Shown here: one piece after another, positions 1-64,000 of the stretch
Layout of the letters: every line of letters begins with the position of its first letter
Position numbering within the stretch: the stretch's first letter is position 1
Source: Pseudomonadota bacterium
GTDB lineage: Bacteria; Desulfobacterota; Desulfobulbia; Desulfobulbales; Desulfocapsaceae
Direction: 5' to 3'
DNA length: 64,000 nt
NCBI GenBank assembly: GCA_018817385.1
Contig: JAHIUA010000043.1
Span: forward strand, 1 to 64,000
The notes under the pieces: generated by a model
What the model was told of the DNA's origin: nothing
Database searches by the model: none
What the model saw: the letters and a program-made list of their open reading frames with translations, nothing else
Program-made: the position numbers and the translations under genes

Positions 1-120
1 AAAGCGCTTTATCGGTCATTCCATAAGCATTCCAGGCTCTTGAGAAAATATCAGTCAAAATCCTGTCAAGCTTTTTTTGCAATCCCCTCACTTTTTTTTG
101 TGGGGGGGGTGAGTAGTTAC
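1..120 (-). mobile_element. End of an insertion sequence interrupting napA (partial)
   Basis: Read on the minus strand from position 120, the sequence starts GTAACTACTCACC, followed by a run of eight C and a run of eight A, and it bears no relation to the NapA sequence that should continue here. The first bases resemble the termini (GTAACTATTCAG) of the 152-bp repeats found at three other places in this window. A possible short start, ATG at 19 reading MTDKAL, would point out of the window and could be the transposase start. The element's other end and any target duplication lie outside the window. The family is not determined; an IS66-like element is only a guess. Confidence 0.5.
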
Positions 121-2098
121 GCCAGAAGTTGTATTCACTGTCAGGCGATTCGGCCGCCGGTTCGTAGGGGCGCGCCCAGATCCAGGCCTTGCCGTCTTTC
201 TTGCCGTAGAAGTCAAAGTCGGTTCCTGGCTTACAGGCGGGGTCATGCTTGGTATTGAAACGCCAGCGGGTCTCTTTGCCATTAACAAAAGGCCATTGCA
301 CTCCGGACCGTTCTTTGAGCACCGTGTAGGGCGCCATATTGTGTTTGGGGCCATCGTGGAAGCGTCTGTATTCTTCCCAGATTTTACCAATATACTCATC
401 TTCTCCCCAGGGAAATTGCTTTTCGAAACCGAGCCTCCTGGCAACCTCGATGATCTGCCAGGTGTCCGACATGGTGTCACCGGGGCCTGGAACAATGCGC
501 TCAAAGTGCTGGGTGCGGCGTTCGGAGTTACCGAACATTCCTTCCTGCTCAACCCACATCGTTGACGGCAGTATAACATCGGCAACGTCAGTGGTCGGGG
601 TGGGATAGACGTCGGAAACGACGATAAAACGGTCATCTTTTAAGGCCCCGTTGCGGTAGCGGTTCAGGTTTGGCATGGTGATCATCGGGTTGGTCACCTG
701 GATCCACATGAACCTGATATCCCCACGATCCAGGGCCCGAAACATCTCCACGGTATGATAGGTGGGCTTCGGGTCGATATTCGTGACCGGCACATCCCAT
801 ATCTTGGCAGCCATTTGCCGATCATGCTCGTTCATGACCACCCCATGCGGCAGGGCGTGGGTTAATGTTCCGACCTCACGGACAGTACCGCAGGCACTTG
901 GCTGGCCAGTGAGAGAGAAGGGACTGTTGCCGGGGGTGGATATCTTACCGGTAAGGAGGTGGATGTTGTAGACAAGGTTCTGAATCCAGGTCCCCCTTAC
1001 GTGCTGGTTCATCCCCATGCACCAGAAGGAGGTGACTTTCTTGGTCGGATCGCCATACAGAGATGCCATGTATTTAATATCCTTTGCAGAGACCCCGGAG
1101 ATCCTTTCCACCTTTTCGGGGGTGTAGTCTGCCAGGAAGGCTTTGTATTCTGCAAAGGTAATATCTTCGGGCGTATCGGTGAAAGTGAAATGATCTTCGG
1201 TGCCATAGCCGATATTGGTTTTTCCCTTATGAAAGGTGGTATGTCTGTTGACAAAGTCCCAGTTGACCCAGTCGTTGCGGATGATTTCGTAACAGATCGC
1301 ATTGGCTACGGCGAGATCGGTATTGGGTTTGAAGAGGATGGATTTATCGGATGCCTGGCTGGACCGGGTGCTGCGGGTGGCAAAGTCGATAATGGTCACA
1401 TTTCTTTTGCGTTTGCGACTGGCCAGCATCCGGGAAAATAGAATAGGATGCATTTCCGCCATATTATTGCCCCAGGTTACAAAGACATCAGCATGCTCGA
1501 TATCTTCATAGCAGCCCATGGGTTCGTCTATGCCAAAGCTGGTCATAAAACCGGTGACCGCGCTTGACATACAGAGCCGGGCGTTGGCCTCGACATTGTT
1601 GGTGCCGAGGCATCCTTTGAAGAGTTTGGAGGCCACGTACCCATCCGGTATGGTCCACTGGCCGGAACCGTAGATGGCGACAGAATCTTTTCCGTGTTTG
1701 GCGATGGTTTCTTTGATCTTGGCGGCAATGACATCCAAGGCTTCACTTATGGGCACTGCAACCATTTCACCATTCCTGCGAATTTGGGCCTTCTGGATAC
1801 GATCCTTGCCATACAGGGCCTGAACAGAATGGAAGCCTTTGACACAGCATAATCCTTTGTTGACACTGCAGTTAGGATCACCTTTGACGGCAACGGCGCG
1901 GTCTCCGGACATACCGACCAATACGCCGCAACCTGTGCCGCAGAAACGGCAGGGAGCTTTTTTCCAGGTTATTCTTCCGGATGCGTCTTCCTGTTTCTGC
2001 CAACCGGCAAAGCTGATACCAGGGAAGATTGAACCAGCGGCAGCAATGGCACTGCCTGCAGCAGCGGACTTGATGAATGATCTTCTGTTTAGCTTCAT
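121..2098 (-). pseudogene. napA: Periplasmic nitrate reductase catalytic subunit NapA, C-terminus lost to an insertion
   Basis: NapA reduces nitrate to nitrite in the periplasm with a molybdopterin-guanine-dinucleotide cofactor and a 4Fe-4S cluster. The start at 2098 has an AAGGA ribosome site and encodes a twin-arginine signal (LNRRSFIK) and the cluster motif CRFCGTGCG. The cysteine expected to bind molybdenum is in NARLCMSSAV, followed by GIDEPMGCYEDIEHAD and TGQPSACGTVREVG, all close to E. coli NapA. The match runs to EYNFW at 124. The next expected block, STGRVLEHWHTGSMT in relatives, is absent and insertion-sequence DNA follows, so roughly the last 100-130 residues are missing. The frame stays open through the insertion to the window edge, so a fused product is possible. 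It lies downstream of napD. An active enzyme is unlikely unless the terminal part is dispensable. Confidence 0.75.
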
Positions 2099-2277
2099 GA
2101 TATCCTTTTCCTCTCCCTATTTATTGTTCGTAAAAGTTCACCAGCACCTCATTTTCATTCATTTTCCTCTTGCCACAGAGAGGGGCCATGGCCTCAAGGA
2201 TAAAATGAGTAAATCTGAAGTGCTGGCAACCTCTTACAATCCGAGTTCTGCCTGGTTTTAGAGGCCATGGTGAACGG

Positions 2278-2514
2278 TTACTCTTCTTCAGCATTATGGG
2301 CAAAGGTCATACTTATTGATTGTAAGGACGGTAGATTTTTAAGCATTTTCTGCAGATTCTTTTCTGCTTCTTCATCAGGAGTATCTGTCACCAGTACCAC
2401 TGCTTCATGATTATCGGCTGGAATGACTTCGCAGTATTCCATGGCTGAGAGGTCGGCACATAATTGCTCCTTTACTCCTCTCCGGGGCAGAACCAGATAA
2501 CTTAAGATCGGCAT
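2278..2514 (-). CDS. napD: NapD, chaperone for the NapA twin-arginine signal
   Basis: A small cytoplasmic protein of 78 residues, the usual NapD size. It starts MPILSYLVLPRRG, with the family's early beta-strand, and contains the middle block VIPADNHEAVVLVTDT and an acidic C-terminus. NapD proteins bind the twin-arginine signal peptide of NapA and hold back export until the cofactor is loaded. The start at 2514 is preferred over an upstream one because GGAGA lies five bases before this ATG. It is upstream of napA with about 180 bases between them. No napB, napC or napF is seen in the window. With napA broken, this gene may have no client. Confidence 0.75.
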   Translation of the reverse strand: MPILSYLVLPRRGVKEQLCADLSAMEYCEVIPADNHEAVVLVTDTPDEEAEKNLQKMLKNLPSLQSISMTFAHNAEEE

Positions 2515-3134
2515 AGGGTCTCCATGAACGCTGTGGTTATTTTTCTGCAAGCAATTAATAAATGGCTAGGTTTGTCAGCGTCGTATTGCCCTGGCGGACT
2601 CGTGAGTAGATTTTTGTACGCCACCACGATGTTCAGGGTAAGGACATCTGGGCCAACCTGGAACGAAAAATATACTCCATGGGGCTGAAAGGATTATATC
2701 ATACGGAAACAGGGAAAGTAAAATATCTCATGACTCTTTTTTTATTTTTTTTTAAGTGGATAGGTCGGTTCTGGCAATGCAATGGCCCTCGCTGTCAGGT
2801 GAGGCAAAAAAGGGTGGGGAGGGTCGCCATGGGAACCTTTGGGACCGTAGCTGATGGTGTCGCTGTTCCCTGTCCGTCGTCTTCCCGGTCGAGAGGTTGA
2901 AACCCCTGGAGGGGTTGCAGGAGGAAACGCAGGGGGATGTCAGGTATTGGCAGATAGGTCGGTAAAAGGATCCTGTTCCCTCCCTGCCAGATCTTGCTGT
3001 ATGCAGTTCGTAACATATCGAATTTAAATGTCAATTAGCTCAATGGAAGGGACCGACTGCTGCAAAGAGCAGTTTTCTGCCGCGGTCTCTTTCCAGGGGA
3101 ATTCATTTTTTTTCGGAATCTCAATACTTCTCTC
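2515..3134. other. Intergenic region with no recognised gene
   Basis: About 620 bases between napD (minus) and the tetR-type gene (plus). Short open frames exist on both strands but lack ribosome sites and recognisable domains. There are long T tracts around 2738-2755. No transfer RNA, repeat copy or clear terminator was seen. Confidence 0.5.
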
Positions 3135-3163
3135 TTGACAATGGGGGACATACTGACAATATT
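3135..3163 (+). promoter_or_regulatory. Sigma-70-type promoter of the exporter operon
   Basis: TTGACA at 3135-3140 and AATATT at 3158-3163 are separated by 17 bases, about 40 bases before the regulator's start codon. The -35 box is a perfect match and the -10 box is partial. Confidence 0.55.
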
Positions 3164-3170
3164 TAAAGTA

Positions 3171-3184
3171 AGTAATCAATTACT
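3171..3184. promoter_or_regulatory. Candidate TetR-family operator
   Basis: A perfect palindrome, AGTAAT then two bases CA then ATTACT, lies just after the -10 box and before the ribosome site AGGAGG. This position fits autorepression by the TetR-family regulator encoded next to it. Confidence 0.5.
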
Positions 3185-3202
3185 AACATTTCAGGAGGCA
3201 CT

Positions 3203-3811
3203 ATGGGAACGCATGCCAAGCATCTTCCGGCAGAGGAGCGCCGTACAGTAACTGTCGAGGCCGTGGTCGAGTTGGCTGGAGAGCAGAATCCAAATGATAT
3301 CACCACCTCTGCCATTGCTGGACGCATGGGGTTGACCCAGGGCGCTCTGTTTCGACACTTCCCCAATAAGGCTGCCATCCAGGAAGCCGTGATGGAGTGG
3401 GTGGCTGAGCAGTTGCTGGCCAGGTTGGATAAGGCTATACAGGGAGCACCCTCTCCGCTCGCTGCCCTCGAAGCCATGTTCATGGCCCATGTAGTGTTTG
3501 TGGCCGAGCATCCTGGTGTTCCCCGTATTCTCTTTGGCGAGTTGCAACATTCTGAAAGAACGGCCTCTAAGGCGAAGGTACAAACACTTATCCGGCGCTA
3601 TGGCGAACGTCTGCACCGGCTGTTGGAAGAAGGAAAAATGGATACAGAACTGGACGCAAATCTTGATATAGAGGCGGCTGCTATTCTCTTTATCGGAACT
3701 ATCCAGGGGCTTATTATGCAATCACTCTTGGCCGGCGATGTGGATCACATTCGGCATGATGCCCCGAGGGTCTTTGCCATCTATCGTCGTGGCATCAGGA
3801 GCGCGCAATGA
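3203..3811 (+). CDS. TetR/AcrR-family transcriptional regulator of the exporter
   Basis: A 202-residue protein with the N-terminal helix-turn-helix of the TetR family, around ITTSAIAGRMGLTQGALF followed by RHFPNKAAI (residues about 33-59). A variable ligand-binding C-terminal region follows. The start has a strong AGGAGG site. The stop codon overlaps the start of the adaptor gene by four bases (ATGA), so regulator and exporter are translationally linked. It most likely represses the operon through the palindrome at 3171-3184 until a toxic ligand binds; the ligand cannot be told from sequence. Confidence 0.85.
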   Translation: MGTHAKHLPAEERRTVTVEAVVELAGEQNPNDITTSAIAGRMGLTQGALFRHFPNKAAIQEAVMEWVAEQLLARLDKAIQGAPSPLAALEAMFMAHVVFVAEHPGVPRILFGELQHSERTASKAKVQTLIRRYGERLHRLLEEGKMDTELDANLDIEAAAILFIGTIQGLIMQSLLAGDVDHIRHDAPRVFAIYRRGIRSAQ

Positions 3812-4959
3812 AAAGTCTACCGATACAAGGACGTACTCTGGCACTGGTGGTGGTGCTTTTCCCCCTTTTGGCCCTCTTTATCTATGTCGCCCTGCGTTCA
3901 GGGCCGCTTGCTCCGGTACCGGTGACCGTGGCTAGGGTGAAAACCGAGGCCATCACACCTGCCCTCTTTGGCATCGGTACCGTCGAGGCACAATATACCT
4001 ACAAGATTGGCCCTACCAGTGCTGGGCGGCTTAAGCGCCTGGATGTTGAGGTGGGAGATCTGGTCAGGGCTGGCCAGGTGCTTGGCGAAATGGATCCGAT
4101 TGACCTTGACGATCGAATCCGGGCCCAGGATGCCGCAGGCAAGCGCGCTGAAGCGCAGCTGAGTGAAGCCAAGGCCAGGCAGGCCTATGCGCAAATCCAG
4201 GCCCGGCGCTATGAGCAATTACTGACCGCGCGCTCAACCAGTGAGGAAATCGTTGCTACGAAAAAACATGAGCTGGAGGTGGCCGTGGCAGGTTTGCAGG
4301 CAGCGGCTGAGGAACTTGTCCGTGTCCATTCTGAAGGTAAGGCCCTGCTCGCTCAGCGCAGCAATCTGAAGATTGTAGCCCCGAGTGATGGTCTGGTGAC
4401 CCTGCGCCATGTAGATCCCGGCACCACAGTGGTGGCTGGCCAGGCAGTGGTGGAGCTGGTTGATCCCGCGAATTTGTGGATTAATGTTCGTTTTGACCAG
4501 ATTCACGCCGGTGGTCTAACTGTCAATCTGCCGGCCCAGATCGTCCTCCGTTCACAGGCGGGCGAGGTGCGTGGAGGTCGAGTCCTGCGGGTGGAACCAT
4601 ATGCTGACGCAGTAACTGAGGAAACCCTGGCCAAGGTGGAGTTCAATCAACTTCCCGAACCCCTGCCGCCAGTGGGTGAACTGGCTGAAATCACTGTCGC
4701 CTTGCCACCGCTTCCGCCAGCACCGGTCATTGCCAATGCCGCCATTCGCCGTGTCGATGGCAAATTAGGGGTGTGGCATGTCATGAATGGTGATCTGCGT
4801 TTTACCCCGGTCGCATTGGGTCTTGCCGATCTGGACGGGTCTGTGCAGGTTCGAGAGGGGCTCAAGGTCGGTGACCAGTATGTGGTCTATAGTGCAAAGG
4901 CTTTGACTGCAGACATCCGCATCGATGTTGTCGATCGCATTCCAGGGGTGACGCCATGA
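3808..4959 (+). CDS. HlyD/DevB-type membrane fusion protein
   Basis: A 383-residue periplasmic adaptor anchored by one membrane segment near residues 10-28. A biotinyl-lipoyl half-motif follows (RLDVEVGDLVRAGQVLGEMD). Next are an alanine- and glutamine-rich coiled-coil hairpin at about 105-190, the second lipoyl half (IVAPSDGLVTLRHVDPGTTV) and a beta-barrel region. Such adaptors bridge an inner-membrane ABC transporter to an outer-membrane channel. The start overlaps the regulator gene, and its stop overlaps the permease start. The gene order adaptor-permease-ATPase matches cyanobacterial DevBCA-type exporters, but the substrate is unknown. Confidence 0.85.
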   Translation: MKSLPIQGRTLALVVVLFPLLALFIYVALRSGPLAPVPVTVARVKTEAITPALFGIGTVEAQYTYKIGPTSAGRLKRLDVEVGDLVRAGQVLGEMDPIDLDDRIRAQDAAGKRAEAQLSEAKARQAYAQIQARRYEQLLTARSTSEEIVATKKHELEVAVAGLQAAAEELVRVHSEGKALLAQRSNLKIVAPSDGLVTLRHVDPGTTVVAGQAVVELVDPANLWINVRFDQIHAGGLTVNLPAQIVLRSQAGEVRGGRVLRVEPYADAVTEETLAKVEFNQLPEPLPPVGELAEITVALPPLPPAPVIANAAIRRVDGKLGVWHVMNGDLRFTPVALGLADLDGSVQVREGLKVGDQYVVYSAKALTADIRIDVVDRIPGVTP

Positions 4960-6161
4960 TCAGTCTTGCAGGACGCGACATCATGCACGCCTGGGGAAAA
5001 TTTGTCTTTACCGGCGTGGGCCTTGGCCTGCTGATCGGCGTGACACTGTCCATGGCTGGCATCTACCGCGGCATGGTAGATGATGCCAAGGCGTTACTCG
5101 ATAACAGTGGCGCTGATCTCTGGGTGGTGCAACAAGATACCCTCGGTCCCTATGCTGAATCGTCGAGCATTTATGACGACACCTGGCGTTCCCTCCGCGG
5201 CATGCCGGGGGTCGCCAGCGCAGCCAACGTTACCTATCTTACAATGCAGGTACGCCAGGGCGAGCGCGACGTGCGGACCATGGTTACCGGCGTTACGCCG
5301 GGAGCTGCCGGCACCAGCGGCTGGCCCCCCTATCTTGTCGCTGGCCGCCAGATCACCCGTGGCCATTATGAGGCTGTGGCTGATATCGCCTCCGGCTTCA
5401 AACTTGGCGATACGCTCCAGATCCGTCGCAACTACTATACCGTGGTTGGCTTGACCAGAAGAATGGTCTCTTCCAGTGGCGATCCCATGGTCTTCATCCC
5501 CCTGAAAGATGCCCAGGAGGCCCAATTCCTCAAGGATAATGACGCCATTCACCAGCAGCGGCGCCGCACTGCCGAAAATCCGGCGTTCAATCGTCCGCAA
5601 GTTCCGGGTTTACTTGATGCCGTCATCGCTTCCCAAAGCATCAATCCTTATGTCAATGCGGTGCTGGTGCAGATTGAATCGGGCCATAACTCCGAGGTCG
5701 TGGCAGAGTCGATCCGCCGTTGGAAGCGACTGACCGTCTATACCCGCAATCAGATGGAAGAGATACTCGTTGGCAAGCTGATCGCCACTTCAGCAAGACA
5801 GATTGCCATGTTTCTGGTGATCCTGTCGATTGTCAGCTCCGCCATTGTTGCCTTTATCATCTACACCCTGACCCTGGGCAAGATCCGCGAGATTGCTGTG
5901 CTCAAGTTGATCGGTACCAAAAACCGCACCATTATCGCTTTGATCATGCAACAGTCCGTTGCCCTGGGTTTGATTGGTTTTGTGGTGGGCAAGATCACGG
6001 CCACCCTTCTGATGGCGCCGATCTTTCCTAAATATGTCCTATTGGAGCCTCTCGATTCGGTTATTGGCTTCGGAGCTGTGGTGGTGATCTGTATTCTCTC
6101 GAGCATTATCGCCATTCGTGCTGCCCTAAAAGTCGACCCGGCTGAGGCCATAGGAGGGTAA
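4956..6161 (+). CDS. FtsX/MacB-type ABC transporter permease (DevC-like)
   Basis: A 401-residue inner-membrane protein. The first membrane helix is near residues 12-35. A large periplasmic domain of the MacB core type follows (about 40-260), and three more helices lie towards the end (starting around IAMFLVILSIVSSAIVAF). A conserved FtsX-type cytoplasmic loop KIREIAVLKLIGTK sits between the helices. Proteins of this type transmit force from the ATPase to the periplasmic adaptor rather than forming a classic channel. It overlaps the adaptor gene by four bases and is followed after one base by the ATPase. Confidence 0.85.
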   Translation: MISLAGRDIMHAWGKFVFTGVGLGLLIGVTLSMAGIYRGMVDDAKALLDNSGADLWVVQQDTLGPYAESSSIYDDTWRSLRGMPGVASAANVTYLTMQVRQGERDVRTMVTGVTPGAAGTSGWPPYLVAGRQITRGHYEAVADIASGFKLGDTLQIRRNYYTVVGLTRRMVSSSGDPMVFIPLKDAQEAQFLKDNDAIHQQRRRTAENPAFNRPQVPGLLDAVIASQSINPYVNAVLVQIESGHNSEVVAESIRRWKRLTVYTRNQMEEILVGKLIATSARQIAMFLVILSIVSSAIVAFIIYTLTLGKIREIAVLKLIGTKNRTIIALIMQQSVALGLIGFVVGKITATLLMAPIFPKYVLLEPLDSVIGFGAVVVICILSSIIAIRAALKVDPAEAIGG

Positions 6162-6162
6162 T

Positions 6163-6873
6163 ATGGGCTATAAAGGGATTCATATCGAAAGCTTAAAAAA
6201 ACGCTATGGCAGTGGCGACACCGCTGTAGAGGCCCTGAAGAACGTGGATATGCAGGTGGCTCCGGGTGAGGTGGTCGGTTTGATCGGACCCTCAGGGTCA
6301 GGAAAGAGTACACTCCTGAAATCTCTGGGGGCGGTGATCGAACCCACCGCCGGGCGGATGATCCTGGGTGACGAGGTCATTTATGACGATGGCTGGAAAG
6401 TGAAAGATTTGCGCGCCCTGCGCCGCGATAAAATCGGCTTTGTCTTCCAGGCGCCATATCTTATCCCTTTCCTCGATGTAACCGATAACGTCGCTTTGTT
6501 GCCCATGCTGGCCGGTGTATCAAACAGCGAAGCGCGTAAGCGGGCAGTAAAATTATTGAAAGCCCTCGATGTGGAACATCGTGCCAAGGCCATGCCATCG
6601 CAGCTCTCGGGAGGCGAACAGCAGCGGGTGGCCATTGCCCGGGGCTTGATCAATCGCCCCCCGGTGATTCTTGCCGACGAGCCCACGGCTCCCCTCGACA
6701 GCGAACGGGCTCTGGCGGTGATTCGGATTCTAAACGACATGGCCCGCCAATACGAGACGGCTATCATTATCGTCACCCACGATGAAAAGATTATCCCGAC
6801 CTTCAAGCGCATCTACCATATCCGCGATGGGGTGACCTACGAAGAAGTCGGCGAGGGGCGAAATTTTACCTGA
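6163..6873 (+). CDS. ABC transporter ATPase (DevA/LolD/MacB-like)
   Basis: A 236-residue ATP-binding subunit. Walker A GPSGSGKST lies at residues 42-50, the Q-loop in VFQAPYLIPFL, the signature LSGGEQQRVAIARGL at about 148, Walker B VILADEPTAPLD at about 168, and the switch histidine in IIVTHD. The sequence is complete and of normal length. GGAGGG just before the start, overlapping the end of the permease gene, gives efficient coupling. It powers the exporter formed by the two preceding genes and probably the outer-membrane lipoprotein downstream. Confidence 0.9.
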   Translation: MGYKGIHIESLKKRYGSGDTAVEALKNVDMQVAPGEVVGLIGPSGSGKSTLLKSLGAVIEPTAGRMILGDEVIYDDGWKVKDLRALRRDKIGFVFQAPYLIPFLDVTDNVALLPMLAGVSNSEARKRAVKLLKALDVEHRAKAMPSQLSGGEQQRVAIARGLINRPPVILADEPTAPLDSERALAVIRILNDMARQYETAIIIVTHDEKIIPTFKRIYHIRDGVTYEEVGEGRNFT

Positions 6874-6886
6874 CCCTTATCTGGGG

Positions 6887-7042
6887 GCCTGTCGGACTGA
6901 GATATAATCCTGCCGCAAATTTGCCAAATCGGCCCATATTTTCATGACTTTTCGGTAAACAGTCCTCCTGTTCGCCTCAAATCCATGAGAATCAGGTTTT
7001 GATTTCTCCAGTTTTCGCAATGATTCTCTCAATTCGACAAAC
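6887..7042 (+). repeat. 156-bp dispersed repeat, copy 1
   Basis: This segment aligns over its full 156 bases with 8924-9079, in the same orientation. It begins GCCTGTCGGACTGAG and ends CTCAATTCGACAAAC, which are imperfect inverted repeats of each other (11 of 15 positions). No open frame is present. It sits in the gap between the ATPase and outer-membrane genes. It looks like a small non-autonomous transposable element, but no full-length parent is in the window. Confidence 0.7.
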
Positions 7043-7145
7043 CCTGGAGGTGGCTCAAGACCAGCAATGAGATATACACGAGCTATGCAAAACAGTTTTC
7101 TTGCCTGTCATTGCTCTTTTTGTAATCCGTTTCAGGAGTATTTGT

Positions 7146-8642
7146 ATGAACATCCCTCACTCGATCAGTTATCAGCTCATTATGACCCTTATTCTTTCCA
7201 CTCTCCTGGCTGGCTGCACGGTTGGTCCTGACTTCAAACGGCCGCCACCTCCTGAGGTGGAGACCTATACCTCCACTCCCATAGTGCTTGGAGAATCACA
7301 GCGCTTCAGTGAAAAGGGAGAGGATAATCAGCAATGGTGGCATGAACTCGGTTCGCCAAAGCTGAATGCCCTGATTGATGAAGCCTTGTCTGCCAACCCC
7401 ACACTGGCTGGGGCGCGGGCTACTTTGCGCCAGGCCAATGAACTGTATGTGGCCCAGGCCGGCTCGAGCCTCTATCCACAGGTTGGGGCCAATGTCGGTG
7501 GCCAGCGTCAGCGCTCCAATCCCAGCGTGTCAGGCCAGAGTGGTGATGGCCAGGAATTCAGCCTTTACAGCACCAGCGTCTCTGTCCACTACACCTTCGA
7601 TCTGGTCGGAGGCAGTCGACGTGCTCTGGAGTCTTTGGCCGCCCAGGTCGATTATCAGGGCTTTCAACTTGAAGGAGCCCGGTTGACCTTACTAGCAGAT
7701 ATCGTTACCGGCGCCGTCACCCTGGCCAGGCTGGCTGACCAAATCCAGGCCACAGAGGCCATCCTCCGCTCCCAGGAAGAACAACTGGCAATGACCCGCG
7801 AAGGTGTGCGCTTGGGCCAGATCGCTCCGGATGCTGTTCTGGCCATCCAGACCCAGGTGGAACAGACGCGGGCCAGTATCCCCTCCCTGCGTAATCAGCT
7901 GCAGCAAAATGAACACCTGCTGGCCGTACTCGTTGGTCGAGCACCAGGGACCGGAGGCTTGCCGTTCTTCTCCCTCCGCGAGTTCACTTTGCCAGTTGAT
8001 CTGCCGCTTACCGTACCCTCGGTGCTAGTCCGCAGTCGTCCAGACATCCAGGCAGCCGAGGCCCTGTTACATGCGGCTAATGCGGAATATGGGGTGGCAA
8101 TCGCTCAGCTCTACCCGCAACTCACCCTCAGCGCCAATCTCGGCTCCCAGGCCTTGACGACCGGCGCCCTGTTTGGCAGCGATTCGGCCATCTGGAGCCT
8201 GGTTGGACAACTGACGCAACCCCTCTTCTCCCCAGGATTACCGGCACAAAAACGTGCGGCCCTGGCGGCATTCGATGCGGCGGCTGCGAATTACCGTATG
8301 GTCGTACTCGAATCTCTGCGCAGTGTGGCTGATGTGCTGCGTGCCCTGGAGAACGATGCCCAGAGATTGACAGCCCTTTCTGCCGCTCATGCGGCAGCGC
8401 AAGGTGCTCTGGAATCTATCCAGCGCCAATATGGGCTTGGATCTGTCAGCTATGTCAATCTTCTCATCGCCCAAGAGCAGGTACAGCAGGTACGAATAGC
8501 CCTGATCGAAGCTCAGGCCCACCACCTTATTGAGAGCAGCGCTGCATTTTATCAGGCCATGGGCGGTGGAAAATCAACAGCCGGTACGACGCTGGTAAAA
8601 GTGGAGCCGACTAATGTTCCCAGGGAACGTTTGATACGGTAA
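7146..8642 (+). CDS. Outer-membrane efflux lipoprotein, NodT/TolC family
   Basis: A 498-residue protein with a lipoprotein signal ending at the lipobox LLAGC. The family start TVGPDFKRPPPPEVE follows, then two repeats of the outer-membrane efflux domain, including VRSRPDIQAAEALLHAANAE and YPQLTLSANLG. Trimers of such proteins form the outer-membrane duct of tripartite exporters. The start at 7146 is chosen because CAGGAG precedes it and it directly gives the signal peptide; an upstream in-frame start at 7101 adds residues of no use. The gap before it holds a repeat, so it may have its own promoter. It probably works with the exporter genes upstream. Confidence 0.85.
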   Translation: MNIPHSISYQLIMTLILSTLLAGCTVGPDFKRPPPPEVETYTSTPIVLGESQRFSEKGEDNQQWWHELGSPKLNALIDEALSANPTLAGARATLRQANELYVAQAGSSLYPQVGANVGGQRQRSNPSVSGQSGDGQEFSLYSTSVSVHYTFDLVGGSRRALESLAAQVDYQGFQLEGARLTLLADIVTGAVTLARLADQIQATEAILRSQEEQLAMTREGVRLGQIAPDAVLAIQTQVEQTRASIPSLRNQLQQNEHLLAVLVGRAPGTGGLPFFSLREFTLPVDLPLTVPSVLVRSRPDIQAAEALLHAANAEYGVAIAQLYPQLTLSANLGSQALTTGALFGSDSAIWSLVGQLTQPLFSPGLPAQKRAALAAFDAAAANYRMVVLESLRSVADVLRALENDAQRLTALSAAHAAAQGALESIQRQYGLGSVSYVNLLIAQEQVQQVRIALIEAQAHHLIESSAAFYQAMGGGKSTAGTTLVKVEPTNVPRERLIR

Positions 8643-8923
8643 GGTTTGCCACAATCTATCCCTGTTTATTTCGAGTAGTAGAGGATTTCAGTGCTCGTTA
8701 TCCAATCAGAAAGGGTAGGTCAAGGGGGAGGAGTGAAGAAGAAACGTTGCTCTGCTGCCCCCTGGATCAGGTGCGGGGCGTGGCCACGGGAAAAAATGAA
8801 GGACTGCTGAGGTGCGGAAAGATTCTGCTGTTGGCAAGCTGAAAATTGTTTGTGTGGTTGGATAGTTATCTGAGAATCTGAGGGGAGATCCCCCAGGGGA
8901 CGCTCTGGCCGTTGCTCCTGAGA

Positions 8924-9079
8924 GCCTGTCGGACTGAGACATAATTCTGCTGCAAAGTTGACACGTCGGCCCCTATTTCCCAGGCTTTTCGTTAAATAGT
9001 TCTGCTGCTTACTTCAACGCCATGAAAATCCGGTCTCGATTTCTCGCCTTTTCACTCCGATTCTCTCAATCCGAAAGAC
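8924..9079 (+). repeat. 156-bp dispersed repeat, copy 2
   Basis: Same length and orientation as 6887-7042, with conserved blocks such as GCCTGTCGGACTGAGA at the start and GATTCTCTCAAT near the end. Scattered substitutions show the copies are not recent. Together the two copies bracket the efflux lipoprotein gene. Confidence 0.7.
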
Positions 9080-9091
9080 TCCTGCAGCAAT

Positions 9092-9118
9092 AAGGAGGGA
9101 AACGACTTCTCCCTCCTT
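9092..9118. terminator. Hairpin between convergent genes
   Basis: AAGGAGGGA at 9092-9100 pairs perfectly with TCCCTCCTT at 9110-9118 around a nine-base loop. It lies just past the stop codon of the chemoreceptor gene. There is no T run, so termination strength is uncertain. Confidence 0.4.
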
Positions 9119-9145
9119 GGCGGGCTTATGGTGGTTGCAGCGGAA

Positions 9146-10873
9146 TCATATTTTAAAACTTCCAACGATGTCATTCAGTTCTTTGGAGCTGGCGAGGAGA
9201 TCTGCTGCGCTCTCTTTGATCTCGTTGCTGCTATTGGAAATCCTCTGCGCCGAGGACGATACCTCTGTAATGTTTTCGGTAATGTCGGCTGCAACGGCAG
9301 AGCTCTGGGTGACATTTTCATTCACTTCCTGGATCCCTTGGCTGGCCTGGGAAATAATGTTGGCGATTTCCCGGGTTGCGGCTGTCTGTTCCTCTACTGC
9401 GGTGGCAATGGTGGCCACAATATTATTGACGCCGCCAATAATTGTTGAGATTTGGCTGATTTCCTCTCTGGTTGTTTTCGTGGTGCCTTGGACAGCGTCA
9501 ATAAGTGTTTTGATATCCAGGGTGGCCTCTGCTGTCTGCTTGGCCAGTGCCTTTATTTCATTGGCCACCACAGCAAATCCCTTTCCTGCCTCACCTGCCC
9601 GGGCGGCCTCGATGGTTGCATTCAGGGCCAAGAGGTTGGTTTGTTCGGAAATTTCGGTAATTGTTTTCGTTACCTTGCCGATTTTGTCTGCTGCCAGTCC
9701 CAGTTCCGTCATTTTTTCGGAAGCACTGATGGCCTGTTCTACGGCCTCACCGGAAACATTTCTCCCTCTTTCTGCATTTTCGGCAATTTCATTGATGGTG
9801 GCGCTCATTTCTTCTGCTGCAGTGGCCACCATGTTGCTGTTCGTGGAGGATTCCTCCATTGCAGCGGCCACATTGTTGAGATTTGCACTCATTTCCTCGG
9901 AGGAGTTCGCAACATTGGTTGCCCGCTGTGAGGTGTCTTCTGCGTTGGAGAGCAACTGGCTGGAAATGGTGGAAAGTTCTGTGGATCTGGTTCTGACATG
10001 GGAGGAACTTGCAGAAATTTTCTTGATTATTCCCTGCAGCTTTACAAGGAAACTATTGAACAAGGTTGCCAGCTCACCAAGCTCATCCCTCGACCCTATG
10101 TTGATACGTTTGGTCAGATCACCCTCTCCCTCGGTTACGTCTCTGAGGCCTGCGGTCAGTTGTTTGAGGCCAGAGGTAATGCTCACTACGATAAGTATAG
10201 TGAGGGCAATGATGGCCAGAAAGACCAGTCCTGCAATCAGCAGCATATTGATGGCTTTGCTGCGGGTCAGTTTACTCATATTGGCATCCAGTGCTGCCAT
10301 GGTGTGATCTATATTATCAATATAGACCCCGGTACCAATCCACATATCAAGGCCGGGAATCATTTCCGCATAACTGAGTTTTGGAGCATCCCCTTTTCCT
10401 GGTTTGGGCCATATGTAACTGACAAAACCGCCACCGGACTTGGCCTGGTTCTCCAATTCCTGAATAACATAGACGCCGTTCTTGTCTTTGATGTTAGCAA
10501 AATCTTTGCCCTGATTCTCTTTTTTGACCGGAAATGCCACATTGGTGGTGTTCTGGTAGACGAAAAAATATCCCGAGCTGTCCTTCTCAAAACGGATGGT
10601 GTCAACCATGGCGCGGATGAGTTCGACTTTGTTTTTCTCCTCGCTATGGCCTGTTTTTTCAATGGCCTGGTTAATGGCGAGTGCCATGGCGTGGCTTGCC
10701 ACCTTGATCTTATCTTTTTGGTCCTCCATCATTACGGTACCGGTTTCTTTGAGTCCGAGATCACGGACCTGCCCTGAGATATTCAAGGCGAAAAAGGACA
10801 TTACTCCAAAAAGAATGACGATACCGATAAGGATCAGAAACATCCGCCACTTGATGCTCATATTGGTTAGCAT
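9146..10873 (-). CDS. Methyl-accepting chemotaxis protein with a single-Cache sensor
   Basis: A 575-residue transmembrane chemoreceptor. The first helix is at about residues 9-30. A periplasmic single-Cache type domain ([16 protein letters not shown], then [16 protein letters not shown]) covers about 35-190. The second helix is near 208-230, followed by a HAMP domain and the signalling hairpin. The hairpin tip [19 protein letters not shown] and the following [15 protein letters not shown] contact CheA and CheW. Such Cache domains often sense small carboxylates, but the ligand is unknown. The start at 10873 has GGAGA five bases upstream. It stands alone, with no che genes nearby. Confidence 0.9.
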
Positions 10874-11427
10874 GCTTTCTCCGGAACAGATTGATGGGTT
10901 AGGGTGAAACAGGAATCAGTTAGATATCAGACAGATAGTAAGAAGACGGCGCTTTTGGACGAGCAATTGAATTGCAGGCGTTAACATTCATTTGCCTTTT
11001 GTTTATTAAAGCATAAAGTTAGCGCTTTACAAAAGGGTTGTTTGCCTGGCAGCCTCTTGGCTTCGTGCGTCATTGGTGCCAGGTGGATGCGCTGCACGTT
11101 GAATAACCAGTAAATACGGGGTGGCACAATGTGGTTGTGGGCAAGTGGCCACTTTTTTCAGCCGGGGATTTATTTTTCAGCCATTGCAAAAAAAATTTCT
11201 TTGCTGATCCTTGACAGTAATGGTAATTATTGGTCACTTTTTTCTTCGTTACCTGCGTTATAGCCGATGACTGGTGAATGATACTATTACTGATGGCTTG
11301 GATCTGCTCTGTCTGCTCCCTGTTTTTTCTCCTGGCGTCGGGATTCAAACGACTCCTTGCAGTGCGCACCCTCTTGAGGGGGACCTAAAAAAGGATGTCT
11401 TTTGTGAATGGCCTGTGGAGGCATATC
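10874..11427. other. Intergenic region with no recognised gene
   Basis: About 550 bases with several short open frames, including a minus-strand one at 11070-11369, but none has a ribosome site or a recognisable domain. It is AT-rich near 10980-11030. It presumably holds the promoter of the chemoreceptor gene. Confidence 0.45.
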
Positions 11428-11943
11428 TCAGGGCGACAGTAGAGACAATTTTTTTTTTAGTTCGGTTTCGATAGTGTCGGTGAAGCAGGCAAAAATAACT
11501 TCCTCGACAGTGTCTGTCTCGGAGAGCCAGGAGTGAGTCTCTGTTATGGCAATTTTACAGGCCTGGTCGGGCGGATAGCCGTAAACACCGCAGCTGATGG
11601 CGGGAAAGGCAATGGAGCGGCATTTGTTTTTTTCGGCCAGGAGGAGGCATTGCCGGTAGCAGGAAGCCAGGAGTTCAGCTTCCCCGTTGTTTCCTCCCCT
11701 CCAGATCGGGCCCACCGTGTGAATTACATGGCGGGCCGGGAGCCGATATCCTCGGGTGATCCTGGCTTCTCCTGTCGGGCAGCCACCTATCTTACGGCAT
11801 TCTTCGAGCAGCTCAGGGCCGGCAGCAGCATGGATGGCGCCATCCACACCTCCGCCTCCAAGGAGGGAGTTATTGGCAGCGTTGACAATGGCATCGACCC
11901 TAAGGGTGGTAATATCTTCGCGAATGACTTTGATGGGGCTCAT
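11428..11943 (-). CDS. Macro-domain protein (ADP-ribose or O-acetyl-ADP-ribose hydrolase type)
   Basis: A 171-residue single macro domain of the MacroD/YmdB type. The ligand-binding pieces are clear: [30 protein letters not shown], and [13 protein letters not shown] near the diphosphate site. These enzymes remove ADP-ribose from protein side chains or deacetylate O-acetyl-ADP-ribose. The start overlaps the stop of the upstream selenoprotein gene by four bases (ATGA), so the two are translated together. An ADP-ribosylglycohydrolase gene lies divergently across the promoter, which supports a role in ADP-ribose turnover. Confidence 0.9.
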
Positions 11944-12422
11944 GACTTATCCTCCCTCGCCATCTCTTTTTCGAGAAGTTGACCAAGGAACAGGGAAAAA
12001 TCAGCAACCAGGGCTATGCAGTATTTTCGCCGGCTGTCCGGGTTGGTATAGTAGTCTTTCACTGCATCTCTGTTCTGCCAGTCAAGGCGGGCAATGTCCC
12101 GGCAGTTGGACCCTCCGTAGCCTTCAGTCAGGTTGTCGAATTGACGCACCAGTTTGTGGCTGAGTCCCCAGAGACGGGGATTTTCTCTCTCGGTCAGATT
12201 TCCTCTGCTGTACAAAGAGGAGACAAGGGCCACCGCACCGAGGAGGATACCGCAGACAGAGCCTGAGCCAGCTATGCCGCCGCCAAAGGCACCAATTGCC
12301 CGGATAACTGCTTCATCTGTCCTGTTTATTTTTTCCTGACCCACGGCCAGAATTGCCTGGCCTCAATGAAATCGTTTTGTAAACAGCTCTACAGCCTTGT
12401 CTCGCATCTCCTCAGGGCTCAT
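11940..12422 (-). CDS. C-GCAxxG-C-C family selenoprotein (in-frame UGA as selenocysteine)
   Basis: Reading from ATG 12422, which has GGAG six bases upstream, gives 19 residues ending TKRFH, then TGA at 12365-12363. The same frame continues [11 protein letters not shown] to a stop at 11940, 160 residues in all. Family members carry a cysteine exactly there (as in NCSQAIL), followed by a glycine-rich block with an internal cysteine and two more cysteines. Here these are [12 protein letters not shown] (C57), SNCRDI (C107) and RKYCIAL (C135), so the UGA stands for the first redox cysteine as U20. A SECIS-like hairpin follows at the right distance. Selenoprotein members of this family are known to annotators. 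The role is a putative redox protein. Its stop overlaps the macro-domain start. A conventional start after the UGA would lose the redox residue, so readthrough is the better model. Confidence 0.8.
12336..12365 (-). promoter_or_regulatory. Bacterial SECIS-like element for the C-GCAxxG-C-C gene
   Basis: Eighteen bases after the UGA the apical loop GUG begins, closed by the stem CTGGCC / GGTCAG (five Watson-Crick pairs and one G-U). A guanine at the first loop position and a 16-37 base distance are the known bacterial SECIS requirements. An alternative perfect stem GGCCAG / CTGGCC starts directly after the UGA. Confidence 0.65.
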
Positions 12423-12575
12423 GATTCTCTCCAGTGGTCATATTTTTCATTCACAGGAATCAATTCAGTTGATAGGATATACAATACCCGTTTTTGGAGA
12501 AGATGTCAGGTGGATGAGAGAGGCGATGTGGATCTTTCTCTTCGCCATGGAGTGAGACGCAGTGGAGGAACGAGG

Positions 12576-13487
12576 ATGGATGATAAAGCAAGGGCCATGG
12601 TTTTGGCCTCTTTTGCAGCTGACGCCCTGGCCTTAGGGGCGCATTGGATTTACGAAACCGAGCGTATCGAAAAGGAGTTTGGCAGAGTCGAAAATTTCTT
12701 TTCGCCTCTGGCTGATTCCTATCACCCTGGCAAAAGGAAGGGGGATTTTACCCATTACGGAGACCAGGCCCTGGTGCTCCTGCAGTCGGTGGCTGCCCAG
12801 AGAGGCTTTGTCCTCGAGGATTTCAGTCGTCGCTGGCAGGGGTTTTTTGCTGACTGTGACGCCTATGTGGATGCGGCGACCCGGGAAGCCCTGATCAATT
12901 TTGGCCAGGGGACGGGACCGGAAAACAGCGGTTCTCATTCTTCAGATCTGGGCGGTGTGGCTCGGATAGCTGCCCTGGCCTATCGCTACCGGGATGATTT
13001 TGATGGGATGTCGGCTGCGGTTCATGCCCAGACGGCAATGACCCATGCGGCCCCAGCCGCACTTGCCGGTGCGGATTTTCTCAGCCGAACGCTCTTTGCC
13101 ATCCTGCAGGGGGCGGCTCCAAAGGAGGCCATGGCCGAGGCCCTGGCGGAAGGGGTGGCCGATATGGCACTGGATATGCGTTTGGCCGTAGCCTTTGATT
13201 CGGCGGGCAAGGAGAGCCGTCAGGTGATTGGTCAATTTGGCCAGATGTGTACCATTGTCTCTGCCCTGCCAGGGGTCGTGCACCTGGTATTGACCTATGG
13301 TGATGACCTGCGCACGGCATTGATTGAAAATGTGATGGCAGGCGGTGATTCTGCGGCCAGGGGCATGGTTACTGGAATGATCCTGGGGGCCTCTCTCGGG
13401 CTTGATGCCGTACCGCTGGAGTGGCTGCAGGGGATGAATCGTTATCTAGAAATCAATGACCTCCTGGCAACGCTTGAGAAGCAGTAA
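12576..13487 (+). CDS. ADP-ribosylglycohydrolase family protein
   Basis: A 303-residue protein of the DraG/ARH fold. It opens with ARAMVLASFAADALALGAHW, matching the family's first metal-binding helix. The block FTHYGDQALVLL replaces the usual WTDDT region, and near the end it has GGDSAARGMVTGMILGASLG, the family's second metal site. The deviation from the canonical acidic residues means catalytic activity is not assured; J1-crystallin-like members have similar changes. The start at 12576 has GGAGG upstream. It is transcribed away from the selenoprotein/macro-domain pair with about 150 bases between the starts, so a shared control region is likely. Confidence 0.8.
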   Translation: MDDKARAMVLASFAADALALGAHWIYETERIEKEFGRVENFFSPLADSYHPGKRKGDFTHYGDQALVLLQSVAAQRGFVLEDFSRRWQGFFADCDAYVDAATREALINFGQGTGPENSGSHSSDLGGVARIAALAYRYRDDFDGMSAAVHAQTAMTHAAPAALAGADFLSRTLFAILQGAAPKEAMAEALAEGVADMALDMRLAVAFDSAGKESRQVIGQFGQMCTIVSALPGVVHLVLTYGDDLRTALIENVMAGGDSAARGMVTGMILGASLGLDAVPLEWLQGMNRYLEINDLLATLEKQ

Positions 13488-13798
13488 AGAGGGTTCCGCT
13501 CCTGTGTCATTCACCCCACTGGATTTTCCGCAAAGAGAACATCGTGGTCTTGTTCCCTTTTATCTTTGTCGCCGGCGATTTTTGCCTCGCAGAATGTGGT
13601 TTTTTTGTTTGACATTGGCGAGAGCGATAACTATTCTCCTTTATTGCACCTTTGTTTTTGTCCGAGCAGCTCAAGGAGGATCAGCTGCAGTATTTGGCTG
13701 CCTGTCTGCAGCTTCTGGATCTGGACGGGTATGAAAAGATAAACCTCTTTGAGGGTCTCTCTCATGCCAAGGTCTCAACTTTTTGTGCTTTGTTGTTT
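13488..13798. other. Intergenic region with a promoter for tatD
   Basis: Contains a good promoter at 13609-13637. From 13652 a frame continuous with TatD is open (reading LSEQLKEDQLQYL), and AAGGAGG occurs at about 13673, so an N-terminally extended TatD is possible. No other gene was seen. Confidence 0.45.
13609..13637 (+). promoter_or_regulatory. Sigma-70-type promoter before tatD
   Basis: TTGACA at 13609-13614 and TATTCT at 13632-13637 are spaced by exactly 17 bases, about 160 bases upstream of the TatD start. Confidence 0.55.
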
Positions 13799-14563
13799 AT
13801 GGAACTGATCGATACCCATAGCCATGTTGATGTGGATGTTTTTATTGATGACTTAGAGGAAGTCCTTTCCAGGGCCAGGGGCGCAGGGGTGGTTGCTCAG
13901 ATTCTGCCGGGAGTAGATCGGGCAGGCTGGGAGAGGCTCTTCTCGCTTTGCAGCAAAGAAAGAGATCTCCACCCGGCCATTGGCCTGCATCCCATGTATC
14001 TGCAAAATCATGGTTGGCAGGATCTTGATCTCCTGCGTAAGCATGCGCTGGGTAGAGAGCTGGTGGCCATTGGTGAGATCGGTCTCGATTATTTTGTGGA
14101 AGATGCGAACCGGGCCGCTCAGCAGGAGCTGTTTGAGGCCCAATTAACTATTGCCGCCGAGGCTGAACTCCCCGTACTCCTCCATGTGCGTAAGGCGCAT
14201 GACCAGGTTCAGGCCACCCTCCGCCGTCTGCGTTTTAGCCGGGGAGGAATCGTTCATGCCTTCAGTGGTAGTCTGCAACAGGCAGAGCAGTACCTGAAAA
14301 TGGGATTTTATATCAGTATCTGCGGGACTGTTACCTATGACCGGGCTACCCGGATTCGGCGGGTGGCCACAGAAATCCCCCTTCAGTCTCTGGTTCTGGA
14401 AACGGATTCTCCGGATATCCCGCCCGTCAGTCACTGTCGACAGCGGAACAGTCCTGAATACCTGCCTGAGATTTTGTCAGCCCTGGCCGGGTTACGGGGG
14501 GAGACGGAGGAGGAAGTCGCTCTCCAGACCACGAAAAATGCGCGCTCTATTCTTGGCCTGTGA
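13799..14563 (+). CDS. TatD-family metal-dependent DNase
   Basis: A 254-residue TIM-barrel hydrolase. It has the entry motif LIDTHSHVD with the two metal histidines, AIGEIGLDYF with the central glutamate, LPVLLHVRKAH, the IVHAFSGS histidine and the late LVLETDSPD aspartate. TatD enzymes act as magnesium-dependent 3'-5' exonucleases in DNA repair or recycling. The start at 13799 is set by alignment to the family because no good ribosome site precedes it; the open frame extends upstream to 13652 and the true start may lie there. A promoter lies at 13609-13637. Confidence 0.85.
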   Translation: MELIDTHSHVDVDVFIDDLEEVLSRARGAGVVAQILPGVDRAGWERLFSLCSKERDLHPAIGLHPMYLQNHGWQDLDLLRKHALGRELVAIGEIGLDYFVEDANRAAQQELFEAQLTIAAEAELPVLLHVRKAHDQVQATLRRLRFSRGGIVHAFSGSLQQAEQYLKMGFYISICGTVTYDRATRIRRVATEIPLQSLVLETDSPDIPPVSHCRQRNSPEYLPEILSALAGLRGETEEEVALQTTKNARSILGL

Positions 14564-14731
14564 GTGGGAGTGAGGAGGGAAAAGAGAGGTGTGACAAAGA
14601 GGCTGAAGAGGGCAAGAGAGAGGGGAGCAGGGGATCTGGCATCAGGTATTCTTTTGGAGAAAACTCGTTGCCGGACTATTCTATCCTAAAGGTAAGGGAA
14701 ATATTTTCTCAGTGACGAAAAAGGAGACAGT

Positions 14732-15250
14732 ATGAGTGAACGAAACGGAGCAGCAACATTTTTAGGAAACCCGCTGACATTGGTTGGGGATGAAATCAAG
14801 ATGGGAGATAAGGCCCCCGGGTTTACTCTCCTCAAGAATGATCTGTCACCAACGTCCATGGCTGATTTTGCCGGCAAGGTCTTGATTCTGACCCTGGTAC
14901 CCTCTTTGGATACCCCGGTCTGTGATACGGAAACTCGTCGTTTTAACACTGCGGCTGCAGCCCTGGGAGAGGATATCGCTATCCTTGCCGTCAGCATGGA
15001 TCTTCCCTTTGCCCAGGCGCGTTGGTGTGGAGCGGCAGGAGTGGAGGCGGTGCAGACCCTGTCCGACCACAGGGATGCCTCCATGGGTGAGGCCTACGGG
15101 GCCCTGATCAAGGAGTTGCGCTTGCACAGTCGCGCCGTATTTGTTGTTAATCGGGAGGGAGTGGTTACCTATGTCCAGTATGTGAAGGAAATCAGCGAAG
15201 AGCCTGATTACGATGCGGCCCTTGCGGCGGCCAAGGCTTGCGTGGCTTGA
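14732..15250 (+). CDS. tpx: Thiol peroxidase (Tpx, atypical 2-Cys peroxiredoxin)
   Basis: A 172-residue periplasm- or cytoplasm-facing peroxiredoxin that reduces hydrogen peroxide and alkyl peroxides with thioredoxin. The peroxidatic cysteine is C64 in SLDTPVCDTETRRFN and the resolving cysteine is C99 in FAQARWCGAAGV, the spacing of Tpx. Other family marks are the opening TFLGNPLTLVG and DFAGKVLILTLVPSLDT. Both key residues are ordinary cysteine codons, in contrast to the two selenoproteins nearby. AAGGAGA precedes the start. It converges on the response-regulator gene, with a strong hairpin between them. Confidence 0.9.
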   Translation: MSERNGAATFLGNPLTLVGDEIKMGDKAPGFTLLKNDLSPTSMADFAGKVLILTLVPSLDTPVCDTETRRFNTAAAALGEDIAILAVSMDLPFAQARWCGAAGVEAVQTLSDHRDASMGEAYGALIKELRLHSRAVFVVNREGVVTYVQYVKEISEEPDYDAALAAAKACVA

Positions 15251-15456
15251 TTATTGGTGTTGGCGGAGTTCTGTCCTTTCTCCTCAATGCTGAGTGGGGA
15301 GAGAGGACGAAAGCTGTTGGCTGCAAAAGAGCAGGAAAGGCATCTTGTTTTCTGTTATCGTGCAGGAAAAACGGCTGTAACGAACCAGTTATCATGCCAA
15401 TGAGCGATATCGGAAAGAGGTCCCTCAATTCCACTCGGTTCAGGAGTTATCGGCTG

Positions 15457-15493
15457 CTCAGGTTGCCTGTCACGGGGTGGCAGGCAACCTGAG
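15457..15493. terminator. Strong bidirectional hairpin between tpx and the response regulator
   Basis: CTCAGGTTGCCTG at 15457-15469 is the perfect reverse complement of CAGGCAACCTGAG at 15481-15493, with an 11-base loop. It lies between convergent genes. No T run follows on either side, so it may act as an RNA end stabiliser as well as a terminator. Confidence 0.55.
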
Positions 15494-15532
15494 TTGCTGA
15501 TGGTATGTCAGGTTGTCCCGAAGGACTGGTTG

Positions 15533-17056
15533 TCATTTTTCATTTTTCTCGGATTTGCCATTATCAAAGAGCTCGGGATAGAGTTCATGGGCACAGTCAG
15601 GGCAGATGCCGTGGCTGAATTCCGCATTTGAATGGTCTCGGATATAGGATTCCACCTGGTTCCAGTAGCCCTTGTCATCCCGTATCTTCTTGCAGGATGC
15701 ACAAATGGGAATGATCCCGCTCAGGAGCTTTACTTTGGATAAAGCTTCCTGGAGTCTGTTAATGATATCTTGCCGCTCTTTTTCCTCTTCTTTCTGTTGT
15801 GAGATATCCCGACCGACATTGATGGTGCCGAGGAGCGTCCCGTCTTCGTGAAAGCAGGGGGAACAGGTCTCCATCAGAGGGAATCCCAGGAAAGATTCAG
15901 GGATCTCCACACTGACCGGTCTGTTTTGGGCAATGGCCTCCAGGTGTGGACAGTTCGGGAATGGGCTGTCTCTGTTGTAGATGGCTCGGCAACAGTGCTG
16001 TCCCAGAAGTTCTTCAGGATCCTTGCCGAGAAAGTCGGCCAGAGACTTGTTGACTCGGACAAAGCGCATCTCTGTGTCGAGGACAGATATAAAATCGGGA
16101 ATGGTGTCAAAGGTCGTAAACCATTGCCTGGTAACAGACGCCAGTTCTTTGTTAATTCTTTCGTGTTCTACTATTTCCAGTTTCAGCGCCCTGTTGATAA
16201 TGTCTTTCTCTTCTGTCCTTTTTTTCACCATTTCTTCCAGGTGATTCATGTAGTGTTGAATCTTTGCTTCATCCTGCTTCTGCTTAGTGATATCCCGGAC
16301 CAGGACAATGAGGCAATGCTCATTGTCGCTGTTTACCGGAATTATTTTAAAACGGAGGAGTCGCTCATTGATCTTGATGGGATATTGAGTCCCTAAGATC
16401 AGAGGCCGGTTCTTCAGTCTGTTAAAGTTTCTCTCAATGAGTTCTTGGTATTCTTCAGGGAAAAGGTCGATAAAGTTTGAAGAGAGGAGTTGTTGTTCAG
16501 AACAGTTGAGATACTGTATTACTTTCGAATTACAGTAGGTTATTTTTTTTTCTGGGGTCAGTTCGAGAAATCCATCACCCATAGATTCCAGTGTTATTTC
16601 AAAGTGCCTCTTCCTGGACAGGAGTTCGGTGGTGATCTGTCGTTTATAGACTGTTTCGACCCCCAGTATTTCATCGGGCGTTTTTCTGCCCACAGAGGAA
16701 AGAATTACCTTGATATGTTTTTCCATATCTTTTGCTGGCCCTTTCGCTATGCAGGCATCAGCGCCGGCTCTTCGGAAGTCATAGTTTTCTTCGGAGGCGA
16801 TGGCAGAGAGGATGATAATGAGTGGATTGTTCAGTTCTTTTTTGTTGCGGACGATACGGCAGAGCTGTTCCCCATCAATGTTGGGCATAATGAGGTCGGT
16901 GATCAGAATGTCGGGATGGAAGGATTTGAGGGATTCAAGAGCGGAGAGACCGTCTGTGGCCGTCACGACGATATGGCCCATTTTTTCCAGAATTTCTGAG
17001 AGGAGCCTTAGAATAACTGGATTGTTGTCGACCAGCAGTACCTTTTTTTCTTCCAT
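15533..17056 (-). CDS. Response regulator with PAS domains and a C-terminal cysteine motif
   Basis: About 507 residues from the ATG at 17056. A receiver domain comes first (KVLLVDNNPVILRLL, phospho-acceptor in ILITDLIMPNIDG). A PAS domain follows (ITLESMGDGFLELTPEKKITYCNSK), then a coiled coil (HLEEMVKKRTEEKDI) and a second PAS with a cysteine-rich segment (YNRDSPFPNCPHLE). The end region has ICASCKKIRDDKGYW and GICPDCAHELYPELF, a two-CxxC pattern common at the ends of such proteins in this lineage and possibly metal-binding. There is no kinase, DNA-binding or cyclase domain, so the output is unclear. The ribosome site is weak. A candidate leader RNA with terminator lies directly upstream. 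Confidence 0.8.
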   Translation of the reverse strand: MEEKKVLLVDNNPVILRLLSEILEKMGHIVVTATDGLSALESLKSFHPDILITDLIMPNIDGEQLCRIVRNKKELNNPLIIILSAIASEENYDFRRAGADACIAKGPAKDMEKHIKVILSSVGRKTPDEILGVETVYKRQITTELLSRKRHFEITLESMGDGFLELTPEKKITYCNSKVIQYLNCSEQQLLSSNFIDLFPEEYQELIERNFNRLKNRPLILGTQYPIKINERLLRFKIIPVNSDNEHCLIVLVRDITKQKQDEAKIQHYMNHLEEMVKKRTEEKDIINRALKLEIVEHERINKELASVTRQWFTTFDTIPDFISVLDTEMRFVRVNKSLADFLGKDPEELLGQHCCRAIYNRDSPFPNCPHLEAIAQNRPVSVEIPESFLGFPLMETCSPCFHEDGTLLGTINVGRDISQQKEEEKERQDIINRLQEALSKVKLLSGIIPICASCKKIRDDKGYWNQVESYIRDHSNAEFSHGICPDCAHELYPELFDNGKSEKNEK

Positions 17057-17110
17057 TGCGCACCTGTCATAAGGGGCGGTGAACGTATCAGATCGTGTTC
17101 GCCTTGAATA

Positions 17111-17147
17111 AAGAAAAACGCCCATTCCATTGGTAGAAATTGGGCGT
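17111..17147 (-). terminator. Intrinsic terminator of the leader RNA
   Basis: On the minus strand ACGCCCA (17147-17141) pairs with TGGGCGT (17124-17118) and runs into a stretch of T from 17118 to 17114. It lies upstream of the response-regulator start, so it would end the leader or a separate small RNA. Confidence 0.7.
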
Positions 17148-17290
17148 AAGTATAAGTGGAGATCCGTTTTGGTCATCCTCTTTCGGTATCCTGGCTACCG
17201 TGATGACTGCCCCGTGATCTTGGACCTCCAAGTTTTCCCAGATGTAACGTTACTGTAGAACGAATTGTTACCTTGGTACTTTTTCAATAG
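17111..17290 (-). ncRNA. Candidate structured leader RNA ending in an intrinsic terminator
   Basis: On the minus strand this stretch holds nested pairings: AGATC with GATCT (17216-17220 and 17160-17164), GTCATC with GATGAC (17202-17207 and 17172-17177), and CGGTA with TACCG (17196-17200 and 17184-17188) closing a GCCAGGA loop. A competing hairpin CTTGG/CCAAG (17219-17232) overlaps the outer strand. A terminator hairpin follows, about 55 bases before the response-regulator start. This is the layout of a riboswitch or attenuator, or of a short terminated small RNA. It was not matched to a named family. Confidence 0.4.
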
Positions 17291-17369
17291 TCTTTCAATT
17301 TTGGAGAAAAGTCAATGCATTCGTTATGTGCTGTATTGTCTGAAAAGGTGCAGGAGGTGGTAATCCTTG

Positions 17370-17648
17370 CTATTTGAGCATGGAGGGGGGAGGCGGCTTC
17401 TGTTTTCGAGTGTTTTCCTGGGGGGCGGCGTTTGTTGCATTCTCAATGCCATTTGCATCAGGGAAATCGCAATTCTCCCTCCTTTTTGCCTTGTCGCCAG
17501 GAAAAAGGGCTTCTATCCGCTCTCTGATAAAGAGGTTTTTGCGGGCTCCTTCGGCAAACTGCCTGGGGCAGAACAGGGCAAAAAGTGCCCTGAGGAGAAA
17601 ACAGAGACCTAAGAGGATCCAGAACAGAAGGATGATCAATTCGTCCAC
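17370..17648 (-). CDS. Small predicted membrane protein, unknown function
   Basis: A 92-residue open frame from a GTG at 17648. It has one hydrophobic segment at residues 4-26 (LIILLFWILLGLCFLLRALF), then a basic and polar tail that ends proline-rich. It is not recognised. The split between a clean membrane helix and a charged tail argues for a real single-span protein, but the ribosome site (GGAAAA) is weak. It lies about 280 bases after yajC, where secD/secF are found in many bacteria; it is neither. Confidence 0.4.
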   Translation of the reverse strand: MDELIILLFWILLGLCFLLRALFALFCPRQFAEGARKNLFIRERIEALFPGDKAKRRENCDFPDANGIENATNAAPQENTRKQKPPPPSMLK

Positions 17649-17843
17649 AGTATTTTCCGGTCAGATATTTTTGTTTGTGGGGGGAATTGGCTGTTTTGGC
17701 TCCTCGACCCTGGAGTGGCCAGAGAGGCCGCATGTGCTGCGCATCTTTATTGTTGTCCCCCTCGCACTGTATCGGAGTAGCATGATGGCCTTCCCTGCAA
17801 TGCAGGGATTCATGGCTGCTGACTGATCAAGGTCGTCAAGGAC

Positions 17844-17879
17844 AAAAAAAAGGCAGGGCCTCTCAGGGAGATCCTGCCT
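17844..17879 (-). terminator. Intrinsic terminator after yajC
   Basis: On the minus strand a GGCAGGATCT arm pairs with an AGGCCCTGCC arm (one mismatch) and runs into eight T. It ends the tgt-yajC transcript about 50 bases after the yajC stop. Confidence 0.75.
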
Positions 17880-17926
17880 CTGCTACAAATTCTACAGCCT
17901 GTAGAAAATCAACATCCGCCTATGCC

Positions 17927-18277
17927 TCAGCCACCTTTTGGTTTGGCAACTTCAGGGGCAGGTAAGCCTTCCTTGGTAAGCGGTCCGCCAATGGCTGAAC
18001 GGGAAACTTTGATGCGGACATTTTCGGCAATCTCCAGAGTCACTACACTGTCGGTAAGTCGGGTAATGGTTCCGTGAATGCCACCCTTGGTCACGACTTT
18101 GTTGCCGGTTTTAAGGTCGTTCAGAAACTGTTGCTGTTGTTTGGCCTGTTTCTGCTGGGGTCTGATGAGCATGAAGTAAAAGACGGCAAAAATGAGAATA
18201 AGGGGAATAAAAGAAGCAATGCCTCCTGCCCCTCCGGCTCCTGCTGCCGGGCCTGCTGCGTATGCAACTCCTGTCAT
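17927..18277 (-). CDS. yajC: Preprotein translocase accessory subunit YajC
   Basis: A 116-residue protein with an alanine- and glycine-rich start and one membrane helix (ASFIPLILIFAVFYFMLIRPQQKQ), then the conserved cytoplasmic domain (GNKVVTKGGIHGTITRL and VTLEIAENVRIKVSRSAI). YajC associates with SecDF and the Sec channel at the inner membrane. GGAGG precedes the start. It follows tgt with about 80 bases between, the order tgt-yajC seen in many bacteria, but the usual secD and secF are not downstream here. Confidence 0.9.
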   Translation of the reverse strand: MTGVAYAAGPAAGAGGAGGIASFIPLILIFAVFYFMLIRPQQKQAKQQQQFLNDLKTGNKVVTKGGIHGTITRLTDSVVTLEIAENVRIKVSRSAIGGPLTKEGLPAPEVAKPKGG

Positions 18278-18355
18278 GGTATTTCCTCCAATAAAAGAAC
18301 AAAATGTGAATGGCTAACGTAAGAGTGTGATTTTATCTTAGAGGAATATTTGTAA

Positions 18356-19495
<1,140 letters not shown>

Positions 19496-19599
19496 TTATA
19501 GCAAAGAGCGCTACTCTACCCGCTGGCTCCCACCTTTTCAAGTCCGGGGTTGCCGGATTGGCGAGGACAGGAGAAAAAGGTGAGAATGTCGGTCAGGAA

Positions 19600-20229
19600 T
19601 CAGTCTTGGCTTTGGCCCGTATCTTTTTTCTTTGCCATCTGTTCCCGCTCCAGTAAAATCCTTTTTCGTTTAATACCCCATCGATACCCCCCAACAGAGC
19701 CATCACGGCGGATGATTCTGTGACAGGGGATGAGCACTGCCACAGGATTTGCCCCGCAGGCGTTTGCCACGGCGCGAGCACTCTTGGGTCGGCCAATACG
19801 TTCTCCAAGTTCGCTGTAGGTGAGGGTGGTTCCTGGAGGAATAGCAATCAGACTCCTCCACACCTGTTGCTGGAACGTGGTTCCTTGGATGTCCAGAGGC
19901 AGGTGCAAATCTTTTGCCCGGCTGTCTATGTAGGCCACGATTTTCATGAGATCTTCGGAGAACGCTGAATTTGCAGCAGAGATCTGAGCCTTTGGAAATC
20001 GATTCTGGAGGGCAATGAGAAGAGGGCCTGGGGCGTCGTCCAGGCCAATGAAACAGATTCCCTTCTCTGTTGTTCCTGCCAGAACCCAGCCCAGGTCGCA
20101 GGGAGCAGAGGCCTGCTGAATGGAGAGTCCCACGCCTCCCCGTTGAGAGGTGGGGAGGGACATGCTCAGGTGCTGTGCACTTGTCTTTTGCGGGATGGGA
20201 TGTATCTTTTTGCTGCTTTGCTTTTTCAT
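19600..20229 (-). CDS. ogt: Methylated-DNA-protein cysteine methyltransferase (O6-alkylguanine repair)
   Basis: A 209-residue suicide repair protein. The alkyl-accepting C169 sits in IPCHRIIRRDGSVGGYRWG, with the upstream helix-turn-helix GTTFQQQVWRSLIAIPPGTTLTYSELG and the arginine finger in SARAVANACGANP. It transfers alkyl groups from O6-guanine to itself. The N-terminal half matches the short lead domain of Ogt/Ada-C. The first 20 or so residues are polar and may be an overcalled start, with M23 as an alternative. Confidence 0.9.
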   Translation of the reverse strand: MKKQSSKKIHPIPQKTSAQHLSMSLPTSQRGGVGLSIQQASAPCDLGWVLAGTTEKGICFIGLDDAPGPLLIALQNRFPKAQISAANSAFSEDLMKIVAYIDSRAKDLHLPLDIQGTTFQQQVWRSLIAIPPGTTLTYSELGERIGRPKSARAVANACGANPVAVLIPCHRIIRRDGSVGGYRWGIKRKRILLEREQMAKKKDTGQSQD

Positions 20230-20490
20230 GAATGGACCTGAATGTCGGTGGCTCTGCTCTTACCTTCTCAGGTTGCAGTATAAATCTTTTTTTGTTCGGA
20301 AACACCCTTCTTCTTGTCTTCTGATCAAGAAAGAGAGTCAGGAAAGCAAGAGAGGTTGAGAGAATGGATTCTGTAGAGAGCCTGAAATGACAGGAATATT
20401 GTCAGGGAATTTGACTAATTGGCTATCTATTGACTATAGTGGAACAGGGTAGTATGAAACCTGTCTGAAAGAAAGAAGGGAGAGTGGGCA

Positions 20491-21033
20491 GTGGCAGCGG
20501 GAATGGATAGGGTTCGCAAAAGGAAGGAAAAGCATGGAGGACAGTTTTTTGCCCTCTGTTTTTGCCTTTTCTGGGCAGTGGTGTTGCCCGCAGCAGGGGG
20601 GGCGGCGCAGTCTGAAAGCGCGGCGTGGCTGTCCAGCCATAACCGGTACCGCAGCCGCCATCACAGTGCGCCTCTGCAATGGTCCGCTATGATCGCAGAC
20701 AGCGCTCGGGCTTACGCTGCAACCTGCCCCAAAGGCCATTCCGCTTCCGCTTATGGAGAAAATATTTCCTGGGCAACCTATGGGCAGAGTCCGCAAAGCG
20801 TGGTTGACTACTGGTATAGTGAGGAGCCTGGGTATGACTATGAGCGTCCCGGATTCTCTCCCGGCATCGGACATTTTACTCAGATTGTGTGGAAGAATAG
20901 CACCGAGGTTGGTTGCGGTTGCAGATCTGATTGCCCTGATGGGTACAGTAATGTCTGTGTCTGTCAGTATAATCCGCCGGGTAATTATCGTAACAGATTT
21001 AGCGAAAACGTTCTGCCTTCCCATGCAAAGTAG
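20491..21033 (+). CDS. Secreted CAP-superfamily (SCP/PR-1-like) protein
   Basis: A 180-residue exported protein. A basic start and hydrophobic stretch (FFALCFCLFWAVVLPAAGGA) form a signal peptide. The CAP domain follows, with WLSSHNRYRSRHHSAPLQW, YGENISWA, GHFTQIVWKNSTEVGCG and the closing CVCQYNPPGNY, which contain the two cavity histidines and the cysteine pairs. The layout is close to plant PR-1 and fungal secreted members; bacterial roles are poorly known. The GTG at 20491 is favoured by GGGAG upstream, with ATG 20503 as the alternative. The CYTH gene follows after nine bases. Confidence 0.85.
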   Translation: MAAGMDRVRKRKEKHGGQFFALCFCLFWAVVLPAAGGAAQSESAAWLSSHNRYRSRHHSAPLQWSAMIADSARAYAATCPKGHSASAYGENISWATYGQSPQSVVDYWYSEEPGYDYERPGFSPGIGHFTQIVWKNSTEVGCGCRSDCPDGYSNVCVCQYNPPGNYRNRFSENVLPSHAK

Positions 21034-21042
21034 GAGAGGATC

Positions 21043-21528
21043 GTGGGTGTAGAAATTGAAAGAAAATTTCTGGTAAAAGACAATTCCTGGATGCAGGGAG
21101 CAAAAGGGAAACTCTATTGTCAGGGCTATCTGAGCCGGGAAAAAGAGCGAACGGTACGGGTGCGCCGAGTGGAAGATGAGGCTTTTTTGACAATCAAAGG
21201 CGGCAGTGATGGTCCTTCCCGTCTGGAGTATGAGTATGCAATTCCGCTGGCAGATGGACAGGAACTGCTGGACAATCTTTGTCAACAGCCGCTGATTGAA
21301 AAAGTACGTTACCGGGTTCCGTATGCAGAAATGGTCTGGGAGGTGGACGAGTTCCGTGGCGCCAACACGGGACTTGTGGTTGCGGAAATAGAACTTATCT
21401 CCCCGGAACAGGAGATTCTGAGACCTCCCTGGCTGGGTGAGGAGGTGACCGGTGATTCGCGCTACTACAATTCCAGCCTTGTGGTCAGGCCATATACATC
21501 TAAGTTGTTTACTCAGCATACGCCTTGA
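21043..21528 (+). CDS. CYTH-domain phosphatase-like protein
   Basis: A 161-residue single CYTH domain. It begins with the signature GVEIERKFLV and has the basic tunnel residues in RTVRVRRVEDEAFLTIKGG and RLEYEYAIP, and the acidic strand GLVVAEIELISPEQE. Stand-alone bacterial CYTH proteins mostly hydrolyse tripolyphosphate or thiamine triphosphate using magnesium. The start is GTG with GGAGAGG upstream. It sits between the CAP gene and a PP2C-type regulator and may be co-transcribed with both. Confidence 0.85.
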   Translation: MGVEIERKFLVKDNSWMQGAKGKLYCQGYLSREKERTVRVRRVEDEAFLTIKGGSDGPSRLEYEYAIPLADGQELLDNLCQQPLIEKVRYRVPYAEMVWEVDEFRGANTGLVVAEIELISPEQEILRPPWLGEEVTGDSRYYNSSLVVRPYTSKLFTQHTP

Positions 21529-21557
21529 AAAAAACTGAAAGGATACCCGGAACCATC

Positions 21558-22757
21558 ATGAATCAGCAGCAGAGGGAAACTGTTCTTGTCATTGAAGATG
21601 ATCTGGTCAACCGGGAACTTCTGAAGATGATCCTGAAAAAAGCAGGTTACTTGGTGATTACTGCGGAAAATGGGTGCTCAGGAGTGGAAAAAGTTCAGAC
21701 TGAGCTGCCTGATCTGGTTCTCCTCGATATTGTCATGCCGGAGATGGATGGAATAACCGCATGCAGAATCTTGAAAAACGATCCCCTGACCCTGGATATA
21801 CCGATCTTGATGATTTCTTCCCTGACCAGTGTCAAGGACAAAGTAGACTGCTTTGATGTCGGCGCTGCAGATTATTTACCCAAGCCTTTTCAGCCTCAGG
21901 AGGTATTGGTCAGGGTGCGAACCCATCTCAAACTGAGGAAACTCTACCGCACGGTGGTGGAAAATAATAGATTGCTTGAGGAAAAACAAAAGGTCCTTGA
22001 TCAGGATCTGTCAGCTGCTGCAAAAGTGCAGCAACACCTCCTTCCCCAGACACTGCCGCTGACGGCCATGGAGTTTTCCTGGTATTTTCAACCCTGTCAG
22101 CAGGTGAGTGGGGATATCTTCAATGTCTTTCGTCTGGATGCAGACCATATGGCCTTGTATATGGTAGATGTCAGTGGGCACGGGGTCTCGGCGGCCTTGA
22201 TTACCGCCCTGGTTTCGGAGTTTTTTTCTACACATGGAGGGCGACTGAAAGAGGAGCAGGGTAAGTCTTCTTGTCGTATTCGCAGGCCTGTTGAGGTGGT
22301 GGCGCTTCTGGACAAAGAGTTCCCTCTCGAGCGTTTTGGCTGTTACTTCACTATTTTTTATCTGATTGTCGATGTTCATAGCGGCGAATATACCTACTGT
22401 TCGGCCGGCCACCCTTCACCCTTCCTGGTCAGCAGCGATGGTGATTCCCTCGCCTTGAAAGAGGGCGGAGTTCCCATTGGCATGGGGACACTGGCTCCGC
22501 CTCCTGATGAAGGGAGTGGTTGTTTTCAGGCAGGTCAGCGCTTGCTGCTCTACACCGATGGGGTTTCGGAGTACGAAACCCGGGAAGGCCTGATGTATGG
22601 TTCGCAACGCCTGCAGGAAATATTGCGTGGCATGGTGACATCTCCACTGGCAGAGGTCAAGGCCGCGCTGCTCCAGGATATTCGGGAGTTTGGTGAAGGG
22701 ATGGAGGCAAAGGATGACATGAGCTTTCTGCTCATGGAATTTCACCGGGAAGAGTAA
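21558..22757 (+). CDS. Response regulator fused to a PP2C/SpoIIE-type phosphatase
   Basis: About 399 residues. The receiver domain is at roughly 8-125 (TVLVIEDDLVNRELL, acceptor in LVLLDIVMPEMDG, conserved lysine in YLPKPFQP). A coiled linker follows, then an RsbU-type serine phosphatase domain (QHLLPQTLPL, QVSGDIFNVF, LYMVDVSGHGVSAAL, YCSAGHPSPF, LLLYTDGVSE, KDDMSFLLME) with the metal-binding aspartates present. Such proteins dephosphorylate anti-anti-sigma factors or similar partners after phosphorylation by a kinase. An earlier TTG at 21525 overlaps the previous stop, but the ATG at 21558 fits the domain start better. Confidence 0.85.
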   Translation: MNQQQRETVLVIEDDLVNRELLKMILKKAGYLVITAENGCSGVEKVQTELPDLVLLDIVMPEMDGITACRILKNDPLTLDIPILMISSLTSVKDKVDCFDVGAADYLPKPFQPQEVLVRVRTHLKLRKLYRTVVENNRLLEEKQKVLDQDLSAAAKVQQHLLPQTLPLTAMEFSWYFQPCQQVSGDIFNVFRLDADHMALYMVDVSGHGVSAALITALVSEFFSTHGGRLKEEQGKSSCRIRRPVEVVALLDKEFPLERFGCYFTIFYLIVDVHSGEYTYCSAGHPSPFLVSSDGDSLALKEGGVPIGMGTLAPPPDEGSGCFQAGQRLLLYTDGVSEYETREGLMYGSQRLQEILRGMVTSPLAEVKAALLQDIREFGEGMEAKDDMSFLLMEFHREE

Positions 22758-22851
22758 CTTGTCTCCGTCGGGGAGAGGAGAAGGGGATGCCTTTGCCTCG
22801 GATTTGTAGTACATTCCCGTTTCTGGAAAGGACCTTGATGAGCAATGCCAG

Positions 22852-23922
22852 TTACTTATCAGCAAGAGTCAGTTTCCGGATAGCCTTTTCCTTCTCCATT
22901 ATGTCATGGAGAAGGGAAAACTGTACCAGGGCTCTGTGCAGAGTCTCTTCCGGGCTGCGACACTTGAAGTAGATACCACCTTCCAGATAGTCCGCAAAAA
23001 AACGCAGTCCCAGTTCAAAGGTGATCGACTTTACTCCGTCGTAGATCAATGTTCTGTCAACGGGGGTGAGGAGTTGGCCTGCCTCCTCTAAAAATCCTTG
23101 TAATGTGATCCGGCAGAGGTCGAGGTCAAACCGTATCTGGTCTGGTTCGCTGTCTTCTCCTCCGCTGTTGCAGGTGGAACGTAAACAGTCACCCAGGTCG
23201 TGTTGGAGGAGACCCGGTCCTACGGTGTCCAGATCGATGAGGCTGATGGCCAGCCCACTTTTCGGGTCAAAGAGGACATTGGCGATTTTGGGGTCTCCAT
23301 GGATGATTCGGGTCCGGAGATCTCCCCTGGTAAGTGCCCTTTCCAGGGAGAGGCTGTGGGTGCGGTTTTTTCTGATCGTTTCCAGGCAAAATCGAATAGC
23401 TGCAGAGTTATGATTCAGGCCATTGGCGAGCAGCTGATCATAGTGGCAGAGATAGGCACTGAGCTGATGAAATCCTGGCAGGGGCGTTTGTATCTTCTCG
23501 ACATCCAGGCCAGTGAGTCTTTTGTGAAAATGGCCAAGAGCCCAACCCGTCTGTTCAGCCAGGAGGGGATTGTCTGCTCGGGAAACAGTGACGCTGTCTT
23601 TGATATGGGAAAGGGCCCGCCACGTCGAGCCGTTATTGTCGAGTATTGAGAGAGAACCGTCCAGGGCTGGAACGAGCACTGCTTCTTCCCATCGTTGTCC
23701 GCCAGTATCTGGACGGGATGCCAGATGACGGCTCAGTTCCTGCAGGTTGTCGATCAGAACCTGAGGACAAGGAAAGACCTGGCCGTTGATGCGTTGAAGA
23801 ACGATGGCTCGCCTGTCTGTACGGACCAGAAACGTATCGTTGATGTTTCCCTGGCCAAGGGTTGACACCTGTGCCGCGCTGATAGCGGGGCAGTAGCGGC
23901 TAAGGATTTCCTGGGGGGGCAT
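22852..23922 (-). CDS. Aminoglycoside-phosphotransferase-fold kinase
   Basis: About 356 residues with the kinase-like APH fold. The lead loop is LGQGNINDTFLVRTDRRAIVLQRIN, the catalytic loop is IIHGDPKIANVLFD and the metal-binding motif is SLIDLDTVGPG. It resembles proteins annotated as sugar or choline kinase-like, such as N-acetylhexosamine 1-kinases, but the substrate cannot be fixed. The ATG at 23922 overlaps the acyltransferase stop as TGATG; an in-frame ATG at 23934 is also possible. The pairing with an acyltransferase suggests cell-surface sugar or lipid modification. Confidence 0.75.
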   Translation of the reverse strand: MPPQEILSRYCPAISAAQVSTLGQGNINDTFLVRTDRRAIVLQRINGQVFPCPQVLIDNLQELSRHLASRPDTGGQRWEEAVLVPALDGSLSILDNNGSTWRALSHIKDSVTVSRADNPLLAEQTGWALGHFHKRLTGLDVEKIQTPLPGFHQLSAYLCHYDQLLANGLNHNSAAIRFCLETIRKNRTHSLSLERALTRGDLRTRIIHGDPKIANVLFDPKSGLAISLIDLDTVGPGLLQHDLGDCLRSTCNSGGEDSEPDQIRFDLDLCRITLQGFLEEAGQLLTPVDRTLIYDGVKSITFELGLRFFADYLEGGIYFKCRSPEETLHRALVQFSLLHDIMEKEKAIRKLTLADK

Positions 23923-25061
23923 CAGGGGGAGCATGGGCAAGAGGCATCCTCTTTTGCTACCAGACGGTAGTGCGAGGTTTTTTGGAGGAAAGGGCCCTCG
24001 ATCAGATGATAGGAACAGGCTGCTGTGAGAAGAATGGCAAGGATGAGCAAGGGAAAAGCCAGCCATGGGTGTGGCTGCAAGAGGCCAAAGGAGGTGCAGA
24101 GCTGAATAAGTGGAAAGTGAAAGATATAGACGCCGTAGGAGATGTCTCCATATCTTCCCCAATTGCCTGTATAGGGGAGACAGACAGCAAGGGAGATGAC
24201 GGTAATGGCCAGGGCCAAGGGGTACAGGGGCGGGAAAAAACTATAGCCCTTTACGGTCAGAAAGAGGAGGCTGGAGAAGAACAGTTTCCGCCAATGTTTT
24301 TTGAACAAGGAAAAATAGAGATACATTCCTCCGCCGGCGAGGAAAAAGGTCAGTTGCCCGGGGAGCTGTTTTTCCAGCCTGAGATAGATATCCAGTCCGC
24401 TGCTGTGGTAGAGATGGACGAAGAGGGCAGAGTAACCGATTGATGCAGCATAGAGAAGGCAAAGGATAAGCCATTTTTTCCTGTTTCTCAAGAGAAGGAA
24501 GATGAGGGGGAGCGAAAGGTAAAACATAACCTCGACTTTGATGGTCCAGAGTGGAGCATTGATAACTTGCAAGGGATTGGCGCTGAATATTTCGGGAAGA
24601 TCCGGCTGGAGGAAATTGAGAAAGAAAAGGTTGGCCAGGAGGTAGCGAAACCATTCTCGGGAGAATAAGAGTTCTGCTTCTGGAGGGGCCAGCAGGGGGA
24701 GGAAAAAGGCCGCTAGGACAACCACTGTCACATACGCCGGATAGATCCTTCGAAGTCGTTTGTTCAGATAGGAAAAAAGGCTGGAAGAACGCTCATAACT
24801 TCTGAAAATAAGAAAACCGCTGACTACGAAAAAACAATCGACAGCTACCCCTGAATGAAAATAATAACCTAAAGGGATAAAGGCACGGACACCACTGACC
24901 GCTCCCAGGTGAGCCAGGCAGACATTGAAGGCCAGGATAAGGCGGAGAAGGTCAAAATTGTTGTTATGCGGAATATCTGCCACAGAGTCTTTCCGATGAG
25001 ACGTTTGTAGTACCTGACAGTTCAGGAAAAGGGACTGAAGGTTGAGGGCTGAAGGGAACAC
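23922..25061 (-). CDS. Acyltransferase-3 family membrane protein
   Basis: About 379 residues with ten or so membrane helices, an integral membrane O-acyltransferase of the OafA type. The family start FDLLRLILAFNVCLAHLG carries the conserved histidine. SGVAVDCFFVVSGFLIF, the basic loop RLRRIYPAY, LWTIKVEVMFYLSLP and YGDISYGVYIFHFPLIQ are further marks. It likely acetylates a surface polysaccharide. The start is uncertain; GTG 25061 gives a lead of about 35 residues, and GTG 24983, just before ADIPHNNNFD, has a fair ribosome site. Confidence 0.8.
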   Translation of the reverse strand: MFPSALNLQSLFLNCQVLQTSHRKDSVADIPHNNNFDLLRLILAFNVCLAHLGAVSGVRAFIPLGYYFHSGVAVDCFFVVSGFLIFRSYERSSSLFSYLNKRLRRIYPAYVTVVVLAAFFLPLLAPPEAELLFSREWFRYLLANLFFLNFLQPDLPEIFSANPLQVINAPLWTIKVEVMFYLSLPLIFLLLRNRKKWLILCLLYAASIGYSALFVHLYHSSGLDIYLRLEKQLPGQLTFFLAGGGMYLYFSLFKKHWRKLFFSSLLFLTVKGYSFFPPLYPLALAITVISLAVCLPYTGNWGRYGDISYGVYIFHFPLIQLCTSFGLLQPHPWLAFPLLILAILLTAACSYHLIEGPFLQKTSHYRLVAKEDASCPCSP

Positions 25062-25369
25062 ACCATCCCTGGGATTTGTTTTGTCCTGTTGATGTCAAAA
25101 ATCCCAATTGTGTCTTCTTTGATGGTGTTTTTTCCTTTTCAATCGTTATCTTCACCATTGGAGGAGTTGTTGCAGATAACAATTTATCCGGCATCCCCAA
25201 CACCTTTTCTTTAGTCTGGGACTATACTCTATTCTTTGTTGTTTTGCTCCTTGAACCCTCTGCAAAAAAAATCGCCGGCAGATGAGAAGAGGGTACCCCA
25301 TGTGAAACCAGCAACGGCACAGTGGCTTGCTGCCGACTGTGCCGTTGCTGAAGAAGTGAACATTTGGAA
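25062..25369. other. Intergenic region with a strong hairpin
   Basis: Holds the promoter side of the acyltransferase gene and, at 25309-25350, a 15-bp perfect hairpin beyond the end of the rhodanese-like gene. No gene was seen. Confidence 0.5.
25309..25350. terminator. Hairpin after the rhodanese-like gene
   Basis: CAGCAACGGCACAGT at 25309-25323 is the exact reverse complement of ACTGTGCCGTTGCTG at 25336-25350. It lies about 20 bases past the rhodanese-like stop on the minus strand. The T run is missing. Confidence 0.55.
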
Positions 25370-25941
25370 TTATAGCTGTTTAACGCCATCGTCGCTGAGG
25401 TACCGTTTGGCCTTGCGTTTCAATTTGGCATCAGCCTGTACTTTTTTGAAGAGGAAAGGGTAGCCTGCCCGGAACCAGACGATCTGCTCCGGGGCATATC
25501 CCCATTCGGTGATGGCGGCGAAAGTGGCATTGTAGCTGCGATGGCATTTCGGTCCCTGGCAGAAAAAGGCAATGGTTGCCTTGTCTTTGGCAATGCCTTT
25601 GTCGGCCAGGGCCTTATCCAGTGACTCTTGGGTCAGAGTGTTTTCCGGAAGGCCTTTTTTATTGTAAATGAGGAGAACAGCATCCTGGACGGTGCCTTTT
25701 TTGAAGAAGCTTTCCGGGCGAGTATCCACCCAGAGGATATTTTCACCCTCTTGCAGGTGGGTCACGGCCTCATCCTCATCCCATACATCTACTCCCCAGG
25801 GCAGTTTTTATAGGCGTTGGCCAGTTGATCCGCAGGGATTTTTCCCTTGTCCACCTCCTGCGCTACAAGTGGTGTCGACAGACAGAGACAAAAAATGGCC
25901 AAAATGGCGAGATGTACGAATTTGGAAAAGATTTTTGGCAT
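25370..25941 (-). pseudogene. Exported rhodanese-like protein, split by a one-base frameshift
   Basis: From ATG 25941, with a strong AGGAGG site, the frame encodes a signal peptide (HLAILAIFCLCLSTPLVAQE) and then KIPADQLANAYKN before running into a stop. In the -1 frame the protein continues LPWGVDVWDEDEAVTHLQEGENILWVDTRPES to the stop at 25370, with the rhodanese fold and a cysteine loop FFCQGPKCHRSYNA. The frames join at a run of five A at 25805-25809; six A would restore about 190 residues. This is either a real mutation, a sequencing error in a homopolymer, or less likely programmed slippage, since the site is not a canonical slippery heptamer. Rhodaneses move sulfane sulfur. Confidence 0.65.
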
Positions 25942-25983
25942 GCATTCCTCCTTGGAATGAGGTTAAGGGTTAGGGAAGAGAAA

Positions 25984-27987
25984 TTAGCTTTTCAGGGTAA
26001 ATGACTTCACCTGGTTGCGCAGAGTTGTGGCTATGGATTCAAGTTCCTGTGCCGAGGTGTTGAGAGCAACCATCGTTTCACTGGTAACGGTCGCCGAATT
26101 ACTGATGTCTGTTATATTTTTTGAAAATCCAGTGGTTCTTTGATGGGCAATGGAGATGTTGTTGGAAATATTATTGGCCACTGAGGACTGTTCGTTGACT
26201 GCGGCGGTGATTATAAGGGATGATTCATTTACCGATTCGATAACAGTGGAGATATTTTTGGCAGCAGAAACTGCTTCTGTTGTGAACTTTTGGATATTTT
26301 CAATGTCAGTGTGAATGGCATGGGCTGTGTTCATGCTTTGGCTGGCCAGAACTTTTACTTCCGAAGCAACCACGGCAAACCCTTTACCTGCGTCACCGGC
26401 CCGTGCTGCTTCAATGGTTGCATTCAAGGCCAGAAGATTGGTTTGATCTGCAAATTCGGTGATGGATTCGTTGGCTTTTCCTATGCTGATAACGACCTTA
26501 CTCAGCTGTTCAATGACATCGGAGGACTTTTTGGCAATCTGTTTGGCCTCGTGAGTGGTCTGACTGCTTGTCTTGGTGTTATCACTGATTTCTTTTATGG
26601 AGGCTGACATCTCTTCGGTGGCACTGGCAATGAGCTGGAGGTTGGTGGTGACAGATGCAAAGGATACTTCAAGTTCCTGAGTTCTGGATTCGATGATCCT
26701 TGAGGAAATATCAAGGTCATCTGAGAGTGCGGAGACCTGGCGGGATGTCTGGAGGAGATTGTCTGCCTTGTCGCTGATATTACGAATGATTGAACCAATA
26801 TTGTCAGTGATGGAAGTAAGGGCTTTTCCCAGGACATCCTGATCCGAATAGATGTCAATCTGTACGGCAAGATTTCCTTCTGCAATGGCCTTTGCCTGTC
26901 GGGACCGTTCCTGGATATGAGCGCCCATGGTGTTGAGGGCAGCACTCATTTCATTGAGCTCTTTGCTTGCCTGTGCCTGAAGAGAAGAGGAGCTGTCACC
27001 GGAGGCAAGTGCTGCTGCAAAAGCTATTACCTCTCTGATGGGGGCAATGATCCCCTTGCTTATTGCGAGAAGGGCCAATATCTGGGAGAGGAGAACAATG
27101 GCCAGGGTGATAGACAGACCGTAAAGCCAGCGTTTTTTCTCGGCCCGGACAAATTTTGTGGCATCACTGATAACCAGTAAATGACCGATAGCCTCTTCGT
27201 TGGGAGCAGACAGAGGAAGGATGTCGGCCAGAAAATCTGTGGACTGGGCTGTGGTCTGGATAAAAGAACTGTTTTGAAGATCTTCAGGTAAGGCTGGCAA
27301 TAATCTGTTGCTCAGTTCCTCGTTGGTGGAATAATTGATGACCCGACGTGTGGAATCGTAGAGCATTACCGTATTGGTGGTCAATTCGGCAATCTGCTCT
27401 ATCCAGAGGGCTGAATCCAGCGCAAGTTCAACATAGCCGATTGTATTGTCATTATCATCGGTGATCACTGTGGTCACAGAGTAGACAACAGGAAAGGAAT
27501 CCGTTGCTCGTCCAGGGCCGCGATAGAAAAAGTGAAACTCAAAGTCTTCCGCAGCCATCCGAAAAAGCGGTTGCAGGTTGTTTGGTAACGGGCTGAAGTA
27601 CGGGGGAAGGTTCCTGGCATGCTGGAGAAGAATTCTATAGTTGACATCATAGACGATGAAGCGGACAATTTGTTGTTCCTGCAGGGAGAGAAACAGGCCA
27701 TCAAGAACCATTTTTGAACTGCTGTCCTTGGGATTTTCTATGAAATTGAGGAGCTCGTCAGTATTTAAGACATTCGTTAATGCTTTTTCAATCCGCGGTT
27801 GCTGACTGGAGATGGCCCCGTTCAAGGCAATGGTGTCGGCGATATGCATGGTCCTGTTGCGATCCTGCTTCAACGCTTCGGTTCCCTGATCATATATGGA
27901 AAAAAAGACCGGGAGAAGGAGGAGGATAGGCAGGCAAATCATGCCCATTATTTTAATCTTTAAGGAGAACGTATTGAGAAAGTTCAT
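25984..27987 (-). CDS. Methyl-accepting chemotaxis protein with a large periplasmic sensor
   Basis: A 667-residue chemoreceptor. The first helix is at about 13-30 ([20 protein letters not shown]). A periplasmic Cache-like region of about 250 residues follows ([20 protein letters not shown], then [12 protein letters not shown]), then the second helix around 288-312, HAMP-type segments, and the signalling region. The hairpin tip is [19 protein letters not shown] with [15 protein letters not shown]. The ligand is unknown. It is transcribed alone, and its signalling tip is slightly different from the receptor at 9146-10873, so the two are not recent duplicates. Confidence 0.9.
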
Positions 27988-28267
27988 ATGTGGACATGAA
28001 GGGAAAAATGATTGTCAGGTTTTGGCCCAGAGCCTTTTTCAATGCCTGGCTATTTGTAGTGTATGTCAATTAAGGATCGTTTCAAAAAGAGTGTATCACA
28101 AGAGCGTATGAAAATGAAATGGTTGATCTCGTTTTTAGGGAATAATTTCGATGAAGGCCCTGAAAACACTCAATCCTGGCTGTCGCCAGGTGCGAAAAGG
28201 AGAACTGTTGTCATTTCTTTTTCATTGAAGAGAGGGTCGATAGATTCCAGTGCCACAAATGACAGGC

Positions 28268-29281
28268 TTAGCCCCTTTTCTTGCCCCGCTGTTCTCTAAA
28301 ATGATAGCGGCCATAGGCGAAGGCGCCCCAGAGGGCCGCATCACTTTTCAAGATCAGGTGGATAGGAAAGGACGACATGAGTTCGTTCATCTTTTCCTTT
28401 CGTCTGAAACTGTCAAGAAAAGAGGCAAAGGAGATGCGACCAGCAAGTCTTGGCATGATGCCTCCGCCTATGAACAGCCCACCGGTGGCATAGAGCTTCA
28501 GGGCCAGGTTTCCTGCCTCGGCTCCCAGGATGTCGAGAAAAGTTGTCAGAGTCTTCAGGCAGAGAGGGCATGGAAAGTCAGCCAGCGCCCCTTCTATGAT
28601 GAGTGGTGTTTGGTCTCCAGATCCTGTTATATCTTGCCATCGTTTGTGGTCCCTTGCCACCTCAGTGGCAGAAAAGAAGTCAAAGATATTGGGAATGCCC
28701 TTGCCCGAACAGAGTAGTTCATAACTTACAGCGGGCTGTTTTTTCTGGAGATACGCCAGAAGTTCTCCCTGCTCCTGATTGAGCGGAGCAAAGTCACAAT
28801 GGCCACCTTCTGAGCCTTTGGCCAAGAAAAACGATGTTCCGCTAACGAGAAAGCCTTCACCCAGTCCTGTGCCGGGAGCGATTACCGCCTGGATACCGTT
28901 CTTCTCTGCCTGGCCCGCCTGGATTACCAGGAGGTCGCGTTCCTGCAGGTGTGGGAGAGAGGCGCAGAGTGCGGTAAGGTCATTGATCAGGCAGGTAGCC
29001 CGCCAGCCGAATTTGCTTTGCAAGCTGTGTTCGCTCAGCTTCCATGGGAGATTGGTGAGTTTTGCTTCACCGTGACGGACAACTGCGGCCACGCCCAAAC
29101 AGGCATAATCCGGTGGGGGAGCATGAACGAGAAAGTCCGTCAGGATTGCATCAAAATCTGGAAATTGTCGATTGAGAAAGCGTTGGTGGGCCAGGGGAGG
29201 GGCCTCTGGGCTGTCTGCAAGCTCAAAGATTGCCAGGTCACTCTTGGTTCCGCCGATATCCGCTGCCAGGAGAAGGGTCAT
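28268..29281 (-). CDS. glk: Glucokinase
   Basis: A 337-residue ROK/Glk-type sugar kinase that makes glucose 6-phosphate. The ATP-binding start is LLLAADIGGTKSDLAIF, the sugar site is in CLINDLTAL, the phosphate loop is IAPGTGLGEGF, and GSEGGHCDFAP matches the group A glucokinase motif. The C-terminal half has YATGGLFIGGGI. With the Entner-Doudoroff operon at 52797-62394 it supplies the entry step for glucose. A copy of the 152-bp repeat lies 78 bases before its start. Confidence 0.9.
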   Translation of the reverse strand: MTLLLAADIGGTKSDLAIFELADSPEAPPLAHQRFLNRQFPDFDAILTDFLVHAPPPDYACLGVAAVVRHGEAKLTNLPWKLSEHSLQSKFGWRATCLINDLTALCASLPHLQERDLLVIQAGQAEKNGIQAVIAPGTGLGEGFLVSGTSFFLAKGSEGGHCDFAPLNQEQGELLAYLQKKQPAVSYELLCSGKGIPNIFDFFSATEVARDHKRWQDITGSGDQTPLIIEGALADFPCPLCLKTLTTFLDILGAEAGNLALKLYATGGLFIGGGIMPRLAGRISFASFLDSFRRKEKMNELMSSFPIHLILKSDAALWGAFAYGRYHFREQRGKKRG

Positions 29282-29359
29282 TTATCAGGTAAACAGGCTA
29301 TGGGCTGCAGACAAAACACTTCAACTTGCTTCATTATGCTCTCTCCAGATCAAAAAAAC

Positions 29360-29512
29360 GGAACTCTTCAGCGGCACGCCATCTTCGACCATTCAGCTCT
29401 TCTTGAACTGCACCAGTATGCTTCGAAGTCCTGACTGAACAAATATAAAACACTGCTGAACAGTTCCAGAGCAGTTGTTTGCCAACGATTGGCGAGTGAC
29501 CTGAATAGGTAC
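29360..29512 (+). repeat. 152-bp palindromic repeat, copy A
   Basis: Runs from GGAACTCTTCAG to CTGAATAGGTAC, degenerate forms of the 12-bp terminal repeats of copy C. It aligns full length with copy C reversed and with copy B, sharing TTCGAAGTCCTGACTGAAC and a GTTGTTTGCCA-type block. It is non-coding and lies between the selenocysteine rhodanese and glucokinase. Confidence 0.7.
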
Positions 29513-29569
29513 AAAAAAACAAACCGTCCCGTTCTGCAACCTCTTTTTCCTTCCTTCGCTCCGAGGAGC

Positions 29570-29962
29570 CTACTTTTCTTCCACAGGGAAATGAGCACGG
29601 AACCATTCGCGCCAGCCCCCTTTGAGAGCATAGACATCTGTGTAGCCCTGAGCAATAAGCTGTTGTGCCAGACTGGCACTGGTTGCCTCGTGCGGTCAGG
29701 CGCAGTAGAGGACCAGGGGGTTGTCTTTTGGATAGTGTTTGGACCATACTGCCAGCTGTTCTCCCGGAGCTCGGATAGCGCCCTGAATCTTGAATTCGCT
29801 GGCACTCCAGTCCCTTCCTGAGCGGACATCGAGTATGATCAGGTCTGGAGAGTCGAGTCTGGATTTGAGTTCCTCTATGCTCATGGTTGGAACATCACCA
29901 GCCAGTGCCGGGAGAGCGGAAGCGACGAGAAAGAATGCGAGGAGGACGAAGAGCTTTTTCAT
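29570..29962 (-). CDS. Exported rhodanese-like selenoprotein (in-frame UGA as selenocysteine)
   Basis: From ATG 29962 (AAGGAG eight bases upstream) comes a signal peptide (LFVLLAFFLVASALPALA), then a rhodanese domain: TMSIEELKSRLDS, LIILDVRSGRDW and GAIRAPGEQL. The active-site loop reads LYCA, then TGA at 29698-29696, then PHEATSASLAQQL and GYTDVYALKGGWREWF, to a TAG at 29570. Homologues read CxCPNEATSAR-like loops with cysteine at the UGA position, so selenocysteine 89 replaces the catalytic cysteine; total length is 130 residues. A SECIS-like hairpin follows the UGA. It probably handles sulfane sulfur or a related persulfide in the periplasm. It is 12 bases after a permease gene on the same strand. 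Without readthrough the protein would lack its active site. Confidence 0.85.
29665..29698 (-). promoter_or_regulatory. Bacterial SECIS-like element for the rhodanese gene
   Basis: Twenty-two bases after the UGA comes a three-base loop GUC closed by the perfect six-pair stem GTGCCA / TGGCAC. The loop begins with guanine and the distance falls in the known 16-37 base window. Confidence 0.75.
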
Positions 29963-29974
29963 ACTGTTTTCTCC

Positions 29975-31216
29975 TTAAGGTGAACCTGTAGGGTTCTGTC
30001 GTTTGTTTATAAAATGCCAGCAGGTGCTAAGCACACTGGTGGCGAAAAAAACGGAAAAGATAAAGATGCCCATTTCCAATCTGCGCGGATCGTCAATAAT
30101 CAGGGTGATACCTCCAGCCATGAGCAGGAGCGTGGAGAAAAGTGCCGGATAGGGCATGGATGCAGACACTTTTTGGATCCAGCGGACAGCGGAAAGGCAG
30201 AGGGAACTGTAGTAGAGGAGCCAGAGAATGAGAGCGCTGCGGAGGAGTGATTCCAGGAGTTCGTTTCCTGCCAGTCCTGTAGCCATACAGGTGCCGATTG
30301 CTGCTGCCAGCAAGAAAGGGAGGACCCATCTCTTTTCTTGGGTGGATAAAAACAGGGGAACTGTTTTTTCTCTGGCCAGCGTTGTAAGGATATTCCGGGT
30401 GAGAATCATAAGCCCGTTCAAAGCGCCGCAGGTACCAGAAATAATGACAATCCCCATAAGCTGGCGGCCCGGGTCGTCAAGGATTTCTCGTGCCGTAGTC
30501 ATATAGGGAATTGTCGAGGCGGCGAGTCTCTCCGGGCTGACATGGCCAAGAGAGGCGAGAATCCAGAGACCGGAAAGGAGAAATCCCATGACCAGGGGAA
30601 GGGGAAAGGAGCTCCTTCGTTGGTCCACGGATAGTGTGTGGCCAACAAAAATAAGGAGGAGAAGGCTGACAGAGGAGAGAGAAAATCCGCTCCCTTGCTG
30701 GAGTAGTTCGGTACTTTGTTTGTCAGGAGAGAAAATTCCATAGAGGGCAAGAAGGAGGAGGCCACCCATGGCCAGGGTGCTGAAGCAGAGCTGCAGCCAA
30801 AGAGCATACTCTTTGCGGAAGAGCTGGAGGGTGGTGAGCAGGCCCAGGAGGAGAAAGGAAAAGCCGAAATTGGGAAACCAGTAGAGGAAGACCTCGTTAA
30901 AGGTATAGCCTGCGGTGACCAGGAGGGCGGTTCCGGCAAGTATCGTCAGGGGGAGGCAGGCCGTCAGGCTCAGAGTCGTTGCTGGTATGCTGCCGCTTCC
31001 TCGCTGTAAGACGAGAAAATCCCAGCCAGGTGAAGAAGGAAGACTCTCACTCCTGAGGAGCCTGCTGCACACCATGTAGACAATGACCACTCCGATCAGG
31101 GAGGGAAAGATCAACCAGCCCATTTGACCGCTTACGTTGCCGGCAATCACCAGGGCTTCAGGAGAAAATATCCAGCTGACTCCGAGGGCCAGTGAGAGGA
31201 GTGAGGAGGATTTCAT
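29975..31216 (-). CDS. APC-type amino acid permease-like membrane protein
   Basis: A 413-residue protein with about 11-12 membrane helices, weakly like the amino acid/polyamine/organocation permeases (early LALGVSWIFSPEALVIAGNVSGQMGWLIFP, later ISGTCGALNGLMILTRNILTTLAREKTVP). The unwound-helix glycine motif is degenerate, so substrate and family placement are tentative. The start has no clear ribosome site. Twelve bases separate it from the selenocysteine rhodanese, so the two probably form an operon; sulfur-compound uptake is one possibility but is inference only. Confidence 0.6.
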   Translation of the reverse strand: MKSSSLLSLALGVSWIFSPEALVIAGNVSGQMGWLIFPSLIGVVIVYMVCSRLLRSESLPSSPGWDFLVLQRGSGSIPATTLSLTACLPLTILAGTALLVTAGYTFNEVFLYWFPNFGFSFLLLGLLTTLQLFRKEYALWLQLCFSTLAMGGLLLLALYGIFSPDKQSTELLQQGSGFSLSSVSLLLLIFVGHTLSVDQRRSSFPLPLVMGFLLSGLWILASLGHVSPERLAASTIPYMTTAREILDDPGRQLMGIVIISGTCGALNGLMILTRNILTTLAREKTVPLFLSTQEKRWVLPFLLAAAIGTCMATGLAGNELLESLLRSALILWLLYYSSLCLSAVRWIQKVSASMPYPALFSTLLLMAGGITLIIDDPRRLEMGIFIFSVFFATSVLSTCWHFINKRQNPTGSP

Positions 31217-31793
31217 GAATATGTCATTATCGCATGGGAAAATGGGCTGCTTTGTCTGGGCAGGGGACTGCCCAGTTGCCGTGTTTCAGGAAGTGGTTTA
31301 CCAGCTATGGGAGAGGACGTGCTCTTCCTCTGCAACGGAAATGGCCTTGTCCTCTCAGAGTGCTTCACAACTATGGCAGCCATGACATTGCTCCCTGTTT
31401 GTCGGCTTGGCTTTGTTGTTGGTCCGTTCATAGACCTCGCCGGGACATCCCTCCACACCGTCACCGTTTTTTGTTATCAACAGTGCGTTGCCACCTCCAT
31501 AATTCTCCTCGCCGGAATATCCTGTCGCATCTTCCCGGATTGGGTTGGAGTTGGCGAAAGAAAGGAATGACTAACAAAAAGTATATGTTGCCTCTGGGCG
31601 AAAATCAAGAAGACTCTTTTCTTGGTGGTTGTTTGTCGAGGGGGACCTTTCTTGCAAACCACTACAAAATTTGACTGTTTCTTTTTATTCCCTTACAATG
31701 TAATGAGTATTATTTCTCATTCCCAACCCCTTTTTTTTATAATATACCCAGGCTCGGCGATGGGATATTGGTAAATGAGTCCTTATCCAAGAA
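31217..31793. other. Divergent intergenic region with a weak coding signal
   Basis: About 580 bases between the permease (minus) and a sensor kinase (plus). A minus-strand frame at 31298-31480 contains CHGCHSCEAL followed by an in-frame UGA and 18 more codons; it is discussed as a possible small selenoprotein but lacks a convincing start. No transfer RNA or repeat was seen. A T-rich stretch at 31728-31742 precedes the kinase gene. Confidence 0.4.
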
Positions 31794-34331
31794 TTGGTAT
31801 CTGAATTGAAAAAAATAGCCTATAGCGCTTTTATGCCCCTCTGGATTGCATTTCTCACAATGATCTCCAGTGGGGATTGGTCTCTTTTGCACGCCCATGA
31901 GATGAACAAGGTGGTAGAGTTGTCACCGGCAACTCTTGTTCTGACCGATGACGAGCAAGAGTTTCTCAAAAAGAAGGGCCAGATCACCATGTGCGTCGAT
32001 CCTGACTGGATGCCTCTGGAAAAGATCGAGTACGGCAAACATGTGGGGATGACAGCCGATTACATGGCCCTCTTTGGCAAGACTATTCCTGTTCCCCTGG
32101 TGCTGGTTCCCACCAGGACCTGGGTGGAAAGTGTTGAGTATGCCAAGGCCCGAAAATGCGACATCTTCTCCCTGGCCATGTCCACTCCAGAGCGGGAACG
32201 GTATATGGATTTCACTCGCCCTTATCTTCGCATACCCTTGGTCATGGCTGCCAGGATGGAACGCCCTTTTATCGATGACATTACCGCTATCACTGATCGA
32301 AAATTGGGGGTGGTGAAGGGATATGCCTTTGGAGAATTACTGCGGACACGCTATCCGAAAATGCAGATTGTGGAGGTGGAAAACGTTGACAAGGGTTTGC
32401 AACAGGTGGCGGAGGGGGATCTCTATGGTTTTATCGGAACGCTTGCCACAGTTGGGTATTCCATTCAGAAAGCATTTGCCACCGAGTTGAAGGTCGCCGG
32501 TAAATTTGATGAGCGCTGGGAACTGGGAGTGGCCACCCGCAAGGACGAACCTCTGCTGTGCTCTATTTTTGACAAGGCCATTGCTGCCATTGATCCGGAA
32601 GATCCTCAGCGTATACTGAATCGGTGGATATCCGTCAAGTATGTGGATGAACGGAATTTCGACATTGTCTGGCAGGTCATGATTTTTGTTGGACTTGGTA
32701 TCGTTCTGTTGCTCTATAGAAATTTCACCTTAAGGAAATACTCCAGGCAGCTGGAGGAACAGAATAAACAGATTTCACAACAGTCAGAACAGCTGCAACA
32801 GACCGAACGGCAACTTCTTTTTACCCAATATACCGTCGAATCCTGTGCTTTTCCCATTCTCTGGGTTGTTAACGGCAAGACCCTGGCAGAGACGCTTATT
32901 ATTAATGCCAACAAGGCCTCCACCGATCTCCTGGGATACAGCCATAAGGAACTGTGTGCTCTTCCCATTGGTGATATTGATGTGGAACTCACTGAAAAAT
33001 CGTGGAAAGAGTGGTTGGCAGCGACCTCGCATGAGCGGAGTTCCCTCTCCATGCGGCGCACTCACAGGCGCAAGGACGGGTCGACCATTCCTGTAGATAT
33101 TTTTGCCAGTTACTTCGAATATCACGGTCAGGAGTACCAGTTCTTCTTTTTTATTGATGCGAGTAAAGAGAAAAGATTGCAGGACAAACTGCATCGATCC
33201 ATGAAGATGGAGATGATTGGGGTGATGGCCGGAGGGGTGGCTCATGATCTGAATAATATCCTTTCCGGTATTGTCAGCTATCCGGAACTGCTGCTTATGA
33301 AGGTGCCGGCAGACAGTGATCTGCGTAAGCCATTGCAAGCCATACATGATTCAGGGAAACGGGCGGCGGACGTTGTCGCAGATTTGCTCACCGTGGCCCG
33401 TGGTGTTGCCGCTGCTCGGCAGAATGCTAATCTGAACACCTTGATCCAGGCCTATCTCGACTCTCCCGAGTACGGTCAAATACATTCCCGTCATCAGGAA
33501 GTTGAGTGCGTCGTTGATCTTGATTCGGAACTGCTTGATATCTCGTGTTCCCCTGTGCATGTAAACAAATGTTTGATGAATCTCATCGTTAATGCTATCG
33601 AGGCAGTGGGAGAAGTGGGGCATGTCTGGATTACTACCAGTAATTGCTATCTGGACCAGCCTCTGGAGAAGAACCAGTTGCTGGAACGGGGCGAATATGT
33701 GCTGATTTCTATTGCTGATGACGGTCCTGGTATTGGAGAGGAGGACCTGAAACATATCTTTGAGCCCTTTTATTCCAAGAAGGTCATGGGCAAGAGCGGT
33801 ACCGGTCTGGGGCTTACTGTGGTTTGGAATAGCGTTCAGGATCATGGCGGTACTATTGTGGTAGAACGTGCTAACGGCAAAACTGTTTTTACCCTCTATT
33901 TTCCAGCCACCCGAAGCAAGACGAGGGGCAAGACTGAACTGTTGGATATTGCAGAGTTGCAGGGAAATGGAGAAAAAATTCTTGTTGTTGATGATGAAGC
34001 GCAGCAGCGTGATATAGCAGAAAAGTTGCTGACCCATCTAGGTTACCAGGTGAATTGTGTGGAATCGGGAGAGCGGGCAGTGGAGTATGTCCGGGTGAAT
34101 CAGCCGGATCTGATCGTTCTTGATATGATCATGGAGCCGGGCATGAATGGACGGAGGACCTATGAGGAAATCAGGAAGCTCCGACCCGGTCAGAAGGCCA
34201 TTGTGGCCAGTGGCTTTTCGGAAAACGAGGAAGTGAAAAAGGTCCAGCTTCTGGGGGCCAGGACCTTTGTCAAAAAACCATATACCCTGCGCCAGATCGG
34301 CCTGAGTGTCCAAGAGACCTTGCTCTCTTAG
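31794..34331 (+). CDS. Hybrid sensor kinase with a periplasmic solute-binding domain
   Basis: About 845 residues. After an N-terminal signal or anchor comes a bacterial extracellular solute-binding domain of family 3 (ITMCVDPDWMPLEKI, FSLAMSTPERERYMDFTRPYL, KLGVVKGYAFGELL). A membrane helix follows at about 288-305, then a coiled coil and a PAS domain. The kinase core has phospho-histidine H484 in MAGGVAHDLNNILSG and the ATP-binding motifs ADDGPGIGEEDLKHIFEPFYSKK and GTGLGLTVVW. A C-terminal receiver starts near 727 (acceptor in LIVLDMIMEPGMNG). The layout resembles EvgS/BvgS sensors. The TTG start at 31794 is uncertain; ATG 31833 is an alternative. Confidence 0.85.
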   Translation: MVSELKKIAYSAFMPLWIAFLTMISSGDWSLLHAHEMNKVVELSPATLVLTDDEQEFLKKKGQITMCVDPDWMPLEKIEYGKHVGMTADYMALFGKTIPVPLVLVPTRTWVESVEYAKARKCDIFSLAMSTPERERYMDFTRPYLRIPLVMAARMERPFIDDITAITDRKLGVVKGYAFGELLRTRYPKMQIVEVENVDKGLQQVAEGDLYGFIGTLATVGYSIQKAFATELKVAGKFDERWELGVATRKDEPLLCSIFDKAIAAIDPEDPQRILNRWISVKYVDERNFDIVWQVMIFVGLGIVLLLYRNFTLRKYSRQLEEQNKQISQQSEQLQQTERQLLFTQYTVESCAFPILWVVNGKTLAETLIINANKASTDLLGYSHKELCALPIGDIDVELTEKSWKEWLAATSHERSSLSMRRTHRRKDGSTIPVDIFASYFEYHGQEYQFFFFIDASKEKRLQDKLHRSMKMEMIGVMAGGVAHDLNNILSGIVSYPELLLMKVPADSDLRKPLQAIHDSGKRAADVVADLLTVARGVAAARQNANLNTLIQAYLDSPEYGQIHSRHQEVECVVDLDSELLDISCSPVHVNKCLMNLIVNAIEAVGEVGHVWITTSNCYLDQPLEKNQLLERGEYVLISIADDGPGIGEEDLKHIFEPFYSKKVMGKSGTGLGLTVVWNSVQDHGGTIVVERANGKTVFTLYFPATRSKTRGKTELLDIAELQGNGEKILVVDDEAQQRDIAEKLLTHLGYQVNCVESGERAVEYVRVNQPDLIVLDMIMEPGMNGRRTYEEIRKLRPGQKAIVASGFSENEEVKKVQLLGARTFVKKPYTLRQIGLSVQETLLS

Positions 34332-34689
34332 TGTGTTGCCCCTATTCTTGAGAGGTTCTCTTGCGGCGTGGTGCGCAGGGCTTTTGTGGCAAGGAATGAG
34401 CCGCGAATATTCTTCTGTTGTTCTCGTAGAGGGAGCATCCCCTGTCGGCGCATCCATCTGGAAGATCAAGTTGCGCAAAAGTTCCTTGCAGGTTTTTCCT
34501 CAGTGTAACCCCTTTATTTACAAGCGAAAAAACTGGTCGTTCAGGCCTGGATCTCTGGGCCCGGATTTTTCCATGCATCGGACTGCTTTCTCGGCCGGTG
34601 TGGGAGGAAACAAATTTTGGAAAAAGAACAACTGCTGTTTTCTGAGAGGCCATCCCCGGCGTTGAGGAGGTCTGAGACAGGAAAGAATT
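34332..34689. other. Intergenic region with no recognised gene
   Basis: Convergent gap of about 360 bases between the sensor kinase and the zinc-finger/HU gene. Short open frames on both strands have no domain or ribosome site. No hairpin with a T run was found. Confidence 0.45.
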
Positions 34690-35067
34690 TCATTGCTGAG
34701 GGTGGTTCAGATACTTTTGTAAGCTGGTGCCGGGGCTGAAATTGATATGTCTCTTGCCGCTGCCTGCAGATGAGAGGGAAAAGCTGCCAAATCCTCTGAG
34801 GTGAACTGTTTGCCCCTGAATCAGGATTGTGGTCAGTGTCTGGGCTAATTCCTGGAGAAATCTGTTTGCCTCCGAGGCAGAGAGCCCACTGTGACCCGCA
34901 ATGTATTCCACTGGTACACTGTGGTCATCTTCTTGTGTCAAAAAACCAACACCATTGCATTCCGGGCACTCTTCATAAGAAAGGAGGAAACGACTGACTC
35001 CTCCGAAGGTGGAGGTCTGACCGCTGCCGCTGCATCCGGGGCAGGGACGTATTCTGGCAGTGCTCAT
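34690..35067 (-). CDS. Fusion of a DnaJ-type zinc finger and an HU/IHF-like DNA-binding domain
   Basis: A 125-residue protein. Residues 9-16 (CPGCSGSG) and 34-42 (CPECNGVGF) form the paired CxxCxGxG motifs of the DnaJ cysteine-rich domain, here one zinc site. From about 52 the sequence turns HU-like: YIAGHSGLSASEANRFLQELAQTL, then GQTVHLRGFGSFSLS and INFSPGTSLQKYLN, matching the HU helix pair, the GFG turn and the end of the fold. The DNA-contacting beta arm is short. It starts 11 bases after the HerA-like ATPase gene, so it is likely co-transcribed. I know of no named protein with this arrangement; a DNA-binding accessory to the ATPase is plausible. Confidence 0.7.
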   Translation of the reverse strand: MSTARIRPCPGCSGSGQTSTFGGVSRFLLSYEECPECNGVGFLTQEDDHSVPVEYIAGHSGLSASEANRFLQELAQTLTTILIQGQTVHLRGFGSFSLSSAGSGKRHINFSPGTSLQKYLNHPQQ

Positions 35068-35078
35068 GAGTTTGTGTT

Positions 35079-36566
35079 TTACCTTCTTTTGCCGATGATG
35101 GATCCCAGGATGCCACGGACAATAGAACGGCCGATCTGGGAACCAATGGTTCGAACCACTGATTTGATCATGGCTTCTCCCACAGACTGTCGCTGGCTGC
35201 CGGAGCTTTTGCCTGCTTTGGCAGCTGCCTTTTCTCTTTCCAGCTCCGCAGCGGCCTCCTGACGTTTGCGTTGAAGCGTCTCTTCCCTTTCTGCCAGCAG
35301 TTCATAGGCGGATTCTCGATCGAGTGGAGTATCGTAGCGACCCTTGAGGGGAGAGCGGCCCATGAGTTGGTTTTTCTCCTCAAGGGTGAGAGGTCCGATC
35401 TGGGAACGGGGGGGCGCCAACAGGCACCAGTCCACCATGGTGGGACGGCCTTTGGGGTCCAGGGTGGAGACCAGGGCCTCTCCTACGCCAAGTTCGGTGA
35501 TGGCTTTTTCGGTGTCGATGTCAGGATTCTGGCGAAAGGTCTGGGCTGCCACCTTTACGGCCTTCTGATCTTTTGGGGTAAAGGCCCGCAGAGCATGTTG
35601 AATGCGGCAGCCCAGCTGGCCGAGGACTTCGTCGGGGATGTCGTTGGGGTACTGACTGACAAAAAAGATCCCCACTCCTTTGGAGCGAATGAGACGTACC
35701 ACCTGGGTGATCCTGTCTGTCAGGGCTTTGGGCGCATTGTTAAAAAGAAGATGCGCCTCGTCAAAGAAAAAGACCAGTTTTGGCAGTGGGGCATCACCAC
35801 GTTCAGGCAGATCTTCCATGAGCTCGGAGAGCAGCCAGAGGAGAAAGGTGGAGTAGATCTTGGGGTTGGAGTAGAGGGATGAGGCATCGAGGAGGCTGAT
35901 TACTCCCTGACCGGAAAAGTCAGTATGCATCAGGTCTTCAATGTTCAGTCCCGGTTCCCCGAAAAAGAATTCTCCTCCTGATTCATTGAGGACCATGAGT
36001 TTTCGTTGGATAGTGGATATGCTCTGACTGCTGATGTTACCGTATCCTCTGGCCAGTTCTTTCCGCTTGTCGGCGATCCAGTTGAGCATGGCACTCAGAT
36101 CCTTGAGATCAAGGAGGAGCAGGCCCTGATCGTCGGCCACGGAAAAGGCCACATGGAGGATTCCGCTTTGGGTATCGTTGAGGTCAAGGAGATTGGCGAG
36201 GAGCACGGGACCCATTTCTGAGATCGTGGTGCGTACGGGATGACCCGTTTTGGCGTAGATGTCCCAGAAGAGGACAGGGCAGCCTGCAAAGGGATGGTCG
36301 CTGATCCCCATGTGCTGCAGGCGGGCACTGATTTTTTCGTGTGCCTTCCCGGCCTGGGCAATGCCGGAGAGGTCGCCTTTGACATCGGCGGAAAAGACAG
36401 GGACGCCGAGACGGGAAAAGGATTCTGCCAGCAATTGGAGGGTAACGGTCTTGCCGGTGCCGGTGGCTCCGGTGACGAGGCCATGTCGGTTGGCCATGGC
36501 CGCATCCAGAAAAACTTTGCTGCCGGTGGGGTTGCCGCCAATGAGAACCTGCTGCTGTTCTGTCAT
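35079..36566 (-). CDS. HerA-like ATPase of the YjgR (DUF853) family
   Basis: A 495-residue P-loop ATPase. Walker A is GATGTGKT at 33-40, Walker B is [13 protein letters not shown], and the arginine-finger region lies near [37 protein letters not shown]. The C-terminal part is a charged coiled coil ([24 protein letters not shown]) and a glycine- and arginine-rich tail. YjgR proteins belong to the HerA/FtsK class of DNA-translocating motors, but their role is not settled. It lies between a phosphoesterase gene and the zinc-finger/HU gene in a tight operon. Confidence 0.85.
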
Positions 36567-36627
36567 ACTTTACTCCTTGCTGGCCGGGGAATGGTGGGGG
36601 ACGATGATTCCTTTCACTATAGCCGCA

Positions 36628-37257
36628 TTAGAGAGGATAATCAAATGTCAGAGCGGGTCGCACCAGCCCTTTTTTTCCTTTCACATTACAATTGACATAG
36701 GTGGTACTCCCCACTGTCAGCATGCCGCTGTGGTTGTGGATATGACCGAAGATGTGAAATCGAGGGCGGATGCGCTGTATGGCCTCCAGGAGGTCACAAC
36801 AGCCATGGCTGACCCCTCCATCCTCGTCCATGATGCCGCTGGGAGGGACGTGGGTGATGAGGATATCGGTGTCTGCAGGAATCAGAGCCCATTTTTCGCG
36901 TATGGCCTGGCCCCTGGGCAGGGCAAAGGCATCACAGGCCGCCGTGTTGAGAATCGGTTGCCAGGGGGATCCGTAGAACTTGATCCCTGCAATGCTCACT
37001 GCTTCATCCTGGAGATAGATGGCATCCGACAGCAGTTGGCGACCGAGCTCCGGGGCCTTGGCCAGGAGATGATCATGATTGCCGGCGATGACGATTTTGT
37101 AGCGATGGGGCAGGGTTTTGAGAAAGGCGTTGAAGCCGGCCACATCCTGAACCGTCCGGCACACGGACATGTCTCCGGCAAAGATGAGGATGTCGGCCTC
37201 TGGAATTTCCACCTGCCTATGGAGCATGTGGGTGTCACTGAAAGCAGTTATTTTCAC
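36628..37257 (-). CDS. Calcineurin-type metallophosphoesterase
   Basis: A 209-residue protein with all five blocks of the two-metal phosphoesterase fold: ITAFSDTHMLH, LIFAGDMSV, IVIAGNHDHLL, DILITHVPPSG and HIFGHIHNHSG. It resembles the MPPED1/2-like group of small phosphoesterases; the substrate is unknown. It sits 17 bases after the NYN-domain gene and about 60 bases before the HerA-like ATPase gene on the same strand, which hints at nucleotide or nucleic-acid substrates. Confidence 0.85.
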   Translation of the reverse strand: MKITAFSDTHMLHRQVEIPEADILIFAGDMSVCRTVQDVAGFNAFLKTLPHRYKIVIAGNHDHLLAKAPELGRQLLSDAIYLQDEAVSIAGIKFYGSPWQPILNTAACDAFALPRGQAIREKWALIPADTDILITHVPPSGIMDEDGGVSHGCCDLLEAIQRIRPRFHIFGHIHNHSGMLTVGSTTYVNCNVKGKKGLVRPALTFDYPL

Positions 37258-37274
37258 GGGGACAGAGGAGTGGC

Positions 37275-38048
37275 TCAGGGCTGGATCTCGTCGATGGAGC
37301 GAATGTCCCAGGCCTCGGTCTTGGCCTTGTTGTCTGGATTGCTCACTACCTTGAATTCAAAGATGTTGTTGGGGTCGAGGAAGAGAGTGTCTGAGGTGAC
37401 GTTGGACTTGGAGCAGTGAAAAAAGACGCTTTCTGCCTGCAGGCCGTGGGGTTGCATGGTGAAGTAACGCATGAAGCCGAAGCCGCGATCCGGGTTGTAA
37501 TTGATGGGGAATCCACGTTGGCGGTGAGAGTCGCTCCCCTGGATGGGGAGAAGGCCAGGGATGAGAAAGCCTGAGAGGTAACTGTCTGCCTCTTCTTTGA
37601 GCTCGTTGCTGACATTGTTAAAGGCAATCACCTCCACACGGCAGCCCATGTTCTGCAGGGCCTGGACCAGGCGGATAAAATCACCGTCACCGGTGAGGAG
37701 GATGATGCGATCGAGGTTCCTGGCCTGGAGGAGGGCATCAATGGCCAGATCCATATCTGCGTTGGCCTTGGTGGTGAGGATGCCTTCGTCGTCGACAAAG
37801 TGCTTCACATATTTTTTGATCACCTTGAAGCCGCACTGGCGGAGGATGCCATGGTAGCGGTAGAGTTTTTGACGATATTCCCGGTCCTCCTTGGTTCGTT
37901 CTCGGTCTTCGGCCAGGTAAGAGTTGGCCCGCAGTAATATGGACTGACCGAGGTTGGCCAGGTCCACCAGGATATCATAGCGCATTCCGTATCCACCGCA
38001 GAGCCTGATATTCTCTGCATCTACGTATATTCCGGTTTTTAATGTCAT
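37275..38048 (-). CDS. NYN-domain (LabA/PIN-like) protein with a cold-shock-like C-terminus
   Basis: A 257-residue protein. The NYN nuclease domain covers about 5-165, with acidic residues in GIYVDAENIRL, ANADMDLAIDAL and ILLTGDGDFIRLVQAL. The C-terminal 75 residues (NPDRGFGFMRYF, then ESVFFHCSKSNV and FEFKVV) look like a cold-shock/OB fold with the nucleic-acid-binding aromatic pattern. NYN proteins are metal-dependent ribonucleases or nucleic-acid binders. It is the first gene of the operon that continues with the phosphoesterase, HerA-like ATPase and zinc-finger/HU genes. Confidence 0.8.
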   Translation of the reverse strand: MTLKTGIYVDAENIRLCGGYGMRYDILVDLANLGQSILLRANSYLAEDRERTKEDREYRQKLYRYHGILRQCGFKVIKKYVKHFVDDEGILTTKANADMDLAIDALLQARNLDRIILLTGDGDFIRLVQALQNMGCRVEVIAFNNVSNELKEEADSYLSGFLIPGLLPIQGSDSHRQRGFPINYNPDRGFGFMRYFTMQPHGLQAESVFFHCSKSNVTSDTLFLDPNNIFEFKVVSNPDNKAKTEAWDIRSIDEIQP

Positions 38049-38394
38049 GATTTTTTGAACAGGTAGGCCTGTGAAGAAGAGGGTTGGACGTTTCTTGTAC
38101 CTGATTGTAACCGCTGTAAATAAGAACGGTTGTACCAGATTCTCAAGGGGTTTGGCAAGGAGTGGAAGAAGGATTTTGTTCTTTGCCGGAACTCTCTTTT
38201 ATTCAGGTTGAGAGGAGGCACGAAGAAAAAGGGGCTCCTGCCCCCTGCCAGTGGTATAGGCCCGAAAGGATAGGGGGCATCTGCAAAGGGCTGCTGAACA
38301 CATTATCCGCTTGCTCAGAGTCTCCTCCGCTTTGAGCATATGGCGCCCCGGATCTTTTCCCTGCTCAGACGGTCACTGCTACTCCCCCTTGCCG
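38049..38394. other. Intergenic region with the phoR terminator
   Basis: About 345 bases between phoR and the NYN gene. It holds the terminator at 38226-38244 and presumably the promoter of the NYN operon. No gene was seen. Confidence 0.5.
38226..38244 (-). terminator. Intrinsic terminator after phoR
   Basis: On the minus strand GGGGC, loop AGGA, GCCCC runs into five T. It lies about 150 bases past the phoR stop codon. Confidence 0.6.
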
Positions 38395-40308
38395 TTATCC
38401 TTCTACGGCCGGCAAGGTGAGGGTAAAGGTGGAGCCGTGGCCGACCTGGCTCTGAACCTCCACACTGCCATTGTGGGTCCCGGCAATATGTTTGACAATA
38501 GCCAGGCCCAGGCCGGTACCGCCCTGGGTTCGGCTGCGAGACTTGTCGCAGCGGTAAAACCGTTCAAAGATACGCTCCTGGTGTTCAGTACCAATGCCGG
38601 GGCCCTCATCTTGGATACTGATGTGGATGAGGTTACGGCCAGTGCTCTTTTCCTCTCTTTTCGCCAGCAGTGTAATTGTTGATCCTTGCGGGCTATAGGT
38701 AATGGCATTGGTCAGCAGGTTGATAATCGCCTGTTCAAGCATGGGTTGGATGACCAGGGCCATGAGCTCTGGGGGGCATTGGATGTCGAGGGGGATATTT
38801 TTCTGTTCAGCACTCACTGTACAGGTCTGGACCGCTGCCTCAATAATGGGACAGATCTTTTCCAGCTGCAGTTCTATCTCATTTTTTTTGGTTTGATCTT
38901 CAATACGGGCCAGGGTCAAAAGATCGTCGACAATGGCATCGAGTCTGGCCCCTTGTCTGTGGATGATTTTGAGAAAATTTATCGCCTCTTCCGGATTGTC
39001 CATGGCACCGTCGAGCAGGGTCTCCACGTAGCCGCGAATGGCGGTAATCGGGGTCTTGAGCTCGTGGGAGACATTGGCTACAAAATCCTGCCTGATATTT
39101 TCCAGCTGATTGATCCGTGTCAGGTTGCTCATGATTACCAGGCTGCCCATCCTTTTGTTTTCTCCGTCATAGAGCGGGTGTGCAGAACAGCGCAGGGTCA
39201 TCTTCTGTCCATTCTCCATGAGGGTGAGGTCTTTTCTGGTCGTGATTTCATCGTCCAGAGATTTGCTGAGAAAGTCCTGTAGCAGCCTGTTGCGGATAAC
39301 CCCGGCAAAGGGTGTGCCCTGTACAGCCTGACCCTCTATGTGAAAGAGCTCGGCGGCAGCCCTGTTTATGCGGATGATTGTCTGCTCGGGGCTAATGGCC
39401 AGGACTCCGTCGGTCATACTGGTGAAGACGGCTTCAAGTTCATTCCGTTGTTGGATAATGGTCTTGAGGCGCCTGTTGATCTGCTCAGCCATATTGTTGA
39501 GTGAGTAAGAGAGTTCTCTCATCTCTCTGGGGAGGTGGCTGTCCTGGATGAGAATGGGCTGATCTGTCTCTCCGCTGGCCAGACGTTCTGCCCCCAGCCG
39601 CATTGCTTCAAGGGGGCTGCTGATGCGGCGAGCCAGGGAATAGAATAAGGCAGCTGCGATGAGGGCGATGAATAAGGTGCCGAAGAGTAGTCTGGTGCGG
39701 GTGGAGGAAAGGACTGTGTCAAGGGCTGTGGCCGGGACGGAAAGGCGGAGGACGCCGTCGAGTGGTTTGTCGGTTTGCAGCGGGATTGCCACATACAGCA
39801 TGTTCTGCTGGAGTGTTTTGCTGAAACGCAGTGAGGCGCCAACCAGTCCGCTCATGGCTGTCTGGATTTCCGGACGAGTCTCATGGTTGTCCATCTGGGC
39901 AGGATCTTCGTTGGAATCGGCCAGCACCCGCCCGTTTTTGGCAATGACGGTGATACGGGTGGTGGCAGCTCGGCCAGTTTGACGACAGAACTCCTGGAGT
40001 TGACCGCCATTGGTGCTCAAAAGCAGGTTGATATGGGGGCGGAGCAGCAGGGCCCGGTCTCCAATGTCTTCCTGCATTTCATGGTAGTAAAAGGAGCGAA
40101 TGGTATGGGTCCCGTACCAGGTCGTGGCGAAAATAGAAGTGATGATAATCAGGAGAGCCGCCGGAAAAATCTGCCAGAAAAATCGTCTGTTTTTCATAAG
40201 TGTAGAACGCGTTGAGGAGAGTGTCTGCTGGTTGGATAAGGCATTCATTGGGCGATATATGCGTTGGCCTTCAGCCAGGTGCCAGGAGGAAGATCCAGCA
40301 CCCGGCAC
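38395..40308 (-). CDS. phoR: Phosphate-regulon sensor histidine kinase PhoR
   Basis: About 637 residues. A membrane helix near 45-65 (IFPAALLIIITSIFATTWYG) is followed by a periplasmic sensor region, a second helix, HAMP (RRISSPLEAMRLGAERLASGE), a PAS domain (AVFTSMTDGVLAISPEQTIIRIN) and the kinase core. H415 sits in FVANVSHELKTPITAIRGYVETLLDG, the PhoR-type H box, with N box LLTNAITYSP, DEGPGIG and GTGLGLAIV. The long periplasmic part is typical of PhoR in this lineage. The GTG at 40308 has AGGAAGGG placed over the phoB stop; ATG 40248 or 40197 are alternatives. Confidence 0.85.
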   Translation of the reverse strand: MPGAGSSSWHLAEGQRIYRPMNALSNQQTLSSTRSTLMKNRRFFWQIFPAALLIIITSIFATTWYGTHTIRSFYYHEMQEDIGDRALLLRPHINLLLSTNGGQLQEFCRQTGRAATTRITVIAKNGRVLADSNEDPAQMDNHETRPEIQTAMSGLVGASLRFSKTLQQNMLYVAIPLQTDKPLDGVLRLSVPATALDTVLSSTRTRLLFGTLFIALIAAALFYSLARRISSPLEAMRLGAERLASGETDQPILIQDSHLPREMRELSYSLNNMAEQINRRLKTIIQQRNELEAVFTSMTDGVLAISPEQTIIRINRAAAELFHIEGQAVQGTPFAGVIRNRLLQDFLSKSLDDEITTRKDLTLMENGQKMTLRCSAHPLYDGENKRMGSLVIMSNLTRINQLENIRQDFVANVSHELKTPITAIRGYVETLLDGAMDNPEEAINFLKIIHRQGARLDAIVDDLLTLARIEDQTKKNEIELQLEKICPIIEAAVQTCTVSAEQKNIPLDIQCPPELMALVIQPMLEQAIINLLTNAITYSPQGSTITLLAKREEKSTGRNLIHISIQDEGPGIGTEHQERIFERFYRCDKSRSRTQGGTGLGLAIVKHIAGTHNGSVEVQSQVGHGSTFTLTLPAVEG

Positions 40309-40312
40309 ACTG

Positions 40313-41017
40313 CTACCCTTCCTGCAAACGATAGCCGATGCCGCGGACGGTTTCGATACAGTGTCCTGTCTCGCCCAGTTTTTTACGCAGGCCGAATATC
40401 TGGACGTCTACAGCCCGGGGGGTGATGAGGTAGTCATAGCCACGAATTTTATCGATGATCTGCTGACGGGTATAGACCCAGCCAGGACGGGTGGCAAGCT
40501 GTTCAAGGATCGTGAACTCAGTGGCAGTAAGATGGACCTGTTTTCCTGCAACCAGGACTTCATGGCGACCGCGATGGATGATTATGGCATGGACGCTGAT
40601 GGTGTCTTTATCATCCGAGCGTTGTTCTGTAAGGATTTTTTCCTGCTCTCGGCGTAATAAGGCCTGGACCCGGGCAATGAGGACCCGTGGACTGAAGGGT
40701 TTTGTGACGTAGTCATCGGCACCGCAGGCGAGGCCGGAAACAATATCATCCTCTTCACTCTTTGCCGTCAGCATGATGATTGGTGGCTGCACGCTGCCCG
40801 GCTTTTCCCGGAGGAGGGTGCACACTTCCATCCCATTTCTGCCGGGTAGCATCAGGTCTAAGATAATGAGGTCAACCTGCTCCTGTTCCAGGATCTCCAG
40901 GGCCTCTTCTCCGGAGTCGGCACAGGTGACATTGAATCCAGATTTTATCAGGTTATAGCTGACGAGTTGCTGGATGTCGGCATCGTCTTCTACAACGAGG
41001 ATACTTGCTTTTCCCAC
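40313..41017 (-). CDS. phoB: Phosphate-regulon response regulator PhoB
   Basis: A 234-residue OmpR-family regulator. The receiver carries acceptor D54 (DLIILDLMLPGRNG), the acidic pair in VVEDDADI and the lysine in YVTKPFSP. The winged helix (TATEFTILEQLATRPGWVYTRQQIIDKIRG, then RAVDVQIFGLRKKLG and IETVRGIGYRL) binds Pho boxes. It is first in the phoB-phoR operon and lies back to back with phoU. It should bind the repeats at 41201-41227 and 44892-44918. Confidence 0.9.
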   Translation of the reverse strand: MGKASILVVEDDADIQQLVSYNLIKSGFNVTCADSGEEALEILEQEQVDLIILDLMLPGRNGMEVCTLLREKPGSVQPPIIMLTAKSEEDDIVSGLACGADDYVTKPFSPRVLIARVQALLRREQEKILTEQRSDDKDTISVHAIIIHRGRHEVLVAGKQVHLTATEFTILEQLATRPGWVYTRQQIIDKIRGYDYLITPRAVDVQIFGLRKKLGETGHCIETVRGIGYRLQEG

Positions 41018-41200
41018 ACGATTTCTCCTGCTGGTTAGAGATTCTCTGTATTCGCTATAAAATATACTGACTTGAGCATGGGAAAGCCATGCTGCCTGGT
41101 GACAGAAGCTGACCTGAATTGCTGAAGTCTGTAGAGTAACTCCTCAATTGTGAATGTAATTCTACATGCCACTCCCCAGCATGCAAGAAAAAATGACCTC

Positions 41201-41227
41201 CTAACGCAATCTTAATAAAACGCTAAT
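41201..41227 (+). promoter_or_regulatory. Pho box upstream of phoU
   Basis: Three direct pentamers, CTAAC (41201), TTAAT (41212) and CTAAT (41223), are spaced exactly 11 bases apart, one DNA turn, 66 bases before phoU. The same arrangement is found before pstS. The core CTTAATAAAA is identical in both. Confidence 0.7.
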
Positions 41228-41292
41228 CAGAACCTAAAACAGACTGAGTAAAAAAGAGGAGAACACTTCAATTAGCTATCCAGGAGGATACT

Positions 41293-41955
41293 TTGGCTCA
41301 CCAACTCACCTTTCATCGGGAAATAGACAAATTAAAGAAAAAATTTATGGTCCTGGGTTCATTGGTTGAAGATCGGCTGCAGAAGGCCTGTCTGGCCATG
41401 CAGACCAGAGAACCTGTACTGTTGCAGGAAATTGTCAGTTCGGATTGGGAAATTGATGAAATGGAAATCGAGGTGGAAGAGGAGTGTCTCAAAATCCTTG
41501 CCCTCCACCAGCCGGTTGCCTCCGATCTTCGTTTGCTTGTGGCGATCATCAAGATAAACAATGAGCTGGAGCGCATTGCTGATAATGCCGTGAATATTGC
41601 CAAGCGCGTGCAGACGATCAGTAAGGATTCGACGCTGACCTTTCGCATTGACTATCAGCCCATGTCCAGCAAGGTGCTGAGGATGTTCAAGTTGGGCCTG
41701 GATGCCCTGGTCACCGAGAACGCTGACCTGGCACGGAAGGTCTTTTTTGAAGATGAAGAGGTGGATCATTTGCGTGATCAGGCCTATAAGGCTGTTATCC
41801 GGGAGTTAAACAGTGAACCTGGTCATGCCGCCTGCCTGGTAAATCTCTATCTCCTCGCTCGTCACCTTGAGCGCATAGGGGACCGAATTACAAATATTGC
41901 CGAAGAGGTTATCTATCTTGTAGAAGGAAAGATTGTCCGCGGGGAGATGGATTGA
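41293..41955 (+). CDS. phoU: Phosphate-uptake regulator PhoU
   Basis: A 220-residue all-helical protein made of two PhoU repeats. Metal-binding and packing motifs lie in LRLLVAIIKINNELERIADNAVNIA and in YLLARHLERIGDRITNIAEEVIYL. PhoU links the Pst transporter to PhoR and dampens the Pho response when phosphate is plentiful. The start is TTG with AGGAGG seven bases upstream. Unusually it is the first gene of the pst cluster rather than the last. Confidence 0.9.
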   Translation: MAHQLTFHREIDKLKKKFMVLGSLVEDRLQKACLAMQTREPVLLQEIVSSDWEIDEMEIEVEEECLKILALHQPVASDLRLLVAIIKINNELERIADNAVNIAKRVQTISKDSTLTFRIDYQPMSSKVLRMFKLGLDALVTENADLARKVFFEDEEVDHLRDQAYKAVIRELNSEPGHAACLVNLYLLARHLERIGDRITNIAEEVIYLVEGKIVRGEMD

Positions 41956-41956
41956 C

Positions 41957-43345
41957 ATGTATCCTTCCTTTTTTCTCCTTCTTTTGCTGACCATAGCCTC
42001 TCTTGCCTATATGCAGGGAAAGCGAAGGGCCTTCTCTCTGACCGGGCTTGCGGCCGGTTCAAGCAGGCTCCACTCGCGACCTGGTTATTATGGGTTGTTG
42101 ACCGCGCTCTGGTGTGTGCTTCCCCCACTCCTTATCTTTGTCTTTTGGTTGGCTATTTCCGATTCTCTGTTGATCGCAATGGCCATGAAAACCCTGCCGA
42201 CCTCTCTTCAGAATCTCTCTCTCGATCAGACTGACCTGCTGGTCAACAACCTGCGTAACCTGATTGCCGGGCATGTGGCGGCCAGGGATATTGATCCGGT
42301 GCTGGAGAAGGCCGCAGAGCAATATATTGGTTTGCAGCATATCAGCCAGATGGCCTTGGGTGTTGTCATGCTGGTGACGGCCCTGTTCTCTACCTTTTCT
42401 GTCTATAGACGCATTTGTCCTGAGATGCGTGCCCGCAACCATGTGGAACGAATTGTTCAGATCAGTCTTGTCCTTTGTTCCACCATTGCCATTCTTACCA
42501 CCATCGGCATTGTTCTCTCTGTTCTTTTCGAATCCATCCGATTTTTTCAACAGGTACCGTTGACCGATTTTCTCTTTGGCCTGAAATGGAGTCCACAGAT
42601 GGCCATGCGCGCCGACCAGGCGGGCAGTTCCGGCAGCTTTGGTGCAATTCCAGTGCTTGCCGGAACCTTTATGATCTCGGGTATCGCCCTGGCTGTGGCC
42701 GTACCCATTGGTCTCATGTCAGCCATTTATCTCTCTGAATATGCCAGCTCACGGGTGCGGGCCTGGGCCAAGCCGATTATGGAAATCCTGGCCGGTGTCC
42801 CAACTGTGGTGTACGGCTTTTTTGCTGCTCTTGTGGTCGCCCCCTTTATTCGCGAGAGCGGAGAACTCTTTGCTCTCAGTGTGTCTTCCGAAAGTGCCCT
42901 GGCTGCAGGCCTGGTTATGGGGGTGATGATAATCCCCTTTGTCTCTTCCCTTTCCGATGATGTCATTAATGCAGTGCCTCAGGCCATGCGTGATGGTTCG
43001 TATGCCCTTGGCGCAACCAGAAGCGAGACGATACTGCGGGTCATTGTTCCTGCTGCCCTGCCGGGTATTGTCGGTGGCGTTCTCTTGGCTGCATCGAGAG
43101 CAATCGGTGAGACCATGATTGTGGTTATGGCTGCCGGTCTTTCCGCAAATCTGACTGCAAACCCCCTCCAGGCGGTGACCACAGTGACTGTGCAGATTGT
43201 GACCTTGTTGGTTGGTGATCAGGAATTTGACAGCCCGAAGACCCTTGTGGCTTTTGCCCTTGGCCTGCTGCTCTTTATTATCACCCTGATTCTGAATGTG
43301 ATTGCCCTCTATGTGGTGCGCAGGTATCGGGAAGAATATGAGTAG
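41957..43345 (+). CDS. pstC: Phosphate ABC transporter permease PstC (long form)
   Basis: About 462 residues, longer than the usual 300-320. The first part has extra membrane segments and a roughly 100-residue extracytoplasmic region before a standard permease core. The core has the EAA loop in YALGATRSETILRVIVPAALPGIVGGVLLA and a conserved AIGETMIVVM. Long PstC forms are common in proteobacteria with long PstA partners. The ATG at 41957, one base after the phoU stop, is preferred. A heptamer repeat array begins right at the stop codon. Confidence 0.9.
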   Translation: MYPSFFLLLLLTIASLAYMQGKRRAFSLTGLAAGSSRLHSRPGYYGLLTALWCVLPPLLIFVFWLAISDSLLIAMAMKTLPTSLQNLSLDQTDLLVNNLRNLIAGHVAARDIDPVLEKAAEQYIGLQHISQMALGVVMLVTALFSTFSVYRRICPEMRARNHVERIVQISLVLCSTIAILTTIGIVLSVLFESIRFFQQVPLTDFLFGLKWSPQMAMRADQAGSSGSFGAIPVLAGTFMISGIALAVAVPIGLMSAIYLSEYASSRVRAWAKPIMEILAGVPTVVYGFFAALVVAPFIRESGELFALSVSSESALAAGLVMGVMIIPFVSSLSDDVINAVPQAMRDGSYALGATRSETILRVIVPAALPGIVGGVLLAASRAIGETMIVVMAAGLSANLTANPLQAVTTVTVQIVTLLVGDQEFDSPKTLVAFALGLLLFIITLILNVIALYVVRRYREEYE

Positions 43346-43582
43346 GATGGCGGAATGCGGTATGAGGTATGAGGAATGCGGTATGCGGTGTGCGGAATGC
43401 GGTATGAGGTATGCGGAATGCGGTATGAGGTATGCGGTGTGCGGTATGCGGTATGCGGTGTGCGGTATGAGGTATGAGGTGTGCGGTATGCGGTGTGCGG
43501 TATGAGGTATGAGGTATGAGGTGTGAGGTGTGAGGTATGCGGTATGCGGTATGAGGCATGAGGTGTGTGGTTTGAGGATTAA
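43345..43582 (+). repeat. Tandem heptamer array, 34 units, between pstC and pstA
   Basis: Thirty-four consecutive 7-base units without a break. Consensus is GGTATGM, with variants GGAATGC, GGTGTGC and GGTGTGA, decaying at the 3' end to GGTTTGA and GGATTAA. The first unit starts at the last base of the pstC stop and the array ends 15 bases before pstA. It has no spacers and so is not CRISPR. Copy number could vary by slippage. Confidence 0.9.
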
Positions 43583-43597
43583 GGAAGAGGACGGGGT

Positions 43598-44872
43598 ATG
43601 CTGGTAGGAAAGAAAGAAAGCACAATGGATCGGGTGAATAGGGGGTTGGCCAGGCGTTATCGCCGGGAACGATGGTTCCGTTTGTTCGGTCTGAGTGCAA
43701 TTGTTACAAGTGTTTGTTTCATCGGCCTCCTTTTTGTCTCCATAGGGGCCAATGGCTGGTCTGCCTTTCAACAGACCGAGATCCTGCTCGATATTCATTT
43801 TGATACCGAGCAGTTTGATGTTGATAACCTGTCTACTGCAAATTACGGGGCCCTGGTCAAAAACTCCATGCAGACCCTGTTTCCTGATGTTGCGGGACGC
43901 AGTGAGAAACGGGAACTCTCTAAGCTTGTCAGCTCTGGTGCCCCCTATATCCTCCAGAAGATGGTGATGCAGGATACCGGAATCATTGGTTCCAGCCAAA
44001 AGATCTGGCTGCCGGCCGATGATGAGGTGGATATGTTTCAGAAAGGGTATATCTTACGGGATGTGATGGAGGGTGACCGGCGGCTGAGCGATAAACAGAT
44101 CGGCTGGATCGACCAGTTGTTTGCCGAGGGGCGATTGGAGAAAAAGTTCAACAGTACTTTTTTCACGGCTGGAGATTCGCGGGAACCGGAGCTTGCTGGA
44201 ATTCGTGGTGCCGTTGCTGGCTCTCTTTTTACTCTGGCTGTTACTTTGGTGCTCTCTTTCCCCATAGGCGTGGCCACAGCGGTCTATCTTGAAGAATTTG
44301 CCCCCCGCAACAGGTGGACTGATCTGGTGGAGGTCAATATCAATAACCTGGCAGCTGTCCCCTCCATCGTCTTTGGTCTTTTGGGCCTGGCAGTCTTTCT
44401 CAATGTTTTCGGAATGCCAAGGTCCGCTCCCCTGGTCGGTGGCCTGGTACTGACTCTGATGACCCTGCCGACTATTATTATAGCCTCCCGGGCTTCTTTG
44501 AAATCAGTACCGCCATCCATTCGCGAAGCTGCCTTAGGGGTTGGAGCTTCGAAAATGCAGGCCATAACACATCATATCCTGCCCCTTGCCATGCCTGGGA
44601 TGATGACCGGTACGATCATCGGTATGGCCCAGGCCCTGGGGGAGACGGCACCGTTGCTGATGATTGGTATGGTGGCCTTTATTGTTGATGTGCCTACTGC
44701 TGTAACTGATCCCGCCACCGTGTTGCCGGTACAGATCTATCTCTGGGCCGATTCCCCGGAACGGGCCTTTGTTGAACGAACCTCAGCAGCTATCATGGTC
44801 CTATTGGCTTTTCTGATCTCCATGAATGCAATGGCTGTCTTTCTGCGCCGGAAATTTGAACGTCGCTGGTAA
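43598..44872 (+). CDS. pstA: Phosphate ABC transporter permease PstA (long form)
   Basis: A 424-residue permease. After the first helix near 30-50 comes a periplasmic insert of about 140 residues, then the permease core. The EAA loop is in EAALGVGASKMQAITHHILPLAMPGMMTGTIIGMAQALGETAPLLMIG. The start at 43598 has GAGGAC upstream and sits directly behind the heptamer array; ATG 43625 is an alternative. It pairs with PstC to form the phosphate channel in the inner membrane. Confidence 0.9.
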   Translation: MLVGKKESTMDRVNRGLARRYRRERWFRLFGLSAIVTSVCFIGLLFVSIGANGWSAFQQTEILLDIHFDTEQFDVDNLSTANYGALVKNSMQTLFPDVAGRSEKRELSKLVSSGAPYILQKMVMQDTGIIGSSQKIWLPADDEVDMFQKGYILRDVMEGDRRLSDKQIGWIDQLFAEGRLEKKFNSTFFTAGDSREPELAGIRGAVAGSLFTLAVTLVLSFPIGVATAVYLEEFAPRNRWTDLVEVNINNLAAVPSIVFGLLGLAVFLNVFGMPRSAPLVGGLVLTLMTLPTIIIASRASLKSVPPSIREAALGVGASKMQAITHHILPLAMPGMMTGTIIGMAQALGETAPLLMIGMVAFIVDVPTAVTDPATVLPVQIYLWADSPERAFVERTSAAIMVLLAFLISMNAMAVFLRRKFERRW

Positions 44873-44891
44873 GGAGAGATGTAATTGTCTT

Positions 44892-44918
44892 CTAATGTGA
44901 CCTTAATAAAAGTCTAAC
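44892..44918 (+). promoter_or_regulatory. Pho box upstream of pstS
   Basis: CTAAT (44892), TTAAT (44903) and CTAAC (44914) repeat at exact 11-base steps, about 100 bases before pstS. It shares CTTAATAAAA with the phoU site. This implies an internal PhoB-dependent promoter that raises pstS expression. Confidence 0.7.
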
Positions 44919-45020
44919 AATTGTCGGGTAACTTCTTCACATGCTGAAACTTCTGCATGGGTTTAGGAAATGCAGCGGAATTTCGATTGGAATTATTTAC
45001 CTTTAAACAGGAGAAAAACA

Positions 45021-46079
45021 ATGTGGAAAAAAGGAGTAACGCTGGCAACTGCCGCAATTATTTTTGCTTCGGCTGCTGCAAATGTCTCTGCCGCCTCCGG
45101 TCGTGATTATATCTCGATTGTCGGCTCTTCAACGGTCTACCCTTTCGCCACCACCGTGGCCGAACAGTTCGGGAAAACCAGCAAGTTCAAGACCCCGAAA
45201 ATTGAATCCACCGGTTCCGGTGGGGGCATGAAGCTGTTCTGTGCCGGTTCAGATATTGATACTCCGGATATTACTAATGCCTCTCGGCGGATCAAGTATT
45301 CCGAGTATGAAAAATGTCAGAAAAACGGGGTGACAGAGATTGTCGAGGTCAAGATCGGTTATGACGGTATTGTCCTTGCAAATTCCAAGGCCGCAGCTCA
45401 GTTGAGTCTGGGCAAGAAGGATATCTTTCTGGCCCTGGCAAAAGAGGTTCCGGACCCGAAAGGCGGTGAAAAATTGATCGCCAACCCCTATACAACCTGG
45501 AAAGAGGTGAATCCATCTCTCCCTGACAGCAAAATAGAGGTTCTTGGACCACCTCCCACCTCAGGTACCCGTGACGCCTTTGTTGAGCTGGCCATGGAAG
45601 GTGGTTGTCAGCAAATTGATTGGATCAAGGCCCGCAAAGAAACAGACAAAAAACATTTTAAGTCAGTCTGTCATACGGTTCGTGAAGACGGTGCCTACAT
45701 TGAAGCCGGTGAAAACGACAACCTGATTGTCCAAAAGCTTGAAGCCAACCCCAAGGCCATTGGTATCTTTGGGTTTAGCTTTCTGGATCAGAACGGAGAC
45801 AAGATTCAGGGATCCGTTGTTGAGGGTGAGGAGCCAACGTTTGAGAATATTGCCGCTGGTAACTACCCTGTTTCCCGTCCCCTCTATTGTTACGTGAAGA
45901 AAAATCACGTTGGTGTTGTGCCGGGAATGGCAGAATTTCTGGCTGAATTCAGCAGCGAAAAGGCCTGGGGCGAGGAAGGGTATTTAGCCGACAAGGGCCT
46001 TATTCCCATGCCTGCCAAAGAACGCCAGCAGTTTGCAGCCGATGTGGCGGCTCTTAAACCGCTGCTGATGGCTAAATAG
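45021..46079 (+). CDS. pstS: Periplasmic phosphate-binding protein PstS
   Basis: A 352-residue secreted binding protein. The signal peptide (LATAAIIFASAAANVSAA) leads to the phosphate-binding segments VGSSTVYPFATTVAEQFG, ESTGSGGGMKLFCAG and PPPTSGTRDAFVELAM. It belongs to the larger PstS/SphX-like group. ACAGGAG precedes the ATG at 45021. It lies after the permease genes with its own Pho box, so it can be made in excess of the membrane parts. Confidence 0.92.
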   Translation: MWKKGVTLATAAIIFASAAANVSAASGRDYISIVGSSTVYPFATTVAEQFGKTSKFKTPKIESTGSGGGMKLFCAGSDIDTPDITNASRRIKYSEYEKCQKNGVTEIVEVKIGYDGIVLANSKAAAQLSLGKKDIFLALAKEVPDPKGGEKLIANPYTTWKEVNPSLPDSKIEVLGPPPTSGTRDAFVELAMEGGCQQIDWIKARKETDKKHFKSVCHTVREDGAYIEAGENDNLIVQKLEANPKAIGIFGFSFLDQNGDKIQGSVVEGEEPTFENIAAGNYPVSRPLYCYVKKNHVGVVPGMAEFLAEFSSEKAWGEEGYLADKGLIPMPAKERQQFAADVAALKPLLMAK

Positions 46080-46180
46080 AGAGAAGATGAAGAGGCTGAA
46101 GACTGAAGTGGAAACAAGATATTGTGGGTCTGATGAAATGGTTAGTCTGCAGCCTGACAACTTAAGAGAAGGATTTGGTA

Positions 46181-47074
46181 ATGGAATCAATGAGTGCGGT
46201 GCTGAAAAGTGGTGGAGCTTTATTTTCAGGAGCGGAAGGCGTGATCCAGGCACAGGTTCGGCAAGAGGACAAGACCCCGCGGGAAGACCGACTGACTGTC
46301 GGTCTTCCTTTTGTGGATGATGCTCGTATGACTTGCCGGGGGGTGAGTGTCTTTTACGGTGAGAAACATGCCATTAACAACGTCTCCATTGACGTGGGTC
46401 GTAATCAAGTCCTGGCTATGATCGGTCCTTCCGGTTGTGGAAAGTCCACTTTTTTGCGCTGTCTGAACCGGATGAATGATACCGTGGAGGGCTGCCGGGT
46501 TGTTGGTGATATCCAACTTGATAACTTGAATATTTATGATAGATCTGTGGATGTCGTGCCTCTGCGGGCTCAGGTGGGCATGGTCTTTCAGAAACCCAAC
46601 CCTTTTCCCAAGTCTATCTATGATAATGTGGCCTATGGTCCGAAAATCCACGGCCTGGCCTCTTCCCGGGCAGAACTGGACGAGGTTGTGGAGAGCTCTT
46701 TGAAAAAGGCCGGTCTGTGGAATGAAGTAAGCGACCGCCTCGATCAGCCGGGAACCGGTCTCTCGGGTGGTCAGCAGCAACGGCTCTGTATAGCCCGGGC
46801 CATTGCCGTCCGGCCGGAGGTCATTCTCATGGATGAACCCTGCTCAGCCCTCGATCCCATTGCCACTGCCACGGTGGAAGATCTTATTTCCGAATTGCAG
46901 GAGCATTATACCATCGTTATCGTTACCCATAATATGCAGCAGGCCGCCCGGGTCTCACAGCGGACCGCCTATTTTCACCTGGGAGATCTGATTGAGGTGG
47001 GGAGTACCGATCGTATCTTCACCAACCCGCGTCATAGATTGACAGAGGACTATATCACCGGCCGTTTCGGTTGA
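46181..47074 (+). CDS. pstB: Phosphate ABC transporter ATPase PstB
   Basis: About 297 residues. Walker [10 protein letters not shown] lies at about 82-90, the signature [16 protein letters not shown] and Walker [14 protein letters not shown] follow, and the PstB-specific [10 protein letters not shown] and [23 protein letters not shown] are present. It has about 45 extra residues at the N-terminus compared with E. coli PstB. AAGGA precedes the ATG at 46181. It is the last gene of the pst cluster, followed by a hairpin. Confidence 0.92.
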
Positions 47075-47087
47075 TGGGGTGGGTTGG

Positions 47088-47126
47088 AGAGAGATCAGCA
47101 GAGGGTGCTGCTCTTGGTCTCTCTCT
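47088..47126 (+). terminator. Terminator-like hairpin after pstB
   Basis: GAGAGAGATCAGCAG at 47088 onward pairs imperfectly with CTGCTCTTGGTCTCTCTC ending at 47126. A pyrimidine-rich stretch follows. It lies 14 bases after the pstB stop. Confidence 0.5.
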
Positions 47127-47133
47127 TCTCTTG

Positions 47134-47284
47134 GGAACTCTGCAACAGCACTTCATCGTCGTCCATTGCGGTCTTCTTGAAGCGCACTCGCATGTCTCGA
47201 AATCCTCACTGAACGAATAGAAAGTACTGCTAAACAGCGAGAGAGTGGTTGTTTGCCACTTGTTGGCCATTAGCTGAAGTGTTC
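47134..47284 (+). repeat. 152-bp palindromic repeat, copy B
   Basis: The most diverged copy, from GGAACTCTGCA to CTGAAGTGTTC. It shares CGAAATCCTCACTGAACGAA and TACTGCTAAACAGC with copies A and C and has the same length to within two bases. It is non-coding. Confidence 0.65.
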
Positions 47285-47419
47285 TTTTTCTGGTTGATTT
47301 CTTTTGTAGAGCTGCTCTTGCGATGTTTCCCATTGTCCCTTATATTGAAAGCTGTGATTGGAGGCAGATGTTGGTTTGCTGTCGATACAAGATAACTCAT
47401 ACTTTCGGTGATTCTTCCC

Positions 47420-47911
47420 ATGCAAACGGTATTGAAAAAACAGTTTTCTCTCTTCTCGGTTGTGGCTTTTCTGGTCTTACTCGCCTGGGCTCCCCTTTAC
47501 GCCGGCTCGGAAAAAGAAATGGAGGGGTGGGGGGTTGATGATGCATACAATAAACTTTACAATCCAAGGGAGTTGGACAAGCTCAAGGGCAAGGTCGTTC
47601 GCTTCGAAGAACTGACACCTCTTTCGGGAATGTCTCAGGCAACGGCCCTGATTCTGGATGATGATGGTGAAAAAATTGTGGTTCATCTCTGCCCTCTCTG
47701 GTTTGCGACAGCAAAAGAGACTGGAATCAAACGTGGTGACCAGGTGAAAATAAAGGGAAGCTGGGCAGAAATTGAAGGGAAGGATGTTTTCCTGGCCTCC
47801 AAGGTCAAAAAGGGTGAAAATTATGAATTCAAGGTTCGTCTGACAAAGGATGGCACCCCATTCTGGACGATGACTCCGGAACAGCTGGTCCTTGAGCGTG
47901 GCCGGGATTGA
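47420..47911 (+). CDS. Exported small protein with a predicted OB-like fold, unknown function
   Basis: About 163 residues with a signal peptide (FSLFSVVAFLVLLAWAPLYAG). The mature part has alternating strands typical of a small beta-barrel: GKVVRFEELTPL, ATALILDDDGEKIVVHLCPLWF, GDQVKIKGSWAEIEGKDVFLASKV. The pattern of a potential binding barrel in the periplasm is clear, but no family name is recognised with confidence. The ATG at 47420 gives the cleanest signal peptide. It stands alone between pstB and a large sensor kinase. Confidence 0.65.
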   Translation: MQTVLKKQFSLFSVVAFLVLLAWAPLYAGSEKEMEGWGVDDAYNKLYNPRELDKLKGKVVRFEELTPLSGMSQATALILDDDGEKIVVHLCPLWFATAKETGIKRGDQVKIKGSWAEIEGKDVFLASKVKKGENYEFKVRLTKDGTPFWTMTPEQLVLERGRD

Positions 47912-48057
47912 TGCAATTGGCGGGCTTTACGAAACTGGTCACTAATCCTGATTGATGTTAAGGAAAGGGGGCAAGAGAGTGATTTTTCCTTTAGCCCAGA
48001 GAGACGGAATGCGTTTTTATTTCGCGTCCCGGCCCTGACAACTGGCCTCCTGCATTG

Positions 48058-51039
48058 TCAATCGATTGATTGGCTTATTGTCTTCCTCAGTTCGGGGAGT
48101 TGGTATGGCTTGGCAATGGCTGCACAGAAACCATGATCCTTGAAATTTGCCATGACTTGGTCGTTTGAATAGCCACTGGAAACGATAACCTTTGCTTGTG
48201 CGTTCAGTGTCAGGAACTCTTGCACTGCTTCTTTGCCCCCCATCCCTCCCGGAATGGTCAGATCCATGATTGTCAAGTCAATGGGGAGCTTGCTCTCCAT
48301 TGACTTTTTATAGAGTTCCAGCGCTTCGTTGCCATCTTTGGCAACCACTACCTTGTGCCCCATCCTTCCTAACATTTCCTGAGTAATATTTCGTAGCATC
48401 TCTTCGTCATCCATCACCATAATCCTGAACTTTCGGGTACTCAACTTTGCTTTTTCTACCTTTTTTGTCGGGACGGAATGTTGTGTTGACGCTGGAAGGT
48501 AGATCGTAAAGGTTGTGCCAGCTCCTGGAGAGGACTGCACTGAAATGTGTCCGCCATGTTTGTTGACGATTGAATGGGTAATCGCCAGGCCAAGGCCATT
48601 CCCTTTCTGTTTGGTAGAGAAATAAGGATCAAATATCTTATCCAGCACATTGGCGGGGATACCGATGCCACTGTCCGTTATTTCCATTTTTACAAAGAGA
48701 TCAGTTTGGGGTAATACAATGCTTGTTGAACTTGCAGGGCATACGTTTTCGCATAAGACCTCAACTATCCCGCCATTGGGCATGGCGTTGCTGGCATTGA
48801 GGATGATGTTTTGCACAACTTGACTGATCTGACTCTTGTCAATGTCGACCAGCCAGAGGTCTGGAGAAAATAGATAACGGCAGGCGACTTTGTCCCCCCG
48901 GAGTATGAAATCGGCCGAATCTTTGACAACTTCAGTGAGGGAAGAAATTTCTTTGATTGGTTCACCTCCCTTGGCGAACGTGAGGAGCTGCTGGGTTAAA
49001 TCTCGAGCCCGATTTGATGCCTTCACCGCTTCCTGGAGTAGTTTCTGGGTCTCAGGAGAGAGAGCGGAATCCAGAAGGGAGAGGTCGATATTCCCGAGAA
49101 TTGCTGCCAAAATGTTGTTGAAATCATGCGCTATTCCACCTGCGAGGACGCCGATCGATTCCAGTTTTTTGGCCTTGATCAGTTCCTGTTCCGTGAGCAG
49201 CTCCTTGGTGATGTCTCTGAAAACCAGGACGATACCAGTTATCTTGCCAGTTTGATCTCTGATCGGTGCACCACTGTCAGCAATATTCCTTTCCTGGCCA
49301 TTTTTTGAAATCAGGATTGTGTCCTTCGTCATACCGATAATTTCCCCGGAAGTGAGGATTTCTTGCACTGGATTCTCGCAGGGGTCTTTTGTCACCTTGT
49401 TCTGAAGATTGAATACTTCTGCCAATGGTCGTCCTGCCGCCTCTTCATTGTTCCAGCCTGTAAGGGTTTCAGCAACTTTGTTGATGAGGACAACTCGCCC
49501 CTCGGTATCAGTGGTAATGACGCCGTCTCCGATGCTTCTCAGGGTCACAGCCAGACGTTCGGTTTCTTCAGCCAGCCTGGTTTCGGTCAGTTTTGCTTGC
49601 GAAATATCTGTAGCCACTTCAAGGCGGACTATCCGATCGTCAATCCATTTGATTGCCCGGTCGTGAATGTGAAACCACTGTCCGGTGACAATATGTTGAA
49701 AATCCCAGGTGTATGCTTTTCCAGGTTTGCCTTTCTCATCCAGGAGATATTTGTTGGTACAGAAGCTGCATGGGCCGCTTTGAGATTTCTGGATGCTCTG
49801 CCAACAGATTTGGCCGGTAATGTCACCATGCTTTTTTTTCGAGTACTCATTGATGAACAGGATCTCGTAGGTGTCCATATCGGCAACATAAACAATGGTA
49901 TCCAGGCTGTTCATCAAAAGTCGGAAGCGGGCCTCATTCTCCTGCAGCGTCTTCTGACCCATTGTCAAGGCATCTGTCATATCAAGAAAAGCCCTGGTCA
50001 GGGTCGTGAATTCGTCAGGCGTATCCACCGATTGTCTGCCAGTTGGGAGGTTTCCCCGGCTCATATTTCGGGTCATATCGATAAGACGATGAATTGGAGC
50101 AATGAATGTGTTTTTGCCAATCAGCCAGGATATGAAAAGTGACATTGTGGTGGCCAGTAACATGAGGACCAAATTCCTGCTCAGGGCAGCGTTGGCGGGG
50201 GCAAGGATATGGTCTTCGGGAATACCTGCCCAGACAAATATATAAGGAGTATCTTTCTCAGTGAGATGAACCTGTTGGAAGGCGACTATCCTCTTGGTGC
50301 CGTCTGAGCCCTTTCCGATGAAGATTCCCTCTCCTTGTGCTTGGCTTGCTGTTTGCCAGGCTTTGGCTTTGATTGGCTTTCCTACCGGGTTGAACAGCGT
50401 ATTGAAAGGATAATAAAAAAGTCGGGTTCCCTGGTGGTCTGTGACGGCCACAAAGGATTTTTCTGGCAGGGTTGAGAAGTCATATAAGTTGGCGAAATGT
50501 TCCGGGGTGATAGCCATGGTTAAAATGGCTTTGAGGGTCTGATTTTTGTCGAGGACTGGATAAGCAAAGACAAATGCAGGAAGCGCCGCTCCCGCTCTGG
50601 TGATTATATATTCACCGGCGGCAAATTCTTTTTGCTGCAAGGCCGCGCGAACATGTTTACGATCTGCGAGATTTGTTTTGGAAAAGGGTTTTCCCGAAGC
50701 CAACACGTCTCCGTTGAGATTTGTTAAGGTGATGTTGTAGTATTCGGAGTTTTTCTCCAGCACGGCCCTGAAAATTTCAGTGCTGGCCAGAATGTTCATG
50801 GACTGAATGGGAGGGAGCAGAGACAGAGTGGAGAGAATTTGTCTCGTGGCGCGGGTAATATTTTGCTGGGCTTCGGCCATGGTGTGGGTTAACAGCAACA
50901 CATCATGCTTGGCATTTTCGATGGAGTGGCGTCGCTGCTCCATACCGGTATAAAGAAAAATGCTCAGGGCCGGTAAAACCGCGAGCATGACCAGCAAGGT
51001 AAGGTTCTTGCCTATTGAACCCAAGTTTACAAATTTCAT
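48058..51039 (-). CDS. Hybrid sensor histidine kinase (Cache-HAMP-PAS-PAS-HK-receiver)
   Basis: A 993-residue membrane sensor. The first helix is at about 15-31. A periplasmic double-Cache domain (YYNITLTNLNGDVLASGK, FVAVTDHQGTRLFYYP) reaches to about 290. A second helix, HAMP and two PAS domains follow, the first with a cysteine pair in SGPCSFCTNKYLL. The kinase core has H638 in LAGGIAHDFNNILAAI, with DSGIGIPANVLDKIFDPYFSTK and GNGLGLAITHSI. A receiver with D926 in LTIMDLTIPGGMGG ends the protein. There is no response-regulator gene beside it, so phosphotransfer goes to a distant partner. The ligand is unknown. Confidence 0.9.
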   Translation of the reverse strand: MKFVNLGSIGKNLTLLVMLAVLPALSIFLYTGMEQRRHSIENAKHDVLLLTHTMAEAQQNITRATRQILSTLSLLPPIQSMNILASTEIFRAVLEKNSEYYNITLTNLNGDVLASGKPFSKTNLADRKHVRAALQQKEFAAGEYIITRAGAALPAFVFAYPVLDKNQTLKAILTMAITPEHFANLYDFSTLPEKSFVAVTDHQGTRLFYYPFNTLFNPVGKPIKAKAWQTASQAQGEGIFIGKGSDGTKRIVAFQQVHLTEKDTPYIFVWAGIPEDHILAPANAALSRNLVLMLLATTMSLFISWLIGKNTFIAPIHRLIDMTRNMSRGNLPTGRQSVDTPDEFTTLTRAFLDMTDALTMGQKTLQENEARFRLLMNSLDTIVYVADMDTYEILFINEYSKKKHGDITGQICWQSIQKSQSGPCSFCTNKYLLDEKGKPGKAYTWDFQHIVTGQWFHIHDRAIKWIDDRIVRLEVATDISQAKLTETRLAEETERLAVTLRSIGDGVITTDTEGRVVLINKVAETLTGWNNEEAAGRPLAEVFNLQNKVTKDPCENPVQEILTSGEIIGMTKDTILISKNGQERNIADSGAPIRDQTGKITGIVLVFRDITKELLTEQELIKAKKLESIGVLAGGIAHDFNNILAAILGNIDLSLLDSALSPETQKLLQEAVKASNRARDLTQQLLTFAKGGEPIKEISSLTEVVKDSADFILRGDKVACRYLFSPDLWLVDIDKSQISQVVQNIILNASNAMPNGGIVEVLCENVCPASSTSIVLPQTDLFVKMEITDSGIGIPANVLDKIFDPYFSTKQKGNGLGLAITHSIVNKHGGHISVQSSPGAGTTFTIYLPASTQHSVPTKKVEKAKLSTRKFRIMVMDDEEMLRNITQEMLGRMGHKVVVAKDGNEALELYKKSMESKLPIDLTIMDLTIPGGMGGKEAVQEFLTLNAQAKVIVSSGYSNDQVMANFKDHGFCAAIAKPYQLPELRKTISQSID

Positions 51040-51191
51040 AATCTAACCTTCAGGCAGTGGCCTGCTAGTGAAACATATCGCCCAGGTGTTGCTCGCAGTA
51101 GTGTATCTCGTACACCATTGTTTGTGAAGAGAAGAGCTTGATGCTGTTTTGGGAGACGGAGGAGCAGGGTGCGGCGATACAAACTTTTTTT

Positions 51192-51584
51192 TCACCTTGC
51201 AGACTTGATTGTGATGGCCGTAACGATGCCCCACACCCAGTTGAAAAATAAGACGAAAAGCGGAGTGTAGAGTCCCAGGTCAAGTCCGGCTATTCCTTTG
51301 TGTGCTATGAGAGGAAAAACAACAAAAAATTGGACAGCGGTGGGAAACAGACTCAGGACTGTGCCCTTCACGAGCAACTTTGTCTGTAGCAGTGGAAGGA
51401 TGAAAAGGAGCCCCCAGATCCCGCCCCAGACAATGCGAGGATACAGATAGCTGGATGTTAAAGAAGGGGCAATCGCGACACCAAATGATGCTGTAATGCC
51501 GAAGTCTCCCAGTAACCAAACTACAATGCTGTTTGCGAGAGCACCCACGCAACCCGCAGCAAAGAAAACTAATAATTTTTTCAT
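51192..51584 (-). CDS. Small membrane protein with four predicted helices, unknown function
   Basis: A 130-residue integral membrane protein with hydrophobic segments around 4-22, 28-45, 52-70 and 78-125. Recognisable pieces are GCVGALANSIVVWLLGDFG and RIVWGGIWGLLFILPLL. Homologues occur as conserved hypothetical proteins; no function is assigned. About 150 bases separate it from the sensor kinase gene on the same strand, so co-transcription is possible but not certain. Confidence 0.6.
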   Translation of the reverse strand: MKKLLVFFAAGCVGALANSIVVWLLGDFGITASFGVAIAPSLTSSYLYPRIVWGGIWGLLFILPLLQTKLLVKGTVLSLFPTAVQFFVVFPLIAHKGIAGLDLGLYTPLFVLFFNWVWGIVTAITIKSAR

Positions 51585-52006
51585 ATTGGACCGTTACTGA
51601 ATTGAATATGCCTGACAGTTTGCCGGCACCCAACTGAACTCTTCCCCCAGCTTGTCCGTTCAGGAGGAGAATGGCTGAGCTGAAAAGAATGACCCCTGGT
51701 CAGAGTCGTCATTGTGGCGCTGTTGTTTAATAGCCTTGTTGATCTCTATTCTGATAGCTAACCATATTTGAGATGTTTTTTATATAGGTAGAACTACCCA
51801 TATTCTAAAATAAGTATCTGCTGCTGGCTCTGGTGGAGGAGCTGGTGGGAGCGCCCTTACCCATGAAAAACCATGGGAGAAAAGGCATGGCCCTGGAATC
51901 TGGCGTTGAACATCCATTTGGAATGCTCTGGCTTAAGTGGCTTGTATCTTGCATGAAAACAAGTTCAATCCCAAAAAAGTCAAATTTTTAACTACAGGAA
52001 TGAACT
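51585..52006. other. Intergenic region with no recognised gene
   Basis: About 420 bases between divergent genes. No domain-bearing frame, repeat copy or clear promoter was identified; the stretch 51720-51815 is AT-rich and could hold promoters for either side. Confidence 0.45.
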
Positions 52007-52684
52007 ATGGAAAAAAAATATCTTGTTTTGGCGGGGTGTCTGTTTCTGCTCAATTCCACCCAGGCAGTCGCTACTGAGGAGAATTTTGCCCTTGGCCTCA
52101 AGGGAGGAACTCTTGGTGGCGGTGTGGAAGCAACAAAGGTGTTGAGCGATGATCTGGTCTTACGGACTGGAGTCAATTACTTGACGTTCTCCATCGATTC
52201 GACGATTGGTGATATAGATTATGAGATGGAGGCGACCTATAAAAATGGTAATCTGTTAGTCGATTGGCATCCGTTCAGTGGCGCCTTCAGGATATCGGGG
52301 GGCGTGTTTCTCAATGGTAATGAGGTGGATGTGGACGGTATCGTCTCAAAAGAGAGGGTCCTGGGGCCAATAGCCCAGTATTTGCCCCTCAATGATATGG
52401 TACATGTGAAAGGGAATGTTGATTTTAATTCCCTTGCCCCCTATGCAGGTATTGGTTGGAGGAGTAACCACGGCGAATCTGGTTGGGGGCTGGCCTGTGA
52501 ATTCGGAGTATTGTTTCAGGGCTCTGCCCAAGTCTCTGATCTTTATCTCCAGGCGCCTATAGATGTGAATAATACAACAAATGTTCAGGATTTTTTGAGT
52601 GAGCAGAAAAAAGAAATTGAGGATGAACTGGATGACTACCAATATTATCCAGTGGCCTCAATTATGCTCATGTATAACTTCTGA
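52007..52684 (+). CDS. Predicted outer-membrane beta-barrel protein
   Basis: A 225-residue exported protein. A signal peptide (YLVLAGCLFLLNSTQAVAT) is followed by amphipathic strands with alternating residues (FALGLKGGTLGGGVEATKVL, LVLRTGVNYLTFSI, GAFRISGGVFLNGNEV, LAPYAGIGWRSNH) and a terminal ASIMLMYNF ending in phenylalanine, the BamA recognition signal. It resembles small ompA-like or OmpW-like barrels of about eight strands. The acidic stretch EQKKEIEDELDDYQ is probably a loop. Function unknown. Confidence 0.75.
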   Translation: MEKKYLVLAGCLFLLNSTQAVATEENFALGLKGGTLGGGVEATKVLSDDLVLRTGVNYLTFSIDSTIGDIDYEMEATYKNGNLLVDWHPFSGAFRISGGVFLNGNEVDVDGIVSKERVLGPIAQYLPLNDMVHVKGNVDFNSLAPYAGIGWRSNHGESGWGLACEFGVLFQGSAQVSDLYLQAPIDVNNTTNVQDFLSEQKKEIEDELDDYQYYPVASIMLMYNF

Positions 52685-52796
52685 TGGTGCTGGAGTCCGT
52701 GCCCCTGGCAAAGAAAGGGCCACTGTCTATACCCTCCTAACGCCGTAATGAAGAGAAGAGGGGGTTGGAATGTGTCTCGGGGCCCGGATTTCTACG

Positions 52797-53447
52797 TTAT
52801 TGGTGGTCACGGGCTCCGCTGACCGCATCTTGGGCCAGTTGCCTGATTCCCTGCCAATTTTCCTTACTGATGAGATCGTTGGGGACGATCCAGGAACCGC
52901 CGACAGAGAGAACATTGGCGAGTTGTAGGTACTCTCGGTAATTTTTGGCAGATATGCCTCCGGTAGGACAGAAACGGATTTGCGGGAAGGGGCCGCCGAT
53001 GGACTGGAGCATCTTGATCCCCCCTGCCGCTTCTGCCGGAAAAAACTTAAAGGTGTTGTAGCCTTCTTCTATGCCCAGCATCAGCTCGGAAACCGTTGAA
53101 ATTCCAGGGATCAGGGGAATGGTTCCCTTGTTTGCTGCCGAGAGGAGGGCGGGAGTCAACCCTGGACTGATGGCAAAAGATGCTCCGGCATCGGTTACTG
53201 CGGCCAGATCGTGAGCGTTGAGAACGGTTCCGGCGCCGGTGATGGCCTCCGGTACTTCCTTGCTGATGGCGCTGATGGCCTCAATTGCCCCCTCTGTGCG
53301 AAGGACGATCTCCAGGACTCGTATCCCCCCTGCAACCAGAGCCCTGGCCAGAGGCACGGCATGCTCGATCCTTTTGATTACCATCACTGGAATCACTGGC
53401 CCGTTCTCCAGGATTTCTCTGCCACTTTTTTGCCACTTCTCTGACAT
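52797..53447 (-). CDS. eda: KDPG aldolase
   Basis: A 216-residue class I aldolase that splits 2-keto-3-deoxy-6-phosphogluconate into pyruvate and glyceraldehyde 3-phosphate. The Schiff-base lysine is in [18 protein letters not shown], the catalytic glutamate in [19 protein letters not shown], and [19 protein letters not shown] and [17 protein letters not shown] are conserved. It is the last gene of the seven-gene operon, 20 bases after edd. Confidence 0.95.
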
Positions 53448-53467
53448 CTGCTCTCCTTGCGGTATCT

Positions 53468-55321
53468 TTATGATACGGGTTGCGGTGAAATGTTTTCTTG
53501 TTCTGAGGCGAAGATGGAGCTGGCCCCTTCCTCGGCACCAGGGAGGTTGCGGCGGAGGGAGGCAAAGATCTGTCTGCCTGTTCCCTGGCGTAAGGCGCTC
53601 AGGTGCTCAGCTTTGGCATACTCCCGGGCCTCCAGTTCGGCGTCGTCCACATGGAGGTGGAGCTCGCCGCTTTTGGCGTCCAGGCTGATGAGATCTCCCT
53701 CCCGGACCTTGGCAATCATCCCGCCGTTCAAGCCTTCCGGAGTCAGGTGGATAGCAAAGGGAACCTTGCCCGAGGCACCGGAGAGGCGGCCGTCCGTGAC
53801 CAGACCCACGGTATAGCCGCGATCCATGATGATGCTGAGATAGGTGATCAGCTTATGGAGTTCGGGCATGCCGTTGGCCCTGGGGCCTTGGAAACGGACC
53901 ACCGCCACCAGGTCATGATCCATTTCTCCGGCCTTGAAGGCCTCTCCCATCTCTTCCTGGGTATGGAAAATCATGGCCGGGGCAGTGAGTCTGGTTTCTC
54001 TTCCCTGGGCCAGGGACGACACCTTGATAATGGCACGGCCCAGATTGCCGGACAGGACTTTGAGCCCCCCGCTTGCGGCAAATGGGGTCTTGACTGTGGT
54101 GATGATCTCAGTATTCTGGCTGCCTGCAGGCTTGTTTCCCCATACCAGCTTTTCAGCTCGGATTTCCGGGGTGGCGGTGTAGCGTTCGAGGCCTCTGCCG
54201 GCCACGGTCTGCACATCTTCGTGCAGGAAACCGTTTTCCAGGAGCTCTTTGATCAGTACTGCCATACCGCCGGCTTCCTGGAAGGAGTTGATGTCCCCTG
54301 AACCATTGGGATAGATGCGAACCAGGAGAGGGGTTACATCGGAGAGGTCGGTGAAGTCATCCCAGTTGATCACGATTCCAGCGGCCCGGGCGATGGCAAC
54401 CAGGTGAATGGTTTCATTGGTGGACCCCCCGGAAGCCATGAGACCGATAATGGCATTGACCACAGATTTTTCACTGATCACATGGCCGATGGGGAGGTAC
54501 TCATTGGTCTGGGCCGTAATGGCGGTGACTCTGGCGGCAGCCGCCCGGGTCAGCTGTTCACGGATGGCAGTTCCGCTATTGACAAATGAGGCACCGGGCA
54601 GATGCATGCCCAGCATCTCTGCCATCAGTTGATTGGAGTTGGCGGTTCCGTAAAAGGTGCAGGTGCCTGGACTGTGATAGGCTCGACACTCGAAATCGAG
54701 CATTTCGGCGTGGTTGATTTCGCCTAAGGCATATCGTTCCCTGGCCCTGGCCTTTTCCTTATTGGCAAGTCCGGATTTCATGGGGCCGCCTGGTACCAGG
54801 AGCATGGGCAGATGACCGAACTGGAGCCCGCCCATGAGGAGACCGGGAAGGATCTTGTCGCAGATACCGAGGAGCAATGCCCCGTCAAAGACGTTGTGGG
54901 AGAGGCCGATAACAGTGGACATGGCGATTACATCACGGCTGACCAGGCTGAGATCCATGCCCGGTTCTCCCTGGGTTACCCCGTCGCACATGGCTGGCAC
55001 GCCAGCAGCAAACTGGCAGCTGCCACCCGCCTTGGCCACAGCATCTTTGAGTACTGGCGGGTAGTCCCCATAGGGCTGGTGGGCGGAGAGGAGGTCGTTG
55101 TAGCCGGAGATGATGGCGATATTGGGCCGGTCCTGCTCGAGGAGTCCGTTTTTTTCGGCCCGGGACGCGCCGGCCAGGTCATGAGCCAGGTTGGAGCAGG
55201 GGAGACGATGTCGGAAGGGCCGTGATGCTCGCGTCTCTGCAATCTGCTGCAGATAGGCGAGCCGCATCTCCCTGCTGCGGGCGATGATACGTTCGGTAAC
55301 TTTTTTGACTACACTGTGCAT
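53468..55321 (-). CDS. edd: 6-phosphogluconate dehydratase
   Basis: A 617-residue IlvD/Edd-type iron-sulfur dehydratase, the first committed Entner-Doudoroff enzyme. Cluster cysteines are in [31 protein letters not shown] and [30 protein letters not shown] and [18 protein letters not shown] complete the family pattern. The ATG at 55321 has AAGGAG six bases upstream and is preferred over 55339. It lies between pgl and eda. Confidence 0.95.
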
Positions 55322-55385
55322 TACATCTCTCCTTTTCATAACAGGTTCCCAGGGAAGGGGGACCTTGGTGAACCGTTACCGGCAA

Positions 55386-56102
55386 TCAGGGTGCCCAGTA
55401 GACAGCGACTGGGACCTGGCTTTGGTTCAGGATATATCTGATCGGCATCTCTTCTGCCGGCGCATCTTGGCAGGCCTTGAAATAGATATCCCGTTTTGTT
55501 GCACCGCCGATATGAAGGATGATCTGGCGAGAGTTGAGGATGGCTGGCAGGGTCAGGCTCATTCGTTCATGGGGGGCCTCGGGAGGAGAAATGGCCAGGC
55601 AGAGTTTTTCGCTGTCCAGGGCAACAGCCTCTAACAGACGATCCGCTCCGGGAAAGAGCGAGGCCGTGTGGCCATCATTGCCCATGCCCAGAATCAAGGC
55701 ATCAAAAGGCAGCGGCAGACGGGAGAGGGCGGCCGCACAGGAGTCTTCACCATCCCTGGCTGTGGCAGCACTTGTCTTCATGCCAACAAAGCGAGCCTCT
55801 GCTGCCCGCCTCTGCAACAGATGTTTGCGGACCATTTTTTCGTTGGAATCCTCTGCCTCCGAGTCCACCCAGCGTTCGTCGACAAGGGTAATAAAGACCT
55901 TAGCCCAATCGAGCCCCACTCCTGAAAGAGCGGCAAACAGTGGCAGGGGCGTAGTCCCCCCGGAAACTGCCAGACTGGCCTGGCCCCTGGCCGCAATACC
56001 CTCTTCCAGCAGTTCACCAATCCGTCCGGCCAATTCTTGCACCAGGCTGCCCGTGTCATTAAATTGCAAAAACTGAAGACCTTTCACCGGACTCTCCCTC
56101 AT
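55386..56102 (-). CDS. pgl: 6-phosphogluconolactonase
   Basis: About 238 residues. The phosphate loop LAVSGGTTPLPLF, the metal and substrate residues in FITLVDERWVDSEAEDSNEKMVRKHLL, and LGMGNDGHTASLFPG are diagnostic of the SOL/DevB type lactonase. It hydrolyses 6-phosphogluconolactone made by Zwf. The start at 56102 (MRESPVKG) lies 37 bases after zwf and has no good ribosome site, so translation may depend on coupling. An open frame extends upstream into zwf but has no function there. Confidence 0.9.
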   Translation of the reverse strand: MRESPVKGLQFLQFNDTGSLVQELAGRIGELLEEGIAARGQASLAVSGGTTPLPLFAALSGVGLDWAKVFITLVDERWVDSEAEDSNEKMVRKHLLQRRAAEARFVGMKTSAATARDGEDSCAAALSRLPLPFDALILGMGNDGHTASLFPGADRLLEAVALDSEKLCLAISPPEAPHERMSLTLPAILNSRQIILHIGGATKRDIYFKACQDAPAEEMPIRYILNQSQVPVAVYWAP

Positions 56103-56139
56103 ACAAAAACTTGAAATCTGACCATGGGCGATGTCTCCC

Positions 56140-57603
56140 TTACTCTTCCCACTCTCTTCCGTCCCGGGCCAGCAGCGCCACCGAGGCCACAGGGCCCCAG
56201 GAACCGGCAGGATAGGACCTGGGTGGCTCGTTGCTCCCTTGCCAGGCCTCATGAATGGAGTCGATCCAGGCCCAGGAGCGTTCCACCTCGTCACGGCGGA
56301 TGAAAAGGGACTGGTTGCCGATCATGGTCTCGAGGATAAGTCGTTCGTAGGCATCGGCCACGTGCCCGGAATGAAAGGCCTCGCAGAAGCTGAGGTCGAG
56401 CATGGTCTTCTGCAGTTTGATTCCCTTGCCGATCCCGGGGACTTTGTTCAGCATCTCGATTTCCACGCCTTCGTCCGGCTGGAGACGGATCACCAGCTTG
56501 TTCTGGGGCAGGTGTCTGTAGCTGTCTTTGAAGATATTGTGGGGCAGCTGTTTGAAATAGATGACCACTTCGGAGCGCTTGGTGGTCAGACGTTTGCCGG
56601 TACGCAGGTAAAAGGGGACCCCTGCCCAGCGCCAGTTGTCGATATCCACCTTGATGGCGACAAAGCTCTCGGTGTTGGAATGGGGGTTGCCATCGGCCTC
56701 CTCATGGTAGCCGGGAACCGGTTTACCCTTGATAAAGCCCGCAGAGTATTGCCCACGGACAGTTTTTTTGTCTACATTGTCAAGGGTGATGGGGCGCAGG
56801 GCCTTAAGCACTTTAAGCTTTTCGTTGCGGATGGAGTCTCCGTCCATGTTGACTGGCGGTTCCATGGCCACCAGAGTGAGGATCTGCATAAGATGGTTTT
56901 GCACCATGTCCCGAAGCTGGCCGGATTCGTCAAAGTATCCCCAGCGCCCTTCGATACCTACCTCCTCGGCAACCGTGATCTGAACATGATCGATGGTGTT
57001 GTGGTCCCAGTTGGTGGTGAAGATGGAGTTGGCAAAACGGAGAGCCAGCAGGTTCATGACAGTCTCTTTGCCAAGGTAGTGGTCGATACGGTAAACCTGG
57101 TCTTCGTGAAAGAACCTGGAGACCACGTCGTTGATCTCTTGAGAAGAGGCCAGGTCACGGCCAATGGGTTTTTCCAGGACCACCCGGGTTTCCGGGGTGA
57201 TGATCCCGGCGTGATCCAGGCCTTGACAGATATCGTCAAAGAGAAAGGGAGCCACGGAGAAGTAGTTGACCAGAATCCGTTTTTCCTGATCGATGGCCTC
57301 GGCAAGACGCTGATAGTCGTCGGGCTTGTCGATATTGATGAGGACATAGTGGAGGCGCGCCAGCAGTCGGGTCTTGACCTCTGCAATAAGGGGCTCCTTG
57401 ATGAAGGTGTTCAGGGCCTCTTCCATCTTGGTCGTAAATTCCTCCGGGCTGAGATCATGGCGGGCGATGCCGATGATGCGGGTGTCGGGGGGGAGGTGCC
57501 CTGCCTTGTCCAGCTGATAGAGGGAGGGGAGCAGCTTTCGTCTGGAAAGGTCTCCGAGAACACCGAAGATGGTGAAGTCACATGGCTTGTTGTTGTCTGG
57601 CAT
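56140..57603 (-). CDS. zwf: Glucose-6-phosphate 1-dehydrogenase
   Basis: A 487-residue enzyme that oxidises glucose 6-phosphate with NAD(P). The nucleotide fold begins FTIFGVLGDLSRRKLLPSLYQL, the active-site peptide is YRIDHYLGKE, and EKPIGRDLASS and GVPFYLRTGKRL are conserved. In the usual fingerprint GASGDLA the alanine-serine is replaced by GVLGDLS, a variant seen in other deltaproteobacteria. It starts 35 bases after pyk and feeds pgl and edd in the same operon. Confidence 0.95.
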   Translation of the reverse strand: MPDNNKPCDFTIFGVLGDLSRRKLLPSLYQLDKAGHLPPDTRIIGIARHDLSPEEFTTKMEEALNTFIKEPLIAEVKTRLLARLHYVLINIDKPDDYQRLAEAIDQEKRILVNYFSVAPFLFDDICQGLDHAGIITPETRVVLEKPIGRDLASSQEINDVVSRFFHEDQVYRIDHYLGKETVMNLLALRFANSIFTTNWDHNTIDHVQITVAEEVGIEGRWGYFDESGQLRDMVQNHLMQILTLVAMEPPVNMDGDSIRNEKLKVLKALRPITLDNVDKKTVRGQYSAGFIKGKPVPGYHEEADGNPHSNTESFVAIKVDIDNWRWAGVPFYLRTGKRLTTKRSEVVIYFKQLPHNIFKDSYRHLPQNKLVIRLQPDEGVEIEMLNKVPGIGKGIKLQKTMLDLSFCEAFHSGHVADAYERLILETMIGNQSLFIRRDEVERSWAWIDSIHEAWQGSNEPPRSYPAGSWGPVASVALLARDGREWEE

Positions 57604-57638
57604 GGCTGTTTCCTTTGTGACCTCCTGGGGGCAGGAAG

Positions 57639-59078
57639 TCAGGCCTCTTTCAGAGAGATGATCTCGATTTTATGATTAGTAGTCGGATGGTCTGGGGAAG
57701 GACCTTCCGTCTGCAGGATACATTTTCCGGAAAGGCCAAACGTTTCCACCCAGTAACGGGCATAATCACTCCAGTCCGTTGGATGGTCCTGTTCAAGGAT
57801 GGGCCAGACTCCGTATGAAAAGAGCAGTTCCTGGCAGGTCTTGTGAATGGGGGTGATGGCCAGAATCCAGACGGGAAGACGAAAACGGGTGATACTGCGG
57901 GCTGTACAGCCACTGGCTGTGGGGCTGAGTACCGCTGCCGGTGATTCAATATTGTCCAGGAGTTGTTCAATGGACAGGGCAATGAGATCCATGGTGTTTT
58001 GCTTGAAATTGCCAGTCTGCTGCGGTCTGAGAGTGGTCTCTGCACGGCGCCGGCGCCGGGTTGGTTCCGTGGCTGCAGCGATTTTGGCCAGCATCTCCAC
58101 CGAGGCGAGGGGGTAGTCGCCCATGGCCGATTCTTCGGAGAGCATGACGCAGTCAGTGCCATCCAGGATGGCGTTGGCCACATCCGTGGATTCTGCCCGG
58201 GTGGGGCGGCGGTTGCGGGTCATGGATTCCAGCATCTGGGTGGCGGTAATAACCGGTTTACCAAAGAGGTTGGCCCTGGCAGTGATGAATTTCTGGATCA
58301 CGGCGATCTCTTCGATGGGAACCTCGACCCCCAAGTCACCCCGGGCCACCATGATGCCGTCGGAAACCGCCAGGATATCGTCTATCCTCTCCTGAACTGA
58401 AGAGCGTTCTATTTTAGCGATGATAAAGGGGTCATAGCCCATCTCTGCTGCAGCTCTGCGGACATCTTCCACGTCCTGGGCAGAGGCGACAAAGGACTGG
58501 CTCACCGCATCCACCCCATGTTCCAGGGCAAACTGCATGCATGCCCGATCGTTGGCGGTAAAAGCACTGGTACCGAGGTCGATTCCAGGAATGTTGAGTC
58601 CCTTGCGGGAGCGAAGCTCTCCACCCATGACCACGGTACAATGGATATCCGTAGTCGTGGCGCCTTCCACCCGCAGCTGGATCAGGCCGTCATTGAGATA
58701 GAGCGTATTCCCCGGTTTCACCACGGCCGGAAGTTCCATCATGGTGATGGAGACCCGGTCGCTTGTGCCGATGATGTCTTCTGTGGTCAGGGTGAAGCGG
58801 GCCTCTTTTTCCAGAGTGACCGGTTCCTCGCCAAAACTGCCGATGCGCATCTTGGGACCTGGCAGGTCAGCCATGATGGCTACCCGTTTCCCCGTGCATT
58901 TCGAAGCAGCTCTGATCTTGGCAATCACCTCTTTGTGGCTTGTAAAGTCACCATGGGAGAAGTTGAGACGGGCCACGTTCATTCCGGCCTGCAGCATCTG
59001 TTCTATCATTTCCTGGGTGTCTGAGGCCGGGCCAATGGTGCAGATCAGTTTGGTCTTGTTGTTGGGCAGTGTTTTCAT
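57639..59078 (-). CDS. pyk: Pyruvate kinase
   Basis: A 479-residue glycolytic enzyme. It opens TKLICTIGPASDTQEMIEQMLQAGMNVARLNFSHG, with active-site pieces IIAKIERSSVQE, DGIMVARGDLGVEVPIEE, PVITATQMLESM and ESAMGDYPLASVEML. The C-terminal allosteric domain is shorter and more diverged than in E. coli. Its start overlaps the ackA stop by four bases. It makes pyruvate and ATP from the phosphoenolpyruvate formed downstream of the KDPG aldolase step. Confidence 0.95.
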   Translation of the reverse strand: MKTLPNNKTKLICTIGPASDTQEMIEQMLQAGMNVARLNFSHGDFTSHKEVIAKIRAASKCTGKRVAIMADLPGPKMRIGSFGEEPVTLEKEARFTLTTEDIIGTSDRVSITMMELPAVVKPGNTLYLNDGLIQLRVEGATTTDIHCTVVMGGELRSRKGLNIPGIDLGTSAFTANDRACMQFALEHGVDAVSQSFVASAQDVEDVRRAAAEMGYDPFIIAKIERSSVQERIDDILAVSDGIMVARGDLGVEVPIEEIAVIQKFITARANLFGKPVITATQMLESMTRNRRPTRAESTDVANAILDGTDCVMLSEESAMGDYPLASVEMLAKIAAATEPTRRRRRAETTLRPQQTGNFKQNTMDLIALSIEQLLDNIESPAAVLSPTASGCTARSITRFRLPVWILAITPIHKTCQELLFSYGVWPILEQDHPTDWSDYARYWVETFGLSGKCILQTEGPSPDHPTTNHKIEIISLKEA

Positions 59079-60286
59079 GATGTGGTTGGAGAAGAGATGA
59101 GTTCCAGCGTTTGGGCGGCTATTTCCAGTTCTTCGTTGGTGGGGATGATCAAGATCTGGATTTTACTCTGTTGCTGGTGAATGGCTCTGGCTTTGCTGGA
59201 ATGGGTCTCATTTTTTTCAGGATCCACAATAATCCCGAGTTCCTGGAGTCCGGCACAGCTTTTTTGTCGGACCAGGGCCGAATGTTCACCGATACCACCG
59301 GTAAAGACTATACAGTCGGCCCCCCCCAGGACGGCCAGGTAGGAACCGATATACTTTTTCAATCGATAACAGAAGATCTCCAGGGCCAGCTCCGCCTGCT
59401 TGTCTCCCCCCTTGATGCGTTCAGTGATGCTGCGCATGTCGTTATCACCGCAGATTCCCTTGAGCCCGCTTTTTTTGTTGAGCAACTCGTCCAGATCATT
59501 CAGCGACATGCCGGTTTCGCGGGCGAGGTAGAAGAGGATGGCCGGGTCCAGGTCTCCTGAGCGGGTTCCCATAACCAGTCCCTCCAGCGGGGTCATGCCC
59601 ATTGAGGTGTCCTGGCAGGAACCGTGAGCAATGGCAGCAGCACTGGCCCCGTTTCCCAGGTGCAGGGTAATGATCTTCAGGGAGGTAACAGGTCGTCCGA
59701 GAAAGCGGGCCGCCTCCTTGGCCACATAGCCATGGGAGGTCCCATGGAACCCGTAGCGCCGCACTTTTTCTTTTTCATAGAGTTCAAAGGGAAGGGCATA
59801 GAGATAGGAATGGATGGGGATGGTCTGGTGGAAGGCCGTATCAAATACTGCCACCTGAGGCGTATGGGGGGCCTGTTCCATGGTCACTTCCATACTCATC
59901 AGATGGGCGGGATTATGCAGGGGAGCAAGGGGGATCAGGTCATGGATGCCGGCCATAACTGTCTTGTCGATGAGGACCGGCTGGTGAAAGGTTTCGCCGC
60001 CATGGACCACCCGGTGGCCGATACCTTTCAGCTTGTTGAGATGGAGGAGCAGGTTGCTTTCTTTGAGAAGAGAAGACATGGTTGCTATCGCTGTCTTGTG
60101 TTCCGGGATGGACAGCTCCTGGCTGATCTGCTGTGGATTCCCTTGGCTGTCAGTAAACTTGAGACTGGCCTGGCTTGACTCTTCTCCAATCTGCTCGATA
60201 ATTCCTGAGGCCAGGGGGTGGAGATTGCTGGTGTCAAAAAGCTGAAATTTGAGTGAAGAGCTTCCAGAGTTGAGGACCAGTATCAT
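59075..60286 (-). CDS. ackA: Acetate kinase
   Basis: A 403-residue member of the acetate kinase family. The first motif is ILVLNSGSSSLKFQLFD; RVVHGGETFHQPVLID, AVFDTAFHQTIP, RRYGFHGTSHGYVA, LHLGNGASAAAI and FTGGIGEHSALVR follow in order. It converts acetyl phosphate and ADP to acetate and ATP. Both ends overlap neighbours by four bases (pta upstream, pyk downstream), so the three are translated as a unit. Confidence 0.95.
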   Translation of the reverse strand: MILVLNSGSSSLKFQLFDTSNLHPLASGIIEQIGEESSQASLKFTDSQGNPQQISQELSIPEHKTAIATMSSLLKESNLLLHLNKLKGIGHRVVHGGETFHQPVLIDKTVMAGIHDLIPLAPLHNPAHLMSMEVTMEQAPHTPQVAVFDTAFHQTIPIHSYLYALPFELYEKEKVRRYGFHGTSHGYVAKEAARFLGRPVTSLKIITLHLGNGASAAAIAHGSCQDTSMGMTPLEGLVMGTRSGDLDPAILFYLARETGMSLNDLDELLNKKSGLKGICGDNDMRSITERIKGGDKQAELALEIFCYRLKKYIGSYLAVLGGADCIVFTGGIGEHSALVRQKSCAGLQELGIIVDPEKNETHSSKARAIHQQQSKIQILIIPTNEELEIAAQTLELISSPTTS

Positions 60287-62394
60287 TTTGTCACCTTTTT
60301 TGTTGAAGCCTGGGCCTGAATGGCAGTGATGGCCACGGTGTTGATAATGTCAGTAACCAGGCAGCCGCGGCTGAGGTCGTTCACTGGTTTTTTCAAGCCC
60401 TGCAGGACTGGCCCGATGGCCACTGCCCCAGAGGATCGCTGCACGGCTTTGTAGGTATTGTTGCCAGTGTTGAGGTCCGGGAAGATAAAGACTGTGGCCC
60501 GGCCTGCAACCGGGCTGTCCGGCATCTTGGTACGAGCCACAGACGGTTCAATGGCGGCATCGTACTGGATGGGACCTTCAATGAGGAGGTCCGGTCGTTT
60601 TTCTCGGGCAATGGCGGTAGCCTGCCGCACCTTTTCCACATCAGCTCCTGTTCCTGAGGCCCCGGTGGAGTAGGAAAGCATGGCTACCCGAGGTTCAATA
60701 CCAAACATTGCCGCCGTGTCTGCGGAGGAGATGGCGATCTCTGCCAGCTGAGCAGCATTTGGATCCGGATTGACGGCGCAGTCTCCATAGACCAGGACGC
60801 GGGTGTCCAGGCACATAAGGAAAACAGAAGAGACCACCGAGATTCCTGGACTGGTTTTAATGATCTGCAGGGCCGGGCGAATGGTGTCAGCCGTCGTGTG
60901 GATGGCCCCTGAAACCATCCCGTCTGCCAGTCCGTGATGGACCATCATGGTTCCGAAGTAAGCGGGATTGCTCATGATGTCACGAGAGCCGTCCAGGGTC
61001 ATGTTCTTGTGTTTGCGCAGTTCGAAGAAGTCTTTGACAAAGGTCTCGGTATACTGGGAATTTGCGGGATCAATAATAGACGCCTTGCTCAGGTTCAGGC
61101 CCAGTGATGCAGAAAATCCCTTGATGGTATCCGGGTTACCGAGAAGGGTGATATCCACCACATTACGACGAAGGAGAATCTCAGTGGCCCGGAGGATACG
61201 TGCGTCACTGCTTTCCGGGAGGATGATATTTTTCTTCAGAGAACGGGCCCGCTCAAAGAGGCTGTGCTCAAACATCACAGGCGTGACAGTGGTCGGAGTG
61301 GTGGTAAGTTCCGCCATTTCCAGAATCTGTTTGCCGCTGACATGGGTCTCGAAGAGGCCAAGGGCCAGGGCGATTTTTCGTTCATCACCGGGATTGATAA
61401 GGGCAGGGACGCTATCTGCGTTTTTGGTGGCGGTATAGGTGTCGGTCTTGACACTGAGGAGAGGAGCGGCCAGGTTCCGTCCTTCCAGGAGACGCATGAT
61501 GTTGGGGCCGGGCAGAAATCCGCCGGTGAGCAGGATTCCGGCCAGGTTCGGATACGTTGGCGAGCGCAGGGCAGAGAGCGAGGCGAGGATTATATCATCT
61601 CGGTCACCAGGGACAATGATCAGATCGCCATCTTCTATGTGATCAAGAAAGTGATCTACGGTCATGGCCGCGATCTTGAATTGTTTGACAATTCGGTCCA
61701 TCCCTTCCTGGTGTCCCATGACATTGAAGCAGTTCAGGGCCTTACTGATGTCGGCCAGGGAAGGTTTGTCCAGTTCGTTGTTTTCCGGGATGAGAAAGAC
61801 CGGGACTCCAGAGGCTTCTTCAGGGGCCTCGAGCTCAACCTCCAGGACCCCAAAGGTATCCTCGGACATGCGGTTGACAAAGGTGGCAAAGTGGGCGCAC
61901 CCTGCCTCCTTGATGGCATCCTGGGTAATTTTGATCTCTTTGGCAATATCCCGGGGCGTCTGGTTTCTGCCATTGATTACACCAATAAAGGGACAACCGA
62001 GATTCTTGGCTATCTCCATATTGATATCCATGTCAAAGGCAGAGAGGAAGGCTGTGCTATTGAGTCCCTGGCAGAGGACAAAGTCATAGTGCTCTTTCAG
62101 GGTTTCCAGGCGATTAATCAGTTCTTCAAGAAAGAACTTGATTCGATCTTCGGCAATAAAATTTTTTACCTCTTCTGCCTGGAAACCATAACTCTCTTCA
62201 TAGTCCATGCCTGGGCAGTAGCGACTGAGGATGAGAGCGATGTCGGGGTCCTGGTTCTTATCAGTATCAATGACGGGACGGAAAAAAGCCACTCGGCCCA
62301 TGGAGCGGGTGAGGATCTCCATGATGCCCATGGTGATGACAAGTTTTCCGGCTTCAGGTTCGAGGGAGGCAACGTAGAATGTATTTGATTGCAT
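60283..62394 (-). CDS. pta: Phosphate acetyltransferase (long form)
   Basis: A 703-residue three-domain Pta. The N-terminal P-loop-like domain (TFYVASLEPEAGKLVITMGIMEIL) has lost a standard Walker A. A DRTGG domain follows in the middle (LIIVPGDRDDIILASL), and the catalytic domain begins near 380 (SLFERARSLKKNIILPESSDARILRA, YGDCAVNPDPNAAQLAEIA, SYSTGASGTGADVEKV). It interconverts acetyl-CoA and acetyl phosphate. It is first in the operon; a 152-bp repeat ends 90 bases upstream. Confidence 0.95.
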   Translation of the reverse strand: MQSNTFYVASLEPEAGKLVITMGIMEILTRSMGRVAFFRPVIDTDKNQDPDIALILSRYCPGMDYEESYGFQAEEVKNFIAEDRIKFFLEELINRLETLKEHYDFVLCQGLNSTAFLSAFDMDINMEIAKNLGCPFIGVINGRNQTPRDIAKEIKITQDAIKEAGCAHFATFVNRMSEDTFGVLEVELEAPEEASGVPVFLIPENNELDKPSLADISKALNCFNVMGHQEGMDRIVKQFKIAAMTVDHFLDHIEDGDLIIVPGDRDDIILASLSALRSPTYPNLAGILLTGGFLPGPNIMRLLEGRNLAAPLLSVKTDTYTATKNADSVPALINPGDERKIALALGLFETHVSGKQILEMAELTTTPTTVTPVMFEHSLFERARSLKKNIILPESSDARILRATEILLRRNVVDITLLGNPDTIKGFSASLGLNLSKASIIDPANSQYTETFVKDFFELRKHKNMTLDGSRDIMSNPAYFGTMMVHHGLADGMVSGAIHTTADTIRPALQIIKTSPGISVVSSVFLMCLDTRVLVYGDCAVNPDPNAAQLAEIAISSADTAAMFGIEPRVAMLSYSTGASGTGADVEKVRQATAIAREKRPDLLIEGPIQYDAAIEPSVARTKMPDSPVAGRATVFIFPDLNTGNNTYKAVQRSSGAVAIGPVLQGLKKPVNDLSRGCLVTDIINTVAITAIQAQASTKKVTK

Positions 62395-63151
62395 GGCAGA
62401 GAGTTCTTGGTAGGGGGGACAGAGGTTCTTTTAGAAGTTGATCAGGAGATTTATCTGAATCCTGTTCAATATTTCATTCATCCGTAACTATTCAGGTAAT
62501 GGCCAATAATCGGCAAACAATCGCTCTGTAACTGTTTAGCAGTGCTTGAGAGTCGTTCAGTCAGGACTTCGAAGGATATTCGTGCTCTTCGAGAAGACCT
62601 GACTGGACGAAGATGGAGTGCTGCTGAATAGTTACATTTATCCTACGTTAAATACCAATCCTCTTGCAAGACTTTTACACCTTTTCCTTTATTAGTTGAA
62701 TACTTGTGTCTGAGGCAAGGGGAAAGGACTCTTTTTGGCGAAAATATATCTGCTTCCATGGCGCAGGGTCTTCGCTGTTGCTGGAATGGTTTGCCGTATC
62801 CCCCGGCAGCTGGTTGCCTGATCTCTTGGCAGGAGTTGAAGAATGAATGAAAACGGAAGATGGACTTGCGTTTCCGGCCTCAGGGAAATCAGGGTGATTG
62901 CCGCGCAGCGAGCTGTTGCAAGGGTCTGTCCAGGTGTCTCATTTTTGGGCACTTTGTTCCTGTCTTTTTTTTGATACTGCACAATAATCAGGCAGGAGGG
63001 CGTTTTGTATTTCTGCTGGGATTGGCGCCCAAGCTTTTTATTATGCGTAAAATGGAAGTGTTAGCATTGTTTGGTGAGTGGCATAGCCAAACTGGCATGT
63101 CAAATGCAAAAAGAAGGTAGAATCGAGAAGAGAAGACAAGGAGGAGAGACA
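62395..63151. other. Intergenic region with a 152-bp repeat
   Basis: About 750 bases between the divergent pta and SHOCT genes. It holds repeat copy C at 62484-62635. From 62640 to 63120 short frames on both strands lack domains and ribosome sites. No RNA gene was recognised. Confidence 0.5.
62484..62635 (-). repeat. 152-bp palindromic repeat, copy C (best preserved)
   Basis: The ends are a perfect 12-bp inverted pair, GTAACTATTCAG at 62484-62495 and CTGAATAGTTAC at 62624-62635. Inside is a long hairpin near 62555-62612 (AGTCAGG...CCTGACT outer arms, CTTCGAAG...CTTCGAGAAG inner). It is in the opposite orientation to copies A and B. It is non-coding, as in miniature inverted-repeat elements. 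Confidence 0.8.
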
Positions 63152-63415
63152 ATGTTTCGCCATGGAATGACTGGTGGCTGGTGGTGCGGGACGGGAGGTT
63201 TTTTTCCGGGCCCTTTGGGAATGTTGGCCAGCATTCTCTTCTGGGGACTGCTCATCTATCTGGCGGTGAAGATTGGCCAGTCGATTTTCTTCAGTGGTCA
63301 AAAGGGAGAGAATCTACACAACGATAATGCCCTGGACCTCCTCAAAAAACGCTATGCACTTGGTGAAATTAATCAGGAGGAATTTGAGAAAATACGAAGA
63401 GAGATACGTGAGTGA
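63152..63415 (+). CDS. Small membrane protein with a SHOCT domain
   Basis: An 87-residue protein. One membrane helix (GMLASILFWGLLIYLAVKIG) is followed by the C-terminal short SHOCT motif [24 protein letters not shown], a helical oligomerisation module. The glycine- and tryptophan-rich start resembles many short electron-transport or envelope proteins named only by this domain. AGGAGG precedes the ATG at 63152. The next gene follows after about 60 bases, so they may form an operon. Confidence 0.8.
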   Translation: MFRHGMTGGWWCGTGGFFPGPLGMLASILFWGLLIYLAVKIGQSIFFSGQKGENLHNDNALDLLKKRYALGEINQEEFEKIRREIRE

Positions 63416-63477
63416 AAAGGATGTTGCGAATAAATCGAAACATCCAGTAGATAAACCTATTAAAGAGGAATGCGACA

Positions 63478-63969
63478 ATGAAATTGAAACGAAATATGAG
63501 TGTAGCCGTTATTGCCCTTTCACTGCTGGCAGGCGTTGCTTTAGCAGCCAACAGTACTGACACTTCGAGCGGAGATACCACCACTGGTCCCGGATATGGG
63601 ATGATGGACGGGCAGGGGCCGTATTATTATGGGATGCATAACAGGCATGGGAAAGGCATGAGAGGTCAGGGCTGTCTCATGAATGGGGGGGAAGCTGGCA
63701 TGGGTCAGAAAGGCATGATGGGTCAGGGCCTTGGCATGAATCGCGGTGCTGGGATGCTGGATCCAGCTCTGCTTGAGAAACGTAATCAGTTTCTGGATGC
63801 CACCGTAGATCTGCGCAAGCGGATCCATGATAAACAGTTTAGCTATATGGAGGCCAGTCGAGATTCAGCGCTGACTCAGGGGGAATTCCAGAATATGGGA
63901 AAAGAACTCTTCGCTCTGCGTCAGGAGCTCCAGGCTGAGCGCCAGAAGTTTTTCCCAATAGAACAGTAA
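63478..63969 (+). CDS. Periplasmic Spy/ZraP/CpxP-like metal- or stress-associated protein
   Basis: A 163-residue exported protein with a signal peptide (SVAVIALSLLAGVALAA). A methionine-, glycine- and histidine-rich segment (GYGMMDGQGPYYYGMHNRHG, then GMGQKGMMGQGLGMNRG) suited to copper or zinc binding follows. The helical tail LRKRIHDKQFSYMEASRDSAL and LFALRQELQAERQKF matches the Spy/ZraP helical hairpin. Such proteins act as zinc-binding chaperones in envelope stress. The paired SHOCT gene suggests a shared role. Confidence 0.7.
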   Translation: MKLKRNMSVAVIALSLLAGVALAANSTDTSSGDTTTGPGYGMMDGQGPYYYGMHNRHGKGMRGQGCLMNGGEAGMGQKGMMGQGLGMNRGAGMLDPALLEKRNQFLDATVDLRKRIHDKQFSYMEASRDSALTQGEFQNMGKELFALRQELQAERQKFFPIEQ

Positions 63970-64000
63970 GGATCGCTTGAACCTTCCCTTGGAGATGAAA

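Follow-up and report, generated by a model that had tools for sequence, protein, structure and literature searches.

Introduction

The closest described system is the selenocysteine (Sec)-containing rhodanese family NF041203 (rhodanese_LYCAU). The accessible part of a 2026 review (PMC13188914) catalogues it as 'Rhodanese-like domain-containing protein form 3', with a CxU motif and one Sec, and credits Zhang and Gladyshev 2005; a row for the same rhodanese form is present in the available section of PMC9312934, and the excerpt of PMC8318568 names a rhodanese-like domain among the Sec proteins of a marine deltaproteobacterium. As far as the text of the review was available, its account of the family mentions neither a permease partner nor members with Sec at both motif positions (UxU), and the literature passages at hand contain no activity or substrate for NF041203. 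Two further kinds of rhodanese invite comparison, namely the GlpE/PspE-type single-domain thiosulfate sulfurtransferases (PF00581) and the rhodanese/DsbD fusion-like protein TsoB (NF045694), which, according to the part of its description available, is likewise a selenoprotein with a rhodanese part. On the side of the transporters, the amino-acid transporters AdiC and BasC come closest to the permease described below.

For Desulfocapsa, the available passages of PMC3739170 call the first access to elemental sulfur for disproportionation enigmatic and count nine rhodanese-related sulfurtransferases with roles still to be investigated. The window analyzed here, i.e. the whole stretch of 64 000 nucleotides of DNA, probably belongs to the Desulfocapsa group; if so, a conserved and probably exported Sec rhodanese together with a permease would be a testable candidate for this access to sulfur.

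A rhodanese gene with an in-frame UGA codon

On the minus strand of the window we found a frame of 130 residues (29962..29570) with a single in-frame TGA; translated with TGA as U, it reads MKKLFVLLAFFLVASALPALAGDVPTM...LYCA-U-PHEATSA...FPVEEK*. The motif codons are TGC GCC TGA (LYCAU, one Sec), and after the UGA at codon 89 another 41 codons follow before a TAA. The initial annotation had described the sequence LYCA-UGA-PHEATSA and the 41 further codons up to a normal stop, leaving the strand unstated; both are indeed seen on the minus strand, while the plus-strand frame at 29570-29962 reads differently. It had also called the protein exported, in agreement with a hydrophobic N-terminus ending in ALPALA-GD, which by eye looks like a signal peptide; from its sequence, the rhodanese is probably exported. 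All features of the locus are collected in Table 1.

Table 1. Features of the Sec rhodanese locus (positions refer to the window)
Feature	Position	Strand	Basis or remark
Sec rhodanese-like protein (predicted), 130 residues	29570..29962	-	translation, NF041203, PF00581; TAA at 29572-29570
UGA codon 89 (almost certainly Sec), second position of CxU	29696..29698	-	translation; TGA in relatives
TGC codon 87, conserved Cys of CxU; UGA in UxU relatives	29702..29704	-	translation, relatives
Presumed signal peptide MKKLFVLLAFFLVASALPALA	29900..29962	-	read by eye; hydrophobic N-termini in relatives
bSECIS hairpin GUGCCA-GUC-UGGCAC	29665..29679	-	stem 16 nt, loop 22 nt after UGA
Shine-Dalgarno-like AAGGAG, overlaps permease stop codon	29971..29976	-	sequence reading
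APC-superfamily permease (predicted), 413 residues	29975..31216	-	fold, profile match, adjacency; 12 nt upstream of rhodanese start

Conservation of the UGA codon and of the selenocysteine machinery

Searching 257 genomes of the class, we found 83 loci above the NF041203 cut-off in 68 genomes; the site of interest is TGA in 72 of these loci and Cys in the other 11. For 73 family sites the DNA itself was read, giving 62 sites with TGA and 11 with TGT or TGC (two rows of L028 were dropped as non-family, and sites sharing identical surroundings entered with a single count); this 62:11 ratio is not a frequency, since the 11 Cys loci were fetched completely and the Sec loci only in part, and 72:11 is to be used instead. 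In a sample of the phylum, a CxU pattern matched 82 sites spread over 65 of 395 genomes and its reversed control none. All of the 30 CxU sites that were read match the rhodanese profile and 28 of them have a perfect five-pair stem; several of the 30 score low, and the NF041203 cut-off is perhaps not reached by all. The nearest relatives of the window protein, G002 (89% identity) and G018 (85%), carry TGA at the same codon. As these relatives were assembled separately, it is unreasonable to assume that the TGA arose from a TGC or TGT by an error of sequencing or assembly, an explanation whose probability we regard as negligible.

The initial annotation had proposed a check for sel genes, and the genome of the window indeed contains selA, selB, selC (tRNA-Sec) and two selD genes, with the best match above the cut-off in each case. 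Across 40 genomes examined, selB was detected in 35: in 32 of the 33 that contain Sec or UxU forms (G569, with its weak UxU match, included), in all three with neither form above the cut-off, and in none of the four with Cys forms only (G152, G153, G155 and G156; 92, 69, 95 and 93% complete). G157, which is 89% complete, has Sec forms, yet no selB was found in it.

Two side observations concern the same genes. Both selD genes of the window's genome (L012 and L013) have an internal TGA each. At L091, L093, L096 and L097, a Sec-form gene is followed directly, on the same strand, by a Cys-form paralogue; these tandems possibly represent a selenium-replete/selenium-poor pair.

A covarying hairpin downstream of the UGA

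A six-pair hairpin had been placed 22 bases past the UGA by the initial annotation. The hairpin is there, although the distance needs correction: 22 nt separate the UGA from the loop, and the stem begins at 16 nt. According to the accessible part of PMC13188914, a bSECIS element has a loop of 3–9 nt with a G in the first two loop positions, an upper stem of 4–16 bp, a loop lying 16–37 nt past the UGA and a minimum free energy of -7.5 or lower. The 49-nt stretch starting at the UGA shows all of these properties (a 3-nt loop GUC, a stem of 6 bp and a distance of 22 nt), folding at -15 kcal/mol; the 15-nt hairpin alone reaches -7.2 kcal/mol, slightly short of the -7.5 of the model. Perfect six-pair hairpins with a three-base, G-first loop occur at 5 of 63985 positions of the window. 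As a single sequence the hairpin folds unexceptionally (z -1.53; 13 of 200 shuffles fold equally well or better), and the window has no match in Rfam at the gathering threshold.

Among relatives, the outer stem is complete with its five pairs in 60 of the 62 TGA members compared to none of the 11 Cys members, two of which have some stem of at least five pairs elsewhere in the stretch. Within the 62 TGA members (commonest residue per codon), third-base entropy amounts to 0–0.41 bits at codons +6 to +10, the location of the hairpin; the remaining codons that allow synonyms hold 0.68–1.95 bits. In addition, the synonymous third bases of a Ser AGY and an Ala GCR codon covary over 42 sites (T-A 21, C-G 19, T-G 2, C-A 0; Fisher p 9e-10, uncorrected for sequence relatedness). 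The patterns used to find these 42 sites specify the 5' arm of the stem alone, and two or more of the sites (the window's own and that of G009) also belong to the 62 TGA members. The G+C states of the AGY/GCR pair correlate with phi 0.91, compared to 0.54 or less for any other codon; base composition of the genomes does therefore not explain the covariation of the stem and was ruled out as its cause.

If the UGA were an ordinary stop, it would end a protein of 88 residues, with a decayed frame downstream, and a hairpin that folds no better than expected from a single sequence would be in line with this. However, the frame past the UGA is conserved up to the C-terminus in all 14 aligned relatives, each of the 73 family sites read has either TGA or a Cys codon, the hairpin covaries and the genome contains the Sec machinery. 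We thus consider termination at this codon highly improbable. On these comparative grounds codon 89 almost certainly encodes Sec, and the recoding put forward in the initial annotation gains the support of the TGA/Cys alternation, the covarying hairpin and the machinery.

Family membership, fold and the position of the catalytic cysteine

The window protein reaches 180.3 bits on NF041203 (cut-off 115) and covers profile positions 5–126 of 126. By this near whole-length match, and with the LYCAU motif and one Sec in common, it is a member of this known selenoprotein family, and no difference was found in the protein itself. Since the family is listed as a CxU selenoprotein in the available text of PMC13188914, the kind of selenoprotein is already known. 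A rhodanese domain, as the initial annotation had it, is recognized by PF00581 (4.9e-15; 56.3 bits compared to a gathering cut-off of 22.2). The AlphaFold2 model (mean pLDDT 83.2) has the rhodanese fold, with Z scores of 16.8 for 3tp9 and 15.1 for GlpE, and 6mxv ranks first in a Foldseek search with this model.

Although the fold is common to GlpE/PspE-type sulfurtransferases, the window protein remains below the cut-off of NF001195 (37.9 versus 102 bits), and its loop is two residues longer in the GlpE alignment and carries the CxU pair. TsoB, with which it shares the rhodanese part and the presence of Sec, differs by its DsbD part, which is absent here, and the score on NF045694 is 26.8 bits compared to a cut-off of 805.

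According to the initial annotation, the UGA replaces the persulfide-carrying cysteine. The active-site loop reads C87-A-U89-P-H-E-A-T-S, and in helix-anchored alignments with 6mxv and GlpE residue 89 coincides with the catalytic Cys, in agreement with the claim, and serine follows six residues further. However, the CxU motif keeps Cys87, and other alignments favour this residue. In profile alignments to 24 ordinary rhodanese stretches (20 loci, related genomes), 21 rows have their Cys aligned with Cys87, an outcome towards which the profile is biased by its own Cys column; one row (L144) has it at residue 89 alone and two rows at neither position, while in L147 both positions are Cys. The alignment with domain 3 of YnjE also puts the catalytic Cys on Cys87, and in the AlphaFold2 model Cys87 comes immediately after strand 83–86. 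Hence, the canonical catalytic cysteine may be Cys87, two residues upstream of Sec. Of the 62 Sec members, 60 retain this Cys; the exceptions are L103 with Sec and L106 with Gly (GSU) at this position, so that Cys87 is not quite invariant.

A permease gene recurs upstream of the Sec forms

The rhodanese gene is preceded by that of a permease (Table 1), and the two are likely to be part of the same operon. The permease matches the fold of AdiC (5j4n; E 3.2e-11) and BasC (9h76) with a query TM of 0.76–0.77, and a profile match to 6f2g is weak (6.1e-5). It thus has the overall APC fold in common with these amino-acid transporters, but sequence identity is only 14–19% and, in contrast to them, a significant match to Pfam is missing for the window permease. 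Among nine aligned permeases, one (not the window's) matches PF13520. In NCBIfam, too, the match is weak (TIGR00905; 22.9 compared to a cut-off of 409). With no significant Pfam and only a weak NCBIfam match, any substrate is a guess; tentatively, a thiol or an amino-acid partner could be carried.

The initial annotation had paired the rhodanese with the permease, and this pairing is found again in relatives. A profile search of the 257 class genomes yielded 45 permease hits (E 1e-20 or better), 40 of them immediately preceding, in the same orientation, a Sec rhodanese above the cut-off; the profile was built from Sec-adjacent permeases and favours finding those. The five non-adjacent hits comprise two at or near a contig end (G134, G026) and three with far lower scores (G047, G245 and G179; E 1e-26 to 1e-28), which may be other transporters. 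Counted by locus, 40 of 72 Sec loci have the permease immediately upstream, compared to 0 of 11 Cys loci. The 32 Sec loci without an adjacent permease were counted regardless of contig ends, and some perhaps lack it for want of contig; they indicate that the permease is not essential to the enzyme and that the link is recurrent rather than obligatory. In L089–L108 and L149–L158, which comprise UxU, Cys and distant Sec loci with about 1.5–2 kb on each side, one permease hit was obtained, by the Sec form in L102. In the open-access literature, available in partial texts, no link between a permease and a Sec rhodanese was found in print; the recurrent pairing and the UxU relatives described below look new.

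The preference of the permease for Sec forms (40/72 versus 0/11) is also what a selenium-handling protein might show, i.e. one that carries selenide or selenosulfide in the periplasm, next to a permease that moves a seleno-amino acid. However, Cys forms exist in four genomes without detected selB, so the rhodanese fold seems to have a job independent of selenium, and we regard a role in selenium handling as improbable.

Relatives with two UGA codons

With a pattern that has TGA at both motif positions we found 12 sites in 11 of the 395 phylum genomes, belonging to 7 genera, and no match for the control. An additional site, L103 (G089), reads YUAU and lies outside these 12; altogether the UxU sites are L149–L158, L189, L190 and L103. 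If G089 is counted and L157 is not, the genera number seven; they are eight if the weak match L157 is counted. Each of the 12 sites matches the rhodanese profile (11 at 1e-38 or better, L157 at 4.3e-10), a perfect five-pair stem is present in all except L157, and selB occurs in all 11 genomes as well as in G089. Typed with Cys for Sec, the proteins of L151 and L158 reach 183.3 and 122.8 bits on NF041203; these scores are above the cut-off and place both in the family, the other UxU proteins having been tested with our in-house rhodanese profile only. A UxU rhodanese was not found in print in the open-access literature, as represented by partial texts.

In two of the UxU relatives, L154 and L155, the frame of the rhodanese domain runs on into a segment containing eight CxxCH motifs. 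For L154, this cytochrome part is related to hydroxylamine oxidoreductase (HAO; PF13447 1.8e-23, 6h5l 9e-22) and reaches no NCBIfam cut-off. The UxU relatives raise the question of how one bacterial SECIS could serve two UGAs with just one codon between them: the loop of the hairpin lies about 22 and 28 nt past them, and a single hairpin would direct the insertion of two Sec, one residue apart.

Possible function of the selenocysteine rhodanese

Computation shows the recoding signature, the family and the fold of the protein as well as the gene order and the conservation of this order; export, redox chemistry, substrate and permease cargo are inferred. We propose, with a probability of roughly 0.6 for the explanation as a whole, that the locus encodes an exported NF041203 Sec rhodanese whose Cys-Sec pair acts on sulfane sulfur, in association with an APC permease. 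The protein is likely to serve as a periplasmic sulfane-sulfur carrier or persulfide oxidoreductase. The hairpin, 16 nt past codon 89, would direct SelB and tRNA-Sec to insert Sec at this codon, and the product would act in the periplasmic space of a bacterium that metabolises sulfur, together with the APC-type permease, likely made from the same mRNA. Sec89 and Cys87 would form a reactive pair, one of them taking up sulfane sulfur as Se-S or S-S from polysulfide, thiosulfate or a low-molecular persulfide, and the other one resolving this bond by releasing sulfide or passing the sulfur on; the resulting Cys-Sec selenenylsulfide would then be reset by a periplasmic reductant. The permease might plausibly move a thiol or amino-acid co-substrate such as cyst(e)ine or its persulfide. 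The continuation of the UxU relatives L154 and L155 into an eight-CxxCH cytochrome speaks for export and for a role in redox chemistry.

The same cytochrome fusion could as well point to an enzyme that uses the rhodanese scaffold for peroxidase or thiol-disulfide type oxidoreductase activity, with Cys87-Sec89 as its CxU couple and sulfane sulfur not as the main substrate. A paired CxU or UxU motif in place of a lone Sec fits this alternative, and so does the statement, in the available part of PMC9312934, that most predicted selenoproteins resemble thiol-based oxidoreductases. On the other hand, the rhodanese fold and the probably sulfur-cycling lineage favour sulfane sulfur. We therefore consider such an oxidoreductase rather unlikely and hold sulfane sulfur to be probably the substrate of the Sec rhodanese.

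The sulfane-sulfur reading might be extended to the whole series of CxC, CxU and UxU forms. The series, with a double-Sec rhodanese capable of forming a diselenide, the permease and the cytochromes, could constitute a selenium-based periplasmic redox system for sulfane sulfur, a suggestion that we make with some reserve. In such a system the CxU protein of the window would be one step; electrons would be exchanged with cytochromes, in keeping with the fusion of the UxU domain to an octaheme HAO-like cytochrome in two genomes, and in the lineage of the window the CxU form would be coupled to the APC permease.

Other rhodaneses in the window and its genome

The window contains a second, Cys-only rhodanese at 25370-25765 on the minus strand, with a CQGPKCHRS loop and 28.4 bits on PF00581. 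It lies about 4 kb downstream of the Sec rhodanese, and relatives of it are present in 7 of the 30 stretches compared, the window included. Elsewhere in the same genome, L146 (G000:C80:73200-74600) comprises three rhodanese-like stretches, the first with the loop CGGPTC, and an in-frame TGA.
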